A DNA stretch of 64,000 nucleotides from Elainella sp. Prado103 (GTDB lineage: Bacteria; Cyanobacteriota; Cyanobacteriia; Elainellales; Elainellaceae), in NCBI GenBank assembly GCA_025454395.1, contig JALOOM010000046.1, forward strand, positions 1 to 64,000, given 5' to 3'. The translations under genes and the position numbers were made by a program. The notes beneath the pieces were generated by a model. The model made no database searches, was not told the origin of the DNA, and was given only the letters and a program-made list of their open reading frames with translations. Positions 1 to 64,000 of the stretch are shown here, piece after piece (position 1 is the first letter of the stretch; each line of letters begins with the position of its first letter).

Positions 1-1
1 C

Positions 2-974
2 CCGGAAAATCGTCCGAAACCCTTTCAGGGATTGAAACTACCCATGTCGTCAGAAACGGAATTCGATCGGGCCCGGAAAATCGTCCGAAACCCTTTCAGG
101 GATTGAAACGAGATCACCATAACGATCCCACAGGCCCGCGCCATTGCCGGAAAATCGTCCGAAACCCTTTCAGGGATTGAAACAGTTAAAACCTGTCACG
201 ACAGAATCAGCGGACTACCGGAAAATCGTCCGAAACCCTTTCAGGGATTGAAACCAGCCGATCGTCCAGCTCGCCCCAGAGAACGAGCCGGAAAATCGTC
301 CGAAACCCTTTCAGGGATTGAAACGCTTCGTAAAAACCTTCGAGTACATAATTCTCGACCGGAAAATCGTCCGAAACCCTTTCAGGGATTGAAACAAGCA
401 AAAGCAGGCTGATATCAGCTTCTCGAAGTTGCCCGGAAAATCGTCCGAAACCCTTTCAGGGATTGAAACCCAGGCTCGCTTGCCATTGCCGCCATGCGGG
501 GAGCACCGGAAAATCGTCCGAAACCCTTTCAGGGATTGAAACAGTTATGCGGCTGGCGAAGTTTTGGATATCCAAAACCGGAAAATCGTCCGAAACCCTT
601 TCAAGGATTGAAACGTTTGATCAAACTTTGAACCCTGGCAAGATCCGGCCCGGAAAATCGTCCGAAACCCTTTCAGGGATTGAAACCGTCGTCACAGCAG
701 TATGGGCTCCTGAAGTTCGATCCGGAAAATCGTCCGAAACCCTTTCAGGGATTGAAACCAAAAATAGCGGCTCAGACTCCTGCCCGGTCGCGTCCGGAAA
801 ATCGTCCGAAACCCTTTCAGGGATTGAAACCTAGATGCTTCGCTTGCCCTTTGCCCGTGTCACTCCGGAAAATCGTCCGAAACCCTTTCAGGGATTGAAA
901 CTCAAGCGTGGCGCTTGCGTTGCCCAATATTTTTAGCCCGGAAAATCGTCCGAAACCCTTTCAGGGATTGAAAC
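2..974 (+). CRISPR. CRISPR array, 14 repeats, cut by window edge
   Basis: Fourteen copies of a 37-base repeat begin at 2, 73, 147, 218, 288, 359, 433, 506, 578, 650, 722, 794, 865 and 938. The thirteen complete spacers are 33-37 bases and all different. The repeat begins CCGGAAAATCGTCC and ends GGGATTGAAAC; its middle CCCT-TTC-AGGG can form a short hairpin. Only the copy at 578 shows a change (one G to A). The ATTGAAAC end is the usual 3' end of cyanobacterial repeats and 5' handle of the crRNA, so the array reads left to right with the leader outside the window. The degenerate repeat at the right end agrees with this. No cas gene is in the window, so the type is not determined. Confidence 0.98.
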
Positions 975-993
975 TGGTAGACAGATCTACCGA

Positions 994-1030
994 TCGTCAA
1001 AATATTCGCACCCCTTTGAGGAATTAAAGC
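994..1030 (+). repeat. degenerate terminal CRISPR repeat
   Basis: Aligned without gaps to the 37-base repeat, this stretch keeps 24 of 37 bases by my count, best in the 3' half (CCCTTTGAGGAATTAAAGC against CCCTTTCAGGGATTGAAAC). The interval from the last good repeat is only 19 bases, shorter than any intact spacer. It marks the trailer end of the array. Confidence 0.75.
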
Positions 1031-1080
1031 GAGACTACACTATCGATCGTTAAGCAAGTGCCAATCGGAAAATCACCTGC

Positions 1081-2100
1081 TCACTGAATCTGCGCGATCA
1101 ACGCATCAGCCTGAAAACTTTGGATCGCCTTCATATACTGTGCCCGTTCAAACGCACTCGCATCCGGACAATAAATTTGACTCATACTACCCTGCATTTG
1201 CGCCACCGACTCATACTCATGCTCCTCCATCCAATGACGCATCTCCGCCTCAATCACCTGGATATGCCCGATCCCATGCCGCAGCAAGGTCGAACATAAT
1301 TGAGTAACCTTTGCCCCCACCATCAGCATTTTTAAGACATCTTGACCCTTCTGGATGCCGCTCGTAGCTGCTAAATCCGCATTAATTCGACCATAGAGGA
1401 TCGCGATCCAACGCATCGGCAACCGAGCAGACTCCGGTGAACTCAGGAGCAAATGCGGATAAACCTCCAGATGATCCAGGTCAATATCAGGCTGATAAAA
1501 GCGATTAAACAGCACCAAGCCATTCGCACCCGCCACATCCAACCGCTTGGCCATGTTCGCCATATTGCTGAAAAATGGACTGAGCTTTATCGCTACCGGG
1601 ATAGTCACTTCCGACTTCACATCTTGCAGAATATCAATGTAATTTTGCTCCACCTCCGATCCACTCAAATTCATCTCCGTGGGCACATAATACACATTCA
1701 GCTCGATCGCATCAGCCCCCGCTTGTTGCATCAGTTGGGCATATTCCACCCAACCCCCTGGTGTATAGCCATTCAGGCTAGCGATAACAGGAATGGAGAC
1801 AGCTTGCTTCGCTTGGCGAATATGCTCCAGATATAACTCTGGCCCAACATGAAACTCTTCCGGTTCTGGAAAGTAAGTCAGCGATTCGGCAAAACTTTCA
1901 GTGCCGTAAGTCAGGTGATGATGCAGTTCAAACTTTTCGCGGATTAGTTGTTCCTCAAACAGAGAATGTAATACCACTGCACCCGCGCCCGCATCTTCCA
2001 TGCGGCGAATGTTATCGATATCTTCACTGAGGGGAGCGGCTGCAGAAGGAACCAAGGGGGATCGCAGCGTTAAGCCCAGATAGGTTGTTGTCAGATCCAT
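1081..2100 (-). CDS. dihydroorotate dehydrogenase-like flavoprotein
   Basis: This 339-residue protein has the FMN-binding (beta/alpha)8-barrel fold of the dihydroorotate dehydrogenase family: N-terminal TTYLGLTLRSPLVPSA, a mid-protein IPVIASLNG strand and GANGLVLFNRF near residues 190-200. The segment that in true PyrD carries the catalytic Cys or Ser (ELN-S-CPN) reads ELNVYYVP here, so it is probably not the pyrimidine enzyme but a DHOD-like oxidoreductase of unknown substrate. It starts 73 bases after the end of nifJ in the same direction, so the two are probably one transcript. A redox role beside the pyruvate oxidoreductase is inference. The family call is firm; the substrate is unknown. 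Confidence 0.9.
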   Translation of the reverse strand: MDLTTTYLGLTLRSPLVPSAAAPLSEDIDNIRRMEDAGAGAVVLHSLFEEQLIREKFELHHHLTYGTESFAESLTYFPEPEEFHVGPELYLEHIRQAKQAVSIPVIASLNGYTPGGWVEYAQLMQQAGADAIELNVYYVPTEMNLSGSEVEQNYIDILQDVKSEVTIPVAIKLSPFFSNMANMAKRLDVAGANGLVLFNRFYQPDIDLDHLEVYPHLLLSSPESARLPMRWIAILYGRINADLAATSGIQKGQDVLKMLMVGAKVTQLCSTLLRHGIGHIQVIEAEMRHWMEEHEYESVAQMQGSMSQIYCPDASAFERAQYMKAIQSFQADALIAQIQ

Positions 2101-2173
2101 AAGTTGTCAGATCTATAAGAAGAGAGGAAGTGGAGAGGTCAGAATAAATGGAGAAGATCAGCCAGGGACGCTC

Positions 2174-5100
2174 TTATCCCTCGGGTTGATCGGCTGCCTT
2201 GCGAGCGGCCAGATACTCATATAGATGCCAGCGATCGTTCACATCAGCTTGCGCTGCTTGCAGGAGGCGTTTGGCATCGGCGGGTTTGCTCTTGGTCAGC
2301 ATCTTAAACCGATTTTCCTCATACATCGATTGGCTCACCGGACGTTTGGGGGCTCCCGTATCGAGATGGAGGGGGTTTTTACCTTCTGCTGTGAGGGCAG
2401 GATTGTAGCGATAGAGCAACCAGCGACCACTTTCCACCACCGCCTTCTGATGGGTCATCGCCGTTTGCATGTTGATTCCATGGGCAATGCAATGGCTATA
2501 GGCAATGATCAAAGATGGCCCATTGTAGGCTTCGGCCTCTAGAAAGGCTCGGAGCGTATGTTCATCCTTGGCTCCCATGGCAACACTAGCGACATAAACA
2601 TTACCGTAGGTCATAGCGATCATGCCCAAATCTTTCTTGGGTGCGGGTTTACCCCCTGCAGCAAACTTAGCCACAGCACCGCGAGGTGTAGCTTTTGAAG
2701 ATTGCCCTCCCGTATTAGAATACACTTCTGTATCCATTACGAGAATATTCACGTTACGACCACTGGCAATTACGTGATCAAGCCCACCAAAGCCAATATC
2801 GTAAGCCCAACCGTCACCGCCAATAATCCAAACACTCTTCTTGACTAGATAATCTGCTACTTTCTCAAGCTGTTTTGCAATTGGAGACTGGAGGGTTTGC
2901 AGAGACTGTTTCAGGGTTTCAACTCGTTGCCGCTGCTCCCAAATATCTGCCTCCGATCGCTGTTCTGCGGCGAGAATTTCTGCGACAAAATTATCTCCAA
3001 ATTCGCTGCTCAGTTGTTGAAGCAATTCTGCTGCAAATTGGGCTTGTTTATCTACCGAAATGCGGAACCCTAAGCCAAATTCCGCATTGTCTTCAAAGAG
3101 GCTATTCGACCAGGCTGGGCCACGCCCATCAGCATTTTTAGTCCAGGGTGTGGTGGGTAAGTTGCCGCCATAAATGGAGGAACAGCCCGTGGCATTGGCT
3201 ACCAACATCCGATCCCCGAACAGTTGGGTGAGTAGCTTCAAATACGGGGTTTCACCACATCCAGCACAGGCTCCTGAGAATTCGAATAGGGGTTCTTGCA
3301 GTTGTTGCTGCCGAATCAGATTGAGTTTCAGCGATCGGCGATCAGGATTGGGCAAACTCAAGAAGAAATCCCAATTCTCGCGTTCCTGTTCCCGCAGGGG
3401 CAACTGAGGAGCCATATTGATCGCCTTTTGGGAAGGCATCGATTTGTTTTTAGCCGGACAGATATCCACGCAAATGCCGCATCCTGTACAGTCCTCTGCT
3501 GCAACCTGGATCGTAAATTTAGTTGCAGCAAAGTCATGATCGCGAGCATTCGCCGATTTGAAGGTGGCAGGTGCATTATCCAGAGCATCTGGCTCATAAA
3601 CTTTGCCGCGAATCACACTGTGAGGACAAACCATAATACATTTGCCACACTGAATACACACATTGGGATCCCAAACGGGAATCTCCTGAGCAATATTGCG
3701 CTTCTCCCATTGGGTCGTGCCAGTTGGATAGGTGCCATCAATTGGCAGCGCACTCACTGGCAGATCATCGCCCTGAGAAGCGATCATTTTGCCTAACACC
3801 TCTCGCACAAAGGCAGGAGCAGCATCAGGGATAGGGGCAGGACGGGTAATCGTGCTGGTAACTGCCAAGGGAATTGTCACTTCATAGAGGTTTTCCAGCG
3901 TGTTATCAACGGCTTGGAGGTTTAAGCGAACAATTTCAGCTCCTTTTTTACCGTAGGTTTTTTCGATCGATTTTTTGATTTTTTCGATCGCTTCCTCGCG
4001 TGGTAACACACCCGCTAAGGCAAAGAAGCAGGTTTGCATCACGGTGTTAATCCGTCCACCCATGCCGTTGTCACGCGCCACCTGATTGGCGTTGATCACA
4101 TAGACTTTGATCTGCTTACGGATGATTTGCTCCTGCACTTCGATCGGTAGGTGATCCCAAACTTCATCTGGATCGTAGGGGCTATTCAGTAAGAAGGTGG
4201 CTCCCTGAGTTGCTGATTCCAATACATCAAGCCGTTCTACAAAATTCCATTGGTGGCAGCCAATAAAGTTCGCTTGCCTGATCAGATAGGTAGAACGAAT
4301 GGGAGTTGATCCAAACCGCAGGTGAGAGACGGTGATCGAGCCGGATTTTTTTGAGTCATAGACAAAATATCCCTGAGCATAGTTATCAGTTTCTTCGCCG
4401 ATAATCTTGATCGAGTTTTTGTTGGCTCCCACAGTTCCATCTGCCCCTAAGCCATAGAACATTGCTCGCACAACATTCGTAGGTTCTGTCGAAAACTGGG
4501 GATCATAATCGAGAGACGTGAGCGTGACATCATCATGGATGCCGATCGTGAAATGATTTTTCGGTTTGGGTGGGTGTAAATGGTCAAACACCGCTTTGAT
4601 CATGGCTGGGGTAAATTCTTTAGAAGAGAGCCCATAGCGTCCGCCCACCACGGTAGGTAAGGTGCCTGTCCAGGCTTCATGCAAAGCAGTGACGACATCT
4701 AAGTACAGGGGCTCACCCCCCGCTCCGGGCTCCTTGGTGCGATCGAGGACGGCGATCTTTTGCACAGTTTTGGGCAGGGCTGCCACCAATTTTTCTGCCG
4801 ACCAGGGGCGATAGAGCCGCACCTTTAGCACACCAACCTTGTCGCCCGTGGGCAGCAGCGCATCGACGGTTTCATGAACCGCTTCACAGCCCGATCCCAT
4901 TAAAATGATCACACGCTCAGCATCGGCAGCCCCGTGATATTCAAAGAGCTGGTAATGCCGCCCAGTTAAGGTGCCAAATCGATCCATCGCTTGCTGCACC
5001 ATGTCTGGGCAGGTGTCGTAGAACGAGTTCACCGTTTCGCGAGCCTGAAAATAGACATCTGGATTTTGGGCCGTGCCCCGTAAAACCGGACGATCGGGAG

Positions 5101-5728
5101 TCAGGGAGCGATCCCGATGGGCAAACACCCATTCATCCTCGATCATGCCTCGAAACTCCTCCCGATCCACAAGAGCAATTTTTTGCACTTCATGAGAGGT
5201 ACGGAAGCCATCGAAGAAGTGAATGAACGGCAGGCGAGATTGCAAGGTAGCCGCATGGGCGATCAGCGCAAAGTCTTGGGCTTCTTGAACCGAGGCAGAA
5301 CAGAGCAAGACAAAACCTGTCCCCCGCACCGCCATCACATCACTGTGATCGCCAAAAATTGACAATCCTTGGGCGGCTAACGAACGAGCTGCAACATGAA
5401 TGACAGCACTGGTTAATTCGCCAGCAATCTTATAGAGATTCGGGATCATCAGTAATAATCCCTGGGAGGCAGTGAATGTGGTCGTTAGCGATCCCGTTTG
5501 TAGCGATCCATGCACCGCTCCTGCGGCTCCCCCTTCGCTTTGCATTTCAACCACACTCGGCAGGGTGTTCCAGAGATTCAACCGTCCTTCTGATGCCCAT
5601 GCGTCTGCCCATTCACCCATCGGCGAGGCGGGGGTAATGGGGTAAATCGCAATGACTTCACTCAATGCGTAGGCGACGCGAGCAACAGCCTCGTTGGCAT
5701 CTAATGTTGCATGGGTTTTGCTAGTCAT
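2174..5728 (-). CDS. nifJ: pyruvate:ferredoxin (flavodoxin) oxidoreductase
   Basis: This protein oxidises pyruvate plus CoA to acetyl-CoA and CO2 and passes electrons to ferredoxin or flavodoxin. From the chosen start it is 1184 residues, the usual length of single-chain enzymes. In order it shows the N-terminal pyruvate-binding domain (YPITPASPMGEWADAW), the second domain with EPGAGGEPLYLDV, a two-cluster ferredoxin domain at about 690-760 (CIQCGKCIMVCP and CTGCGICVDICP), and the C-terminal thiamine-diphosphate domain with CAGCGETPY near 825 and GGDGWAYDIGFGG near 977. I chose the ATG at 5728 because AAGGA lies 8 bases upstream and the family similarity begins there; the frame stays open to 5797. 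It is divergent from the hox genes across a 1.86-kb spacer. Confidence 0.97.
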   Translation of the reverse strand: MTSKTHATLDANEAVARVAYALSEVIAIYPITPASPMGEWADAWASEGRLNLWNTLPSVVEMQSEGGAAGAVHGSLQTGSLTTTFTASQGLLLMIPNLYKIAGELTSAVIHVAARSLAAQGLSIFGDHSDVMAVRGTGFVLLCSASVQEAQDFALIAHAATLQSRLPFIHFFDGFRTSHEVQKIALVDREEFRGMIEDEWVFAHRDRSLTPDRPVLRGTAQNPDVYFQARETVNSFYDTCPDMVQQAMDRFGTLTGRHYQLFEYHGAADAERVIILMGSGCEAVHETVDALLPTGDKVGVLKVRLYRPWSAEKLVAALPKTVQKIAVLDRTKEPGAGGEPLYLDVVTALHEAWTGTLPTVVGGRYGLSSKEFTPAMIKAVFDHLHPPKPKNHFTIGIHDDVTLTSLDYDPQFSTEPTNVVRAMFYGLGADGTVGANKNSIKIIGEETDNYAQGYFVYDSKKSGSITVSHLRFGSTPIRSTYLIRQANFIGCHQWNFVERLDVLESATQGATFLLNSPYDPDEVWDHLPIEVQEQIIRKQIKVYVINANQVARDNGMGGRINTVMQTCFFALAGVLPREEAIEKIKKSIEKTYGKKGAEIVRLNLQAVDNTLENLYEVTIPLAVTSTITRPAPIPDAAPAFVREVLGKMIASQGDDLPVSALPIDGTYPTGTTQWEKRNIAQEIPVWDPNVCIQCGKCIMVCPHSVIRGKVYEPDALDNAPATFKSANARDHDFAATKFTIQVAAEDCTGCGICVDICPAKNKSMPSQKAINMAPQLPLREQERENWDFFLSLPNPDRRSLKLNLIRQQQLQEPLFEFSGACAGCGETPYLKLLTQLFGDRMLVANATGCSSIYGGNLPTTPWTKNADGRGPAWSNSLFEDNAEFGLGFRISVDKQAQFAAELLQQLSSEFGDNFVAEILAAEQRSEADIWEQRQRVETLKQSLQTLQSPIAKQLEKVADYLVKKSVWIIGGDGWAYDIGFGGLDHVIASGRNVNILVMDTEVYSNTGGQSSKATPRGAVAKFAAGGKPAPKKDLGMIAMTYGNVYVASVAMGAKDEHTLRAFLEAEAYNGPSLIIAYSHCIAHGINMQTAMTHQKAVVESGRWLLYRYNPALTAEGKNPLHLDTGAPKRPVSQSMYEENRFKMLTKSKPADAKRLLQAAQADVNDRWHLYEYLAARKAADQPEG

Positions 5729-5990
5729 AACATGAATCCTTTGGGTGGAAATCGCCATGGGTGAACGATCGGAGTAATCGGGGTAATGGCAGAGCAAGAG
5801 TCGCTAAATCTAAAAATTAATTTGATTGATCGACTTAGATCATCGTAGCCAATAAATAATCAAACCCAATAATCGAACAATAAGCTGTTTGTGGTTGTTT
5901 GATTGATCACACTGTTAATATCACAAATATCGCGCTGTTGATGCTGTTCAAGTTGAGTTAGCAAACCGTTCTGAATCAGCTTGGATCGAT

Positions 5991-6110
5991 CCTGCATTAA
6001 TCCTGCACTAATCCTGCATTAATATCGACCCTGCATTAATCTGGAGTCGATGAGGAATTGAATGCAGCCCATCCCCACCGTATTGATCCGTATTGATCCA
6101 TATTGATCTG
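5991..6110. repeat. short direct repeats, 10-11 bases
   Basis: An 11-base unit close to TCCTGCATTAA recurs about four times between 5991 and 6040, partly interrupted. A 10-base unit TATTGATCCG/A occurs three times in tandem at 6081-6110. Function is unknown; such tandem repeats are common in filamentous cyanobacteria. Confidence 0.8.
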
Positions 6111-6314
6111 CAGATGGTCACATAGAGGCTCAATCCAATCGATAGCTCAAATAGATGTCCAGCCAGCTAGATATTTCAGATAGGCATCAGTGGCAAAGAT
6201 CAACATACTTGAAAAGATAAACTATTCGCACGATCCAATATGTTCCTAGATGACAATAAACTGCTGAAAGCGAAAATAGAGCTGTCAAAGCACGCAATTG
6301 AGCCGATCTAATAT

Positions 6315-6369
6315 TTGGCTAACACTTGGCTAACACTTGGCTAATACTTGGCTAACGCTTGGCTAATTG
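6315..6369. repeat. five tandem copies of an 11-base unit
   Basis: The unit TTGGCTAACAC starts at 6315, 6326, 6337, 6348 and 6359, with changes confined to its last four bases. The period is one helical turn. No function can be read from it. Confidence 0.9.
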
Positions 6370-6530
6370 AGAATAGCTAATTGAGGCGGCAGATTTGGCT
6401 CAAATCAATTCAATGCATGGATTCAAAATCATCATAAAACAACCAGTTTGTTGTTTTAGTCTCCTCCCTTAACCTGATGATCTAACTTTATCTTAGTTCC
6501 CGATTTAGCCCTTCGTTGCAATTGTAAAAC

Positions 6531-6560
6531 AACCTGCTTGAACCTGCTTGAACCTGTTTG
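6531..6560. repeat. three tandem copies of AACCTGCTTG
   Basis: Two exact copies and one with a single change (AACCTGTTTG) follow each other at a 10-base period. Confidence 0.85.
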
Positions 6561-7059
6561 CAACCACTGAGAAAACAATCAAAGCAAAACGACTAGAACC
6601 TATTTGAGGTTCAGAGGTTGGTTCTAGAAGTTTATTTTTCCCTATTATCTGCCAGATAAACAAAGATACTTGATGCGGGCTGTTAATTTTTTTGATGATT
6701 GTTTTTTGAGAACAATTAAGTTTTAGATTTCTTTTAAGGTGAGCCTATTGCTTTATCACTGTGAGATAGCGCCAAAAATGGAAGTTCTAGTTGTTCTATT
6801 CTGATGCTTCGTATTTGGGACTACATTTTTCTAGCGTAAAAGTACGGGATGAATCTGAGGAGCTTATTACATTTAGTAAATAAACGGACGAAGGGTGAAA
6901 GATGGATGCCAATCACTTCTTTGGTAGAAACTTCGGTGGAAAGAGGAATAACTTTAAAGAAATAATTAACCTTTGTCGCTAATTACTAATTAGATAATAG
7001 GGTGATAGACGAATCTAATGTCACCTGTATCGAGGGTTTCTTTAAGCTTTTGATGATGA

Positions 7060-7151
7060 TATAGCAATCACCAACGATTTGTGAAAAGGGGGAGCTGTGC
7101 CGACCCACAAGCAAAGTCCAGTACCCTAACAATCTCAATCGGATTGCTATA
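7060..7151. mobile_element. MITE-like element, complete copy
   Basis: The 92-base element begins TATAGCAATC and ends GATTGCTATA, a perfect 10-base terminal inverted repeat. It can be read as 8-base TIRs TAGCAATC flanked by a TA dinucleotide on both sides, the target duplication typical of Tc1/mariner-IS630 type elements. It has no coding capacity. Related sequence occurs at 25462-25565 and 31711-31765, so it is a dispersed family. The source transposase is not in the window. Confidence 0.75.
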
Positions 7152-7372
7152 GAGATTTCAGAATACTCTCAAGAAATGCTTGAAGTAGAATGGCGGACAA
7201 AAACAACATCAACCTTGTTTAATGAATTCTTTAGGAATAGTGACGCTTGGCTGTATGGTAATTGACTGAAATCCAGGCAAAATGATCGATTTGATCCGAT
7301 CGTTAAATTCAGGTTTAAATTGAGGTTTGAAGTTTTGTTGTTGAGTGCCAGCACATTTGAGCACCAGCACAG

Positions 7373-7582
7373 AGTACCAGCACAGAGTACCAGCACATCA
7401 GAAGAGTGGAAGTATTCAAGTCTGAAAGACTAGGTCTTGAAGTACCAGGTTGAAAGGGTAGATCCTGAAATGCTTAGAACTGAAGGGTAGGGTCTGAAGT
7501 CAAGACTGAGGTATCAGAGCTGTAAAGTACCAAAACCGTAAAGTACCAAAACCGTAAAGTACCAAAACTGTAAAGTGTCAGG
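7373..7582. repeat. AGTACCA motif array in the hoxE leader
   Basis: The 7-mer AGTACCA occurs at 7373, 7386, 7441, 7526, 7542 and 7558. The last three belong to a 16-base tandem unit (GTAAAGTACCAAAACC) running from 7522 to just before the hoxE ribosome site, with a partial fourth unit. The first two belong to a 13-base tandem unit. The array lies in the promoter/leader of the hox cluster, so an operator or an RNA-level role is possible; simple repeat expansion is the alternative. Confidence 0.8.
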
Positions 7583-7588
7583 AAAATA

Positions 7589-8149
7589 ATGGTTATGCAA
7601 TCTTCAACTACCGCGCAATCCCCATCTGAGCAGCCTCCCGCGACACAACCCAAAGTAGCCAAGACAAAATCCGAACATCCCAGTGGCGATCGTCGCTTTA
7701 AGACACTCGATATGACGATGAAGCGACACCAATACAAGCCGGATGCGCTGATTGAGGTGTTGCATAAAGCACAGGAATCTTTTGGCTACCTAGAAGAAGA
7801 TGTGCTGACTTACATTGCTCGGGGGCTAAAGCTGCCGCTTAGCAAAGTCTATGGTACAGCCACGTTCTACCATCTGTTTTCCCTCAAACCCAGCGGGGCC
7901 CATACTTGTGTCGTTTGTTTAGGCACAGCTTGTTATGTCAAAGGGAGTAACAAAGTGGCCGAGGAACTCCAGCAAGAACTGGGCATTCAAATGGGCGAAA
8001 CTACACCCGATGGCAAGATTTCCCTCATGGCTGCTCGTTGTATTGGGGCTTGTGGAATTGCTCCGGCAGTGGTGTTTGACGGAACGGTAGCGGGTAAGCA
8101 GCAGCCGGAGATGGCACTCGCCCGGATTAAAGATTGGGAAGCTGAATGA
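7589..8149 (+). CDS. hoxE: bidirectional hydrogenase diaphorase subunit HoxE
   Basis: HoxE is the thioredoxin-like [2Fe-2S] subunit of the NAD(P)-linked bidirectional [NiFe] hydrogenase, homologous to NuoE. The 186-residue protein shows the helical YKPDALIEVLHKAQ start of the family, the KVYGTATFYHLF segment, and the four cluster cysteines as CLGTAC and CIGAC. About 40 residues rich in Pro, Ser and Lys precede the conserved part, so a later start at one of the internal Met codons (MTMKRHQYK) is possible. The ATG at 7589 has AGGA 5 bases upstream. It is the first gene of the hox run and lies directly behind the AGTACCA repeat array. Confidence 0.96.
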   Translation: MVMQSSTTAQSPSEQPPATQPKVAKTKSEHPSGDRRFKTLDMTMKRHQYKPDALIEVLHKAQESFGYLEEDVLTYIARGLKLPLSKVYGTATFYHLFSLKPSGAHTCVVCLGTACYVKGSNKVAEELQQELGIQMGETTPDGKISLMAARCIGACGIAPAVVFDGTVAGKQQPEMALARIKDWEAE

Positions 8150-8204
8150 CGGGTTGGTAACGGGTCGGTAATTGGACTGAGAGGAGAGAGAGGACACTGG
8201 AATT

Positions 8205-9851
8205 ATGGATTTATCTGAACTACTAGACATTGCCACAGCCCATCAGGCAAGTCAAAAACCAATCCGAGTACATTGTTGTACATCAACAGGATGTCGGGCT
8301 GCAAAGGCGTTAGAGGTATTTAAAAATTTGAAAACGGCAGTCGATGATGAGGAATTAAGCGATCGGGTGAATGTGGTCGGGGTGGGTTGTATGGGGTTTT
8401 GTGGTCGAGGCCCTCTCGTGCAAATTGACCCGGATCAGATGCTCTATGAAGAGGTTAAACCCGATGAAGCTGCCAGTATTATTGGAGCGATTAAAGGGGG
8501 CACGGCGATCGCCCTAAAAGGAGATGTGCAGCATCCGTTCTTTGCCCGTCAAGTCAAGATTGTGCGAGAACATAGTGGCAAAGTGGATCCAGAAAGTATT
8601 GAAGATTATATTGCGGTGGGAGGATATCGATCGCTCTATAAGGCGATTTATGAGCTATCTCCAGCCGAGGTGGTGGATGAAATTACCCGCAGTGGTTTGC
8701 GCGGTCGGGGTGGGGGTGGCTATCCTACCGGATTGAAATGGGCAACGGTGGCCAAAATGCCTGGGGATCAAAAATATGTGATTTGTAATGGTGACGAGGG
8801 CGATCCAGGGGCATTTATGGATCGGAGCGTCTTAGAAAGTGATCCCCATCTAGTATTAGAAGGGATGGCGATCGCAGGCTATGCGATTGGAGCGAATCAC
8901 GGCTTTCTCTATGTGCGGGCTGAATATCCACTGGCAATTCAGCGCCTCCAGAAAGCGATCCAACAGGCGAAAAAGTACGGGTTACTCGGTAGCCAAATTT
9001 TTGAATCCCCCTTTGACTTTAAGGTAGATATTCGGATTGGGGCCGGGGCGTTTGTCTGCGGAGAAGAAACGGCCTTGATTCAATCGATCGAAGGAGGACG
9101 CGGCAATCCCCGCCCACGCCCACCCTATCCGGCTCAATCTGGGTTATGGAAGTGCCCTACCTTGATTAATAATGTGGAAACCTTTGCGAACATCAGCGCC
9201 ATTATTCGAGAAGGTTCAGACTGGTATGCCAGCATTGGCACCGAGAAAAGCAAGGGCACTAAAATCTTTGCACTGACGGGTAAAATTCGTAACAATGGCT
9301 TGATCGAAGTGCCGATGGGGATCACGCTCCGCGAAATTGTGGAGGAGATGGGAGGAGGGGTGCCAGATGGTGAAGTAAAAGCGGTGCAAACGGGTGGGCC
9401 ATCGGGGGGATGTATTCCGGCCTCCCTGCTTGATACGCCGGTTGATTATGATTCTCTGGTCGCGATCGGTTCCATGATGGGATCGGGTGGCATGGTGGTG
9501 ATGGATCAAGAGACCAACATGGTGGAAGTGGCCCAGTTTTACATGGAGTTTTGCCGAGGAGAAACCTGTGGTAAATGTGTGCCCTGCCGAACCGGGACGG
9601 TGCAGCTCTATGCCTTATTGACCAAACTGCTCAGACATCAAGCCACACAAGCAGATCTAGACAAGTTAGAATCACTCTGTTATATGGTGCAAGAAACCAG
9701 TCTCTGTGGCTTGGGGATCAGTGCTCCTAATCCAATTTTGAGCACTTTGCGCTACTTCAATCATGAATATATTGAGTTACTCCAAACACCCAGTTACCTA
9801 AATGAAAAAGTGAATGACAAAGTAAATGGCAAAGTAACAGCAGAGCGATAA
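8205..9851 (+). CDS. hoxF: bidirectional hydrogenase diaphorase subunit HoxF
   Basis: HoxF binds FMN and NAD(P)H and moves electrons between nucleotide and the iron-sulfur chain. The 548-residue protein has an N-terminal thioredoxin-like [2Fe-2S] domain ([11 protein letters not shown], then CMGFCGRGP). A NuoF-like core follows with the NADH-site glycine loop [13 protein letters not shown], the FMN-site [13 protein letters not shown] and [14 protein letters not shown]. Near the C-terminus is the [4Fe-4S] motif [10 protein letters not shown] with the distal SLCGLG. The length is normal. A purine-rich ribosome site (GAGGAGAGAGAGGA) precedes the ATG. It starts 55 bases after hoxE; a 214-base gap without a gene separates it from hoxU. 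Confidence 0.97.
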
Positions 9852-10065
9852 GTTCGTGATCAGGATTCTGCTGTGAAAGCACGAGGAGTAACCGAACATG
9901 AGAGAAGGATGTAATGCTGTGAAGAAATTGAGACCATTGTTGGGTCAAGCTGGAGCAGCAAACCCAGGGGTAAACCCAGAATATTTGGGGCGATCGAGGA
10001 GGGCGATCAATTGGGTCGATGTAGCCTGTAACGCTCCGTACCGTTGTGAGGTGAGGTAACCAGTC

Positions 10066-10782
10066 ATGTCAGTCAAAACCTTAAAAATTGATGGCATCGA
10101 TATTGCGATCGAGGAAGGTACCACCCTTCTGCAAGCGGCTCGGGCAGCCGGGGTTCCCATTCCGACCCTATGTCATTTAGATGGGGTTGCAGATGTGGGA
10201 GCCTGTCGCCTGTGTCTGGTAGAAGTGGGAGGCAGTCGGCGGTTGTTGCCTGCCTGTGTGACGGAGGTGGCAGAGGGGATGGAGGTACAAACCAACACGC
10301 CCAAACTGCAAGAATATCGTCGGATGGCGGTAGAACTGCTGTTTTCGGAAGGCAACCATGTCTGTGCAGTTTGTGTAGCCAACGGCAATTGTGAACTGCA
10401 AGATGTGGCGATCCAAGTTGGCATGGATCACAGTCGCTTTACCTATCGATTTCCCGATCGAGGCGTGGATGTCTCCCATCAGCAATTCGGGATTGACCAT
10501 AATCGCTGCATTCTTTGTACGCGCTGCGTTCGGGTTTGCGACGAAATTGAAGGAGCGCATGTGTGGGATGTGGCTCAACGAGGTGCCGCCTGCTATATCG
10601 TGTCTGGGTTAAATCAACCTTGGGGCGAGGTGGATGCCTGTACATCCTGCGGCAAATGTGTGGATGCCTGTCCCACCGGAGCCATTTTCCGGAAAGGTAG
10701 CACCACGGGTGAAAAAGAGCGGGATCGCGCCAAGCTGGAATTTTTGGTCACGGCACGGGAGAAACACGAATGGACAAGGTAA
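10066..10782 (+). CDS. hoxU: bidirectional hydrogenase diaphorase subunit HoxU
   Basis: HoxU is the iron-sulfur relay between HoxF and the HoxYH hydrogenase dimer and is related to the N-terminal part of NuoG. The 238 residues show a plant-type [2Fe-2S] site (CHLDGVADVGACRLC and LPAC), the C/H-rich stretch HVCAVCVANGNCELQ, and two [4Fe-4S] motifs, CILCTRCVRVC and CTSCGKCVDACP. The last 13 bases overlap hoxY, which implies translational coupling. Normal length and no defects seen. Confidence 0.97.
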   Translation: MSVKTLKIDGIDIAIEEGTTLLQAARAAGVPIPTLCHLDGVADVGACRLCLVEVGGSRRLLPACVTEVAEGMEVQTNTPKLQEYRRMAVELLFSEGNHVCAVCVANGNCELQDVAIQVGMDHSRFTYRFPDRGVDVSHQQFGIDHNRCILCTRCVRVCDEIEGAHVWDVAQRGAACYIVSGLNQPWGEVDACTSCGKCVDACPTGAIFRKGSTTGEKERDRAKLEFLVTAREKHEWTR

Positions 10783-11318
10783 AATTTGCCACGGTTTGGC
10801 TGGCGGGCTGTTCCGGTTGCCATATGTCGTTTCTGGATATGGATGAGTGGCTGATTGAACTGGCCAAGCATGTCGAGGTGGTCTATAGTCCGGTGGGGTC
10901 TGACTTAAAACATTATCCAGAAAATGTTGATGTCTGCCTCGTGGAAGGTGGAGTGGCGAATCAGGATAACCTGGAGCTGATTTTACAAGTGCGACGGCAG
11001 ACAAAGCTGCTGATTTCCTTTGGAGACTGTGCGGTAACCGCAAATGTACCTGCGATGCGCAATATGTTAGGTGGCGCAGAACCAGTCTTGAAGCGAGCTT
11101 ATCTAGAATTAGGAGATGTTGCCCCCCAATTGCCCCATGAACCAGGGATTGTGCCAGAATTGCTCGATCGGGTGTTGCCGGTGCATGAAGTGGTGCCGGT
11201 AGACATTTACATGCCAGGATGCCCACCCCCTGCCGATCGGATCCGGGCTACCCTTGAACCCCTGCTGCGCGGGGAAATGCCCAAGATGGAAGGGCGAGAA
11301 ATGATCAAGTTCGGCTAA
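10770..11318 (+). CDS. hoxY: [NiFe]-hydrogenase small subunit HoxY
   Basis: HoxY carries the proximal iron-sulfur cluster and forms the hydrogenase module with HoxH. The 182-residue protein has the proximal cluster cysteines in WLAGCSGCHMSF, plus SFGDCAVTANVP and YMPGCPPP. Like other soluble bidirectional enzymes it lacks the twin-arginine signal and the extra C-terminal clusters of membrane-bound uptake enzymes. It overlaps the end of hoxU and precedes hoxH by 58 bases. Confidence 0.97.
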   Translation: MDKVKFATVWLAGCSGCHMSFLDMDEWLIELAKHVEVVYSPVGSDLKHYPENVDVCLVEGGVANQDNLELILQVRRQTKLLISFGDCAVTANVPAMRNMLGGAEPVLKRAYLELGDVAPQLPHEPGIVPELLDRVLPVHEVVPVDIYMPGCPPPADRIRATLEPLLRGEMPKMEGREMIKFG

Positions 11319-11376
11319 GTTTTGAACTTCTTTTAACTCCAATCAGTGTTTAACTCCAAACAGTTGGGAGTATCCT

Positions 11377-12804
11377 ATGGCGAAAACAGTTGTCATTGAT
11401 CCAATTACCCGGATTGAGGGTCATGCCAAGATCTCCGTCTATCTCAATGATGCCGGAACGGTCGAAGATGCGCGGTTTCATGTGGTGGAATACCGGGGAT
11501 TCGAGAAGTTTTGTGAAGGTAGACCCTTTACAGAAATGGCTGGCATTACGGCGCGGATTTGTGGAATTTGCCCGGTAAGCCACCTGCTGGCAGCCGCCAA
11601 AACCGGCGATAAAATCCTGGCAGTCAAGGTGCCTCCAGCGGCCGAGAAACTGCGACGATTGATGAATTTGGGACAGATCACCCAATCCCATGCCCTATCG
11701 TTTTTCCACCTCAGTAGTCCTGACTTTCTGTTGGGTTGGGATAGTGATCCAGCCCAGCGTAACGTGTTTGGATTGATTGCTTCGGATCCAGACCTGGCTA
11801 GAGCAGGCATTCGGTTGCGGCAGTTTGGACAAACGGTGATTGAACTCTTGGGAGCCCGCAAAATTCACGCGGCTTGGACGGTACCAGGTGGTGTGCGTTC
11901 ACCTTTATCAGAAGAAGGGCGGCAGTGGATTCTCGATCGCTTGCCAGAGTCATTTGAAACGGTCAATCTTGCCCTCAACCTGTTCAAAAACCTGATCGAT
12001 AGCCAGCTTCAGGAAGAGGTGCAGGTATTCGGAGCATTCCCCTCTCTATTCATGGGATTGGTCAGCAAAACTGGCAATTGGGAGCATTACGACGGGCATC
12101 TGCGCTTTACCGATAGTGCGGGCAACATCGTAGCTGATCATCTGAGTGAAGATGACTATGCTGACTTTTTAGGGGAAGCAGTCGAGAAATGGTCTTACCT
12201 CAAATTCCCTTACTACAAGCCTTTGGGTTATCCAGATGGGATTTATCGAGTTGGGCCATTGGCTCGCTTAAATGTCTGCCACCAGATTGGCACCGAGGCT
12301 GCTGATCGCGAGTTGCAAGAATTTCGCGATCGAGCTGGTGGGGTGCCGACTTCTTCTTTCTTCTATCACTATGCTCGATTGATAGAAATCTTGACTGCGT
12401 TAGAGCATATCCAAATCCTGATGGATGATCCAGATATTGTCTCGAATCGAGTTCGTGCCACCGGAGGGGTTAACCAGTTAACCGGCATTGGCGTGAGTGA
12501 AGCCCCGCGCGGCACCCTATTCCATCACTACCAGGTCGATGAAAATGGGCTGATTCGTAAGGTTAACCTGATCATTGCCACGGGACATAATAACTTGGCC
12601 ATGAATCGCACGATCACCCAAATTGCCAAACAATATGTTCGTGGGCCAGAGATCGCGGAAGGAATGCTCAACCGGGTGGAAGCAGGCATTCGTTGTTATG
12701 ATCCCTGTCTATCTTGCTCTACCCATGCTGCTGGACAGATGCCGCTGCATATCCAGATCGTGGCGGCGGATGGACAGGTTGTAAATGAGGTGTATCGTCA
12801 TTAA
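11377..12804 (+). CDS. hoxH: [NiFe]-hydrogenase large subunit HoxH
   Basis: HoxH holds the Ni-Fe active site that makes or splits H2. The 475 residues show both ligand motifs: [10 protein letters not shown] (Cys62 and Cys65) and DPCLSCSTH near the C-terminus. Eighteen or so residues follow the final His, so it is an unprocessed precursor whose tail must be removed after nickel insertion; the matching protease gene hoxW lies 2.3 kb downstream. All metal ligands are intact, so the enzyme should be active. The ATG follows GGGAG at suitable distance. Confidence 0.98.
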
Positions 12805-12932
12805 AGCTCGCATTAAAGTTCATCGGTTGCAGGCAGGTTATAGGAGCTGATCGATCGAAAATTATCGCCTTTTCTATCACTTGCCTTCTCTGTTTATCAT
12901 TCATCTTGATTCATTCTTCATCTTTTCAAGCT

Positions 12933-13205
12933 ATGGTAAAAGAACCTTTAATTCTCTGTATGGGATCGGCCTGCCATCAATTGGGGGTGTATGAGGTTTT
13001 GCCTAAATTACAGTCTCTGATTCGAGAATACCAACTCGATGATTGCTTGGTGCTCAAAGGTTCCTTCTGTCTGGAAACCTGTAGTGATGGCATCACCATG
13101 AGGTTTCGTGACCACTGCTTTATTAAAATTAATCCGCAAAATATTGAGGAGAAGTTTGTGCAAGAAATTCTACCGGCGGTGCAAGCAGTGGGTAGTTGTT
13201 CCTAG
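12933..13205 (+). CDS. small thioredoxin-like [2Fe-2S] protein
   Basis: From the ATG at 12933 this is a 90-residue protein. It has the four-cysteine pattern of thioredoxin-like [2Fe-2S] ferredoxins: Cys9-X4-Cys14 (CMGSAC) and Cys46-X3-Cys50 (CLETC). It resembles the isolated cluster domain of HoxE/NuoE without the N-terminal helical part. A TTG at 12906 would add nine residues with no family support. Small proteins of this type sit beside [FeFe] hydrogenases in anaerobes; here the gene lies 128 bases after hoxH and before a PAS and a phosphatase gene. A role as redox partner or sensor input is inference. Confidence 0.85.
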   Translation: MVKEPLILCMGSACHQLGVYEVLPKLQSLIREYQLDDCLVLKGSFCLETCSDGITMRFRDHCFIKINPQNIEEKFVQEILPAVQAVGSCS

Positions 13206-13284
13206 ATGCGGTGAATGCAGAGATCGATGGCTGGAAGGTTCGATCGTTCAGATCTCTATAAATTTGCGTTGATGTGATGTTGAT

Positions 13285-13797
13285 ATGATAATGTCCAATG
13301 ATCACAATCACCTCTGGAAATTGCTGTGGGAATACGAGCCAAATGGCTTGATTGCGGTCGATCCAGACATGTATGTCAGGCTGGTGAATCCGGCATTCTG
13401 CAAAATGTTTCAGACCCAACCGGAAGATATCATCGGTCAACCGGCTGGTGTGATCCTGGATGATATTGAAGATTTTAAGACTGCCTGGAAAACGAATTCA
13501 GTCGTTCGTAGAAAATTTCGAGAATATCCCCAATATCAGCTCTATCTGAATCAGACGATTTTTTCGATCGAGGATGAAGGAATTATTGCCTCAATTATGG
13601 TAGATATCAGCCATGATTTAGAACGGAAGCGAGAGCTAGAAAAATTAAAACGGGAAACGATCAAGAAAGTTAACGAAGTGGTCGATCATCAGATGAAAGT
13701 GGTACAAGAAATTGCTGGACTTTTGGGGGAAACTACCGCCGATACGAAAGTGAGTCTACTGAAAATTATTCAAATGATCGAGCATGATGTGATTTGA
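13285..13797 (+). CDS. PAS-domain protein with C-terminal coiled coil
   Basis: This 170-residue protein starts with one PAS domain (about 10-115; NGLIAVDPDMYVRLVNPAF, then IIGQPAG). A charged helix follows (ERKRELEKLKRETIKKV), then a conserved-looking tail with QEIAGLLGETTADTKVSLL. It has no kinase, GGDEF or output domain of its own. From memory, the helix and LLGETTA tail resemble PAS-containing hydrogenase-associated proteins of clostridia; no search was possible. No heme or flavin ligand can be named from sequence. It lies 79 bases after the [2Fe-2S] gene and 21 bases before the phosphatase gene, so the three look co-transcribed. The PAS call is firm; the signal and partner are unknown. 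Confidence 0.88.
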   Translation: MIMSNDHNHLWKLLWEYEPNGLIAVDPDMYVRLVNPAFCKMFQTQPEDIIGQPAGVILDDIEDFKTAWKTNSVVRRKFREYPQYQLYLNQTIFSIEDEGIIASIMVDISHDLERKRELEKLKRETIKKVNEVVDHQMKVVQEIAGLLGETTADTKVSLLKIIQMIEHDVI

Positions 13798-13818
13798 AGG
13801 TAGTCTAGTTGTGAGCCT

Positions 13819-14997
13819 ATGTATTGTCCCATCACGGTCGATAACTTTTTGGATGTTTATACCTCTAGCCTCAATAAGAAAGGAGAAGAACTTTGTGGTG
13901 ACAAAATTAAATATCGTAGAACAGGCAAGAAACTGACGATCGTGCTTTCAGATGGTTTGGGCAGCGGGGTCAAGGCGAATATTCTCGCGACTTTGACGAC
14001 GGAAATTTTGCTGACCATGCTGGATGCCGATGTGCCACTGGAAGAAGTGCTCAAAACGGTGATTGCAACGCTGCCGATTTGCAAGGTACGCAAGATCGCT
14101 TATTCAACGTTTACGATCGTTCAGGTGGATGTAGAAACGAATCGCTTCACAGTGATCAATTTTGATAATCCAGCCTGTTTTTATTTTCAACAAGGGAAGG
14201 TTGCCAAGCTGGAAACCAGAACGGAGAATATTTTAGATCGTAAAATATCCATTTCTGAAGGGTGTTTGCAGCGAGGTGATTTTCTGGGTGCGGTCAGTGA
14301 TGGTGTCCTGTATGCTGGTATGGGAGTGACCCTAAACTTTGGCTGGGGCTGGGATGATATTGCCAACTATATTGAGCAGATCTTTACGCGGAAGGTGCAT
14401 ACTGCACGATCAATCATCCAGGAAGTGATTCAAAAAACCCATTCGCTTTATCAAGGGGAGGTAGGGGATGATGCCACAATTGTTGGGATTTATATCCGTC
14501 GCCGAAATCCATTGATGATTTTCACAGGCCCTCCGTTAGATCGCGAAAAAGATGTAACTTATATCGAAAGATTACTGGATTTTAAAGGCAAAAAAATTGT
14601 TTGCGGTGGCACGACTGGGAATATTGTTGCAAGTTATTTAAATGAATCGATTGAAACTGATCTGTCTACTCTCCGCAAAGATGTCCCACCGATCGGAATA
14701 TTGAGCTATGTCGATCTACTGACAGAAGGTATCCTAACCATCTCCAAAGCAACAGAGTATATCAAGAATTGCGATTGTGATTTGTCACGGTTGCGATTTG
14801 ATCATAATGGGGCTTACTTACTCACGCAAGAAATCTTGCAAGCCGACTCGATTCTTTTTCTGGTTGGTCAGAGCATTAATGAGTTCTACCAAAATCCTTT
14901 ATTACCCAAAAACATCTCGATTCGTCGAAGTCTGATCGAAGATCTAGTGCAGTTTCTGCGCAGCCGGCAAAAAGAGGTCGTGGTTGAATATTGTTAA
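13819..14997 (+). CDS. SpoIIE-type PP2C phosphatase with extra C-terminal domain
   Basis: The 392-residue protein has an N-terminal PP2C/SpoIIE domain (about 10-230) with all metal-site motifs in place: GDK at 27-29, SDGLGSG at 44-50, SDG at 160-162 and GDDAT at 216-220. It should be an active Ser/Thr phosphatase. The opening SLNKKGEELCGDK and the KANILATLT helix resemble phosphatases found beside sensory [FeFe] hydrogenases in Firmicutes (recalled, not searched). Residues 235-392 form a second domain starting FTGPPLDREKD that I cannot assign. It follows the PAS gene by 21 bases. No kinase or anti-sigma partner is encoded nearby, so the substrate is open. Confidence 0.88.
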   Translation: MYCPITVDNFLDVYTSSLNKKGEELCGDKIKYRRTGKKLTIVLSDGLGSGVKANILATLTTEILLTMLDADVPLEEVLKTVIATLPICKVRKIAYSTFTIVQVDVETNRFTVINFDNPACFYFQQGKVAKLETRTENILDRKISISEGCLQRGDFLGAVSDGVLYAGMGVTLNFGWGWDDIANYIEQIFTRKVHTARSIIQEVIQKTHSLYQGEVGDDATIVGIYIRRRNPLMIFTGPPLDREKDVTYIERLLDFKGKKIVCGGTTGNIVASYLNESIETDLSTLRKDVPPIGILSYVDLLTEGILTISKATEYIKNCDCDLSRLRFDHNGAYLLTQEILQADSILFLVGQSINEFYQNPLLPKNISIRRSLIEDLVQFLRSRQKEVVVEYC

Positions 14998-15065
14998 TAG
15001 AATATCGACGGAATATTTATAGAATATTCTTAATGTAATATTTATAGAATATTGATGGGAGTTGC

Positions 15066-15575
15066 ATGGATCAAGGTATAGGCTGTCTTGTGATCGGCTA
15101 TGGTAATACACTGCGAAGTGATGATGCGGCTGGTCAACAGATTGCTGATAGGGTTGCCGCGTGGAATTTAGAGCGAGTGCATTCGCTCGCAGTACACCAA
15201 TTGACACCTGAACTGGCCGAGCCACTTGCAATGGCTCAAATGGCGATCTTTATTGATGTGTATGCAGTTCAGGAGAAGACGGCATCAGAGAAGACGGCAT
15301 CGGTGCAAGTTATCGAACTTTCTCCCACGCTGGAATCTAATTATACAACTAGAATTGGGCATTCTGCCGACCCGCGATCGCTCTTAATGCTAGCACAACA
15401 AGTTTATGGGACTTGCCCACCCAGTTGGTGGGTTCTGGTGCCTGCTATCAACTTTGAGTTTGGTGAAGCATTATCCTCACTGACCCAACAAGGAGTTGTA
15501 GTGGCTCTGGAGCAGGTCAGGCAATTGATCCAAGATCAACTCAGCATTACGGAAAACGTGGCTGACTCTGTATGA
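15066..15575 (+). CDS. hoxW: HoxH maturation endopeptidase
   Basis: HoxW-type proteases cleave the C-terminal tail of HoxH after nickel is inserted. The 169-residue protein starts with the family motif GYGNTLRSDDAAG (the usual DDG reads DDA). It carries the expected later acidic and histidine ligand positions in FIDVYAV and GHSADP. A 15-base in-frame duplication (15273-15302) repeats the pentapeptide EKTAS in a surface loop. The 68 bases before it contain several copies of AGAATATT. Its place behind the [2Fe-2S]-PAS-PP2C trio rather than next to hoxH is the notable point. Confidence 0.93.
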   Translation: MDQGIGCLVIGYGNTLRSDDAAGQQIADRVAAWNLERVHSLAVHQLTPELAEPLAMAQMAIFIDVYAVQEKTASEKTASVQVIELSPTLESNYTTRIGHSADPRSLLMLAQQVYGTCPPSWWVLVPAINFEFGEALSSLTQQGVVVALEQVRQLIQDQLSITENVADSV

Positions 15576-15602
15576 CTTCCCACTTCCCACTTCCCACTTC
15601 CC
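15575..15602. repeat. heptamer tandem repeat ACTTCCC x4
   Basis: Four exact copies of the 7-base unit start on the last base of the hoxW stop codon. This is a classic cyanobacterial short tandemly repeated repetitive sequence. On the + strand it is a pyrimidine-only tract apart from the A of each unit. Confidence 0.95.
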
Positions 15603-15646
15603 ACCTCTCCTCTCCTCGACTTCTACTATAATGTGTAGCACTGAGA

Positions 15647-16159
15647 ATGCCTGAATCTATGATGCCTGAACCAGATGATACCGAAAATGGTCAGATCCAG
15701 CAGGAAATTTTAATGGGACGACAGTTCTCTCTGGCAGAGGTGATCGGTCGCGAATGCGGCTCTTTTTTGAAGGGAGAATCGCCCATTCCTAAACTGTTGC
15801 AAGCAAAGGCTGAAATTAATCTCTATATCGATCGAAATTTAACAGATTCATCAGGGGTCTTAAAGGCAGTTTTACAAACCTTAGTCGCGATCGATGAGGT
15901 TGATCTTCGCTGCCACCTCAATGCGCCTCTGGATGCCTTACGAGTATTTTTGGAGGGTTTGGTGCGTAACCCTGAGCTGCTGTATGAGTTTGTCAAACAA
16001 GTTGATGTTAGGTGGGGGCAAATTTACGGAGAACGTCCCTATTTTCAACAACCTGGACAACTGCCCCATCCAGAGGATGAATATACTCATGAATCAGTTT
16101 ATCAACAAATTGTTGAATTGCTAGGTTCGATCCCCATAAATGATCCAATGGGTGAGTGA
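15647..16159 (+). CDS. conserved-looking hypothetical protein after hoxW
   Basis: I do not recognise this 170-residue protein. It has an acidic N-terminus, a central helix-rich part with GSFLKGESPIPKLLQ and DLRCHLNAPLDALRVF, and no signal peptide or membrane segment. It follows hoxW by 71 bases on the same strand and could be the last gene of the hydrogenase transcript, though the heptamer tract lies between. The frame is well filled and its composition looks protein-like, so I think it is real. No function is offered. Confidence 0.7.
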   Translation: MPESMMPEPDDTENGQIQQEILMGRQFSLAEVIGRECGSFLKGESPIPKLLQAKAEINLYIDRNLTDSSGVLKAVLQTLVAIDEVDLRCHLNAPLDALRVFLEGLVRNPELLYEFVKQVDVRWGQIYGERPYFQQPGQLPHPEDEYTHESVYQQIVELLGSIPINDPMGE

Positions 16160-16340
16160 TCAAGGGATTGAAATCGTAAATATCTCGATCATGGAATTCT
16201 AAATATCATATTTGATGGTTTAGGTGGTGGAATCGAAGGGAAGTAGCACGATCGCTATCATGAAGATAATCGATCATGCTACAGAATGAGTTGAATATTC
16301 TACCTAGTAGCTGGTCAGACTATGATCTGAGAGTAGATTC

Positions 16341-17027
16341 TTATGCTTCTACTGTTACTGCCGCTAGAGCCTTTTTAGCCTTACGCTTACGTAGAGCCGC
16401 AGCCCCCATACCGATCACACCTGGTAGAAAAGCGGGTGATGGGATTGGAGTCGTCTCACCATTCTGGAGCACATTGTCTACGCGCAAATAACTATCAACA
16501 GCGTCATCAAGAGCATTGATGACTCCAAACCCCAATGTGTAGGTGCCCGCGCTAGTGATTGTGTATGAAAAAGAGCGCTGACCAGAAGAACCGTAACTAC
16601 CGACTGTGAGAACATCAGCTAGCTTAGTTGCGGTCGATGACAAGGTAGTAAATGCAAAGTCATTGAATGGTATGTAGTCACTGGTCTGGAATAACCAATC
16701 AAATGAGATCACATCTCCAACATTTGCTGTAAATGTCTGTTTGATTGCAGAACCACTGAAGATTTCATCGTTAGATAAACTAGCCAAATCTCCAGACGAT
16801 AAACCCAGAAAGTTTTCTAGGGCTGATGCACCGAAACTACCACCCGAAGTCATGGAAGCTGTAGGATTTCCGCCAGTGACTGATACATCACCCAAGGTAG
16901 ACCAACCAGCTAGCCCATTTGAGAACCTGCCATTTAGAGTGGCGGCTGTTGCAGCATCGATGGAACCTAATGTACCACAGGCTATTGAACCGATTGCAAG
17001 GGCACTTTTCAGAAGTTGTTGTTTCAT
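16341..17027 (-). CDS. secreted CTERM-sorted protein (PTPA/PEP-CTERM-like)
   Basis: From the ATG at 17027 this 228-residue protein has an N-terminal signal peptide (KQQLLKSALAIGSIACG). A Ser/Gly/Thr-rich beta-type body follows. The C-terminal sorting signal is IPSPAFLPGVIGMGAAALRK followed by a basic RKAKKA cluster: short P-rich motif, hydrophobic helix, basic end. This is the layout of PEP-CTERM/PTPA-CTERM substrates of exosortases. It lies on the minus strand at the left edge of the exopolysaccharide locus whose right edge encodes an exosortase. The frame continues upstream to 17099, but without signal-like sequence. Likely an extracellular or envelope-anchored protein; the role is unknown. 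Confidence 0.85.
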   Translation of the reverse strand: MKQQLLKSALAIGSIACGTLGSIDAATAATLNGRFSNGLAGWSTLGDVSVTGGNPTASMTSGGSFGASALENFLGLSSGDLASLSNDEIFSGSAIKQTFTANVGDVISFDWLFQTSDYIPFNDFAFTTLSSTATKLADVLTVGSYGSSGQRSFSYTITSAGTYTLGFGVINALDDAVDSYLRVDNVLQNGETTPIPSPAFLPGVIGMGAAALRKRKAKKALAAVTVEA

Positions 17028-17326
17028 GGTTTTATCTAGAGTGAGAGAGAACTGAGTGATCAATTGATCCTGAATGACAACTAAGTTTTCAGGCTTCATA
17101 ACTAAAACAAGCTATTCTTGTAGACTGTTGTTCAGCGAAACTAGAGAGCTTGGCTCGCAAGAATTCGCGGTTTGAATCATATTGAAGAATAAGCTCGTTA
17201 AGTAATAGTGTACTTAGTGCGTATAGATTTTTCTGAAAAATTTAACAAGTTAGACATATATTTAAGTGACTTTTAGATTTCTCGAAAATTTTGCAAAGCT
17301 GAGGTATATGCAAAGCTATATTCTAC

Positions 17327-18448
17327 TTATCGAAAAAGCCCTCTAAACCCAAGAATAGTATTCAGAATTTGAGATAAAGGACTCAGCACCATGCCAGCAA
17401 CCTGACTGAAGTCGGCAGTAACCGATCGCTCCACCACCACCACATCCTGATTCATTAGAATTGGATTATTTTCCTCGTTCACACCTTCATTGAAGTCAAT
17501 CTCAACATCTTGCTTGGTAATAGTACCATTCGGGTTAAGACGCACTAGGTTGACAGAATCTCGATCGGCTCTTTCATTAAAACCACCTGCTACCAGAATG
17601 GCTTGATTGAGAGGCGTATTGAGTGGAACTTCAATGAGTCCTGGGCGGGCAACTTCTCCCGCAACATAGACTCGAATAGCGGGAGGCGCGAAATTTGCAG
17701 AGGCCAGTTCAGTTAACTCTTGGGCTGAAAGATTAGCTGCGGTTGGCACATGGACTTCATCACCACTTTGCAACACAATGTCCTGGCTTAAATCGCTAGA
17801 TTGCACAAGGTTCCATAAATTAATTGTGGCTACCTGGGCTTGATCAGAGCCTACAGGACGGCGAATTTCGATCTTCTTCAAGTTAGCTCTGGCAGTAATC
17901 CCCCCAGCTTGAGCAATGATCTGAGTTAAAGTAGGAAATTTCTGCTCCTGGTTATTCTGAGTTGATTCAACGGTATAGGAACCAGGATGATTGACCTCTC
18001 CAGAAATAGCGATCCGAATTGGTCTGAGCTTAATCGGTGTAATAGTAATTAATGGGTTACGGATGTAAGTTGTGTAAGTCCCTGCGATCGATTCCGCGGC
18101 CTGCTGAAAGGTCTGTCCCTGTACAAAAACTCGTCCTCCTCGCGGTAAACCGATCGCACCATCCTGTAGAACGATCGCTTCACCACTATATTCTTCGGCT
18201 CCAAAAACATCGATTTTGATGACATCACCTGGCCCTAAACGATAATGATCAGACCAACTTTCAGAAGCTTCTGTATCGCCTATTTGTCTTAAAGTCTGGA
18301 GGGGGGGGACGGAAATGTCCGATGACTGCTGCTGTCGGATAGTAGATTGCTCCTGCGCATAACCAGGCAGTACGCATCCAGTCGTAAAAAACAAAGTAGA
18401 AAGTCCCAGGCAAGCCCAGGAGCTACAAGAATAAGATGTCTTAGACAT
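17327..18448 (-). CDS. Wza-type polysaccharide export protein with SLBB domains
   Basis: This outer-membrane/periplasmic export protein has the PES motif region near residues 60-150 (YRLGPGDVIKIDVFGAEEYS and VFVQGQTFQQA) followed by two SLBB-type segments (ISGEVNHPGSYTVES and YVAGEVARPGLIEVPL). The N-terminus is a signal sequence with a Cys (FFTTGC) that loosely fits a lipobox. An upstream in-frame ATG at 18469 is possible; I prefer 18448 by the signal peptide. It is the expected partner of the Wzc-like kinase at 23198 but is transcribed away from it, with a TnpB relic and 2 kb of spacer between. A run of nine G sits in codons for the region before the mature domain (around 18300). Confidence 0.92.
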   Translation of the reverse strand: MSKTSYSCSSWACLGLSTLFFTTGCVLPGYAQEQSTIRQQQSSDISVPPLQTLRQIGDTEASESWSDHYRLGPGDVIKIDVFGAEEYSGEAIVLQDGAIGLPRGGRVFVQGQTFQQAAESIAGTYTTYIRNPLITITPIKLRPIRIAISGEVNHPGSYTVESTQNNQEQKFPTLTQIIAQAGGITARANLKKIEIRRPVGSDQAQVATINLWNLVQSSDLSQDIVLQSGDEVHVPTAANLSAQELTELASANFAPPAIRVYVAGEVARPGLIEVPLNTPLNQAILVAGGFNERADRDSVNLVRLNPNGTITKQDVEIDFNEGVNEENNPILMNQDVVVVERSVTADFSQVAGMVLSPLSQILNTILGFRGLFR

Positions 18449-18469
18449 TGTTTGATGATGTAATATCAT

Positions 18470-18824
18470 ATCATTGGAGTGACGAATTAGTAATTTTCTA
18501 GAATGCAGTGCGATACGGTCAAAAGATTTAATGAACGGAGTGCCAGAACCTTTTAAGTGGATGAAAATTTAGGTGGACGCAACTTTCAAGTGAACACAAC
18601 TTTGCAGGACAATTTAGGCTCACAGGCGCATCTAATATGCGTTAAATTTGTATACTCGTTAAATTTGTCTAGTTTTCAAGAATCAATAGTCATTGATATT
18701 CTCCATTCTACTTGCGGTATTGCTGGAGATTCTTAGGTCAGTGAGGAGCAAAGCTAGCCTCTCGCTAAGCATCTTGACCGTGTATCCCACGGCTGCACAG
18801 CTTACTTGTATCGTGACTTAAGCC
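18470..18824. other. spacer with 3' remnant of tnpB
   Basis: At 18761-18796 the minus strand reads AAVGYTVKMLSE, which resembles the C-terminal tail of IS1341-type TnpB proteins. It is out of frame with, and downstream of, the open TnpB frame at 18825. The rest of the stretch shows nothing recognisable. Confidence 0.5.
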
Positions 18825-19898
18825 TTAACAATACTCCAATTCGACTTGAGAATTGGCTATACTGTTGCTTGGCAAAGAATGATGCAAGTAACCTGGAAGT
18901 TCTAGTTTATCGGCATCAACTTCAGTGTAGACGACTCCTCGTTGCCAACAGACCCACTTGAGAATTCGCAAAAATTCTCCATAAGCTGAATCTAATGACT
19001 GTTTTTGGAGTAGCTTCTTGATCCGGGTTTTGAAACTGAGCTTTTCAGCTCGAATTACCCCCGCTCGATCGCAGAGATGATGTGCCAACTTATAAAAAAA
19101 GTCCTGGCGACAGTTATGGATATGCTCGCGCAACTTAGCTAGCTTTTGATGGGCTTTATGCCAATTGTTTGACCCTTTCATTTTGTGATTCGCTCTTTGT
19201 TGCAGCAATTTCAGCTTGCGTTGGAGATTCACAAAGAATTGGGGGGTAGCAATCAGTTCTCCATCTGAAGTCGCGAGATAGTGTTGTAACCCGCCAGTGA
19301 TTTCTAAGGCTTGACCATTGGGCATGACCTCAGGTACTAAAACATTACACTGTAGGGTAATCATGACGTACCACCCTGAAGCCCGTTTGACGACCCGCGC
19401 CTGCTTGATCTCAAACCCCTCTGGAATTGGGCGAGACATCCGCATTTTCACAAAGCCGACTCCTGGTAACTTGATGTGGCTCCCTCGGATGGGATTCTCT
19501 CCTAACTGGGGGAATAACAGCGATCGAATTCGTCCCGGTTTCTTAAATCGAGGGAATCCATGACCTTGTTTCCACATCGAAACAAATGATTGGTCGAGCC
19601 GCCTCAACACTTGTTGTAGCATTTGAGCATTTGCTTTCGCAAGATCATCATAAACCTTGCGTGCTTGCGTCAAAGCTTTGCATTGGCTGGCAAAGGATGG
19701 ACGAGGAGCATCTGCAGGAATAATATACTCGGATCTGAGCGAACAGGCATTAATCGGACAGGAACGAGACTGATACCAGTCTTTACGCTCAGCTAATGCA
19801 AAATTCCAGACTTTACGGGAAGTCTCTAACCACTCCTCATAAAGCTTGACTTGAGCTGGTTTGAGCCGTAGTCGATAAGTGTAAGTCACATTCAACAT
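18825..19898 (-). pseudogene. tnpB: decayed TnpB (IS200/IS605 OrfB) relic
   Basis: The open frame of 357 residues is plainly a TnpB of the IS1341 type: an N-terminal YTYRLRLKPAQVKLYEEWLE helix, NFALAERKDW, and GFPRFKKPGRIRS. However, the RuvC-I position that should read GIDxG reads EITGGLQHYLATSDGE, so the catalytic Asp appears replaced. RuvC-II Glu (AEKLSF) is kept. The C-terminus stops at VDADKLELPGYLHHS and lacks the CxxC zinc finger and RuvC-III Asp. A shifted fragment of the usual TnpB tail lies just beyond the stop (18761-18796), which points to an internal deletion and frameshift. No tnpA is near. Likely nuclease-dead debris; a domesticated protein is less likely. The start is taken at the ATG for MLNVTYTYRL. 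Confidence 0.85.
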
Positions 19899-21583
19899 GT
19901 CCGAACTATGACCCCAAGAATGACAGAACTGAAAAGACACTGACAATATTGTTCAGTAAATTGAAAAGGCTATGCCTTAATTCAGCAGATCCCGAACCAA
20001 AGATCTTGAATTAAAACATCCTTTAGCATCAGTCAATGGATCTATTAATAGATCTATTAATGGATCCTCTAACCGCTCCTCATAGGTGCGCACAAGTATC
20101 ATTGCCAATAGAAGCCATGACTTTTGCTTAGAATCATCGGACTCTTGTGACTAGAGATCGGGATGCCAAGCTGAGAGCAGACCCAGCCAGGATGATGGCA
20201 TTGAGGTGGTGAATTAAAGGTGGATAGGCGTAATCGAATAGAACTGTAGCGGACGATTGAATCAGGAAAAAATTGGCTGCTGCAAACTGGGAGTTGTAAA
20301 AATTAAGCTGTTACTAGAAGCTCGAAAAAGCTGAAGGGTGAGTTTTTGTCGTCTCATCATCAATGCTCTCTCAGCTTCTAGCTCAAACTATAAATTTGCT
20401 CCTATACAAATCCTTGGCTGAGTTCGTCTGGCTAAGACTTCAATCAATTGCAACAGGTTTCTATACAATAGCAAAGCATAAGTAATCATCTGAGATCAAG
20501 AGAGAAATGAGCCTCTATGAAAACTTTATACAGAAGTGAATTCCTTTTGTACTCGATCCCATCTTTTTGAAATCAAATCCGGTTTATGGCGGCAGTCTTG
20601 ATATCGCCAGAAACCTATTTCACAGGTAGGTGAAAACAGTTATCTCTCGTGCTTTAAAGCATTTATTTTGGCTATTAACTTTAATCATTCTAAAATCATG
20701 AGATCATCCTAGATTTTTAACTTTTACATCTATAATTTTGAAAGAATAGTGTGTGCCGCTAAACATAAGAGGGTCGGAAAAGTAGGAAGGCAAGAAACCC
20801 TATTGTTCTGATACCCTGTTTATGGGATTTGTTCATCGCCCTTTTCATGAAGGCGGCTCGATTGGTGTAGAGATTATCATGCTCATTTAGTCAAATCCAT
20901 CTTGATCTAGGGTGAGAGCATCTCGCTGAATGAACTATGGTTGATGGCAGTGCTGTGATTCAGATCAAGCGATCGACTGGGAGAGTTTACTTGCAAAGAA
21001 CTCAGTTTAAATATCCATACCTCAAGTTAGTTGCCTAGATCATTGAATTAATTGCAGTAGCGCAAGTTGAGATCAATTTTTGTCTGATAATAGCTGCTAG
21101 ATTGCTGGTTATAGGATTTTCGTAAAATGCAATTTTCAATGCCTGACTTCACTTGAGATACTGAATTGGCAAAATTTGCCTGATTCACACTGCTTGATCT
21201 ATAAGGTTCAATTTGGCAGGGGCTTAAAGTTCTAATCGACACAGCTTAAAAAGTTATTCACTATATACTTTTGATCCTTATTCAATAAAAATCATATTCT
21301 ACTGACTCTCCCATCTCAATATCTACTGACTCTCCCATTTGAGCCTCTACTGACTATATAGATTCTTTCTAGAGATGTCCCAAGTTAAGTGAAAACGATA
21401 GCTTTATTAAATTATCGTGTAGTTTTGTTGTAGGTCTCGACTCTGGATCTAAAGGTGGTTAGGATTTGAAAAGCGTTCAGGGAATTCCGTATTTTGCCGG
21501 TTGATCCTGATAGCTCTAAGGAATATTACTTAGATATAAGTAAGGTGTCCTGGTTTACTTGCAGTTGGCTTATCTGAAATACA

Positions 21584-21626
21584 GTGCAAAATAAACCAGT
21601 GCAAAATAAACCAGTGCAAAATAAAC
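21584..21626. repeat. 15-base tandem repeat GTGCAAAATAAACCA
   Basis: Two exact copies and a third lacking the last two bases follow each other at 21584, 21599 and 21614. They are in intergenic DNA. Confidence 0.9.
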
Positions 21627-21950
21627 GGTCTCAATTCCTCCTGAAAATCTTGTCCCACCTTACAATCTAGTCATTTCCTAATTAACCAACCAGATGAAAT
21701 CAGACAAAGCTGTATTGTGAAACTGTTTTTTGACAGTCACTTCAATCTGAGACAGAGAAAATCGGAGTTCTGCTCCAAGCTTCGAGTATCTGTTAATAGA
21801 CTCAGTGAGCGGAATTTGCTTGGTGCTATAGCATGTCCTTCTGACCGATTAGGCGGTAAAGCATAGTGCTGTAGCTCCTTAAATATCAGTTTGCCTGTCT
21901 AAGCAATCTCAACGGTGATTTTGGTCAGTTGTGAACCGATTTGTTGCTGT

Positions 21951-21983
21951 GAGTTGGCTGCGAGTTGGCTGCGAGTTGGCTGC
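21951..21983. repeat. 11-base tandem repeat GAGTTGGCTGC x3
   Basis: Three exact copies lie at 21951, 21962 and 21973, about 90 bases upstream of the first gene of the polysaccharide run. Confidence 0.9.
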
Positions 21984-22071
21984 GAAAATTGTCCGTTCAT
22001 GAGTTTCTACCTTATATAGTCTGGTTCATCATCGCTAGCTTTAGACTCTAAATGAAGGAATAAGCGCTGCT

Positions 22072-23181
22072 ATGAAAATTGCGCTAGTACATGACTACCT
22101 GACCCAGAAGGGTGGTGCTGAGCGGGTGTTTGAGCTTCTTTGTAAGCATTTTCCTCAAGCCGATATCTTCACATCGCTCTATGATCCGCAACGAACGATC
22201 GATTTGCGAAATCGATTGGTGAATACTACTAAGTTGCAAAGTATTCCAGGTGCAGCTCGCTATTTTCGTTTATTTGCCCCCTTATATTTCCCAGCTTTTC
22301 GAGCTTTAGATCTACAAGGGTATGACCTGATTCTGAGTAGTACTACAAGTTTTGCGAAAGCAGTCCGAAAAGCTCCTGGTGCAATTCATATTTGTTTCTG
22401 TCACAACATCACTCGATTTCTCTGGGATACTCAAACCTATTTGCGAGGCTATCGAGAATATCAAGCGGTTTACCCATTGCTGGAGCCCATTTTTCAGCAA
22501 CTTCGAAAGATGGATTTGGAGTATGCCGATGAACCAGATATTTATGTAGCCAATTCTACAATTGTTGCCAAGCGAATTTCTCAGTTTTATAAGCGCCCAG
22601 CCACGACGATCAATTATCCGATCGAAATAGAGCGATTTATCTTTTCAGATCAGAAAGAAGATTATCTTTTAGTTTCTTCCCGATTACTGAGTTATAAACG
22701 TGTAGATGTCATCGTTGAAGCTTTAAATTGGTTGGGCTGGCCGCTACTCATTACAGGTGATGGCCCTGAACGGAAACGACTGGAGGCGATCGCGTTAGAT
22801 AACGTGTGTTTTTTAGGGCATGTCAGCGATGAGGAAAGGGCTACCCTGATGTCTAAAGCCCGAATGATGGTTGTGGCAGCATTAGAAGATTATGGCTTAG
22901 TGCCGATCGAGGCAAATGCGAGTGGTACACCTGTGATCTGCTATGGAGCAGGTGGAGTACTAGATACACAAATGCCAGGTGTGACTGGGTTGTTCTTTAA
23001 TCGTCAAACCCCTGATGCTTTGCAAAATACACTTTTGCAGGCAGAAAATCTGACTTGGGATTACCAGCAAATTCGAGACCATGCGGTCACCAATTTCACT
23101 GAAGCTGCCTTTTTTCAAAAACTAGATACCTTTTTAGCAAAGGTTCTCGAACCTCCCCTAGCCAAAGCGATCCGTCTGTAA
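22072..23181 (+). CDS. GT4-family glycosyltransferase
   Basis: This 369-residue GT-B fold retaining glycosyltransferase is likely to add a sugar to a lipid-linked polysaccharide intermediate at the cytoplasmic membrane. It shows the N-terminal MKIALVHDYLTQKGGAERV typical of the family, the VSSRLLSYKRVDVIVEA nucleotide-sugar domain start, and the E-X7-E region EDYGLVPIEANASGTPV. No membrane segments. It is the first gene of the plus-strand polysaccharide run; the Wzc-like kinase follows after 16 bases, so they should be co-transcribed. Donor and acceptor sugars cannot be told from sequence. Confidence 0.93.
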   Translation: MKIALVHDYLTQKGGAERVFELLCKHFPQADIFTSLYDPQRTIDLRNRLVNTTKLQSIPGAARYFRLFAPLYFPAFRALDLQGYDLILSSTTSFAKAVRKAPGAIHICFCHNITRFLWDTQTYLRGYREYQAVYPLLEPIFQQLRKMDLEYADEPDIYVANSTIVAKRISQFYKRPATTINYPIEIERFIFSDQKEDYLLVSSRLLSYKRVDVIVEALNWLGWPLLITGDGPERKRLEAIALDNVCFLGHVSDEERATLMSKARMMVVAALEDYGLVPIEANASGTPVICYGAGGVLDTQMPGVTGLFFNRQTPDALQNTLLQAENLTWDYQQIRDHAVTNFTEAAFFQKLDTFLAKVLEPPLAKAIRL

Positions 23182-23197
23182 TGAAAGTGGTAATACT

Positions 23198-25423
23198 ATG
23201 ACAGAGGCAAAGTTTAATCCATCCAGTGAACCTGAATTTGGTTACGGTCAGCTCTTTGGCATGTTACTCCGCCGTTGGGTATGGATTGCTTGTGCAGTCG
23301 GCGTAGGATTGGCGGGTGGTACCTATGTGTCAATGAACCAGAGACCCGTTTACATCAGTTCTATGCAACTGATTGTTGAGCCTAACTTTGACAACGAACT
23401 GACAGAAGCTGACCTTACGGGCGTATCCAATTGGCGGGTTAGTGATACGGATTATGCGACCCAACTGAACCTCATGCGTAGTGCCCAGTTTATTGAACAA
23501 ACAGTCGATAAGCTGAAACAGGAGTATCCAGGTTTAACAGCCGAAATTGCTCGGGGTTCGTTTTCCCTTAATCGAGTAGTTGAGAAAGATTCGAAGAACC
23601 CCATCTTTACCCGAATTTTTGAAGCAAGATATATCGATGGTGATCCAATTAGGAGTCAGAAGTTTTTAGAAACGATTAAGCAAATCTATTTGAATTATAA
23701 TCAACAGAAGCAGTCTGAACGGCTGGAGCAGGGCCTGCGACATGTCAATGAACGGCTTGCCAACACTCGTGATAATTTAGAACGAGCCCAAGCAGCTCTG
23801 GAACAGTTTCGCCAAAGACAGAACCTGATCGATCCTGCTTACCAGGCTCAAGCAACGGTAGAAGCACTCAATCAAATCCAACAGAACCAACGTCAATTGC
23901 TATCAGAAATCAGTAGTACCAAGAGCCGTTACCAAGCGCTCCAGCAACGGTTAGCCTTGTCTCCACAAAGTGCAATCATGGCAGCTCGTCTAAGCCAGTC
24001 TAGTCGGATTCAAGGGTTGCTCAACGCCCTGCAAAAAACAAACTTAGAATTGGCAAATCGCCGTATTCTTTTTACAGATCAAGACCCTGAAGTGCAGCGT
24101 TTTATCGAGCAGCAAAAGAATGAATTGGCAGCATTACGACAAGAAATTGCTGCGATCACACAACAGCCTAGCGCTGAGCTTGACCCCTCGTTGTTATCTC
24201 TTCTGCAATTGGGGGCAGTTGATCTACAGTTAGTAGCTGATCTGATTGAAACTGATGCAACGTTGAGAAGTTTAGATGCTCGATGGCAAAGTCTACAAGG
24301 CATGGAAGGTCAACTGCGGGCTGCAATCAACAACTATCCTACATTGATCGCTGAATATGACCGCCTACAACCCAGCGTTGAAATTGAACGTAATACACTG
24401 AAAGAACTCTTGGTTCAACGAGAACAACTCAGTGCTGAATTAGCCCGAGATGGTTTTAGCTGGGATGTGATTGTTCAACCCACATTAGGGGCTGAAATCG
24501 GTAGCAATTCTATGCGATTTATTCTGATGGGAGGGGTGGTAGGACTATTCATTGGTGGTGCATTAGCGCTAGCGCGTGAGAGTATGGATCAGGTGGTTCA
24601 CACCTCAGATGACCTGAAAAAGCAAGTTCCTCTGCCTCTCTTGGGGATTTTACCTTCCCGCTCGTCCCGTCGCTTACCGCTGAGTGGAGCGAATAGTAAC
24701 ATCGCGATCGGTACACTTCATCCAGAATTAGCAGATTCCGACCTGATTCAGACCATTCTTTGTCCACCGTTTCGGGAATCGTTGGATCTGATCGCAAACA
24801 GTTTGCAACTCCTACAAACTGAACGTACATCCCAAGTCATTGGTATTACTTCTGGGCTTCCTGGTGAAGGCAAAACAACGCTGACCCTAGGGTTGGCGCT
24901 AAGCTTAGCTCGCATGAATCAACAAGTATTAGTGATTGATGCTGATCTAAGACGATCGGGCATCCAGAGGGATTTAGGATTGAGCTTTGAGGGCGGGTTA
25001 TCGACCTACCTACAGGGAAAGCCGGGGAGTAATCCCACCCATCGTTTAGATTTTGATGGGAAATATGTTGATATTTTGCCTGCTGGTGCATCTCTGCATG
25101 ACCCAATTACTTTACTGAGTTCTCCCCGATTTGAACGCTTACTAAAAAGGAGTAAAGAACTTTATGATGTCGTCTTAATTGATACACCTCCCGTGTTAGG
25201 GATGGCGGATGCCTTAAAGGTTGGAGCTGCCTGCGATAGTACAGTGATTGTGACCCGGTTAGACAAAATTACTCAACAGGAGCTGAACGAAGTAATGTCT
25301 GCCATGGCCCCTATTCATGTTCTTGGTATTGTAGCGAATGGAGCCAGAGATGGTTCTGCTCGACATATCAACTACACTAGCTCAACTTATAAAGCATATG
25401 CATTGAGGCAATCGGATGTTTGA
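23198..25423 (+). CDS. Wzc-type chain-length regulator / tyrosine autokinase
   Basis: The 741-residue inner-membrane protein combines a Wzz domain with a BY-kinase. A first membrane segment (WVWIACAVGVGLAGGTYV) is followed by a long periplasmic coiled-coil region and a second segment near 440 (FILMGGVVGLFIGGALAL). A cytoplasmic kinase carries Walker A GLPGEGKTTL (about 550), Walker A' VLVIDADLRRSG and Walker B VVLIDTPP (about 660). The C-terminus has three closely spaced tyrosines (INYTSSTYKAYA), the autophosphorylation cluster. It controls polymer length and export together with a Wza-like protein, here encoded at 17327 on the opposite strand. Confidence 0.95.
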   Translation: MTEAKFNPSSEPEFGYGQLFGMLLRRWVWIACAVGVGLAGGTYVSMNQRPVYISSMQLIVEPNFDNELTEADLTGVSNWRVSDTDYATQLNLMRSAQFIEQTVDKLKQEYPGLTAEIARGSFSLNRVVEKDSKNPIFTRIFEARYIDGDPIRSQKFLETIKQIYLNYNQQKQSERLEQGLRHVNERLANTRDNLERAQAALEQFRQRQNLIDPAYQAQATVEALNQIQQNQRQLLSEISSTKSRYQALQQRLALSPQSAIMAARLSQSSRIQGLLNALQKTNLELANRRILFTDQDPEVQRFIEQQKNELAALRQEIAAITQQPSAELDPSLLSLLQLGAVDLQLVADLIETDATLRSLDARWQSLQGMEGQLRAAINNYPTLIAEYDRLQPSVEIERNTLKELLVQREQLSAELARDGFSWDVIVQPTLGAEIGSNSMRFILMGGVVGLFIGGALALARESMDQVVHTSDDLKKQVPLPLLGILPSRSSRRLPLSGANSNIAIGTLHPELADSDLIQTILCPPFRESLDLIANSLQLLQTERTSQVIGITSGLPGEGKTTLTLGLALSLARMNQQVLVIDADLRRSGIQRDLGLSFEGGLSTYLQGKPGSNPTHRLDFDGKYVDILPAGASLHDPITLLSSPRFERLLKRSKELYDVVLIDTPPVLGMADALKVGAACDSTVIVTRLDKITQQELNEVMSAMAPIHVLGIVANGARDGSARHINYTSSTYKAYALRQSDV

Positions 25424-25720
25424 TCTGTCGGTTTTGATAGAGTCATAGATTGCTCAGAGATTAGCAATCAGAGATCTCTGCTGTTTCATTTGCATCTTGG
25501 TATCTAGAGCAGATCTCAATGATTGATCAGATTTCACCTTTCACAATTTCAATAGGATTGCTATAGAAGATTTGAGGAATTTCAGGGTGGAGTTGTCTTG
25601 AACGCTCTGACTTAAATTCCTGCGAGGGGCTCTACGGACTGAGAAATCGGTGTTTGCCCTACTTGGGGACAATACCGCTGGTAATTGCAAGCTTAATTCG
25701 CCCTCATTGATGAATGAACT
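25424..25720. other. spacer with degenerate MITE copy
   Basis: This 297-base gap in the middle of the polysaccharide run holds the MITE-like element at 25462-25565 and the leader of the next gene. Nothing else is recognisable. Confidence 0.7.
25462..25565. mobile_element. MITE-like element, diverged copy
   Basis: The element starts TAGCAATC and ends GATTGCTATA. Its right end (ACAATTTCAATAGGATTGCT) matches the right end of the copy at 7060-7151 (ACAATCTCAATCGGATTGCT) at 18 of 20 positions. The middle is unrelated or too diverged to align by eye. Confidence 0.6.
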
Positions 25721-26656
25721 ATGACGCTCTCTAAGAATACATTTGAGACTTTCAAGCCAGCAGAACTCAAGTTTGAGATCTCTTCCTTCACTCCTATGTT
25801 GTCTTGCTATTTGCGGTGGCGACGGGGCAGACTGTGGGTTTATCCAGCAACCCAAGATAAAGTGGGAGTTGCTTTGCCAGCACTCGCTAGTGAAGATTGG
25901 TTTCGCGCTTGTTTGCTGCGATCATCTGTCAAATCGGTGTGTATTGATCCAGCGTCAGGATTGTCTGCAGTTACCCTCTGGTCTCGTGCTTGTGAAGTAG
26001 CTCAAAAGCCACTTTATTTAAAGCTGCCATCATCGGCATCATTACCGCAGAAGCGTTATCCGGTCGCATGGGCCGTAAAGCAAGGGTGCGATCGTATGGC
26101 TGCCCTACTGTTGCTATTGAGCTTGAGCCCTGTATTGTTGGTGATTGCTGGACTGATCAAAATCCAGGATGGTGGATCTGTGTTTTTTACTCAGCAGAGG
26201 GTCGGGCAACGAGGTAAGCTATTTCGCATAATCAAATTTCGCTCGATGGTGATTGATGCGGAGAAATTACATAGTCGGGTTATGGCGAACCAAACTGGCT
26301 TGCACAAACTCGAGTGTGATCCACGGGTAACTCCTCTAGGACGGTGGTTACGTAAGCTCAGTTTGGATGAATTACCTCAGTTGATCAACGTGCTGCGGGG
26401 AGAGATGAGCTTGGTGGGGCCTCGCCCTTGGGCTCTCTATGATGCAATACGAATCAAGCCAGAGTTGCACCAACGATTGAATGCACTCCCTGGTATGACT
26501 GGAGCCTGGCAGATTGAAGCACGATCGGAACAATTGGATCTAGATGCGGTCACAGAGCAAGATTTGCAGTATTTGAAAAATTGGTCTTTATGGCAAGATT
26601 TGAAGATTTTGTTACTGACAGTACCCAGTGTGTTGAAAGGGCATGGAGCATATTAG
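25721..26656 (+). CDS. phosphoglycosyl transferase (WbaP/ExoY-type sugar transferase)
   Basis: This enzyme starts repeat-unit synthesis by moving a sugar-1-phosphate to undecaprenyl phosphate. The C-terminal 200 residues are the bacterial sugar-transferase domain: membrane helix AALLLLLSLSPVLLVIAGL, VFFTQQRVGQRGKLFRIIKF, LRKLSLDELPQLINVL, the MSLVGPRPW motif and LPGMTGAWQ. The N-terminal 110 residues are not the usual multi-span region and look like a soluble extension I cannot assign. The gene restarts the polysaccharide run after the MITE-bearing gap. It is 42 bases ahead of the flippase gene. Confidence 0.93.
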   Translation: MTLSKNTFETFKPAELKFEISSFTPMLSCYLRWRRGRLWVYPATQDKVGVALPALASEDWFRACLLRSSVKSVCIDPASGLSAVTLWSRACEVAQKPLYLKLPSSASLPQKRYPVAWAVKQGCDRMAALLLLLSLSPVLLVIAGLIKIQDGGSVFFTQQRVGQRGKLFRIIKFRSMVIDAEKLHSRVMANQTGLHKLECDPRVTPLGRWLRKLSLDELPQLINVLRGEMSLVGPRPWALYDAIRIKPELHQRLNALPGMTGAWQIEARSEQLDLDAVTEQDLQYLKNWSLWQDLKILLLTVPSVLKGHGAY

Positions 26657-26697
26657 TCGCTTGATCTCTGATTCAAGCTCTATCTCAGCGATAACGT

Positions 26698-28236
26698 ATG
26701 AACCAACATGAACGACCACATGGCGTTGGCACAGCATCTTCTGACCCCAATCAGTTTTTTCAAACGGCTCATTTGCAGAAAGACCTCAAGGGGCGATCGA
26801 TTCGGGGCGGAGCGGTTACTTTAGTTTCCCAAGGGTTTAAATTTTTGCTGCAAACCGGAGGGACATTTTTCCTGGCAAGGTTACTGCTGCCTGAAGATTT
26901 CGGTTTGATCGGTATGGTAACCATTGTTTTGAACTTCGTTGAGTTGTTTAAAGATTTAGGGTTATCGGCGGCTACCATCCAGAAGCCTGATATCAATCAT
27001 GCTCAAGTCAGCACATTGTTTTGGATTAACATTGGCTTTAGCTTACTCATTACAGTCCTCGTTGCAGTTCTCGCTCCTGTGATCGCTGTATTTTACGGAG
27101 AAGCCCGTCTCACTCCGATTGTACTTTGCTTATCTGTCAACTTTATGATTGGCGGTTTGGCCGTTCAACACCTAGCTTTATTGAAAAGACAAATGCAGTT
27201 TGGCAGTATTGCGCGGATTGAAATCGTCTCAATGGTCACAGGAGTTGGAACAGCGACGGTAGCTGCTGGGATGGGGATGGGTTATTGGTCGCTGATTATT
27301 TGGCGATTAGTGCAATCCCTGACTACCTTGGTGGGTGCTTGGCTGATGTGCCGTTGGCGACCTGGATTGATCAGCCGCTATGGGAATGTTTCTTCAATGT
27401 TAGTATTTGGCAGTAACATGGCTGGCTTTCATATTGTCAATTATTTTTCCAGAAATGCAGACAATTTTCTGATTGGTCGGTTCTGGGGGGCACAGCAGTT
27501 AGGTCTGTATGCAATAGCGTATAAACTATTATTATTGCCGATCGAACAAATTAATCTCCCACTCACGAATGTTGCACTGCCTACGTTAAGCCGATTGCAA
27601 GAAGAACCGGAAAAGTTTCAACGGTACTACTACCAAGCAATCCTGATTGCTGCATCACTGGGAATGCCGATTGCTGGTTTTCTATTTGCCTGTGCTGATT
27701 TAATCATTCCGCTGGCGCTAGGACAGCAGTGGATGCCAGTCATTCCCATTTTCCGCTGGCTCATCCCAGCCGCCTATGTAGGCACTTGTGGGATTGCCAT
27801 GGGTTGGGCTTTCACTGCCCTCGGTAGAGTCGAGCAACAGTTCAGGTGGGGGCTCTTTGCCTCTAGTTTGACAGTACTGATCTTTGTGATCAGCGTGCGA
27901 TGGGGAGCATTAGGGGTTGCAGTAGGCTATGGTTGTTCCAGACCACTTTTTTTGATTTTGGGTCTGTCATTTTGCTACCGAGGCACTTTTCTGAAGTTAA
28001 GCGATCTAGTGCAGATCCTCGCTAAACCTTTTCTTGCCTCAGTTGGTGCGATCGGACTATTACTCCTCATAAATCAATGGTTTCCAGATAGCATCCATTC
28101 AGCCTTACTTTTACTCCTAGATTGCACTCTGTATAGTCTATTTTATTTAATGCTTTGGATTGTACAACCTGACGGTCTCTCTTCCCTAAGAGAGATGCTT
28201 AAAATGGTTCATTCGTTGAGGGCCGTTGGATCATAA
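26698..28236 (+). CDS. Wzx-like polysaccharide flippase
   Basis: This 512-residue polytopic membrane protein of the MOP superfamily (Wzx/RfbX type) has roughly 12-14 hydrophobic spans. After a polar 40-residue start it reads SIRGGAVTLVSQGFKFLLQT and LLPEDFGLIGMVTIVLNF, characteristic of the family. The mid-region YFSRNADNFLIGRFWGAQQL is the usual loop before the second half. It should flip lipid-linked repeat units across the inner membrane. It is in line with the sugar-transferase and pyruvyl-transferase genes. Confidence 0.93.
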   Translation: MNQHERPHGVGTASSDPNQFFQTAHLQKDLKGRSIRGGAVTLVSQGFKFLLQTGGTFFLARLLLPEDFGLIGMVTIVLNFVELFKDLGLSAATIQKPDINHAQVSTLFWINIGFSLLITVLVAVLAPVIAVFYGEARLTPIVLCLSVNFMIGGLAVQHLALLKRQMQFGSIARIEIVSMVTGVGTATVAAGMGMGYWSLIIWRLVQSLTTLVGAWLMCRWRPGLISRYGNVSSMLVFGSNMAGFHIVNYFSRNADNFLIGRFWGAQQLGLYAIAYKLLLLPIEQINLPLTNVALPTLSRLQEEPEKFQRYYYQAILIAASLGMPIAGFLFACADLIIPLALGQQWMPVIPIFRWLIPAAYVGTCGIAMGWAFTALGRVEQQFRWGLFASSLTVLIFVISVRWGALGVAVGYGCSRPLFLILGLSFCYRGTFLKLSDLVQILAKPFLASVGAIGLLLLINQWFPDSIHSALLLLLDCTLYSLFYLMLWIVQPDGLSSLREMLKMVHSLRAVGS

Positions 28237-28279
28237 GACTGCTTACAATGCTCCCTGTGATTGAGAACGAGGTCAAAAT

Positions 28280-29554
28280 ATGAAGATAGTGATTACTAAC
28301 ACCGTTGCCTTAAACGTTGGGGATGCTGCAATTTTGAAAGGTGTTCTGAAAATCTTGCAGGCAACATTTGGGGAAGAAACAGAATTCATTGTCTATGACC
28401 GTCACCCAGAAGTAGCCCAAAGATATTATCCAGAGTTGAGATTTAAGCAACTGATCTATTATCAGTGTTTCATCAAAAGTAGGATTAAACGTCCAGTCAG
28501 ATTAGTCCGTTACTTCAATAGAACTCGAGTTGAAATTGGGGCTTGGTGCTGGAAGTATGGCATAAAAGCCGCTTCTCGCTTATTTCTATCGAAGGAAGAA
28601 TACGATACTTTTGCAGACTATTACAACGCTGATCTCATAGTCAGTACAGGTGGAACATACTTAGTTGAAAATTATCTGCTTGCACCGCGTATCTTAGATT
28701 ACAAGATTTCACTTCAAGCCCAGAAACCCTTGGTATTTTTCACTCAATCATTAGGTCCTTTTAATCTACCTTTCCATCGGAAGATATTTAAGCGCGTGTT
28801 TGATCAAGCCGCTCTGATCCTGCTCAGAGATTGCCAATCCCAGAAACATCTTGATGATATTGGAGTTGATAATCCCCATGTCTATGTTACTCCCGATGCC
28901 GCTTTTGCGTTAGCTGAGCCCTTGATACCAAAAGCCCAGCCACAAACCAATGGGCTTACCTATAAGCCACGCATTGCGATTTCAGTCAGGAATTGGCAAC
29001 ATTTCAAGAGAATTGATCCAAAGATTGGTCAGAGAAAGTATCAAGAATCTTTACAGATACTCATAACTTATTTTGTAGAGAAGTATCAGGCTGAAGTCAC
29101 GTTTATCTCGACCTGTCAGGGGATTCCTGAATACTATCTGGACGACTCCAGCATAGCGCAGGAAATTTATGATGCTTTGCCTCTCCCTGTTTCTTCCTCC
29201 GTACAGGTCAATTCAGACTTCCATGCACCTGAAGCTTTAGCGGAATTTGTCAAAACTTTTGATTTTGTGATTGCAACTCGACTTCATATGGCGATCTTAT
29301 CGCTGGGAGTCGGAGTTCCAGTCTTTCCCATCTCTTATGAATTTAAGACGAAGGAATTATTTGAAAAGATGGGTGAAGGGCGATGGACAGTCGATATTGA
29401 AGATATTGAACCTGAAGCTTTTGTGAAATCTGTAGATACCTTCTTTCAAGAAATTGAAATAGTTCGCAATAATTTAATTACTGCTGTTGAGCAGGAAAGA
29501 ACAAAGGCTTTTGAGACTTGTTTGCTACTCAAAGAAATCGTTGAATTAGTCTAA
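28280..29554 (+). CDS. polysaccharide pyruvyl transferase family protein
   Basis: This 424-residue protein of the PS_pyruv_trans family adds ketal-linked pyruvate to sugars of exopolysaccharides, using phosphoenolpyruvate. It begins with the Rossmann-like start MKIVITNTVALNVGDAAILK, then shows DLIVSTGGTYLVENYLL, FFTQSLGPFNLP and the C-terminal signature FVIATRLHMAILSLGVGVPV with the conserved R-x-H. Length and order are normal for the family. An acidic pyruvylated polymer is implied, in keeping with the sulfotransferase two genes on. Confidence 0.92.
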   Translation: MKIVITNTVALNVGDAAILKGVLKILQATFGEETEFIVYDRHPEVAQRYYPELRFKQLIYYQCFIKSRIKRPVRLVRYFNRTRVEIGAWCWKYGIKAASRLFLSKEEYDTFADYYNADLIVSTGGTYLVENYLLAPRILDYKISLQAQKPLVFFTQSLGPFNLPFHRKIFKRVFDQAALILLRDCQSQKHLDDIGVDNPHVYVTPDAAFALAEPLIPKAQPQTNGLTYKPRIAISVRNWQHFKRIDPKIGQRKYQESLQILITYFVEKYQAEVTFISTCQGIPEYYLDDSSIAQEIYDALPLPVSSSVQVNSDFHAPEALAEFVKTFDFVIATRLHMAILSLGVGVPVFPISYEFKTKELFEKMGEGRWTVDIEDIEPEAFVKSVDTFFQEIEIVRNNLITAVEQERTKAFETCLLLKEIVELV

Positions 29555-29588
29555 CTGCTCAAGTTATCCACTGGATAAGGTTGACGTG

Positions 29589-30836
29589 ATGAAAATTGCT
29601 TTCCTGGTGGGAGAATTTCCCACACTCTCAGAAACTTTTGTTTTAAATCAGATTACAGGACTAATCGATCAAGGGCATGAGGTCGATATTTATGCAAGTC
29701 CACCTAAGCAGTTGAGCAAGATTCATCCGGATGTCAAGAAATACGATCTACCAAAGAGAACTTTCTACTATGAAGAAATCTCACCCAACTATTTGTTGCG
29801 ATCGATCAAGGGACTGTATCTATTTACTATTTGGGGAATACGCTATCCGAGGCAGATACTGCGGTCAACTAACTTACAGAAATATGGTAACTATGCCAAA
29901 TCACTGCGATTGCTCCATGAGATTGTCCCTTTTTTGAGGCATGGATTACCAAAATATGATGTTATTCACTGTCATTTTGGGATGAATGGCATTAAAGGCA
30001 TGTATCTGCGGCAATTGGGAGTCATTCAGGGCAAGCTTTCAACAGTCTTTCACGGTTTTGATATTTCTGGTTATTTGGATCAGGTAGGAAAGGATACGTA
30101 CAACCAACTTTTCCGAGTCGGAGATTTATTTTTACCTATTAGTGAACATTGGAGAAAACGCCTTTTAGAGCTTGGTGCGCCTGACGAAAAAACAGTTGTT
30201 CATCACATGGGAATTGACTGCCAAGAATTTAAATTCAAAGTTCGTGAATGTAGTTTGGGTGAGAAAACACAAATTACTACGGTCTGTCGCCTGGTTGAAA
30301 AAAAAGGGGTGGAATACGGTATTCGAGCTGTGGCTGCCCTGAAAGAGCGCTTCTCGAATCTGGAGTATATGATCATTGGTGATGGGCCGCTTCAAGAAGA
30401 GCTTGAGCGTTTGATTGCAGAATTACAAGCTGATGATGTGATCAAAATTTTAGGATGGCAACCCCAGGACAGTGTAGTTAAGTGGTTAGAGAAAACTCAC
30501 TTATTTCTGGCTCCGAGTGTGACTGCCCATGATGGAGATCAAGAAGGAATTCCAGTTGCACTCATGGAAGCTATGGCAATGGGTATTCCTGTGATTAGTA
30601 CTTACCACAGTGGTATTCCTGAACTAGTTGAAAATGGCAACTCTGGAATACTGACTGTAGAACGAAATGTTGGTGAATTGATTGATCGATTCAAAATGTT
30701 ACTGGGTAATCCTCAAGTATGGAAATCGATCGGTTTATCAGCTCGCCATAAAGTTGAGGAGGAGTTTGATGTCTCTAAACTGAATCAACAATTAGCTCAA
30801 AGATTTCAGTTATTAACTGAGGCGTTAGAGGTTTAG
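29589..30836 (+). CDS. GT4-family glycosyltransferase (WcaL-like)
   Basis: The 415-residue protein starts MKIAFLVGEFPTLSETFVLN, the opening shared by WcaL/AmsK-type glycosyltransferases. The acceptor domain includes VIHCHFGMNGIKG and FHGFDISGYL, and the donor domain TVCRLVEKKGVEYGIRAV and EGIPVALMEAMAMGIPV (E-X7-E). A GTG sits directly in front of the ATG at 29589; I chose the ATG because AAGG lies 9 bases upstream. It is likely to build the repeat unit. Confidence 0.93.
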   Translation: MKIAFLVGEFPTLSETFVLNQITGLIDQGHEVDIYASPPKQLSKIHPDVKKYDLPKRTFYYEEISPNYLLRSIKGLYLFTIWGIRYPRQILRSTNLQKYGNYAKSLRLLHEIVPFLRHGLPKYDVIHCHFGMNGIKGMYLRQLGVIQGKLSTVFHGFDISGYLDQVGKDTYNQLFRVGDLFLPISEHWRKRLLELGAPDEKTVVHHMGIDCQEFKFKVRECSLGEKTQITTVCRLVEKKGVEYGIRAVAALKERFSNLEYMIIGDGPLQEELERLIAELQADDVIKILGWQPQDSVVKWLEKTHLFLAPSVTAHDGDQEGIPVALMEAMAMGIPVISTYHSGIPELVENGNSGILTVERNVGELIDRFKMLLGNPQVWKSIGLSARHKVEEEFDVSKLNQQLAQRFQLLTEALEV

Positions 30837-30872
30837 TTTATTAAATGTGTGGTCACTTAAGGAGTTCATTTG

Positions 30873-31751
30873 ATGACTTTTGTTGATTTTATGATTGTTG
30901 GCGCAGCTAAATGTGGGACTACAACTATCGCTGAGATTTTGACCCATCATCCTGAGGTTTCCTTTTGTAAAATTAAAGAGCCTCATTTCTTTAGCAAAAC
31001 CCTTGCTTGGCGAGAAAATCTTGAATCCTACAGGGCACTATATGATTTTGATCAAGGATGTATTCGAGGTGAAGCTTCTACCACCTATACTTGTTATCCG
31101 GAATTTAATAAGAATATTCCAGATGAAATTTACGAATTCAATCCTAATCTGAAAATCATTTATTTGATGCGAGACCCTATTCCCCGAATTAGGTCTCAGT
31201 ATGCTCACAACTTGTTGAGAGGATACGCGGCTGCTACCGCTGATGCTGAGATCTTATCTAATCCTTCCTATATTAATCGCACTCGATACTATACACAAAT
31301 CAAGCCTTACATCGAAAAATTCGGTAGGAGGCGGATTCTATTACTGACTCTTGAATCATTTGTTGCAGATAAAACGGCAGTCATGAGACAGATCGCGGAT
31401 TTTCTGGAAATCTCAAATGATAGATTTCAAGACATTGAGGTAGTTAAAAATAAATCAGTTGGTGAAGTAAAAATTGACCATCGATTTGAAAATTTTATGA
31501 ATAACAATCCTGGCTTACATATTTTAAGAAGATATATCCCTAAGTCACTGAAATCCAAGTTGACACCTCTCTTTTCAAAACAAATTTTTGCAGTGCCGGA
31601 AATTAGCAATGAACTAGAGCGTATTATTGTTAACTTGCTTTCACTTGAAATCAATGCGATCGAACAAGTCATGCAACGAGAAATTGTCGAATGGTCTTTT
31701 CCAAAAACTTTAGCAATCACAAACAATTTAGCAATCACAAACAATTTGTGA
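30873..31751 (+). CDS. sulfotransferase with MITE-derived C-terminus
   Basis: This protein transfers sulfate from PAPS to a sugar or other acceptor. The 292 residues show the 5'-phosphosulfate loop in MIVGAAKCGTTTIAEIL and the 3'-phosphate motif LKIIYLMRDPIPRIRSQYAH. The ATG has AAGGAG 8 bases upstream. The last codons are odd: an 18-base unit (TTAGCAATCACAAACAAT) is present twice in tandem (31710-31745), giving LAITNNLAITNNL. The stop codon lies inside TTTGTGAAAAGG, all matching the left arm of the MITE-like family. So the original end of the gene was replaced or extended by the element. The catalytic part is intact, and the polymer is probably sulfated. Confidence 0.9.
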   Translation: MTFVDFMIVGAAKCGTTTIAEILTHHPEVSFCKIKEPHFFSKTLAWRENLESYRALYDFDQGCIRGEASTTYTCYPEFNKNIPDEIYEFNPNLKIIYLMRDPIPRIRSQYAHNLLRGYAAATADAEILSNPSYINRTRYYTQIKPYIEKFGRRRILLLTLESFVADKTAVMRQIADFLEISNDRFQDIEVVKNKSVGEVKIDHRFENFMNNNPGLHILRRYIPKSLKSKLTPLFSKQIFAVPEISNELERIIVNLLSLEINAIEQVMQREIVEWSFPKTLAITNNLAITNNL

Positions 31752-31765
31752 AAAGGGGAGGTGAG
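31711..31765. mobile_element. partial MITE-like element at the sulfotransferase 3' end
   Basis: From 31729 the sequence TAGCAATCACAAACAATTTG, followed by TGAAAAGGGG, matches the left arm of the element at 7062 with two changes over about 30 bases. A second, shorter copy of the tip lies directly upstream at 31711. No right end with GATTGCTA was found downstream, so the copy is truncated or decayed. It covers the last 13 sense codons and the stop of the sulfotransferase gene. Confidence 0.7.
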
Positions 31766-31906
31766 AGCACATCCACGCCTCAGAGACAAAGCCTTAGGAT
31801 CCCATATAATCCTGGCAGGATCGCTCAAGTTTAAGTAAAGTCAGCTTTTAGGCATGTAAGTAAATCTTTGATGATCGAGTATGGCTGGACTAAAAAGGAT
31901 CTTAAA

Positions 31907-33313
31907 ATGAACTGCGAAACCCGAACTCCAGTTTCAGTTCAAGACAGACAAGGAGGGTTGATTATCAAGCTATTGATTGCTTGTTGTGCCGCATTTTTTT
32001 TGATTGGAGCAGGAGCAGTTTTAGGGTTACTTTTCCCTCTTTTGAGTGTTTTGGTGGGGCTCTTTCTCTACTTCAATTGTCCTATTCTATATGTTGGTTT
32101 TACCTTCTGGTTATGGGTATTAAGTCCTTTGGTCAATAGAATGATTATCTACCAGGGCGGCCCTCTCATTGGAGGACTGACTACAGTAGCTAACCTTGTA
32201 ACCCTAATTAGCGTGATCACCTTTCTCCGGTGCCTACCTAAGATTATTAAAGGTAGTAATATTCCATTTTCTATCTGCATATTCGTTGTCCTGTATGGAG
32301 TAAGTATTAGACTTATTCAAGGCTCTTTCGATGATCTTTTGATTGTTGAGCAATCACTCGCATGGCTTTGTCCTATTTTATTTGGCTTCCATATCTCAAC
32401 TTTGTGGAAAAACTATCCAGCTTTGAAAGTTAGCATACAATCCATCTTTTTTTGGATAGTACTGATTATGGGTCTATATGGAATATTTCAATACGTAACT
32501 GCACCTGCTTGGGATCGGAACTTTCTAATTGCTTCAGAGTTATCAGGAAGAGGAACACCTGAACCTTTTGGCATTCGAGTTTGGAGTACCGCAGAAGCTC
32601 CCCAGACATTTGCACTTTATATGATGGCTGGCTTCACGATGCTCCTTGCCAACTTTAAACAGTCTGCTCGTTTTCCAGTGTTGGGGGTTGGGCACTTAGC
32701 TTTCTTTCTCTCTTTAGCTAGAGCAGGTTGGTTAGCTTGGATAGTGGGTTTAACCCTATTCTTTTTCTCTCTCAGATCTAGCCAGCAGATGCGAATTCTG
32801 ATTAGCATCATTGTCGGTATTACCTTTATTGTTTTTCTCATCTCTTTGGAACCCTTCAATGAAGTCATTCTGGAAAGGTTAGAAAGTTTTATAAATCTTG
32901 AAGACGATGTCAGTTTGAATGCTCGTAAAGAAGGATATGCCCTTTTATCAAAAGTTGCTTTTACGCAAATCCTGGGACAGGGTGTCGGAGCCCCACTGGA
33001 TACCGGATCAACAGGATATTCGATCAGCGATGGTTCCATCATTCCACTTTTTTACTACTTTGGTTGGTTGGGCTCAGTTCCCTATCTCTTCGGTTTATTT
33101 TTATCCCTTTTTGCTCTTCTAAGGTGGCAAGGGGTTAGCTCAGACACTTTTAATAGTGCAACCTTATCCATTACTGCTGCGATCGTATTTGTGATTACGC
33201 TCAATCCAACTTTGAATGGTAGTAATGGCATACTGCTTTGGGGATTTATCGGTGCTGGACTATCCTGTCGAAAATATTATTTATCACTTGCCAAACCAAG
33301 ACAATCAGGCTGA
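31907..33313 (+). CDS. O-antigen ligase/polymerase-like membrane protein
   Basis: This 468-residue polytopic protein has about 12 hydrophobic segments and a large polar loop (about 330-385) containing LGQGVGAPLDTGSTGYSISD, the arrangement of Wzy_C polymerases and ligases. It is the only polymerase candidate in the locus, so it probably joins repeat units in the periplasm (Wzy role). I place the start at the ATG of MNCETRTPVSV because AAGGA lies 7 bases upstream; the frame is open to earlier starts at 31868/31871. It stands 155 bases after the sulfotransferase, behind the MITE fragment. Confidence 0.87.
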   Translation: MNCETRTPVSVQDRQGGLIIKLLIACCAAFFLIGAGAVLGLLFPLLSVLVGLFLYFNCPILYVGFTFWLWVLSPLVNRMIIYQGGPLIGGLTTVANLVTLISVITFLRCLPKIIKGSNIPFSICIFVVLYGVSIRLIQGSFDDLLIVEQSLAWLCPILFGFHISTLWKNYPALKVSIQSIFFWIVLIMGLYGIFQYVTAPAWDRNFLIASELSGRGTPEPFGIRVWSTAEAPQTFALYMMAGFTMLLANFKQSARFPVLGVGHLAFFLSLARAGWLAWIVGLTLFFFSLRSSQQMRILISIIVGITFIVFLISLEPFNEVILERLESFINLEDDVSLNARKEGYALLSKVAFTQILGQGVGAPLDTGSTGYSISDGSIIPLFYYFGWLGSVPYLFGLFLSLFALLRWQGVSSDTFNSATLSITAAIVFVITLNPTLNGSNGILLWGFIGAGLSCRKYYLSLAKPRQSG

Positions 33314-33391
33314 TTTTTTCAAGTTGTATTCAGCATATTGATTACAGGTATATAAAGATTAAATGCTCTTCCTAATAATCTGCTCTTCTCT

Positions 33392-34573
33392 ATGAACATT
33401 CTGTTAACCATTCAAGATCCCCTCAATCCAGACTCTGGTGCTGCCGGTAGTACGCTCAGGCTAGGGCAGTGCTACCAGAAATTAGGTCATCAAGTGAATT
33501 ACTATTCCTTGGATAACCTACCGAAATGGCTCTCTGACAAACAGAAAAGAGTGCTATTTCCTGAATTTGTCGCAGCTCATCTCATCAAACTGCTCCACAC
33601 CTCAAAGATTGATGTAGTGGATGGTTCTTCTGGAGATTTATGGTTATGGGCGTTGATTGTACAACGCTTTAGTCAGCTTCGGCCGTTAGTTGTGACTCGA
33701 GTTCATAATCTTGAGCATACTTACCAGGCGAGTCAATTAGCAGCAGCTCAGCGAGGTGAAATCAAGATCGGTTGGAAGTATTGGCTGTATCGAGGTTCTA
33801 TCCGGCTCTGGGAAGTGGCGACTTCTTTGCAAGCTGCTGATCTGGTTTTTCAGCTCAACCGATCAGATCTGGAATATACTGTTCAGCACCTAAGCGTGCG
33901 GCGAGAAACATCCTATATTTTCCCCAATGGTATGCCTGATGAATTTCGCAACTTACCTTTGGAAAGGACACCAACGGAAGAGAATGCAATCATTCGGATT
34001 GCTCAAATTGGCACTTATATTGAACGAAAAGGAATTAAGTATAGTAGCCCAGCCCTGAACCGAATCTTGAAGAAATATTCAAATGTTGAATTAACCCTGT
34101 TGGGAACTCAATGTTTGGAGTGTGCTGATTCCAATAGGATCTATGCAGATTTCGATCCAGCTATCCATGATCGCATCAGGATTATTGACAAATATATTCA
34201 TAGTGATCTACCCCAATTGCTACAAGGGCATCATATTAAGATTTTCGCATCTACCTACGAAGCTTTTGGCAAGGCATTAGTTGAAGCGATGGCCTGTGGG
34301 CTAGCACCCGTGACAACATCAGCCGAAGGGCCTATGGAAATCGTGAAAGAGGGGCATGATGCCTTGGTGGTTCCTCTACGGGACGAACAGGCGATTTTTG
34401 AGGCCTTGGACAAACTGATTACTGATCGGAATCTGTTAGACAGGTTGCGCTGTAATGCTTATCAAACAGCCCAAGCTTATGATTGGCTAGAAATTGCCAA
34501 AAAACGCCTTTACACCTATCAAGAGAGGCTTGATCGAATAGCTTGTACGATCACGCTGCCCCTCAATAACTAA
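33392..34573 (+). CDS. GT4-family glycosyltransferase
   Basis: The 393-residue GT-B protein shows the N-terminal MNILLTIQDPLNPDSGAAGS, an acceptor domain with VTRVHNLEHTYQ, IAQIGTYIERKGIKY opening the donor domain and EAFGKALVEAMACGLAPV (E-X7-E). No signal peptide. Sugar specificity is unknown. It follows the polymerase-like gene by 78 bases. Confidence 0.92.
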   Translation: MNILLTIQDPLNPDSGAAGSTLRLGQCYQKLGHQVNYYSLDNLPKWLSDKQKRVLFPEFVAAHLIKLLHTSKIDVVDGSSGDLWLWALIVQRFSQLRPLVVTRVHNLEHTYQASQLAAAQRGEIKIGWKYWLYRGSIRLWEVATSLQAADLVFQLNRSDLEYTVQHLSVRRETSYIFPNGMPDEFRNLPLERTPTEENAIIRIAQIGTYIERKGIKYSSPALNRILKKYSNVELTLLGTQCLECADSNRIYADFDPAIHDRIRIIDKYIHSDLPQLLQGHHIKIFASTYEAFGKALVEAMACGLAPVTTSAEGPMEIVKEGHDALVVPLRDEQAIFEALDKLITDRNLLDRLRCNAYQTAQAYDWLEIAKKRLYTYQERLDRIACTITLPLNN

Positions 34574-34634
34574 ATATTTTGGCTTCAGAACATTTAATTA
34601 CGAAACGGTTGCAGTCTACAATTGATGTGAAGGA

Positions 34635-35909
34635 ATGCTTGCCAGAAAGTTCAATAAGACCTACTATTTTAGCCTGTTTATCATTGTTGCTCTAGGCTGT
34701 TTACTTAATTTCAATCGTGCTTCTCTGCTAAGCGGGGAGACTGCAAAGCAAGCAAGTACTTTCATCGATACATTAGGGGTAAATATTCATCTCAATTACA
34801 TGGATACTTCCTATAGAAATTATCAAAGTATAATCAAACCCAGGTTGATTGAATTAGGAGTACATTATGTTAGAGATGGCATACCGACAAAAGCGAAACA
34901 AGCTCAAGCTAAAATCCGGGATCTCTCTAGCTCTGGAATTAAAACTCTGCTGATTGTTGATCCAAAACACTTCAAGAATGTTGCAACAGTGATTCCCATG
35001 ATTAAGACGCTAGCATCTAGTTTGGATGCGATCGAAGGCCCCAATGAATGGGATTTACGATCGGGTGTAACCTATCGAGATCAAGCATTTCCAGAAGGTT
35101 TGCGCATCTTTCAATCTGAGTTGTATGCAGCGATTAAACAGGATCCTGAAACGACACACTTCGATGTAGTCGCTCCTTCTATTGTCCAAACAGCCCATGC
35201 GGCTGATCTAGGAGCAGTTCCCTGTGATACGGGCAATATGCATACCTACATGGGTAGCTATCCATCTGAACCGAAACTTTTTCGGAAAATTGCTGATGCC
35301 CAGGTAGTTTGTCCAGGACAACCCGTGATGGCAACTGAAGCCGGATGGCATAGCGCCAAGACGGATCCTCGAAGTCAGGGGGTATCTGAGTCTGTTGCAA
35401 GCAAGTTAATTCCTCGGCTATGGTTAGAGTTTTTTAATCATGGCATTCAACGTACTTTTATCTATGAGCTCATTGATCTCTTCCCTGAAGATGGAGATAA
35501 AGAAAATCGCTTCGGGCTCCTGCGATCGGATGGATCTCGGAAGCCAGCTTTTATAGCACTCAAGAATATGATGCATTTGCTGGCAGATGCTGGATTTGCA
35601 TTTGTGCCTGAAATGCTCAACTATCGGTTGGAGGGATCAGTGGGTCGCATTCATCATACTCTGTTGCAAAAGAGTAATCGCAATTTTTATTTGATTCTTT
35701 GGCAGGAGGTGCCTGCCTTCGATCGCCGCAAGAGGGACTTGGTGGTGCCCGATCGCTCGGTAACCCTAAGCCTTCAAACTCCCATGCAACTTGCTCGACT
35801 CTATCGTCCGCTTGAAAGTGATCAATCTTTAGCAGTATGGCAAAAACCGACCTCGATCCAGTTGCAAATTCCCGATCATCCGCTCATTGTTGAACTGGTT
35901 CCCATCTGA
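34635..35909 (+). CDS. membrane-anchored GH-A-clan glycoside hydrolase-like protein
   Basis: This 424-residue protein has an N-terminal signal anchor (YYFSLFIIVALGCLLNF) and a (beta/alpha)8-type body. The likely acid/base Glu138 is in EGPNEWD and the likely nucleophile Glu235 in MATEAGWHS, spaced as in clan GH-A enzymes (GH39/GH5-like). A C-terminal beta-sheet part follows. AAGGA precedes the ATG. In a polysaccharide locus it may trim or release the polymer outside the cytoplasm. The fold and catalytic pair are my reading; the family number is uncertain. Confidence 0.82.
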   Translation: MLARKFNKTYYFSLFIIVALGCLLNFNRASLLSGETAKQASTFIDTLGVNIHLNYMDTSYRNYQSIIKPRLIELGVHYVRDGIPTKAKQAQAKIRDLSSSGIKTLLIVDPKHFKNVATVIPMIKTLASSLDAIEGPNEWDLRSGVTYRDQAFPEGLRIFQSELYAAIKQDPETTHFDVVAPSIVQTAHAADLGAVPCDTGNMHTYMGSYPSEPKLFRKIADAQVVCPGQPVMATEAGWHSAKTDPRSQGVSESVASKLIPRLWLEFFNHGIQRTFIYELIDLFPEDGDKENRFGLLRSDGSRKPAFIALKNMMHLLADAGFAFVPEMLNYRLEGSVGRIHHTLLQKSNRNFYLILWQEVPAFDRRKRDLVVPDRSVTLSLQTPMQLARLYRPLESDQSLAVWQKPTSIQLQIPDHPLIVELVPI

Positions 35910-36132
35910 AGATTAGATCGATCTTTTAAGATGGTTTAGGGATCGATATGTTTGGGGATACAAATTATAAAAGGTAATTTAGATGGGGATAGTGAAATTA
36001 TATATGTCACGACAGATTTTATAACTACATGTATCTAAACGAGACTTAAATCTAAACGTTTGTAATTCTATTCATAGCCCTACACCATCAACCTATCCTA
36101 CTGGACTATCAGCCTCGATCCTTTGTGTCGGT

Positions 36133-37251
36133 ATGGGGTGGTCTCCAACTTCGCCTGGGGGCTTGAATCGCTACCTCCACGAATTGACTGCTCAGATAGC
36201 GGCTGGTCAGGATTGGGTGGAGTTTTGTGGTACTGATCTACCGACTTGTTCTCCCCAGCCCCATCTAATTTTGACTACTCTCACTTCAGAAAAAGTCGCT
36301 CTACCTCAACGGCTATGGCAAGCTCATCAGCAGTTTAAGCAACGCCAGATGGTGGCTCCCAATGCTATCAATCTGCACTTCGCGCTCTATGGACTTCCCC
36401 TATTGAACCAGTTGCCTCAGCAAGTGCCTGTGACCTTTACCTTTCATGGCCCTTGGGCGATCGAGAGCCAGCACGAGGGAGCCAGCCCATGGAGCGTAGG
36501 GTTTAAACGGTGGGTAGAACAGAGGGTTTACCGGCGCTGCGATCGGTTTATTGTGCTCAGTCAAGCCTTCGGAATAATTCTGCATGAAACCTATCGGGTG
36601 CCTTGGGAACATATCCACGTTATTCCAGGTGGGGTAAATACTCAACGGTTTCAACCCAATCTGACTCGGCAGATGGCTCGTCAAACATTAGGTTGGCCGA
36701 CGGATCGACTCATCCTTTTTTCACCCCGTCGTCTTGTGCATCGAGTGGGGTTAGAGGAGTTACTGAAAGCCATAGTGCTGGTCAAACAGCAGATTCCAGA
36801 TGTCTGGTTGGCGATTGCTGGGAAAGGGCCGCAGCGAGAAACGCTCGATCGCCAAGTTCAGGAGTGGGGTTTGCAAGATCATGTGCGGCTGGTCGGTTAC
36901 TTAGCGGATGACCAACTGCCCCTCGCCTACCAAGCGGCTGATTTGACGGTTGTACCGAGTCAAAGTCTAGAAGGATTTGGGTTAATTTTGCTAGAATCCC
37001 TAGCCTGCGGCACCCCTCCTGTCTGTACTCCCATTGGTGGAATGCCGGAAGTGATCGCACCCTTTAACCCCAATCTGGTGACGGCAACGGCTGAGGCAGG
37101 GGGGATCGCCGATCGACTGATTGAACTGCTGCAACGACCAACAGTGACTTTACCGGATCGGACAGCTTGTCGTGAATATGCCTGTCATCAATTTGATTGG
37201 CAGAAGATTGCAACTCAAGTTCGCACGGTATTGCTCAAGTCATCTCACTGA
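36133..37251 (+). CDS. GT4-family glycosyltransferase, start uncertain
   Basis: From the ATG at 36133 the protein has 372 residues with GGLNRYLHEL, VTFTFHGPWAIES, LFSPRRLVHRVGLEELLKA and EGFGLILLESLACGTPPV (E-X7-E). The frame stays open upstream to 36025, and the codons just before the ATG read ILCVG, which would complete the first beta-strand expected in this family (ILxVGMGW). No ATG, GTG or TTG is in frame in that upstream part, so translation may start at a rare codon such as ATT (36070), or the 5' end may have been damaged. Otherwise normal. The next gene starts 10 bases after the stop. Confidence 0.85.
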   Translation: MGWSPTSPGGLNRYLHELTAQIAAGQDWVEFCGTDLPTCSPQPHLILTTLTSEKVALPQRLWQAHQQFKQRQMVAPNAINLHFALYGLPLLNQLPQQVPVTFTFHGPWAIESQHEGASPWSVGFKRWVEQRVYRRCDRFIVLSQAFGIILHETYRVPWEHIHVIPGGVNTQRFQPNLTRQMARQTLGWPTDRLILFSPRRLVHRVGLEELLKAIVLVKQQIPDVWLAIAGKGPQRETLDRQVQEWGLQDHVRLVGYLADDQLPLAYQAADLTVVPSQSLEGFGLILLESLACGTPPVCTPIGGMPEVIAPFNPNLVTATAEAGGIADRLIELLQRPTVTLPDRTACREYACHQFDWQKIATQVRTVLLKSSH

Positions 37252-37261
37252 GGTCATGCGC

Positions 37262-38407
37262 ATGAGCATTCTATTTTTAGATCAAAGCGGTGAATTGGGT
37301 GGGGCAGAACTCTGCCTGGTAGACTTGGCAAATTCTCTCAAGGATCGCTGTCTGGTAGGGCTATTTGCGGATGGTGCTCACTACCGCTTACTTCAACAGA
37401 TGGGCATTCCTGCTCAAGTGCTGACGACGAAGGCTTTGCCGGTCTCTAAAGAAAGTGGAGTGTTGCAAGGGTTAGGCAGCTTGCGGCAACTAATTCCCCT
37501 CGTTGTCACGGTCGCAAACCTCAGTCGGCAACATCAAGTGATCTATGCCAATACCCAGAAAGCGCTGGTGGTGGGGGGCTTGGCGAGTATGATTAGCCAA
37601 CGCCCATTGGTGTTTCATCTGCACGATATTCTGTCAGCCGATCACTTCAGTGCTACGAATCGCCGGATTGCAATCATGTTAGCCAATCATTTTGCTGCGC
37701 TAGTGATTGCCAATTCAGAAGCCTCTCGCGATGCTTTTATTCAGGCAGGTGGCAAGCCCGATCGAGTGCAAGTCGTCTATAACGGGTTTGATCCACAGCG
37801 CTATCAAGTCTCAACTCTTGAAACACAACAATTGCGACAACAACTCGGATTGTCTGGACAATTCGTCGTGGGCCACTTCAGTCGGCTCTCACCTTGGAAA
37901 GGTCAGCATATTTTAATCGAAGCACTCACGCATTGCCCTAACCCCGTCACAGTTTTATTGGTGGGTAGCGCTCTATTTGGCGAGAATGCTTATGTGAAAC
38001 AACTCCATCAACAGATCGCGCAGTTAGGGTTGATGAATCGGGTACGTTTCCTGGGATTTCGAACGGATGTACCGCAGTTAATGTCAGCTTGCGACTTGAT
38101 CGCTCATACTTCAACGGCTCCAGAGCCATTTGGGCGAGTGATTATTGAGGCGATGTTAGTAGGTCGTCCAGTGGTGGCGGCAGCAGCAGGTGGGGCAGTA
38201 GAATTATTGGTTCCAGGTGAAACGGGTTGGCTAACTCCTCCCGCTGATCCTCAGGAATTAGCAGCAGTCATCCAATATTGCTTTGAACATCCCGATCGCA
38301 CAGCTAAAATTGCTCAGCAGGCTCATCACATAGCTCGTGAACGATTTGATCTGAAAGCGATCAATCATCGTATCGATCAATTACTTGAACAGGTGGTGAC
38401 TATTTAA
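37262..38407 (+). CDS. GT4-family glycosyltransferase
   Basis: This is a 381-residue GT-B glycosyltransferase. It begins MSILFLDQSGELGGAELCLV and shows VFHLHDILSADHF, VGHFSRLSPWKGQHILIEA and EPFGRVIIEAMLVGRPVV. Two ATGs lie close together (37256 and 37262); the second has GAGG at a better distance. The open frame extends to 37172 inside the previous gene but without family support. It follows the preceding gene so closely that the two are probably translationally coupled. Confidence 0.92.
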   Translation: MSILFLDQSGELGGAELCLVDLANSLKDRCLVGLFADGAHYRLLQQMGIPAQVLTTKALPVSKESGVLQGLGSLRQLIPLVVTVANLSRQHQVIYANTQKALVVGGLASMISQRPLVFHLHDILSADHFSATNRRIAIMLANHFAALVIANSEASRDAFIQAGGKPDRVQVVYNGFDPQRYQVSTLETQQLRQQLGLSGQFVVGHFSRLSPWKGQHILIEALTHCPNPVTVLLVGSALFGENAYVKQLHQQIAQLGLMNRVRFLGFRTDVPQLMSACDLIAHTSTAPEPFGRVIIEAMLVGRPVVAAAAGGAVELLVPGETGWLTPPADPQELAAVIQYCFEHPDRTAKIAQQAHHIARERFDLKAINHRIDQLLEQVVTI

Positions 38408-38534
38408 GGGATGAGTTGCATCCTTGAGCGGTTACTTTGTTTTCCAAAGCATCTTTTCCAAAGCATCTTTTCTAAATGACCTTTTCTAAATGACCCAGAA
38501 TTTGTTCCTCCTAATCTTTATCCTCAACTAAAAC

Positions 38535-39782
38535 ATGATTGGCAAGTTGTTTCAAGAAACGAGCCCCTCGCTCGAAAGTCAGAGCACACCTGAGTTTAAC
38601 CTGTTATTACATTGTACTAATCATCACCTTGATCCAGGAGCTGAAACGGAAATCAAAAACTTACTGACCACTGCTCTAGACTGGAAGCTGCTGTTAGAAC
38701 TGGCTCTGCGACATGGCGTGGTTGGCTTATTCTATCAAACCTTACAAAAAGTGGGTTTTGAAGCTGTACCCTTAGAAATTTCCCGATCCCTTTTAGTCAA
38801 TGTTCAACGATCCACCTTGCATAGCATGATTTTGATGCAAGAACTGCTACGCTTACAACCCCTGTTTGCAGCTCAAGCCATTCCTGTGATTCCCTTCAAG
38901 GGCCCGCTGTTGAGTACAGAACTATATCAAAATCTTGGCTTGCGAAAAACAAGCGATCTGGATCTGTTGGTTCCACCCGAATACTTTCAGCAGGCGATTG
39001 AATTATTGACACGATCGGGTTATGCGGCTGTCCGTGATTGGTCATTCCTAAACCCTGGTCGGGAAGCGGCTTATATTAGAGCATGGCATGAATATTCGCT
39101 CACCAATGGCTCAATTTGCATTGATTTACACCAAACACTTACACCCAATTATTTTCTCAGCCAAGAACCCAGTTTTGATCAACTCTGGCGAAATCGTCAG
39201 CAGGTTTTACTGTCTGGGCAGCCGATTTGGAGTTTTGGCAATGAAGATTTGCTTATTTACCTGACAGTTCATGGTTCTAAGGAATGTTGGCGCGTCCTCA
39301 AGTGGATTTGCGATATTGCTCAATTTGTGCAAACTTATCCTGAAACTGACTGGTCTCGCGTTGTCCTAAAGTCACAAACTCTAGGCAGTGAACGGATGCT
39401 CCTGCTGGGGTTTCGGCTAGCGCAACTGCTATTGAGACTGACTGTTCCGCCGGAGATTCAACAGCGGATAATGTCCGATCCAGAGTGTAATGCTCTTGCC
39501 CGTGAGTTGGCTCTCAATCTATTGAGTCCTGATCCTCGTATCTCCAACAAATTCAGTTTAAAGAAGACACTATTTTATTTCAGAATGATGACCACGACTC
39601 GCGATCGGTTAAATTGTCTCAACTGTTTATGGAAGCCTATTCATCGCAACCTGATTATTCTATTTCCCAACAATCGGGATGAGTCTTTTTGGAATCTACC
39701 CTCGCAGTTACACTTTCTCTATTACTTACTCCGCCCTTTTCGACTAATGATTACTCGATTATCTCCCGCTAGAGATTCATAG
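38535..39782 (+). CDS. nucleotidyltransferase-fold family protein
   Basis: The 415-residue protein resembles the uncharacterised nucleotidyltransferase family (NTP_transf_5) common in polysaccharide and hormogonium gene clusters. It has IPVIPFKGPLLSTELYQNLG followed by RKTSDLDLLVP, the D-x-D metal site, and later HDLHQ-like ICIDLHQTLTPN and LLIYLTVHGSKECW. No signal peptide or membrane span. A direct catalytic activity has not been established for the family as far as I know. It closes the main plus-strand glycan run. Confidence 0.82.
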   Translation: MIGKLFQETSPSLESQSTPEFNLLLHCTNHHLDPGAETEIKNLLTTALDWKLLLELALRHGVVGLFYQTLQKVGFEAVPLEISRSLLVNVQRSTLHSMILMQELLRLQPLFAAQAIPVIPFKGPLLSTELYQNLGLRKTSDLDLLVPPEYFQQAIELLTRSGYAAVRDWSFLNPGREAAYIRAWHEYSLTNGSICIDLHQTLTPNYFLSQEPSFDQLWRNRQQVLLSGQPIWSFGNEDLLIYLTVHGSKECWRVLKWICDIAQFVQTYPETDWSRVVLKSQTLGSERMLLLGFRLAQLLLRLTVPPEIQQRIMSDPECNALARELALNLLSPDPRISNKFSLKKTLFYFRMMTTTRDRLNCLNCLWKPIHRNLIILFPNNRDESFWNLPSQLHFLYYLLRPFRLMITRLSPARDS

Positions 39783-40276
39783 CTCAAACCCTCTGACAAT
39801 CAGATTCATCTTCCTATTCTTAAATCACCAAAGCATGAAGTCGAAACAGTACAAACTTAAAGTTAATAAAAAGTATGGGAAAATGTATTGTGGGTCAATT
39901 CAAAATCTTGTATTTTTAGTATATTAAACGTAGAGTTGAATATGCACTGGATTTCCTCCGCGAGCAGGTTATCATGTCATACACCACTCGAATTGATATT
40001 GAACTCTGTTGGCTATCTCTACCGATGAGTGGCTTAACCAAAGGCTTTTTGAGCATCAGATGACTGGTTTGCAATCATCAATATTGTTCAAATTTCTGAT
40101 CAAAAATTATCCGATCGCATTCGAGAAGCATTCCAGCTTTATAGTTTTAACCAGGTTTCACTGCTCATCATTTCCTTCTATTGACAACAGCCAGATCGGT
40201 GACTAGCACCTGTTTGTCTGAGATAGCTAGGAAGTGAGATCACTCCATATTTACTCAACTTCATTTCATCTTTCCT
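39783..40276. other. 494-base spacer, nothing recognised
   Basis: This AT-rich stretch separates the glycan genes from the hpsJ/exosortase pair. A 65-codon frame at 40009-40206 starts with TTG and has no ribosome site or protein-like features. A promoter for the pair is expected near 40250 but none was clear. Confidence 0.65.
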
Positions 40277-40873
40277 ATGGCTACCACTGCTCCCAAATTT
40301 GTACCGTCGTTTGATCCGCAACCCATGAGCCGTATTGTCGGCTTTGCTTGCTTGGCAGGGTTCTTGGTCGATTTGTTGCTCATAGCTTTACCTTCGGCTC
40401 CTAGCAATCCTGAGTGGCGTGTTAATTTCCTACAACAGATGAGTGACCGCAGTATCATTCTGTTGTTCGGCGCAGCACTGGTGATTTATGGCAACTTAGA
40501 AAACCGTCGTTGGCGTAAACAGCTAGGAATGGGTACCCTCGCCATTGGCATTGCTTTTCTGTTGTCTTGTGTGTTGACGATTTCAGATGGGCTGAGACTG
40601 AGCAGCCTTGCAGAGCAGAACATTACGGATCAAGCATCACAAGTTCAAACCCAAATCCAGAATGCGAAAGAGGATCCGGAACTGGCTCCGAATGTTACCC
40701 CAGAACAACTCAAACAAGCTGCTCAACTGATTGATACTAGAGTAGTGTCGTTAAAGCAAACTGCTAGATCTAGTATTCGGAAGACAATGATCGCTATTGT
40801 TGCCAATTTAGTTGTGATTGGAGTTGCTCTCATTAGCTTAGGTTATTACAGTATGCGTCCCCGAAGGAGTTAA
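40277..40873 (+). CDS. HpsJ-like exosortase-associated membrane protein
   Basis: The 198-residue protein has four hydrophobic segments (VGFACLAGFLVDLLLIALP; SIILLFGAALVIYG; LAIGIAFLLSCVLTI; IAIVANLVVIGVALISLGYY). A coiled-coil-like periplasmic or cytoplasmic loop rich in Gln and Glu separates the third and fourth. This matches HpsJ-like proteins, which in cyanobacteria occur beside exosortases and in hormogonium-polysaccharide clusters. It ends 5 bases before the exosortase start, so the pair is translationally linked. The exact subtype is not certain. Confidence 0.82.
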   Translation: MATTAPKFVPSFDPQPMSRIVGFACLAGFLVDLLLIALPSAPSNPEWRVNFLQQMSDRSIILLFGAALVIYGNLENRRWRKQLGMGTLAIGIAFLLSCVLTISDGLRLSSLAEQNITDQASQVQTQIQNAKEDPELAPNVTPEQLKQAAQLIDTRVVSLKQTARSSIRKTMIAIVANLVVIGVALISLGYYSMRPRRS

Positions 40874-40878
40874 GATCG

Positions 40879-41793
40879 ATGAAATGGCAGCAGCAAATCG
40901 GATGGCAGATTCGCAGCTTTCTATATACTCATCTCCGTACCCGTCATGGACGCTTTGTTTTATGTGGTTTATTAGTTGGACTATGTTACTTCCCTGTATG
41001 GTTGGGGAGTCTGACGGTTGCTGCCTTTCAAGGATCAGCAGGTCTACCATTAGTGACAGCGGCTGTGGCTTTGGGATTGTATGAACTTTGGAAACGGCGG
41101 CAGGAATTGTCTCTATTGACGGCCTCCAATGAAGATCAGTTTTTAGGTCATGCTCTGATTGTGAGTGGAGCGATCCTATTCCCATTTTGTCGAGCTGCTG
41201 TCTGGTCACAGGCATTGCTCTGGTTGTTGGTTCTGAGTGGGATCGCTTGCAGCTCTTGGGGAATCAAATTTTTCCAACGATATGCCCTAGTCGTGCTTTT
41301 GATCCTCATCAGTGTCTACCCTAAACCAGGGTTGATGGCCCGTATTTTGTGGAAAACCTTTACGCCACCGAATTTGCTTGAAAACTTTATGGCCTGGAGC
41401 GGCACTCAGACCCTGAAGATGATGGGACAGCCCGCCGAAGTCACGGGCAATATTGTCTCACTACCTGATGGATCGGTGGAGGTGGCATGGGGATGCAATG
41501 GTTTCAATATGGCATTCACAATGGCAGCAGCCGGTCTGATTCTGGGGCTATTTTTACAGCAGAGTTGGATTAGAACATCAACAATGATGCTCATCGGTAT
41601 CCTCCTAGCATTAATCTTCAACATTCCCCGGATCGTTTTACTAGCGTTTGCTTCTGTCTACTGGGGACAAGAAGCCTTTGATTTTTGGCATGGGCCGATG
41701 GGTGGGCAATTGTTTACTGGAGTGTTATTTACCATCTATTACTACGCTGTAATGGGGTTTATCAATCAAACTTCGAGAAAAGTGCTTTCATAA
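40879..41793 (+). CDS. cyanobacterial exosortase
   Basis: Exosortases are polytopic membrane transpeptidase-like enzymes that process C-terminal sorting signals. This 304-residue protein has about eight hydrophobic spans and the complete catalytic set: Cys206 in AWGCNGFNMAF, Arg251 in FNIPRIVLL and His271 in FWHGPMGGQ. The coupled HpsJ-like gene suggests one of the cyanobacterial subtypes; I lean to type C without proof. The only CTERM-type substrate in the window is encoded at 16341-17027, at the other end of the same locus. Confidence 0.9.
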   Translation: MKWQQQIGWQIRSFLYTHLRTRHGRFVLCGLLVGLCYFPVWLGSLTVAAFQGSAGLPLVTAAVALGLYELWKRRQELSLLTASNEDQFLGHALIVSGAILFPFCRAAVWSQALLWLLVLSGIACSSWGIKFFQRYALVVLLILISVYPKPGLMARILWKTFTPPNLLENFMAWSGTQTLKMMGQPAEVTGNIVSLPDGSVEVAWGCNGFNMAFTMAAAGLILGLFLQQSWIRTSTMMLIGILLALIFNIPRIVLLAFASVYWGQEAFDFWHGPMGGQLFTGVLFTIYYYAVMGFINQTSRKVLS

Positions 41794-42048
41794 GATCGAT
41801 TAAGCGATCGATAGTTTAATCCCTTCGGCTTCAGAACTATCCCTCCATCATTTCCACGCAGCGGACGGACAAGACATTAGTCAGGTTACTGAGAATATAT
41901 TGCCGCCGCTTATCGTGGTCGTTGAACTGCCTGAGCGATGGATGAGGATGTCGGTATATAGAGTCAGATCTAGGGCGATGCCATCGACAGTTACGTAACC
42001 TCGTACCGCAACCATTGGTTGAGAGGGCAGATGCAACGGTGCAAAATC

Positions 42049-43461
42049 TTATTCACTCGCTGCTTTTACAGGAGCGATAGGTTCTGGGATAGGCTCAGTG
42101 GATGAACCAAAGGCAACCCGTAAAAAAGGTGGAGCCAGGAAAGTTGTCAAGATTACCATGATAATAATCGATACCTCCAGCGGCTTATCCAAAATGCCAC
42201 TCGCTGAGCCGATGCCAGCAAACACTAGACCCACTTCACCTCGAGGGATCATCCCAACCCCGATCGCCGCTCGATTGATTCCGGGTAGTCCAAACACAAC
42301 CCAGCCAGTTACCAGCTTGCCAGCGATCGCCACCCCCATCAAAAAGACAGCAATCAAAAGTCCCGCCCGGTTCTCTGGTACCGTCGGGTTCAAAACACTG
42401 AGGTCGGCCCGCGCTCCCACCGTCACAAAGAAGATGGGTACCAGTAAATCGGCGATGGGTTTGATTAATTCATCGAGCTCATTCCGGGCATCAGTTTCAT
42501 CGAGCACCAAACCTGCTGCAAAGGCACCCAAGATCGCCTCAAGATGAATAGCATTCCCTAAAAATGCCATAAAGAAAGCGAAGATGAATGCTGGAATCAC
42601 AATGTTTCCACGGGTTTTGAGCTGATCTACGATCGCCACGAAACTTTTGTTAAAGACACCCCCCAACAAAATTGCTCCAATCAAAAATGCTGTCGCGCTA
42701 ACAATCAAGTAAATGACATTGGCAACATCAATTTCACCCGTTTTGGCTAAGCTGGCGACCACCGCCAGGACAATGATGCCGAGGACATCATCAATCACTG
42801 CTGCGCCAACAATAATTTGCCCTTCTTTGGATTTGAGTTGACCTAACTCCGCCAACACTTTAGAGGTAATACCGATACTCGTTGCTGTTAACGCTGCCCC
42901 CGCAAAAATTGCTGGAATGGCGGCGACATGAAAGAGCAGCATTAACCCCGCCGTGCCTGCCGCAAAAGGTGCTGCGACTCCGACACAGGCGACAACCGTG
43001 GCTTGAATTCCGACTTCCTTCAGTTGTCGCAGATCGGATTCCAGTCCAATTTCAAACAGCAGAATAATCACGCCGATTTCAGCCAGAACCGAAATCACTT
43101 CACTTTGCGACTCAAAAATTCGGGTCAGCGCGTCTGGTGTCAATTGGTTCAATCCTTGCAGCACCGTCATAATCACCGAGTCAGAGGCAGACAGCCCTCC
43201 CTCAGGAAAGATCACCAGGTGCAACGCCGAAACGCCGACAATCACACCAGCGACCAGTTCCCCCAAAACGGGCGGAAAATCTAATCGCCGAGCGGCCTCT
43301 GCGCCAAACTTGCTGGACAGATAAATCACCACCAGCGTCAGCAATACGCCAGACAGAATAATGGGTGAATCCTCAGCAACAATGGTCGCCAAGCATGGTA
43401 TTGGAGCCATGAGAGCGGCGATCCCCCCCATGAAAGGAGGCAGAATATGGGACAAAATCAT
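42049..43461 (-). CDS. CPA2-family cation:proton antiporter
   Basis: The 470-residue membrane protein of the monovalent cation:proton antiporter-2 family has about 13 spans. It shows DFPPVLGELVAGVIVGVSAL, the GVIILLFEIGLESDL stretch, IVGAAVIDDVLGIIVLAVVA with the paired Asp of electrogenic antiporters, and IPRGEVGLVFAGIG. It has no C-terminal TrkA domain. NhaS3/NapA-like Na+/H+ exchange is likely. It lies behind sbtB on the same strand but beyond a strong terminator, so it is probably transcribed on its own. Supplying the Na+ gradient for SbtA is a reasonable inference. Confidence 0.92.
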   Translation of the reverse strand: MILSHILPPFMGGIAALMAPIPCLATIVAEDSPIILSGVLLTLVVIYLSSKFGAEAARRLDFPPVLGELVAGVIVGVSALHLVIFPEGGLSASDSVIMTVLQGLNQLTPDALTRIFESQSEVISVLAEIGVIILLFEIGLESDLRQLKEVGIQATVVACVGVAAPFAAGTAGLMLLFHVAAIPAIFAGAALTATSIGITSKVLAELGQLKSKEGQIIVGAAVIDDVLGIIVLAVVASLAKTGEIDVANVIYLIVSATAFLIGAILLGGVFNKSFVAIVDQLKTRGNIVIPAFIFAFFMAFLGNAIHLEAILGAFAAGLVLDETDARNELDELIKPIADLLVPIFFVTVGARADLSVLNPTVPENRAGLLIAVFLMGVAIAGKLVTGWVVFGLPGINRAAIGVGMIPRGEVGLVFAGIGSASGILDKPLEVSIIIMVILTTFLAPPFLRVAFGSSTEPIPEPIAPVKAASE

Positions 43462-43520
43462 GAGTTTAAAGCGATAGAGGTCAAGGGTTTGAGGGAGTCA
43501 TAAAACTGCGGACAGTTATG

Positions 43521-43569
43521 AAAAAAGCAACCGCTCGAATCAAAGACTGTCATGCTTGAATGCGGTTGC
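43521..43569 (-). terminator. intrinsic terminator of sbtAB
   Basis: Read on the minus strand, GCAACCGC (43569-43562) and GCGGTTGC (43534-43527) form a perfect 8-base stem with a 27-base loop that can pair further, followed at once by TTTTTT (43526-43521). It lies 82 bases after the sbtB stop and before the antiporter gene. Confidence 0.85.
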
Positions 43570-43650
43570 CTGGATCGGGACAAGCCTAGTTGTCAATGAG
43601 TGAGGGAGCGAATAGGTGTTGAGCGTCTCTTGAATCAAAGCCGTCTCGAT

Positions 43651-44067
<417 letters not shown>

Positions 44068-45159
44068 TTAGAGCCCACCGAGCGCCTGAGCAAGCCCGAC
44101 GAAGAACGGGATACACAAGCCGATCGCAATAGGTGTGCCGATGGCTGTGGACGCACCGATATAGGCGGAGGGATTGGCCGACGGGATACCCGCTCGCAAC
44201 GTGGGTGGGCCTGAGATGTCTGAACTAGAAGAGGCGATGACGGCCAGGATTACGACACCGCCCATGCTGAATCCTGTGGTGTAGTGGGCAATCATGCCGA
44301 GACCGAAGGCGACTAGCCCATGCAGAAACGGTGCTACCACACTATACACAACGTACCATTGAGCCACCTTACGCAGTTCGCCAAGTCTAGACCAAGCTTC
44401 CATTCCCATCACTAGCATCAGGATCGCCAGCAAGCCGCGAAAGGCAGGATCGAAGAAGCCTTTGTAGACACTTTCCGGCTGGGCGAACAGACCAAGCGCT
44501 AGACCTAACAACATGGCAGATAAGGCAGGACCCTGGAGACTTTCCTTAATAATCGGCCAGATCTGAACCCGACTCTCACCAAGCCCCTTCTGCTGGTCGC
44601 GATACTCCTGCTTGGTGCTGGGATAATTGACTGCCTCTACGGCACTAGCCTCTAGGGCAGCAGACTTAGCCTTCTTCTTGTTGAGATAAATGTTGGCTAC
44701 CACAATCGCAGTGACGAGCGCTGGGATATCCATGAAGGGATAGAGTGCGCCAGCCCATGCCTCATATTGGATGTTTTGTTCTTCCAGTAACGTCAGACCA
44801 GCAGCCATGGTAGAACCACTCACAGCTCCAAACAACCCTCCGGTTGCGATCGCATCCACGGTTTTGACCTTTGGCAGCCTGGCCAATGTATAGCGCGCAA
44901 TGAAGACAACCAGAATCCCTACTACTACAGCAAAGATCATGGGTAACACCATCTCGGTCAGGTTGGAATTACGAATCGCAATTCCACCAGTCAGACCAAT
45001 TTTGGTGAGCAGCATAAAGACAATGATCGAACAAATCGCCTCTGGAATGACCAATTCGCTACCGAGGGCGGCAATGGCCATTCCACCAATCAAGAAGCTA
45101 AGGGTTGGGGACTGCAACTGAATAATGAAGTCCTTCACAAAAAGAGACAAGAAATCCAC
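44068..45159 (-). CDS. sbtA: sodium-dependent bicarbonate transporter SbtA
   Basis: SbtA takes up HCO3- together with Na+ as part of the CO2-concentrating mechanism. The 363-residue protein has about ten spans in two inverted halves, with FLIGGMAIAALGSELVIPEA, GLFGAVSGSTMAAGLTLLEE and VIASSSSDISGPPTLRAGIP (the Ser-rich substrate region). The central loop is hydrophilic (KQEYRDQQKGLGESRVQ). The start is a GTG at 45159 preceded by a full AGGAGG 5 bases away. A 7-base-pair hairpin sits right in front of that ribosome site. Confidence 0.95.
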   Translation of the reverse strand: MDFLSLFVKDFIIQLQSPTLSFLIGGMAIAALGSELVIPEAICSIIVFMLLTKIGLTGGIAIRNSNLTEMVLPMIFAVVVGILVVFIARYTLARLPKVKTVDAIATGGLFGAVSGSTMAAGLTLLEEQNIQYEAWAGALYPFMDIPALVTAIVVANIYLNKKKAKSAALEASAVEAVNYPSTKQEYRDQQKGLGESRVQIWPIIKESLQGPALSAMLLGLALGLFAQPESVYKGFFDPAFRGLLAILMLVMGMEAWSRLGELRKVAQWYVVYSVVAPFLHGLVAFGLGMIAHYTTGFSMGGVVILAVIASSSSDISGPPTLRAGIPSANPSAYIGASTAIGTPIAIGLCIPFFVGLAQALGGL

Positions 45160-45164
45160 CGATA

Positions 45165-45192
45165 CCTCCTTGTGCCTCCTCTGACGAGGAGG
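45165..45192 (-). promoter_or_regulatory. hairpin and doubled Shine-Dalgarno before sbtA
   Basis: On the transcript strand CCTCCTC-GTCA-GAGGAGG (45192-45175) forms a perfect 7-base stem with a 4-base loop. Four bases later comes the real ribosome site AGGAGG (45170-45165). The CCTCCT arm can pair equally with the decoy GAGGAGG or with the real site, so two exclusive structures are possible. Confidence 0.6.
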
Positions 45193-46129
45193 GTTGTAAT
45201 AAATGAACTGAATGAACTTTCAAAAGTTCAAGAGAGTCAGAGTGAAGAGATTCAGCGTTGGGATACCGCTAAACAGGACGACAAAAAAGCCGCCACGAAC
45301 CGCCCCATAGAGTCCACCAGGGGATGCAGGGAATGCACGTCAGAGGCAGCGCCGCAGTCCAGAGCTGGGGGCAATGACACTACGGCAGCCGTGACACCGC
45401 CGCAGGTATCGCCCCGGAGGTAATTAAATCGGATGAGATTGGTGATTGTCATCATTGAGGTAAATGAATAGTAGATTCAAACTAACCAGAAGTGACTTAT
45501 TTCATAGATAAGGATCGGCTATAGCTAAAAACTAGCTAGAGAATAGAATCTGGTATCTACGATCGCACGCCCAAAGAAGTCTCAACAACAGACTGCCGAG
45601 AATGATTGCCGAGCGACTTCAAGCTCCGAAAAACTAAACCGTAATCGGTTCAATCATTTGGTTATTTTTAACTGTACGCTACTCTGAGTAGGATTACTTA
45701 TAGAGTAATCAAGAAAAATATTTCTAATTTCATAGAAATTTATCTATGGTTTTTTGGGTCACTGGTCCCGCGAAGCGAGAGGTTGGCGGCAGTAACCTCA
45801 CCAGTCGTTGCGGTGGGAGTGGGGCGGTAAATCATGCGGCCTCATTTCCCACTGACCGCCTGTGCGTTGCACATAAAAAATGCCATTGAGGATTCCTCAA
45901 AAACCTACCGCCCCTGGATGTCTACCTCCTTTCGGTTGAGGCAGCAGGAGTTTGAGAATTTTCCATTCGGCATCGCTCAAGCCACTCGGATAGGGTTTGC
46001 ACAAGATAGACTTGGGAGGTCTGTTCCCGCCCCGGCAGAACAGCCGCATCGGCAATGCGATCGGCAATGAGCAGTTCCCCCGTCAACCCCAATTCAGGTG
46101 ATGTTTTCCAGCGCCATTGCAACTCAGTC
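45193..46129. other. spacer between sbtA and the sensor kinase gene
   Basis: No confident gene. The part just upstream of sbtA (45250-45430) is unusually GC-rich but its open frames look random. At 45761-45805 a nested hairpin is listed separately. At 45922-46131 a small minus-strand frame is listed with low confidence. Confidence 0.6.
45761..45805. other. nested inverted repeat, possible structured RNA
   Basis: ACTGGT (45761-45766) pairs with ACCAGT (45800-45805), and inside it GAGGTT (45779-45784) pairs with AACCTC (45794-45799), directly abutting the outer arm. The unpaired part contains CGCGAAGCG, which can fold on itself. It is symmetric, so the strand is unknown; no T-run follows, so it is not an ordinary terminator. 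Confidence 0.4.
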
Positions 46130-46131
46130 AT
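45922..46131 (-). CDS. small unassigned open frame, low confidence
   Basis: From an ATG at 46131 this 69-codon frame reads MTELQWRWKTSPELGLTGEL and later QVYLVQTLSEWLERCR, which looks more protein-like than most shadows. Its ATG shares the palindrome CATG with the start of the divergent sensor kinase. I do not recognise it; it could be a real small protein, gene debris or chance. Confidence 0.25.
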   Translation of the reverse strand: MTELQWRWKTSPELGLTGELLIADRIADAAVLPGREQTSQVYLVQTLSEWLERCRMENSQTPAASTERR

Positions 46132-48016
46132 GAAAATTCTGCACAAAATTGTTCTAGGTCATGCGCTCGCGATCGGAATTGCTGCGATCGGAACCGGGGT
46201 TGGATTGGTGATCGGCTATCAACGAGAGCGGCAAGAACTGCAAGAACGCGAGGCGGCGATCCATCTATACCGATTTCTGACGGTTCTACAAGCTGATATT
46301 CTCTACAATCGTCCCGCCAAGCAATTAGGGGGATATCTTCAACAACCACAAGACTTTGATCGCGAGAGTAAGGCTCTGATTCAACGAGTGTATGCGATTC
46401 GCACCGCTATCCTTCAGGAAATTAATACAGAAACTTGGTCGGGGGGAATACCACTCAAAACCACGTTGACGCAATATGTCACCACTTTGGATCGAATCGT
46501 TGAAAAACTCAATGATTTTATAGCGGCAGTCGAGCAACTCTCGACTCCATCGACTGATCCAACCCAGGTGAATGATCCAGCGCAAGCCCAGATGTTATTA
46601 ATTGAACTGGTCAACAGTCCTGAATTTAAGGCATTTATTGAATTTCCAGATCAGTTGGTGGCTGACCAGCAACAGGCTGAACAACGGGAAAAAGCGGCGA
46701 TCGCCAATTTGAAGCATGTGACCACCTTACAAGCCCAGATCACCATCATTAGCTTAATTCTATCTATTGTGATCGCAATGGGGTTAGCTCTTTACACGAG
46801 CCACTTGATTGCCTCTCCGTTGCAAGCAGTCACCCACATTGCCTCCCGCGTCACACAAGAGTCTAATTTAAATCTGCAAGCTCCTCTGTTGACTCAAGAT
46901 GAAGTTGGGACTCTGGCTCTCACTTTAAATCAACTGATTAACCAAGCACGATACCTCCTCGATCAGCAAACCGCTAGCTTACTGCGAGAGCAGCAACGAG
47001 CCACCGAGCTTTCCCAAGCCCTCACTGATTTGCAAGTTGCGCAGCAGGATCTGATTCAAGCAGAAAAAATGGCTGTCTTAGGTCAGCTCACCGCCAGTGT
47101 AGCGCATGAACTCAATACCCCCTTGGGGGTGATTCGAGGCGCGACCAGCAACATTATGATGTCTTTACAGGTTGTGCTCCAACAACTCTCGGATTTCTTA
47201 TCCCACCTATCCGACCAACAACGAGCTGACTTTCTAGCCGTCGTTAACACTGCGATCCAAAAACCATCCCTGCCAACCCAAGCTGAACGACAACTGCGAC
47301 GGCAATGGCGCATCCGACTAGAGGCACAAGGGATAGACCAGGTAGACTTCCTGGCGACCCAGCTCACACTCCTGCGCTTAGAAGCTGATACGCCCCTCAA
47401 TCTATCATTTTTATTGCAGCCCAATGCACCTGCCCTTCTAGAAATGGCCTATCATCTGGTCTTGCAACAGCAAAATGCAACCAGCATTCAACAGGAGGTC
47501 GATCGAGCAGCCAAAATTGTCTTTGCGTTGAAAAGTTATAGCGATCAAGGGCATATTGGCGAAAAAAGCCTGGTTCAGATCACTGATAGCATTGAGGTTG
47601 CGTTAACACTCTACCAAAATCGCCTGAAACAGGGCATTCAAGTGAGGCAGCATTATGCTCCGGCAATTCCCCCAATTTTGGGTGATCCCGATGAAATGAT
47701 CCAGATTTGGGTCAACCTGATCGATAACGCGATCGATGCAATGGGGCAGACGGGAACTTTGGATCTGGCAGTATTTGAGGATAACGATCAAATTGTGGTG
47801 GAAGTCACCGATTCAGGGGTTGGGATTCCTGCGGCAGTCGCAACCCGGATCTTCGAACCTTTTTTTACGACGAAGCAACGCGGAGAGGGAAGTGGGCTAG
47901 GGCTCGATATTGTTCAGAAGATTGTCCGCAAACATGGGGGCGGGATTGCAGCAAGTAGCCAGCCTGGACAGACAACGTTTCGCCTTTGGTTCCCTCGCCA
48001 AGCGGATATGGAATGA
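46130..48016 (+). CDS. membrane sensor histidine kinase
   Basis: The 628-residue kinase has two membrane segments (ALAIGIAAIGTGVGLVIGY near 12-30; IISLILSIVIAMGLALYT near 205-225) around a helical periplasmic sensor. HAMP, a coiled coil and the phospho-acceptor H-box VAHELNTPLGV (about 325) follow. The ATPase domain has the N-box WVNLIDNAIDAM (about 527), DSGVGIP and GEGSGLGLDIV. The distance from H-box to N-box is about 200 residues, roughly twice the usual, because of a helical insert. The start is the ATG for MKILHKIVLGH, just before the first span. No response regulator is adjacent except the receiver domains of the next gene, 175 bases on. Confidence 0.92.
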   Translation: MKILHKIVLGHALAIGIAAIGTGVGLVIGYQRERQELQEREAAIHLYRFLTVLQADILYNRPAKQLGGYLQQPQDFDRESKALIQRVYAIRTAILQEINTETWSGGIPLKTTLTQYVTTLDRIVEKLNDFIAAVEQLSTPSTDPTQVNDPAQAQMLLIELVNSPEFKAFIEFPDQLVADQQQAEQREKAAIANLKHVTTLQAQITIISLILSIVIAMGLALYTSHLIASPLQAVTHIASRVTQESNLNLQAPLLTQDEVGTLALTLNQLINQARYLLDQQTASLLREQQRATELSQALTDLQVAQQDLIQAEKMAVLGQLTASVAHELNTPLGVIRGATSNIMMSLQVVLQQLSDFLSHLSDQQRADFLAVVNTAIQKPSLPTQAERQLRRQWRIRLEAQGIDQVDFLATQLTLLRLEADTPLNLSFLLQPNAPALLEMAYHLVLQQQNATSIQQEVDRAAKIVFALKSYSDQGHIGEKSLVQITDSIEVALTLYQNRLKQGIQVRQHYAPAIPPILGDPDEMIQIWVNLIDNAIDAMGQTGTLDLAVFEDNDQIVVEVTDSGVGIPAAVATRIFEPFFTTKQRGEGSGLGLDIVQKIVRKHGGGIAASSQPGQTTFRLWFPRQADME

Positions 48017-48191
48017 GCATCCGGTCTGCCCCTGCCGATTCATCCGCAGCTTAGAATAGTTCTAAATAACCCCGCCCTCCCCAAGATACAACCTCGGCAT
48101 GACTGACTAACCGATGTGCTCACCATCGCGCAGTGAGCCGATCCAGTATAATTTGGTTCTTTAATTTGGCTTTTATCAATTCGTATGACTA

Positions 48192-51100
48192 ATGAGAATA
48201 CCTACCATCCTCTGTGTCGATGACGAACACAATGTTTTGCTCACCCTGAGAGCCCAGCTACAGCGGCAGTTTCCTCACTATACGATCGAAATTGCGGAAA
48301 GCGGGGTTGAGGCGTTAGCACTGGTTGATGAACTCTGGGCAGACGGCGGCGAACTATCCCTCGTCATTGCCGACCAGATCATGCCGGGGATGGGAGGAGA
48401 TGAACTGCTGATTGAGCTTCATGCCCGCTATCCCCAGATCCTGAAAGTGATGCTAACGGGACAGGCGAGTCCGGAAGCAGTGGGCAATGTGGTCAACCGG
48501 GGGAGTCTGTATCGATTTCTGCCCAAGCCCTGGGATGAGGCAGATTTGAACTTAACCGTGGCTGAGGCAATGCGGCGCTATCAGCAGGAGCAGCGGTTAT
48601 CCCAACAACAGCAGATCCTGGAGCAAGCAAATCGCGAATTAGTAGCGTTAAATGCTGATCTCGAACGTCAAGTGCAGGAGCGGACTCAACAACTTCGATC
48701 GAGTGAACGACAGTTTCAGATATTCGTAGAGCATACACCGGCTGCGGTTGCCATGCTCGATCGAGAAATGCGTTACCTGCTGGCTTCTCGACGCTGGCGA
48801 GAGGATTACCAACTGGGCGAACAAGAGATTATTGGTCGATCCCACTATGAGGTGTTTCCCACAATTCCGGATCGCTGGAAGGAAGTTCATCAACGCTGTC
48901 TAGCTGGGGCGATTGAACGCGCTGAAGAAGACAGTTTTGAGCGGGAAGATGGTTCGATAACGTGGAACCAATGGGAAGTGCGGCCCTGGTATACCGATCA
49001 GCATGAGATTGGTGGCATCATCATGTTGACGCAAGTGTTGACCGATCGCAAACGCACAGAAATTGCCCTCCGTCAGAGTGAAGCGAGCTTAGCAGCGGCC
49101 CAGCGGATTGCCCATCTTGGGAATTGGGAATTTGAATTAGCCACCCAGAAAGTGCGTTGGTCTGAAGAGTTGTTCTCTCTCTATGGACGGGATTCTGCTC
49201 AATGGCAGCCGACCTATACCGAATTTCAGCAGCAAGTTCACCCGGAGGATTGGCCTCCTTTTGAACAGGCGATCCAGGCGGCGATCCAGCAGGGTACGCC
49301 CTATACCATCGAGCACCGGGTATTTCGCCCCGATGGGGTGATGCGCTATGCCCTCAGTAAAGGGGAGGCAGTGCGGAATGCTCAAGGACAGGTGATGAAA
49401 CTCTTTGGTACCACACAAGACATCACCGAATTGAAGCAGACTGAACTAGCGCTGCTGCAACGGGAAACCCAATTACAAGCCATTGCTGCCAATATTCCTG
49501 GCGGAGTCTTTCGTTTAATCTACCATGCTGATGGCAGTCATACCTGTCCTTTTGCCAGTGAAGGCTATCGGACTTTATTTGGGGTTGATCCGCAGTTTTT
49601 GCAGACAAATCCTTCTGTGAATCTCCAATGGGTTCATCCTGACGATCGACAAATCTACCTGCAAGCCGCCGAACAAGCGATGATGCAATCCAACGATTCC
49701 TTCTATGGTGAGGTGCGCTATTGTTTGCCTTCAGGTCAGGTGAAGTGGATCGCAACCACTGCTCAATTGCGTCGCGAGGAGAATGGCGATGTGATCGTAG
49801 ATGGAATTGATATCGATATTACTGCTCAGAAAGTAGCGGAAGCTGCTTTACAACGCAGTGAAGAGCAACTCCGTCTGGCCCTGGACTTTGGGCAGATTGC
49901 CATTTGGGATTGGGATGTGGCCAGTGGTGAACTGGTCTGGAATGAGACCTCCTATCGTTTGCTCGGTTATCAGCCCGGTGCAGTTGCTCCAACCTATGAT
50001 ACGTGGTTGCAGGCTGTGCATCCAGAGGATCGCGAGAGATCGCATCAGGCGATCGTGCAAGCGCTGTCCGAACAACGAGACTTCTCAATTGAATATCGGG
50101 TGGTTTGGCCAGATGGCTCTCTGCGCTGGATTTCGGATGCAGGACGGGGTATTTACAATGCTGATCACCAGGTCGTTCGTGCTGTTGGTGTCATGCTCGA
50201 TATTACACAGCAGAAACAAGCAGAAGCCCAGATTCGCCAGAGTGAACAACAGCTTCAGGCAACCCTGAATTTCACTGGGATCGGGGCTTGGAGTTGGCAT
50301 CCTGTAACGGGCGAGTATGCCTGGAATGGCAAGATGCAGGAATTGCTGGAATTGCCCTTGGGCTTAGATAATATGTTTCAAGTATGGCGCGATCGAATTC
50401 ATCCAGATGATGTCGATCGGGTTGTTGATCATATTCAGAAAGCGCTAGAGACTCGTAGTTCTTTCACGGAAGAATATCGCTATAACCTCAATGGTCGCAT
50501 TGTGTGGCGGTGGGTGCGCGGCCAAGCAATCTACACCGAAACAGGGGCGATCGAGCGGGTATTGGGAGTTTTGCAAGATATTACTGATCGCAAGCAGGTC
50601 GAAGACTCGCTGCGCCAGAGTGAAGCCAAACAGAGTGCATTGATTCGAGCATTGCCAGATCTGATCATGCGGGTTAGCCAAGATGGCATGTATTTAGACT
50701 TCTTGACAACATCCATATTTAAGGTTCTGGGCGATCGAACCACCGTGGTGGGTACCTATGTTTGGGAAACATTACCCCCTGACTTGGCTGAGCGGCGAAT
50801 GAATGCCATTCAAACAGCCTTACGCACCGGAGAAATTCAGATTTATGAGCAGGAACTTTGGATCGAACAGGGGTGGCAAACCGAAGAGTGTCGGGTGGTG
50901 GTCTGTGGTGATCGTGAAGTCTTAATTATTGGACGAGACATCACCGATCGTAAACGAGCTGAAGCAGCCCTCGAAGAGAGTGAGGAACGACGACGCTTAG
51001 CCCTAGACTTAACCGAGACCGGCAGTTGGGAGTTTGAGGTTGGTAGTGGCATAGCCATCTGGAGTGATAGTCACTATCGCCTCATGGGGCTAGAACCCGG

Positions 51101-54100
51101 TGAATTACCAAGCTGTTATCAAACCTGGCGCGATCGAGTTCATCCTGAAGATTTAGATTGGGTTGAACAAGCATTCACGCAAGCATTAGAAACCCATTCT
51201 CCCCTAGAGGTAGAATATCGGGTTGTTCATCCTGATGGTACGGTGCGGTGGGTGCTGACCAAAGGGCAGGGAATTTACAACTCGTTCAATCAACCGATCC
51301 GCATGTTAGGAGTCATGATGGATGTCAGTGGGCGCAAGCAAACTGAGATCGCCCTGAAGCTCAGTCAAGAACGGTTAGAAACCCTGGTGAATGCGCTTCC
51401 CTTTGCCGTATGGGTGAGAGATTCATCCGATCGGGTAGTGCTGCAAAATGTTGTGGATATGACCCACTATGGTGATCAGTTGGGTACTCACATCGACCAG
51501 ATTGACCAGTTTGACCAGATTGACCAGATTGACCAGTTTGACCAGTTTAATGGCACAGCAGAATGGAAGTCCCAGTATCATCGGGTTAAGGCGCAATATG
51601 AGATCGGTGAATTTTTTACGATTGAAACGGTTGAGCAGATTAATGGGCAGGAGCATTTCTTGCTGCGGATCACAGCTCCCTTACCGGATATTGATGGGGG
51701 CAAAGGTATGTTTGGGGTCGCAGTGGATATTACAGATCGCAAACGAGCTGAGCTGGCATTGCAACAACTGAATGAAGAGCTGGAACTGCGGGTACAACGA
51801 CGCACAGAAGATCTACAACAAGTGAATCGGCAATTGCGCGATAGTGAAGCCAGGTTTCAGACTTTTATGGATCATAGCCCCACATCTGCGTGGATTAATG
51901 ACATGGCTGGGATGATGGTTTATTGTAACCAAACCTACTGCCGGACATTTCAGTTACCGACCTTAGAAGTGGTGGGTCAGTCTATCTTTGAACTGTATCC
52001 TCTGGAAGTGGCTCAGCAATTTTTGAGTCATGTTCAAACGGTGATGGCAACCAATCAAGTCCTAGAAACGGTTGAATATTGTACTCGCCTGGATGGGACT
52101 TGGGGGGATTTCTTAGTCTACAAATTTCCGATTCCCGATTCTTCTGGACAATGTTTAATTGGAGGAGTAGCGATCGATATTACCGATCGTAATCAAGCGG
52201 AAGCAGCACTTCGTGATAGTGAAGAACGGCTGCGTTTAGCCTTAACTGCGGCAAATCAGGGGCTTTATGACCTGAATCCCAAAACGGGGGAGGCGATTGT
52301 CAGCCCCGAATACGCGACGATGCTGGGCTACGATCCAGAAACTTTCCGTGAAACCAATGCTCGATGGTTAGAGCGATTACATCCTGACGATCGACGATCT
52401 GTTGCTGAGGTCTATCGGAGCTACATTGCAGGAGAAATTCCAAATTATCAAGTTGAATTCCGCCAGCGGACTCAGGATAATCAGTGGCGATGGATTCTTG
52501 CGCTCGGTAAGATTGTCGCCTGGGATGAGTCAGGGCAGCCGTTGCGAATGTTGGGAACCCATACTGATATTCATGAGCGCAAACAGTTAGAACAGGAGCT
52601 GCGCCAAATCAATGCGGAATTAGAGCATCGGGTGGATGAACGCACTAATGATCTAAGACAGGCCATGGAAGCAGCCGAAGCGGCGAACCGAGCTAAAAGT
52701 ACATTCCTCACAAACATGAGTCATGAGTTACGAACCCCACTCAATGCCATTTTGGGTTTCAGTCAGTTGTTAAATCGCGAAGATGCCTTACTACCTGAGC
52801 AGCGTCAAAAAATTAATATCATCAATCGGAGTGGCGAACACCTACTCAATCTGATCAATGACATCTTAGAGATGTCTAAAATTGAAGCAGGGCGAGTCAC
52901 GATGACAATGAGTCATTTTGATCTACTTGAATTGCTCAATGGTCTCCAAGAACTATTTCGACTTAAAGCCGAGGCAAAAGGACTGGATTTGCGGATGCAC
53001 ATCGCTGCTGAGACCCCTCAATATATTCAGGCGGACGAAAGTAAGTTGCGACAGGTCTTAACCAATCTATTGAGCAATGCGATTAAGTTCACGCCGCAGG
53101 GGCATGTGTTGTTGAATGTGCAGGCAGTATCAAAAAGTGAACCTCAAATCGTGCCTGCTCAAGGAGCCGTACCACACTCCCCGCTGGATCAGCCAGATCA
53201 TTGCGATCCAGATCATTGCGATCCAGATTATTGCGATCCAGATCATTGCGATCGATCCATCACTTTACATTTTGCCGTTGAGGATACGGGGCCAGGAATC
53301 CATTGGGTGGAACAAACAGATCTATTCGAACCCTTCGTGCAAACTAGAGCAGGTCAAAAATCGCAAGAAGGGACTGGGCTAGGGTTGCCGATTAGCCGTC
53401 GGTTTGTCCAACTGATGGGAGGTGATCTGGTCTGTTCCAGCATCTACGGACAAGGCGCAACGTTTAGCTTCCAGATCCCGGTCACAGTCGTGTCGGCTAG
53501 TCAGTTATTCCTGCCAGACTCGTCCCGTCAGGTGATTGGGTTGGCTGCCGATCAACCGGGTTACCGGGTGCTGGTGGTTGAAGATCAGCTAGAGAACCGT
53601 CTATTCCTGGTGCAACTGTTGCAGATTGTCGGGTTTGAAGTAGAACAGGCGGCAAATGGACAGGAAGCAGTCACGCAATACCAACAGTGGAACCCCGATT
53701 TGATTTGGATGGATATGCGAATGCCAGTCATGGATGGGTATGAGGCGATCCGTCAGATCCGCACCTTATCGGGTCAAACTCACTCTCCTAAAATTATTGC
53801 TCTGACAGCTAGCGCCTTTGATGATGATCGAGCGGCAATTTTGAGTACGGGCTGTGATGACTTTGTCCATAAACCTGTGACGGAAGCAGTGTTATTTGAA
53901 AAAATGGCAGAGCATTTGGGAGTCGGCTATTTGTATGCAGAACAATCGGAAACTTCAGCAGGCAAGGGAGAAGCAGATCGATCGACCCCTACTATTTCGG
54001 TGGCAGCCTTACAGACAATGCCCCTAGCCTGGATCGAGCAGTTACAATGGGCAGCCCGGATCGCCGATGATGAGATAATCTTGCAACTGATCGACCAACT

Positions 54101-54212
54101 GCCTCCCAGTCAAGTGGCTTTAGCCGATGCGCTTAAAGGCTTCGTCTACGAAATGCACCTGGATAAGCTGATTGAATTGACGCAGCATGTCACGGCTGGC
54201 GATCCCACTTAA
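48192..54212 (+). CDS. giant hybrid sensor kinase: REC-(PAS)10-HisKA-HATPase-REC
   Basis: At 2006 residues this is the largest gene here. It starts with a receiver domain (1-125; CVDDEHN, phospho-Asp in IADQIMPG, MLTGQ, LPKPW) and a coiled coil. Ten PAS/PAC modules follow (about 170-1480), recognisable by repeated DITDRKR/DITQQKQ-type ends. Then come HisKA with MSHELRTPLNAILGF (about 1509), HATPase with LTNLLSNAIKFTPQ and GTGLGLPIS, and a C-terminal receiver (about 1795-1905; WMDMRMPVMDGYE). No membrane segments, so it is a soluble sensor of several inputs. Two in-frame tandem repeats stand out: DQ(I/F) six times at 1102-1119 in the eighth PAS, and DHCDP four times at about 1669-1688 within the ATPase domain. 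All catalytic motifs are intact. Confidence 0.95.
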   Translation: MRIPTILCVDDEHNVLLTLRAQLQRQFPHYTIEIAESGVEALALVDELWADGGELSLVIADQIMPGMGGDELLIELHARYPQILKVMLTGQASPEAVGNVVNRGSLYRFLPKPWDEADLNLTVAEAMRRYQQEQRLSQQQQILEQANRELVALNADLERQVQERTQQLRSSERQFQIFVEHTPAAVAMLDREMRYLLASRRWREDYQLGEQEIIGRSHYEVFPTIPDRWKEVHQRCLAGAIERAEEDSFEREDGSITWNQWEVRPWYTDQHEIGGIIMLTQVLTDRKRTEIALRQSEASLAAAQRIAHLGNWEFELATQKVRWSEELFSLYGRDSAQWQPTYTEFQQQVHPEDWPPFEQAIQAAIQQGTPYTIEHRVFRPDGVMRYALSKGEAVRNAQGQVMKLFGTTQDITELKQTELALLQRETQLQAIAANIPGGVFRLIYHADGSHTCPFASEGYRTLFGVDPQFLQTNPSVNLQWVHPDDRQIYLQAAEQAMMQSNDSFYGEVRYCLPSGQVKWIATTAQLRREENGDVIVDGIDIDITAQKVAEAALQRSEEQLRLALDFGQIAIWDWDVASGELVWNETSYRLLGYQPGAVAPTYDTWLQAVHPEDRERSHQAIVQALSEQRDFSIEYRVVWPDGSLRWISDAGRGIYNADHQVVRAVGVMLDITQQKQAEAQIRQSEQQLQATLNFTGIGAWSWHPVTGEYAWNGKMQELLELPLGLDNMFQVWRDRIHPDDVDRVVDHIQKALETRSSFTEEYRYNLNGRIVWRWVRGQAIYTETGAIERVLGVLQDITDRKQVEDSLRQSEAKQSALIRALPDLIMRVSQDGMYLDFLTTSIFKVLGDRTTVVGTYVWETLPPDLAERRMNAIQTALRTGEIQIYEQELWIEQGWQTEECRVVVCGDREVLIIGRDITDRKRAEAALEESEERRRLALDLTETGSWEFEVGSGIAIWSDSHYRLMGLEPGELPSCYQTWRDRVHPEDLDWVEQAFTQALETHSPLEVEYRVVHPDGTVRWVLTKGQGIYNSFNQPIRMLGVMMDVSGRKQTEIALKLSQERLETLVNALPFAVWVRDSSDRVVLQNVVDMTHYGDQLGTHIDQIDQFDQIDQIDQFDQFNGTAEWKSQYHRVKAQYEIGEFFTIETVEQINGQEHFLLRITAPLPDIDGGKGMFGVAVDITDRKRAELALQQLNEELELRVQRRTEDLQQVNRQLRDSEARFQTFMDHSPTSAWINDMAGMMVYCNQTYCRTFQLPTLEVVGQSIFELYPLEVAQQFLSHVQTVMATNQVLETVEYCTRLDGTWGDFLVYKFPIPDSSGQCLIGGVAIDITDRNQAEAALRDSEERLRLALTAANQGLYDLNPKTGEAIVSPEYATMLGYDPETFRETNARWLERLHPDDRRSVAEVYRSYIAGEIPNYQVEFRQRTQDNQWRWILALGKIVAWDESGQPLRMLGTHTDIHERKQLEQELRQINAELEHRVDERTNDLRQAMEAAEAANRAKSTFLTNMSHELRTPLNAILGFSQLLNREDALLPEQRQKINIINRSGEHLLNLINDILEMSKIEAGRVTMTMSHFDLLELLNGLQELFRLKAEAKGLDLRMHIAAETPQYIQADESKLRQVLTNLLSNAIKFTPQGHVLLNVQAVSKSEPQIVPAQGAVPHSPLDQPDHCDPDHCDPDYCDPDHCDRSITLHFAVEDTGPGIHWVEQTDLFEPFVQTRAGQKSQEGTGLGLPISRRFVQLMGGDLVCSSIYGQGATFSFQIPVTVVSASQLFLPDSSRQVIGLAADQPGYRVLVVEDQLENRLFLVQLLQIVGFEVEQAANGQEAVTQYQQWNPDLIWMDMRMPVMDGYEAIRQIRTLSGQTHSPKIIALTASAFDDDRAAILSTGCDDFVHKPVTEAVLFEKMAEHLGVGYLYAEQSETSAGKGEADRSTPTISVAALQTMPLAWIEQLQWAARIADDEIILQLIDQLPPSQVALADALKGFVYEMHLDKLIELTQHVTAGDPT
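51495..51548 (+). repeat. 9-base in-frame repeat GACCAG(A/T)TT x6
   Basis: Six tandem units encode DQI or DQF inside the eighth PAS module of the hybrid kinase. The period is a multiple of three, so expansion or contraction keeps the frame. Confidence 0.95.
53196..53255 (+). repeat. 15-base in-frame repeat GATCATTGCGATCCA x4
   Basis: Four tandem units (the third and fourth each have one change) encode DHCDP/DYCDP within the ATPase domain of the hybrid kinase, between the N-box and the VEDTGPGI motif. Each unit contains GCGATC, the core of the cyanobacterial HIP1 octamer. Confidence 0.95.
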
Positions 54213-54240
54213 GGGTTTCTGCTCCTCCTAGCGCTTTGGC

Positions 54241-54735
54241 TCATGCCAGATTAGAGTCAGGTTGCCGTACCCACAGTAATATAATGCTGGTAACCACAAA
54301 CATCTGGAAGGCGATCGGCTGTCCATTCCAGTCTGGGGATTGCCACATCACAAACCATTCTCCCCCAATGCCCAGAAAACCGAATAGCCAGAGCCAGCAA
54401 CTGGCCGTTAACCCAATCACAATTGGGGACTTGGCGGCATTGAAGCTCTCTGCATCCGCCTTGAGCGCACGGAACAATCGCCACGCACCGATCCAACAAA
54501 ACCCTGTCGTCAGGGCTTCCCAAACAATAATGCCACTAAAGATCCAATGATGGAGGCGCGGACTGGTGAGAGCCCGCCAAGTCAGTGTGCTTTCGGGAAA
54601 GATGGTATCCATCGAAAGTACATGCTGAACATAGGCAAAGTTACTACCATAGTCTGTTAGATTGTTGAACACCACGATGCTAAAAAAGCAGGCAATCCCA
54701 ACCACCAGCACAAGTTTGGAAATTCGATCGATCAC
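54241..54735 (-). CDS. DUF2165 small integral membrane protein
   Basis: This 164-residue protein has four hydrophobic segments (LVLVVGIACFFSIVVFNNL; FSGIIVWEALTTGFCWIGAW; IVIGLTASCWLWLFGFLGI; FQMFVVTSIILLWV) and the family's conserved NLTDYGSNFAYVQHVLSMDT and EWFVMWQS. Function is unknown for the family. It is convergent with the hybrid kinase gene (28-base gap). Confidence 0.88.
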   Translation of the reverse strand: MIDRISKLVLVVGIACFFSIVVFNNLTDYGSNFAYVQHVLSMDTIFPESTLTWRALTSPRLHHWIFSGIIVWEALTTGFCWIGAWRLFRALKADAESFNAAKSPIVIGLTASCWLWLFGFLGIGGEWFVMWQSPDWNGQPIAFQMFVVTSIILLWVRQPDSNLA

Positions 54736-55306
54736 CGAATAACTCCCGATTAAAAATCACATTATGCTCATCATCCACGATTTACCGACTCGTCGGATGG
54801 TTAGACTCGGATATTTAGACAACGAACTTTTAAAACAATGAGATTGACTCACTTCTGTCTCTAGTGTGACGTATTTCGGTTCATCGATCTTCTAGCATGA
54901 GCTTGGAGTAAGTCTGATATTGGCTGATCGGGTGGCCAATCTGACCGCCAATCTGGCGGCTAATACAGCAATGGATAGCAATACATTGCAATACATGGAT
55001 AGATAGATGGATGAGGATACTCATTGTCATCAAAGCTTAGCGATCTCGATTTTTGGCTGCACTGTCTCGTAGTCCGGATTCGGTTAGTCAGGATGCGGTA
55101 TTGTGGCAATTTTTAAGGATCCTGCCTGTATAGCAGTCCTCAATCTTAGATGGAGTTTTTGGCGTGTGGCTATCCTGCCCATATGGGCACAGCCTTTCCA
55201 GTTTTCACGATATAGGAGCGCGATAGAAATCACACCATTTTCGGGCGAGATAGCTGGCGACAATTACCAATAATTGCAAATAACTCCAAATCAGGAGAGG
55301 TTTACG
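54736..55306. other. 571-base spacer, nothing recognised
   Basis: It contains short imperfect repeats around ATGGATAG and AATACAT (54970-55020) but no gene, tRNA or clear terminator. Promoters for DUF2165 (leftward) and the SRPBCC gene (rightward) must lie here. Confidence 0.6.
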
Positions 55307-55789
55307 ATGAATCAATCGATCAAGGTGCAAAAAACAGTCACAATTAACCGTGCTCCCCAAGAACTATATCGCTGCTGGCGTAATTTTGAGAATTTACCTC
55401 AGTTCACCAAGCATCTCAAAAGCGTGAAAGTTTACAATGACCATCGATCGCACTGGATTACCAGTGGGGTAGTCGATCGCAGCATTGAGTGGGATGCCGA
55501 TATTGTTGAAGATCGAGAAAATGAGTTAATTCGCTGGGCTACCGTGGAAGGAGGAGATGTCTCTCACTCAGGTTTAATTGAATTCCGTCCGACACCAAAC
55601 GATCGGGGGACGGTCGTGAGAGCTGTTCTGGAATATGATTCGCCCGCAGGAGCAATTGGAGACACGATCGCTAAGTTGTTTGGAGAGGCTCCAGAACAAC
55701 AGTTGGGAGATGATTTGAGCCGTTTCAAAATGCTGATGGAAGCAGGTGAAATTGCCACCACTGAAGGACAACCCCATGGTGCCCAGTAA
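55307..55789 (+). CDS. SRPBCC (START-like) family protein
   Basis: This 160-residue protein has the helix-grip fold of the SRPBCC/polyketide-cyclase family: VQKTVTINRAPQELYRCWRN and FENLPQFTKHLKSVKVYND, then DRENELIRWATVEG. A hydrophobic ligand pocket is expected; the ligand is unknown. The start at 55307 is set by AGGAGAGG 6 bases upstream. It precedes a Zn-alcohol dehydrogenase gene by 91 bases and a small helical protein gene further on, so the three may be co-regulated, for example as stress genes (inference). Confidence 0.87.
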   Translation: MNQSIKVQKTVTINRAPQELYRCWRNFENLPQFTKHLKSVKVYNDHRSHWITSGVVDRSIEWDADIVEDRENELIRWATVEGGDVSHSGLIEFRPTPNDRGTVVRAVLEYDSPAGAIGDTIAKLFGEAPEQQLGDDLSRFKMLMEAGEIATTEGQPHGAQ

Positions 55790-55880
55790 TGGATGTTAAA
55801 TGAATGCTGATGCTGAATAAATGCTGATGCGCATCTAACAGAAATGCTAGTTGAAATATTTTTGAACTCAGGAAGAACCT

Positions 55881-57062
55881 ATGAAAGCAGTATGCTGGCA
55901 GGGAACCAATAAAGTAGGAGTAGAAACCGTCCCCGATCCCAAAATTATTAATCCGCGTGATGCGATCGTCAAAATTACATCAACCGCAATCTGCGGTTCT
56001 GATTTACATCTCTATGATGGATTCAATCCGACCATGCAACCTGGAGATATCCTAGGACATGAATTTATGGGGGAGGTGGTCGATCGCGGCAGTGCAGTTA
56101 AAAACGTAGAAATTGGCGATCGGGTTGTCGTACCTTTTACGATCTCTTGCGGTGGCTGCTTCTTTTGTCAACGGGATTTATGGTCATTGTGTGACAACTC
56201 TAACCCAAATGCATGGATGGCCGAAAAGCTGATGGGCCATTCCCCTTCAGGCTTATTTGGCTACTCCCAATTAACCGGGGGCTATGCGGGAGGACAGGCT
56301 GAATATGCACGAGTCCCTTTTGCTGATGTCGGCTTATTTAAGATTCCCCCAGAACTGCCCGATGAGCAAGTTTTGTTCTTTACTGACATTTTTCCGACAG
56401 GTTATATGGCGGCAGAAAACTGTCATATTCAGCCAGGGGATACGGTAGCCATTTGGGGCTGTGGCCCGGTAGGTCAGTTTGCTATCCGCAGTGCTTTCCT
56501 GTTAGGTGCTGAACGAGTGATTGCTATCGATCGGGTGCCGGAACGATTGGCAATGGCAAAAGCAGGCAAGGCAGAAGTTTTGAACTACGAAGAGGTTGAG
56601 GTTGGGGAAGCTTTGAAGGAAATGACTGGTGGAATTGGGCCAGACTCGGTAATAGATGCAGTTGGCATGGAAGCCCATGGCATGGGTCTAGCAGGCATCT
56701 ATGATAAAGTCAAGCAAGCCGTGCGCTTGGAAACCGATCGCCCCCATGTCTTACGTCAAGCGATCGTAGCTTGTCGAAAAGGAGGCACCGTTTCGGTTCC
56801 AGGAGTTTATACCGGCTTTGTAGACAAGATGCCAATGGGTGCCTTCATGAACAAAGGCTTGACCATGAAAACAGGTCAAACCCATGTCCACAAATATCTC
56901 CCGAAGCTATTGGAATACGTGCAGCGAGGTGAGATCGATCCTGCTTTTGTAATTACGCATCACCTGCCGCTGGAGCAAGCTCCCCATGCCTATGAGATCT
57001 TCAAGCACAAGCAGGATAACTGTATTAAGGTTGTGCTCAAGCCCGGACAGGCGGCTGAATAG
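55881..57062 (+). CDS. zinc-dependent alcohol dehydrogenase (formaldehyde-dehydrogenase-like)
   Basis: This 393-residue MDR-family oxidoreductase uses NAD(P). The catalytic zinc ligands are visible as Cys38 ([12 protein letters not shown]) and His60-Glu61 (GHEFMGEV). The structural zinc site is the four-Cys [15 protein letters not shown] (90, 93, 96, 104). The Rossmann motif is [12 protein letters not shown]. The length and long insert resemble glutathione-independent formaldehyde dehydrogenase-like enzymes; the substrate is not fixed by sequence. Confidence 0.93.
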
Positions 57063-57111
57063 GGGTTTGAGCCGTGAGATCTTGCAAAAATGTAATTCAT
57101 AATACTAGGAA

Positions 57112-57146
57112 TCAAAAAGGTAAAACAGGATTTTTGCCCTTTTTGA
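57112..57146 (+). terminator. hairpin behind the alcohol dehydrogenase gene
   Basis: TCAAAAAGG (57112-57120) and CCTTTTTGA (57138-57146) form a perfect 9-base stem whose 3' arm is itself T-rich. It could act as a bidirectional weak terminator or attenuator between the dehydrogenase and the next small gene. Confidence 0.5.
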
Positions 57147-57219
57147 TAGATAGATGATTGATAGAGAGTTGATATGCTCTAGGTCAAGGAACTTAAATCT
57201 AAATCAAGGAGATGTCATT

Positions 57220-57450
57220 ATGGTCTCTAATGGAACAAAAGCAATGAGCGATCTTGAATATGATTTGCTAACAGTACTGCGAAATAAGGCAGAAGCAGTT
57301 CAAAGCTATGATGCCTATATTCAAGATGCCCAACAAGCCGATTCACAACCTTGTGTACAATTGCTTCAGAAGTTGCAACAGGAGGATATGAAGCAGGCAG
57401 AAGAAATCCGGCAACATCTCCAACAGGTGATGCAGAGTGGCAAGATGTAA
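57220..57450 (+). CDS. small helical protein, unassigned
   Basis: From the ATG at 57220 (AAGGAG 8 bases upstream) it encodes 76 residues, almost all amphipathic helix: DLEYDLLTVLRNKAEAVQSY and MKQAEEIRQHLQQVMQSGK. No Cys clusters or membrane segment; it does contain one Cys. It resembles small cyanobacterial helical-bundle proteins of unknown function. A strong terminator follows 33 bases after the stop, so it ends the transcript. Confidence 0.75.
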   Translation: MVSNGTKAMSDLEYDLLTVLRNKAEAVQSYDAYIQDAQQADSQPCVQLLQKLQQEDMKQAEEIRQHLQQVMQSGKM

Positions 57451-57482
57451 CTCAGCAAAAATTTGACTTTTGAGTCAGTCAG

Positions 57483-57521
57483 GGGGACAATCCTACAGAG
57501 TGGGAGTTGTCCCCTATTTTT
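57483..57521 (+). terminator. intrinsic terminator
   Basis: GGGGACAA (57483-57490) and TTGTCCCC (57507-57514) form a perfect 8-base GC-rich stem, followed by TATTTTT. It ends the SRPBCC/dehydrogenase/small-protein group. Confidence 0.9.
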
Positions 57522-57613
57522 GTCGGGTTATTCCACCCTGTTGCCTTAATAGCTCCTGGTTGAGCACCAGCCCTGATATCTCGCTCTGACAGCTTGCCCC
57601 GATATCTCAAATT

Positions 57614-58231
57614 ATGTCCACGCCTCGTCTCCCCGATGCTTCAGTCTCTTCCAAACTGACCCCTGCTCTCCCCGATGCTGAGATCATTCTCTACCCTAAC
57701 TTCTGTGACGCTCAACAAAGCGATCGGTGGCTAGCAGTGTTCACTCAGACGATTGCTTGGCGGCAGGATTGGATCCGCATCTACGGGCGCTCACTTCTAC
57801 AACCGAGGCTAACCGCCTGGTATGGCGATCCAGAGAAGTCTTACACCTACTCCGGGTTGACGATGTTGCCCCAATCCTGGACTCCTGCTTTACTCAATCT
57901 GAAAACCCAGGTGGAAGCAGCAGCCGACCAGAAGTTCAATAGTGTCCTCCTCAATCTCTATCGGGATGGCAACGACAGTATGGGGTGGCACAGCGATGAT
58001 GAACCCGAATTGGGAAAAAATCCTGTGATCGCCTCATTGAGCTTGGGTGGAACGCGACGGTTTATGCTCCGCCATCGATCGAGGAAAGACTTGAAATATG
58101 AGTTAGCCCTCACTTCGGGAAGTCTATTGATTATGGCTGGGACAACGCAGCATTATTGGCAGCATCAGGTACCCAAAACCAAGCGAGCAGTGTCACCCCG
58201 GATTAACCTGACCTTTCGATGCATTGACTAA
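57614..58231 (+). CDS. AlkB-like Fe(II)/2-oxoglutarate dioxygenase
   Basis: This enzyme repairs alkylated DNA or RNA bases by oxidative demethylation. The 205-residue protein keeps the iron ligands His126 and Asp128 (GWHSDDEPE) and His184 (YWQHQVPK), and the 2-oxoglutarate-binding RINLTFR (Arg196, Arg202). GGTRRFMLRHR and YGDPEKSYTYSG are typical of the ALKBH2/3-like branch. Complete and probably active. It stands alone, with its own upstream region after the terminator at 57521. Confidence 0.92.
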   Translation: MSTPRLPDASVSSKLTPALPDAEIILYPNFCDAQQSDRWLAVFTQTIAWRQDWIRIYGRSLLQPRLTAWYGDPEKSYTYSGLTMLPQSWTPALLNLKTQVEAAADQKFNSVLLNLYRDGNDSMGWHSDDEPELGKNPVIASLSLGGTRRFMLRHRSRKDLKYELALTSGSLLIMAGTTQHYWQHQVPKTKRAVSPRINLTFRCID

Positions 58232-58243
58232 ATGGTCGCTGCT

Positions 58244-58307
58244 GATTCAACCGATCACTGATTCAACCGATCACTGATTCAACCGATCACTGATTCAACC
58301 GATCACT
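58244..58307. repeat. 16-base tandem repeat x4 overlapping a stop codon
   Basis: Four exact copies of GATTCAACCGATCACT start at 58244, 58260, 58276 and 58292. The last copy overlaps the end of the convergent gene at 58303 and supplies its TGA stop. Confidence 0.95.
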
Positions 58308-59037
58308 GAGCCCGTTGGGTATATTGCTGGACAGATGGTGATATGGCTATCGTGGAGGGCAACCGGGGATCGGGAATGGGAGATAGGGGCATCAGCCGCA
58401 AAGGGATCTCTCCTGCCCACACAGGCAGAGCATAGTCTGCTTCATCATCCTTGGGTGATCCTGTTCTCACTTTGGCCGAAGCTTCATGCAGCGGCAGAGC
58501 TAAAACCAGTGTTCCAGAAATTTCCTGGGGGGTGGGTTGGCGAACTTCTGCCCATCGATCGGCAATAATATGTTCGGTAAAGGACTGCAAAGCTGTCAAT
58601 TTTTCGTCAGGTGAGGACACAACCTCGGCCTGACCAAAGATGACTACCGATCGATAATTCATAGAGTGATGAAAAGCCGATCGCGCTAACACCAGTCCAT
58701 CTAGCAAGGTCACCGTCACGCAAACCTCAAGTTGAGTTTTCAAAGCTCGCAGCATCCGGCTAGCAGGAGAGCCATGGATGTAGAGCCGATCGCCCGATCG
58801 GCCATAGGCGGTTGGGATGACAAAAGGTTGTCCTTCAATTACAAACCCAATATGACAGATGAGCCCTTCATCCAGAATCTCATAGACCAACGCCCGCTCG
58901 TAATGCCCTCTTTCAGCAAGTCGTTTGACTTGGCTACGCGAGGTCATTGGCAGTGCATCAGAGGGTATCGTTCCACTTACTGTTGGCTCTAGTGTCACTG
59001 GATTAGATATGGATTCAGGATTCATTGATGTCATCAT
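58303..59037 (-). CDS. PNPOx-like flavin-binding family protein
   Basis: This 244-residue split-barrel protein of the pyridoxamine-5'-phosphate oxidase-like family has TSRSQVKRLAERGHYERALV, LICHIGFVIEGQPFVIPTAY, RLYIHGSPASRMLRAL and the FHHSMNYRSVVIFGQAE core. It probably binds FMN or a related cofactor; the reaction is unknown. About 30 Ser/Pro/Thr-rich residues precede the conserved part, so a start at the later MTSRSQ Met is possible. The C-terminal 40 residues are Pro-rich and end in the tandem repeat. Confidence 0.88.
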   Translation of the reverse strand: MMTSMNPESISNPVTLEPTVSGTIPSDALPMTSRSQVKRLAERGHYERALVYEILDEGLICHIGFVIEGQPFVIPTAYGRSGDRLYIHGSPASRMLRALKTQLEVCVTVTLLDGLVLARSAFHHSMNYRSVVIFGQAEVVSSPDEKLTALQSFTEHIIADRWAEVRQPTPQEISGTLVLALPLHEASAKVRTGSPKDDEADYALPVWAGEIPLRLMPLSPIPDPRLPSTIAISPSVQQYTQRAQ

Positions 59038-59345
59038 TCCATTCCTATTGTCTTTCTATTTCCTATCTACTTCAATACAAGTAGCGTTCAAATCGAGTCG
59101 CATTAAATTACCCTTGGTGAAACCTAACCGTGAATAAACAGGTTTACCAAATGGCGAGAATTCAGTACAGATCAAACTCAACCCAGCCTAATTGGATTAA
59201 GTGGACTCTGGCAATAGCCAATTTTGTAATTTTATACCAGTCCACTACCCTACTTGGTACCGATACTTGAAATCACGCCAGAACATCTACTCGCCTATGA
59301 ACAGCACTGAAGCGCACAGCGCGGAATCATCCGGCCGGTTGGGTG
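59038..59345. other. 308-base spacer, nothing recognised
   Basis: This is the leader side of the PNPOx-like gene and the tail side of the pentapeptide gene. No repeat, RNA or clear promoter was seen. Confidence 0.6.
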
Positions 59346-60446
59346 TCACCGGGTGGATGATTCGAGTAGCCGCTTGACTTGGGCATCGTAATTATCTTGG
59401 GTTTGACTCTCGTAATTGGGACCGTAAGAAGCCTTGGGATCGAAAGGAAAGCTCGATTGCAGGTAGTTCAGTAGGCTTTTGTTGATCGCCTTTGCATTCC
59501 ACCACGCCGTTCCGTAAAAGTATGCCCCCGCAAACGCTCTAACGTCACTGAAATCTGCGTCTTTCACATTTGTGAAAATTATCTGTGCATTGTCTAATCT
59601 TGTGTCTTGTAGGTTCACACCATTCCAATCAGCTCGGTGTATCCTGGCACCGGATAGGTCAAGGGGCTTTGGTGGCTTTGTCCCCGTCTTTAGCAGCGCT
59701 CCTATCTGTGCAGACAACACAGGTAGTGTGCCTGCCGCGTAGTCGTAAGTTTTGCGTTCTTCAGGAGTAAGAAGACTTATATTATTTATATTTTGCGACG
59801 GATCCCAAGATTTCCCAAGCACTGGGTTCACCCTGGTAGCGATTGCTCGATTAATCTGAACTATCCTTTCTACGTTCTCCCACGTTACAGGGGTAAAGGC
59901 GGATCCAAAAAGTCCCTGAAAAAACACCACATCCGAACTCGTGCTCAACAAATTGACAGCAAGGTCTTTTGCTTGGGTTTCATATTTTTCAGATCGAAGA
60001 AACGGCTGAATTGCTATAATACCTGGCGATAGCTCACCTGAGTCTGACACAGTCTTCAGGGCATCGCGCCACTGGAGATCTAACAGCTCTACCTGCTTTG
60101 CTTGTTCCGTGCGGGTAAATTGATAGGTCTGGCTCGCTAAAGTAGCAGCTAGGGTAATTACCGTTATGATCGGGGTGAGTAGCGCAACATAATCGCGAAT
60201 TTTCTCCGATCTCTCTCTCGCCTGTGCAGTATCGTTTTCGCGCCTCAATTTCTGAGCTTCTTGGTTTAGTTTTTCAAGATCAAATGGCGTGCGCTCAAGC
60301 TCCGCTGCAAGCTTGAGAAAAGCGGCCGCTTTTTCTGCGATTTGTGTTGCATCGGTCTCTGACTGGGATATTTTCGCGTGATCCAAGAGTTCATTTGCGA
60401 ATTCTCTGAGCTTTTTTATTTCAGCGTCTAAACTTTCGCTTGTCAT
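59346..60446 (-). CDS. membrane protein with pentapeptide-repeat segment
   Basis: The protein has about 366 residues from MTSESLDAE (a further ATG at 60458 is possible). The N-terminal 80 residues are charged coiled coil (EKLNQEAQKLRRENDTAQAR). One membrane span follows (VALLTPIITVITLAATLA). The middle is soluble, and a short pentapeptide-repeat stretch starts near 265 (DLSGARIHRADWNGVNLQDT). No enzymatic motif is visible. It sits among accessory genes and could be an envelope or defence-related protein, but I cannot assign a function. Confidence 0.8.
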   Translation of the reverse strand: MTSESLDAEIKKLREFANELLDHAKISQSETDATQIAEKAAAFLKLAAELERTPFDLEKLNQEAQKLRRENDTAQARERSEKIRDYVALLTPIITVITLAATLASQTYQFTRTEQAKQVELLDLQWRDALKTVSDSGELSPGIIAIQPFLRSEKYETQAKDLAVNLLSTSSDVVFFQGLFGSAFTPVTWENVERIVQINRAIATRVNPVLGKSWDPSQNINNISLLTPEERKTYDYAAGTLPVLSAQIGALLKTGTKPPKPLDLSGARIHRADWNGVNLQDTRLDNAQIIFTNVKDADFSDVRAFAGAYFYGTAWWNAKAINKSLLNYLQSSFPFDPKASYGPNYESQTQDNYDAQVKRLLESSTR

Positions 60447-60511
60447 ATAAGACACCAACTATTTGTCATACAATATACTACTGTAATCTTTAGCTAGCTA
60501 GCATTCCGTTT

Positions 60512-60775
60512 CTACATCACCTTTCCACAATTTCTGCATTGACTTAGGCAACGCCCGCTGACTGGTAGATTTCGGAGCCTCCGGGCAGAGCATTGAAGCC
60601 AAAGGTGCTGAAGGGCACGCACTTGGGCGATAGTTTCAAGATCACGATCGTTATGAATCAGAAGCAAATCATTGTCCAGTGCCGCTTGAGCAATGCAGCA
60701 ATCGATTGGGCTACGAATGGTGAGTCCTTGGCGACATAAATTAGAGTTGTTGGGAAATCGCTCTAGATTCAGCAT
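60512..60775 (-). pseudogene. truncated VapC-type PIN-domain toxin
   Basis: The frame holds only the C-terminal half of a PIN nuclease: GLTIRSPIDCCIAQAALDND and LLLIHNDRDLETIAQ, with the second group of conserved acidic residues. The N-terminal half carrying the first Asp (DTSVW-type start) is absent, and the 150 bases upstream contain no match in any frame that I could see. No antitoxin gene is adjacent. The tail after ALQHL looks like read-through. Almost certainly non-functional. Confidence 0.7.
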
Positions 60776-60922
60776 GAGGAGCCACCGTGCTACTGCCTCG
60801 CATTATCCACTATTTCCCAACAGGTCTAATCATAGCAAAGCTTTAATGTAGAAATATTTTAAAGCTTTAGAATAGATAGTCATCGGGTATATCTTAGGAC
60901 AAGACAATTATAGATTCCCCCT

Positions 60923-61834
60923 ATGTCATTTATCCTTACCCCTCGATTAACCTCCATTCGATCCCAGCAACATCAGCTTACATCCTCTGATCTACACCTT
61001 GCTTATCTAGAGTGGCATCAGGGACAGGAGCCCTTACTATTACTACATGGTATGGCCGATCACAGTTGGGTGTGGGTAGAACTGGCAGAAAGCCTGGCCG
61101 ATCGCTATCATATTGTGGCTCCCGATCTGCGAGGACATGGCAATAGCAGCAAACCGCTGAGTGGCTATCGCTGCACTGATATTATTGCCGATTTAGCGGC
61201 CCTGATGCAGGATCGAGACTGGCAATCAGCCCATGTTGTTGCCCATTCTTGGGCAGCCAAAGTCGCAACGGTATGGGCGACACAACATCCGGAAGCCATC
61301 CGTAGTTTAGTGTTGGTCGATCCATTTTTTATTAATCCCATTCCTCGCTGGTTGAAGCCAACTTTTCCGATTTTGTATCGAGTTTTGCCCTTTCTGAAAA
61401 TGCTAGGCCCGTTTTCTACCTATGAGCAAGCGGAACAACAGGCTAAGCAGCTTAAACAATATCGAGGTTGGCGTGAGATCCAGCAAGTGATCTTTCACGA
61501 GAGTATAGAGCAGAAATCATCTGGGGAATGGGGTAGTAAATTCGTTATGCAAGCGAGGGATGAAATTTTTGAGGATGTTATGAAAGTTGCGGGGTTAACT
61601 CGCCCGATCGCCATTCCCACGTTGTTTATTCAACCCGCACGCGGTCTAAATCGCACAGCATGGCAGCTTCGGCCTTATCGCACCTACCTGCAAAATCTCC
61701 AGATTGTTCAAGTACCTGGACATCACTGGTGTTTTCTGGTGGAACCGATCGCGTTTAATCAAGCCGTTGCTCAGTTTTTAGAGGCTCAATGTCTAGAGGC
61801 TCAATGTCTAGAGGCTGAATCGATCGAAACGTGA
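60923..61834 (+). CDS. alpha/beta-hydrolase family protein
   Basis: This 303-residue alpha/beta hydrolase has the oxyanion-region LLLHGMADHSW, IVAPDLRGHGNSSKP and the nucleophile elbow VVAHSWAAK with Ser109, where the usual G-x-S-x-G reads A-H-S-W-A. The catalytic His lies in VPGHHWCFLVEP near 270. The substrate is unknown. The C-terminus carries an in-frame 15-base tandem repeat (LEAQC twice, then LEAES). Confidence 0.9.
   Translation: MSFILTPRLTSIRSQQHQLTSSDLHLAYLEWHQGQEPLLLLHGMADHSWVWVELAESLADRYHIVAPDLRGHGNSSKPLSGYRCTDIIADLAALMQDRDWQSAHVVAHSWAAKVATVWATQHPEAIRSLVLVDPFFINPIPRWLKPTFPILYRVLPFLKMLGPFSTYEQAEQQAKQLKQYRGWREIQQVIFHESIEQKSSGEWGSKFVMQARDEIFEDVMKVAGLTRPIAIPTLFIQPARGLNRTAWQLRPYRTYLQNLQIVQVPGHHWCFLVEPIAFNQAVAQFLEAQCLEAQCLEAESIET
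61781..61820 (+). repeat. 15-base in-frame repeat at a gene's 3' end
   Basis: GAGGCTCAATGTCTA occurs at 61781 and 61796, with a partial third copy at 61811. It extends the C-terminus of the alpha/beta hydrolase by pentapeptides. Confidence 0.9.
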
Positions 61835-62531
61835 TAGCTGGAGCAATCTTTACCGCCAGAATAGCATCTGTTTTTCTGGCGTGACGATAAGCAGCAGAGT
61901 GATTTTCTGTTTACTATTTCCGATTCAGTCTCCTAAAAAACTACTGCGGCGTAGCCGCTAAATCTGAGGAGTGATGCAGGTTTGTAGTGGGCTCAAAAAT
62001 GACAGTTGCTCCTAGTTGTTTTGCCTGACGCGGCAACTGACGAATGACTCATGCCCGATGCTGAGTGCATTGGCTTGTTCAGGCGGCACTGCCTTCAATG
62101 GCACGCGATACTTGAGTGTGTGATAAACAATTCATGCTAGCTTATGCGCGATCGAGCTAATTTTTTTGATCGCTGCTGCATCGCCAGGATGAAGGTAAAG
62201 ATGTGCTTGATAGTACAATGACTCTCTCAGTAGTAAATCTAAAAATATGCGGAAAGATTCTCGCTATTTGACTTGAACAGCATATTATGGAGACAGATTC
62301 TACCTAAATAGTGATTTTTGGGTGTTATGCCGAATCGTTCTGCCTATCTGCCCCCTGTGGGATCTTAGGCGGAAAGATTCAGCCTATTAATAGTTATGCC
62401 GCAAGTCCCCGGTTGTGACAAAGCCAAGAGATAACTCGCTAGTGTTATTGCCAGGACATCTCAAAGTTAGAGGTTGATTGCTACTTTGAAATTGTCAGTA
62501 TGATAGATAAACAGTCATAATTGGGAAAATA
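61835..62531. other. 697-base accessory spacer with gene debris
   Basis: It contains a probable transposase relic (61986-62128, minus strand, listed separately), a small GCGGC-GTA-GCCGC hairpin near 61947, and two copies of GCGGAAAGATTC about 100 bases apart (62250 and 62361). No intact gene. Confidence 0.6.
61986..62128 (-). pseudogene. probable transposase C-terminal relic, frameshifted
   Basis: On the minus strand one frame reads VYHTLKYRVPLKAVPPEQAN, and a second frame continues directly with RQAKQLGATVIFEPT. Together they resemble the end of transposases common in cyanobacteria. No start, catalytic region or inverted repeats remain, and the IS family is not assigned. Confidence 0.35.
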
Positions 62532-63716
62532 TTGAACGAGCCGCGTTACCCTTATAAAGAAATGAGCTTTGAAGAAGACATTGCAAAATTGAATGAATTC
62601 TACTTTTTTCGTGAGTTTACATTCTCCGAAAATACTTTTCGCAAGTCGCCAACAGAAGAAGTTGAACTTGCTGATAATATTGTCTGGCTTGATGAGCCTT
62701 TAATTGTGTATCAATTGAAGGAACGCCAGCCTCCAAGCAATACAAATTCTGAGAAAGAACAGAAATGGTTCAAGCGAAATATTATTGACTCGGCTAAACG
62801 GCAAATACGTGATACTCTCGATTATTTACAGAATCATAGTAATATTCAAATCCAAAATCATAGAGGGCATATTTTTGACATTAAAGTTACTTCACTAGAC
62901 TCTATCCATAAATTGATTTTATATAAAGCTCATGAATGTCTTCCTGAATGTTGTAGAAATCTAAAACACCATAGGAGCCAAACAGCAGGTTTCATACATC
63001 TTATTTCTTCAGATGATTATTCAGGCATTGTCAAAACACTACTTACGCCTGCCGAAGTTGCAGACTATCTTACATTTCGAGAAACACTTGTCAGCAAGTG
63101 GGAAGAAGACACGTTGAATTTACCCGAACAGGCTTTAGTCGGACAGTACTTGTCTGGTGATTCAGAGCATAGACCTAATCTGCACTTCATTGAGTATCTT
63201 CGACTTCTTGAGCATAAGGCTGAAGAGTGGGATCTGTCTGGCATAATAAGCATTTTCTTGGATCGTATAACAACTGGCAATCCTCCAGCCGACTACTATT
63301 ATATTGTTAGAGAAATTGCCAAGCTGAAGAGAAATGAGTTGCGGGAGTTCAAAACTCGATTCAAGCTATCCATGGACAAAGCAAAGATTAACGAGTTTAC
63401 ATTACCCTATAGAATCGCTTTACCACGTACAAGTTGTGGTTTTGTGTTTATTCCCTTAACTCATGACTTCCTAGAACGTCGTCAACAATTTCTTCAAAAT
63501 CTGACTTACGCACATAAGTATGACCAAAAGCTGCCCAAATGTATTGGTGTTTCTTTTGCACCTGAAGAAGATGGTTGGTATTCAGTAGAGTGGTGCTACA
63601 TAGAGTTCCAATGGGAATATGATCAGGAATTAGAAAATATGCTGAAGCAAAGCAATCCATTTCGTGAGGTACAGGTTGCTGAACTTCCTCAGTACACGTT
63701 TGGTGCTGAGGAATAA
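62532..63716 (+). CDS. unassigned protein, possible PD-(D/E)XK domain, cassette-like
   Basis: I do not recognise this 394-residue protein. Near the N-terminus ELADNIVWLDEPLIVYQLKE gives Asp, a hydrophobic strand and Q-x-K, which fits a PD-(D/E)XK nuclease-like core. The centre is helical and charged, and the C-terminal part has CGFVFIPLTHDFLERRQQFL and GWYSVEWCYIEFQW. No signal or membrane segment. The start codon is TTG at 62532, or ATG at 62562 (MSFEEDIAKL); neither has a good ribosome site. An attC-like palindrome begins 16 bases after the stop, so this may be a mobile gene cassette. A defence role is only a guess. Confidence 0.7.
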   Translation: MNEPRYPYKEMSFEEDIAKLNEFYFFREFTFSENTFRKSPTEEVELADNIVWLDEPLIVYQLKERQPPSNTNSEKEQKWFKRNIIDSAKRQIRDTLDYLQNHSNIQIQNHRGHIFDIKVTSLDSIHKLILYKAHECLPECCRNLKHHRSQTAGFIHLISSDDYSGIVKTLLTPAEVADYLTFRETLVSKWEEDTLNLPEQALVGQYLSGDSEHRPNLHFIEYLRLLEHKAEEWDLSGIISIFLDRITTGNPPADYYYIVREIAKLKRNELREFKTRFKLSMDKAKINEFTLPYRIALPRTSCGFVFIPLTHDFLERRQQFLQNLTYAHKYDQKLPKCIGVSFAPEEDGWYSVEWCYIEFQWEYDQELENMLKQSNPFREVQVAELPQYTFGAEE

Positions 63717-63732
63717 CTACTGTGTAATTTGC

Positions 63733-63819
63733 GCCATAACAAATCGTTGCAGCGGCGGAATAAAGACGGTTGATTAGAATACAAAGGTTACTAGCCGCCG
63801 CTGAACTCAATCGTTAGAC
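63733..63819 (+). other. attC-like integron recombination site
   Basis: The site starts CCATAACAAATCGTTGCAGC and ends CCGCTGAACTCAATCGTTAG, then AC. The inner arms CAGCGGCGG (63750-63758) and CCGCCGCTG (63795-63803) are perfect inverse complements. The right core box GTTAGAC fits the attC consensus GTTRRRY; the left TAAC box is imperfect. Size, polarity and position right after a stop codon are those of a gene-cassette attC. No integrase gene is in the window. Confidence 0.6.
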
Positions 63820-63920
63820 TGCTCTCCACAGGAAATCGGATAGTTGGATAGCTTGTGGTTTGCATTTTCGTAACAGTCAATTTTTCTTGTCCAATAAAGG
63901 CAAAAGGAGTACTTAGAGAA

Positions 63921-64000
63921 ATGAGTGCAAGGGATAGTGGGCTTCAAATTTCGGACAGTGAGGCAGATGGTTCATTGATACCAGAGGTGATTGAGTTTTC
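63921..64000 (+). CDS. 5' end of a gene running out of the window
   Basis: An ATG at 63921, with AAGGAG 11 bases upstream, opens a frame that is still open at the window end: MSARDSGLQISDSEADGSLI and PEVIEF. It follows the attC-like site by about 100 bases, as expected for the next cassette. Too short to identify. Confidence 0.5.
   Translation, partial: MSARDSGLQISDSEADGSLIPEVIEF

Follow-up and report, generated by a model that had tools for sequence, protein, structure and literature searches.

Why does the hydrogenase cluster of the cyanobacterium Elainella sp. Prado103 carry three additional genes, for a [2Fe-2S] protein, a PAS protein and a phosphatase, between the gene of the large hydrogenase subunit (hoxH) and that of its maturation protease (hoxW)? 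An earlier note on this DNA had seen in them a hydrogenase-linked signalling system resembling modules beside sensory [FeFe]-hydrogenases of anaerobic Firmicutes, and had proposed a relay from the [2Fe-2S] protein through the PAS protein to dephosphorylation of a target. These ideas were followed up here by computational analysis of the window, i.e. the whole stretch of 64,000 nucleotides (positions 1 to 64,000 of contig JALOOM010000046.1), and of its relatives in other genomes.

Layout of the locus

The ORF coordinates bear out that three genes of the same strand, hereafter the trio (fdx, PAS and PP2C), lie between hoxH and hoxW. The features of the locus are as follows:

2174-5797, minus strand: nifJ, pyruvate:ferredoxin oxidoreductase (PFOR), divergent from hoxE
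7589..8149, plus strand: hoxE, diaphorase subunit with a [2Fe-2S] cluster (NCBIfam HoxE, 277 bits, cut-off 224)
8205..9851, plus strand: hoxF, FMN/NAD diaphorase subunit (Complex1_51K and NADH_4Fe-4S)
10066..10782, plus strand: hoxU (NCBIfam HoxU, 425 bits, cut-off 333)
10770..11318, plus strand: hoxY, [NiFe]-hydrogenase small subunit (Oxidored_q6)
11377..12804, plus strand: hoxH, [NiFe]-hydrogenase large subunit (NiFeSe_Hases)
12933..13205 (ATG 12933), plus strand: fdx, free thioredoxin-like [2Fe-2S] protein, 90 aa, with CX4C and CX3C ligands (homology to [2Fe-2S] proteins upstream of HydS and to a Thermotoga maritima HydA domain)
13285..13797 (ATG 13285 or 13291), plus strand: PAS protein with a helical tail, 168-170 aa (BLASTP to the C-terminal part of HydS; structure model)
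13678..13770, plus strand: conserved tail motif of the PAS protein, residues 130-160, QM..VQEIAGLLGETTADTK (conservation; in common with HydS)
13819..14997, plus strand: SpoIIE-type PP2C serine phosphatase (predicted) with a second alpha/beta domain, 392 aa (SpoIIE, 62.9 bits, Pfam cut-off 25; full-length Clostridia homologues; structure model)
14521..14994, plus strand: second domain of the PP2C protein, residues 235-392 (kept in Clostridia)
15066..15575, plus strand: hoxW, HoxH maturation protease (TIGR00072, 49.7 bits, cut-off 47.45)
15647-16159, plus strand: 170-aa ORF after hoxW, matching no Pfam or NCBIfam family and missing near the loci of most relatives
18825-19946, minus strand: IS605-type OrfB (TnpB-like) gene, a few kb downstream of the hox cluster

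The hoxH-fdx gap is 128 bases, and those between fdx and PAS and between PAS and PP2C are, as noted earlier, 79 and 21. The hoxEFUYH set is complete, with HoxE and HoxU above their equivalog cut-offs and the domains of HoxF, HoxY and HoxH present, which places the enzyme among the Group 3d bidirectional Hox hydrogenases. The separate promoters and terminators that the earlier note had named as evidence against a linked unit did not appear: in the region 12780-15700, which includes the hoxH-trio junction, there was no terminator-like site, and promoter-like matches did not exceed those in shuffled sequence. Absence of such signals across hoxH, the trio and hoxW fits co-transcription. No RNA family of Rfam was recognized within the 64,000-nt window. 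In several loci bearing the trio, ORFs of about 1220 aa (PFOR-sized) lie just downstream of hoxW.

Kinship of the trio with HydS modules

Pfam, alignment to SpoIIE and homologues bear out how the earlier note had read the three proteins: fdx encodes a [2Fe-2S] protein, the second gene a PAS domain followed by a helical tail, and the third a PP2C of the SpoIIE type whose metal ligands are intact. The last of these is a predicted serine phosphatase of the SpoIIE/PPM type, whose ligands D28, D45/G46, D161 and D217/D218 are all present in the alignment to SpoIIE and invariant across cyanobacteria and Clostridia. Its structure model (mean pLDDT 80) has the PP2C fold, with Z of about 21 to SpoIIE and 3ke6 (the VIA-align structure rows cover almost solely residues 1-229), and opens directly with this fold, bearing no regulatory helix of its own. 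The second domain (235-392) is conserved in Clostridia and belongs to no Pfam family; its profile match to phosphoheptose isomerase is weak (E 0.01).

The PAS protein scores 28.9 bits with PAS_9 of Pfam (cut-off 27) and aligns to HydS from residue 409 of the latter to its end (BLASTP E 2e-21, 33% identity; E 7e-20 for a second HydS match). The earlier note was thus right about a PAS domain with a tail, but missed its identity as the C-terminal half of HydS. Modelling gives a PAS domain followed by two helices, 107-146 (40 residues) and 149-167, the second of which bears the conserved motif (pLDDT 61-65). The tail reads QMKVVQEIAGLLGETTADTK in the window protein and QMRIVQEIASLLGETTAETK in HydS. 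Across 24 cyanobacteria the motif reaches a mean identity of 88%, with 18 of its 31 columns invariant, against 60% and 13 of 90 columns for the PAS core in the same alignment. The best-conserved part of the protein is therefore the tail motif, which is common to HydS, and we propose that it could serve as a phosphatase-docking element.

No H-cluster domain (PF02906) is fused to the window protein, which begins at its PAS domain (HydS of Ruminococcus albus scores 167 bits for this domain); the [4Fe-4S] motif found just before PAS in HydS (PF04060, FeS) is missing as well, and the [4Fe-4S] ferredoxin domain of HydS is without counterpart. Judged by its sequence, the protein is the counterpart of the C-terminal part of HydS (PAS and tail) minus the hydrogenase domain. 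The trio is not to be classed among the sensory [FeFe]-hydrogenases, as their defining domain was looked for and is missing.

Could the PAS protein itself be the sensor? Its Cys37 (window positions 13399-13401) is invariant in the 24 cyanobacterial sequences and absent from HydS, and it is a possible redox-active residue. PAS domains commonly sense alone, and Hox is used in dark anoxia, so that a cue of O2 or redox would be useful. In this scenario the PAS domain would respond to O2, redox or a small ligand, perhaps via the lineage-specific cysteine, fdx would be accessory, and Hox would be only the output, with PP2C adjusting hox expression or Hox activity. However, conservation peaks in the tail and not in the pocket, and fdx, needless for a self-sufficient sensor, is always co-inherited; we consider this scenario rather unlikely. 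The cyanobacterial PAS domain could still bind a ligand of its own, which would count against the explanation that we favour below.

The fdx product stays under the Pfam cut-off (13.9 bits versus 24.8). Its homologues include the [2Fe-2S] proteins encoded ahead of HydS in Clostridia (E 5e-18 and 2e-13), and the solved structure that it matches best is that of the [2Fe-2S] domain at the C-terminus of T. maritima HydA (E 7e-6). The four cysteines of CX4C and CX3C are invariant in 24 cyanobacterial homologues. Given these cysteines and the HydA match, electron exchange between fdx and HoxEFU, a homologous diaphorase, or the ferredoxins of the latter is plausible.

Outside photosynthetic cyanobacteria, full-length PP2C homologues with both domains are common; in Clostridia they are about 33-45% identical over nearly the whole length, and the phylum of the Clostridia gives a match in 120 of 398 genomes. 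A HydS gene lies directly before PP2C in 39 of 40 fetched Clostridia loci and is itself preceded by a [2Fe-2S] gene in most; the order fdx, HydS, PP2C is annotated, for example, in R. albus 7 and Monoglobus pectinilyticus. In about 23 Clostridia loci the genes of HydC, HydB and HydA, counterparts of HoxE, HoxF and HoxU, adjoin. Non-photosynthetic members of the cyanobacterial phylum have fdx, HydS and PP2C in 10 of 10 loci, followed in most by an [FeFe] hydrogenase gene. The proposed likeness to modules beside sensory [FeFe]-hydrogenases is hence real, and more specific than had been claimed: it is kinship with HydS modules, and the phosphatase belongs with the phosphatases of HydS operons. 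One correction is that the trio is not confined to this genome; it is present in a subset of hox-bearing cyanobacteria.

Some neighbours of these modules deserve mention. The commonest other neighbour is a gene resembling that of the redox repressor Rex, seen at locus L134 and at 37 more Clostridia loci and labelled Rex in the R. albus record. In rumen-type Clostridia (L063, L066, L071, L096, L126, L136) a gene for an APH-type kinase precedes the module, often with adhE before the kinase. This kinase is a candidate counter-kinase for the phosphatase; it had no match in 27 cyanobacterial genomes, in a search run without a positive control. PP2C lacks an adjacent HydS in L210 (genome G398) and L064 (Acetoanaerobium noterae), and in Acetoanaerobium a match resembling the HydS PAS domain lies far off in the same record.

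Inheritance and origin of the trio

Among 390 Cyanobacteriia genomes PP2C was found in 26, in one copy each and at 62-100% identity, never at intermediate similarity, while hoxH (counted at E <= 1e-100) was found in 127. All 26 genomes with PP2C carry hoxH (Fisher p 3e-14, a value that ignores shared ancestry), and no hoxH-less genome of the 390 has PP2C. Both fdx and PAS are present in 26/26, including the scattered cases described below, and neither occurs in any of the 31 examined genomes that have a close hoxH and lack PP2C. As all 26 have the complete set, all 31 lack it and the scattered cases agree, the trio is inherited all-or-none and solely alongside Hox, also where its genes have become unlinked, in line with the view that it is hydrogenase-linked. 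The [FeFe] domain Fe_hyd_lg_C (PF02906) occurs in none of the 26 trio genomes (T. maritima served as a positive control).

The trio is contiguous and in the same order in 22 of the 26 genomes. It lies downstream of hoxH in 17 (G159 has intervening genes) and elsewhere in 5 (G016, G257, G269, G317, G363); such a degree of order argues against a chance arrangement. In family f36 the module is scattered: G388 has hoxH-fdx-PAS, G361 has hoxH-fdx, and G300 and G323 have fdx-PAS away from hoxH, PP2C being elsewhere. In total, 9 of the 26 genomes carry both PP2C and hoxH without linkage between them, and co-transcription is thus not required. A trio routinely away from any hydrogenase, which would have refuted the earlier note, was not found: no hoxH-less cyanobacterial genome of the sample has PP2C.

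The position bears on another possibility, namely that the trio acts directly on the enzyme. Here fdx would be an extra electron-transfer partner of Hox, comparable to the T. maritima HydA domain which it best matches, and PP2C would exert post-translational control by dephosphorylating Hox subunits or HoxH once processed by HoxW; a place between hoxH and hoxW, found in many genomes, would fit this. Yet adjacency to hoxW is lost where the trio moves, and in Clostridia fdx and PP2C accompany HydS whichever catalytic hydrogenase is nearby. We thus regard direct action as improbable, more so than sensing by the PAS domain itself.

One could also suppose that the trio has no function and is what remains of an [FeFe]-hydrogenase cluster acquired by transfer and retained through linkage, since the H-cluster domain is gone and single internal stops occur in PP2C of G257 and fdx of G361. 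All three genes are nevertheless intact in most genomes, their catalytic and ligand residues are invariant, and the trio persists after loss of linkage; on this conservation we reject a decaying passenger as very improbable. Distances of PAS, PP2C and HoxH correlate with each other (rho 0.74-0.88), which speaks for the explanation favoured below; those of fdx do so more weakly (rho 0.38-0.61), and their low value against HoxH (rho 0.38) speaks against it.

As to origin, in a midpoint-rooted PP2C tree with long branches the cyanobacterial sequences make up a single clade (100/100) whose neighbour is the main clade of Clostridia, and f47, a non-photosynthetic family of the cyanobacterial phylum, stands outside together with a deep HydS-bearing lineage; cyanobacteria group by Clostridia and not by f47 (96/92). 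Vertical descent from an ancestor of the phylum was considered, but the tree, its root being midpoint only, favours transfer. Because the outer lineages hold full HydS, it is simpler to suppose that the cyanobacterial line lost the [FeFe] head, a reading subject to the same rooting and long branches. In a contig scan the best 80 of 573 relatives came nearly all from gut Clostridia or from MAGs probably holding their DNA, and none of these 80 from named cyanobacteria or further phyla. The viral contigs held no relative. Three records named Bacteriophage sp., from human faeces (MT835503.1, MT835845.1, MT835859.1), contain full-length phosphatases 32-40% identical, probably as bacterial DNA.

Possible mechanism and known systems

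Homology to HydS, the missing [FeFe] domain and co-occurrence with hoxH in 26/26 genomes together indicate that the trio is a HydS-type module without its hydrogenase head, tied to Hox. Our best explanation joins this to a relay: a redox-signalling module of the HydS (HfsB/HfsC) type would have lost its own H2-sensing [FeFe] head, become tied to the bidirectional [NiFe] Hox, and would signal from fdx through PAS to PP2C. To the whole of it we assign a probability of roughly 0.5. The fdx protein would exchange electrons with HoxEFU or its ferredoxin pool and report the redox state of Hox or ferredoxin to the PAS domain. In SpoIIE and RsbP-type PP2Cs a regulatory helix packing on the switch helices does the switching (PMC5468089). 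As the PP2C model has no such helix and the tail helix of the PAS protein bears the conserved motif, the tail might supply the switch in trans by docking on the PP2C switch helices. PP2C, once switched, would dephosphorylate a protein adjusting hox expression, Hox activity or fermentative electron disposal; PFOR, encoded beside hoxE, and Hox itself are candidate targets.

With the head missing and the module usually beside Hox, the role of sensor may have passed to the cell's own hydrogenase. More tentatively, and with somewhat less confidence than in the explanation as a whole, we suggest that catalytic Hox doubles as an H2/redox sensor in place of the lost head, its electrons passing via fdx and PAS to a serine phosphatase in trans, so that H2 turnover would be coupled directly to dephosphorylation in an oxygenic phototroph.

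What is known of the related modules is instructive here. Deletion of hfsB, the HydS homologue of Thermoanaerobacterium, raised the adhE transcript and ethanol yield, while no such rise followed deletion of hfsC (the phosphatase), hfsD or the whole operon, and its authors concluded that the module regulates fermentation (PMC5707799); HfsC is a serine phosphatase homologue (PMC11837493). A finding on TamHydS, a related sensor without PAS, speaks against the relay: H2 does not reduce its C-terminal cluster by the output region (PMC13104023), so that even the parent HydS system has no established redox relay.

HydS modules are known from gut and soil anaerobes. We found no published description of the trio in cyanobacteria, headless and beside Hox, among the freely accessible papers searched, and an earlier account, which the earlier note had named as refuting its proposal, did not come to light. 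Phylum-wide hox surveys and studies of the Lyngbya hox genes name no phosphatase or PAS gene as part of the hox cluster (PMC5186783, PMC3858816, PMC2674450). A review from 2026 on redox signalling in cyanobacteria is likewise silent on PP2C and SpoIIE proteins (PMC13421787). The trio bears on how cyanobacteria sense hydrogen or fermentative electron pressure, and also on the signal output of HydS in anaerobes, for which recent work asks for interaction partners (PMC13104023). A natural headless version names the minimal signalling unit, i.e. a [2Fe-2S] protein, a PAS domain with its tail and a PP2C, and points to the tail as the phosphatase contact. The proteins are small and soluble and can be studied without H-cluster maturation. 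The trio would add a regulatory layer to photobiological hydrogen production.

Several known systems share parts of this design. RsbP/RsbQ of Bacillus subtilis likewise uses PAS, a helical linker (coiled coil) and a PPM phosphatase in a unit signalling energy state (PMC3183031); RsbP is, however, one polypeptide with an alpha/beta hydrolase partner, whereas in the trio PAS and PP2C are separate ORFs and the partner is a [2Fe-2S] protein. HoxBC-HoxJ, the regulatory [NiFe] H2 sensor of Ralstonia, also links a [NiFe] hydrogenase to a PAS protein, but through a dedicated non-catalytic hydrogenase and a histidine kinase (general knowledge; PMC5707799), while the trio goes with catalytic Hox and a serine phosphatase; Pfam finds no kinase domain in the trio, its output being PP2C. 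The small thioredoxin-like [2Fe-2S] fold recurs in T. maritima, in the C-terminal domain of HydA and in a free [2Fe-2S] protein encoded in its operon. Unlike fdx, which is a free protein, the HydA version is built into the catalytic enzyme. HydS/HfsB-HfsC of Clostridia (R. albus, Thermoanaerobacterium) agrees with the trio in the [2Fe-2S] protein, the PAS domain with its tail, the two-domain PP2C, the gene order and the adjoining catalytic hydrogenase. It differs in that HydS fuses an H-cluster domain and [4Fe-4S] clusters to PAS, both of which the trio lacks, and in that the partner of the trio is a [NiFe] Hox enzyme in an oxygenic phototroph.
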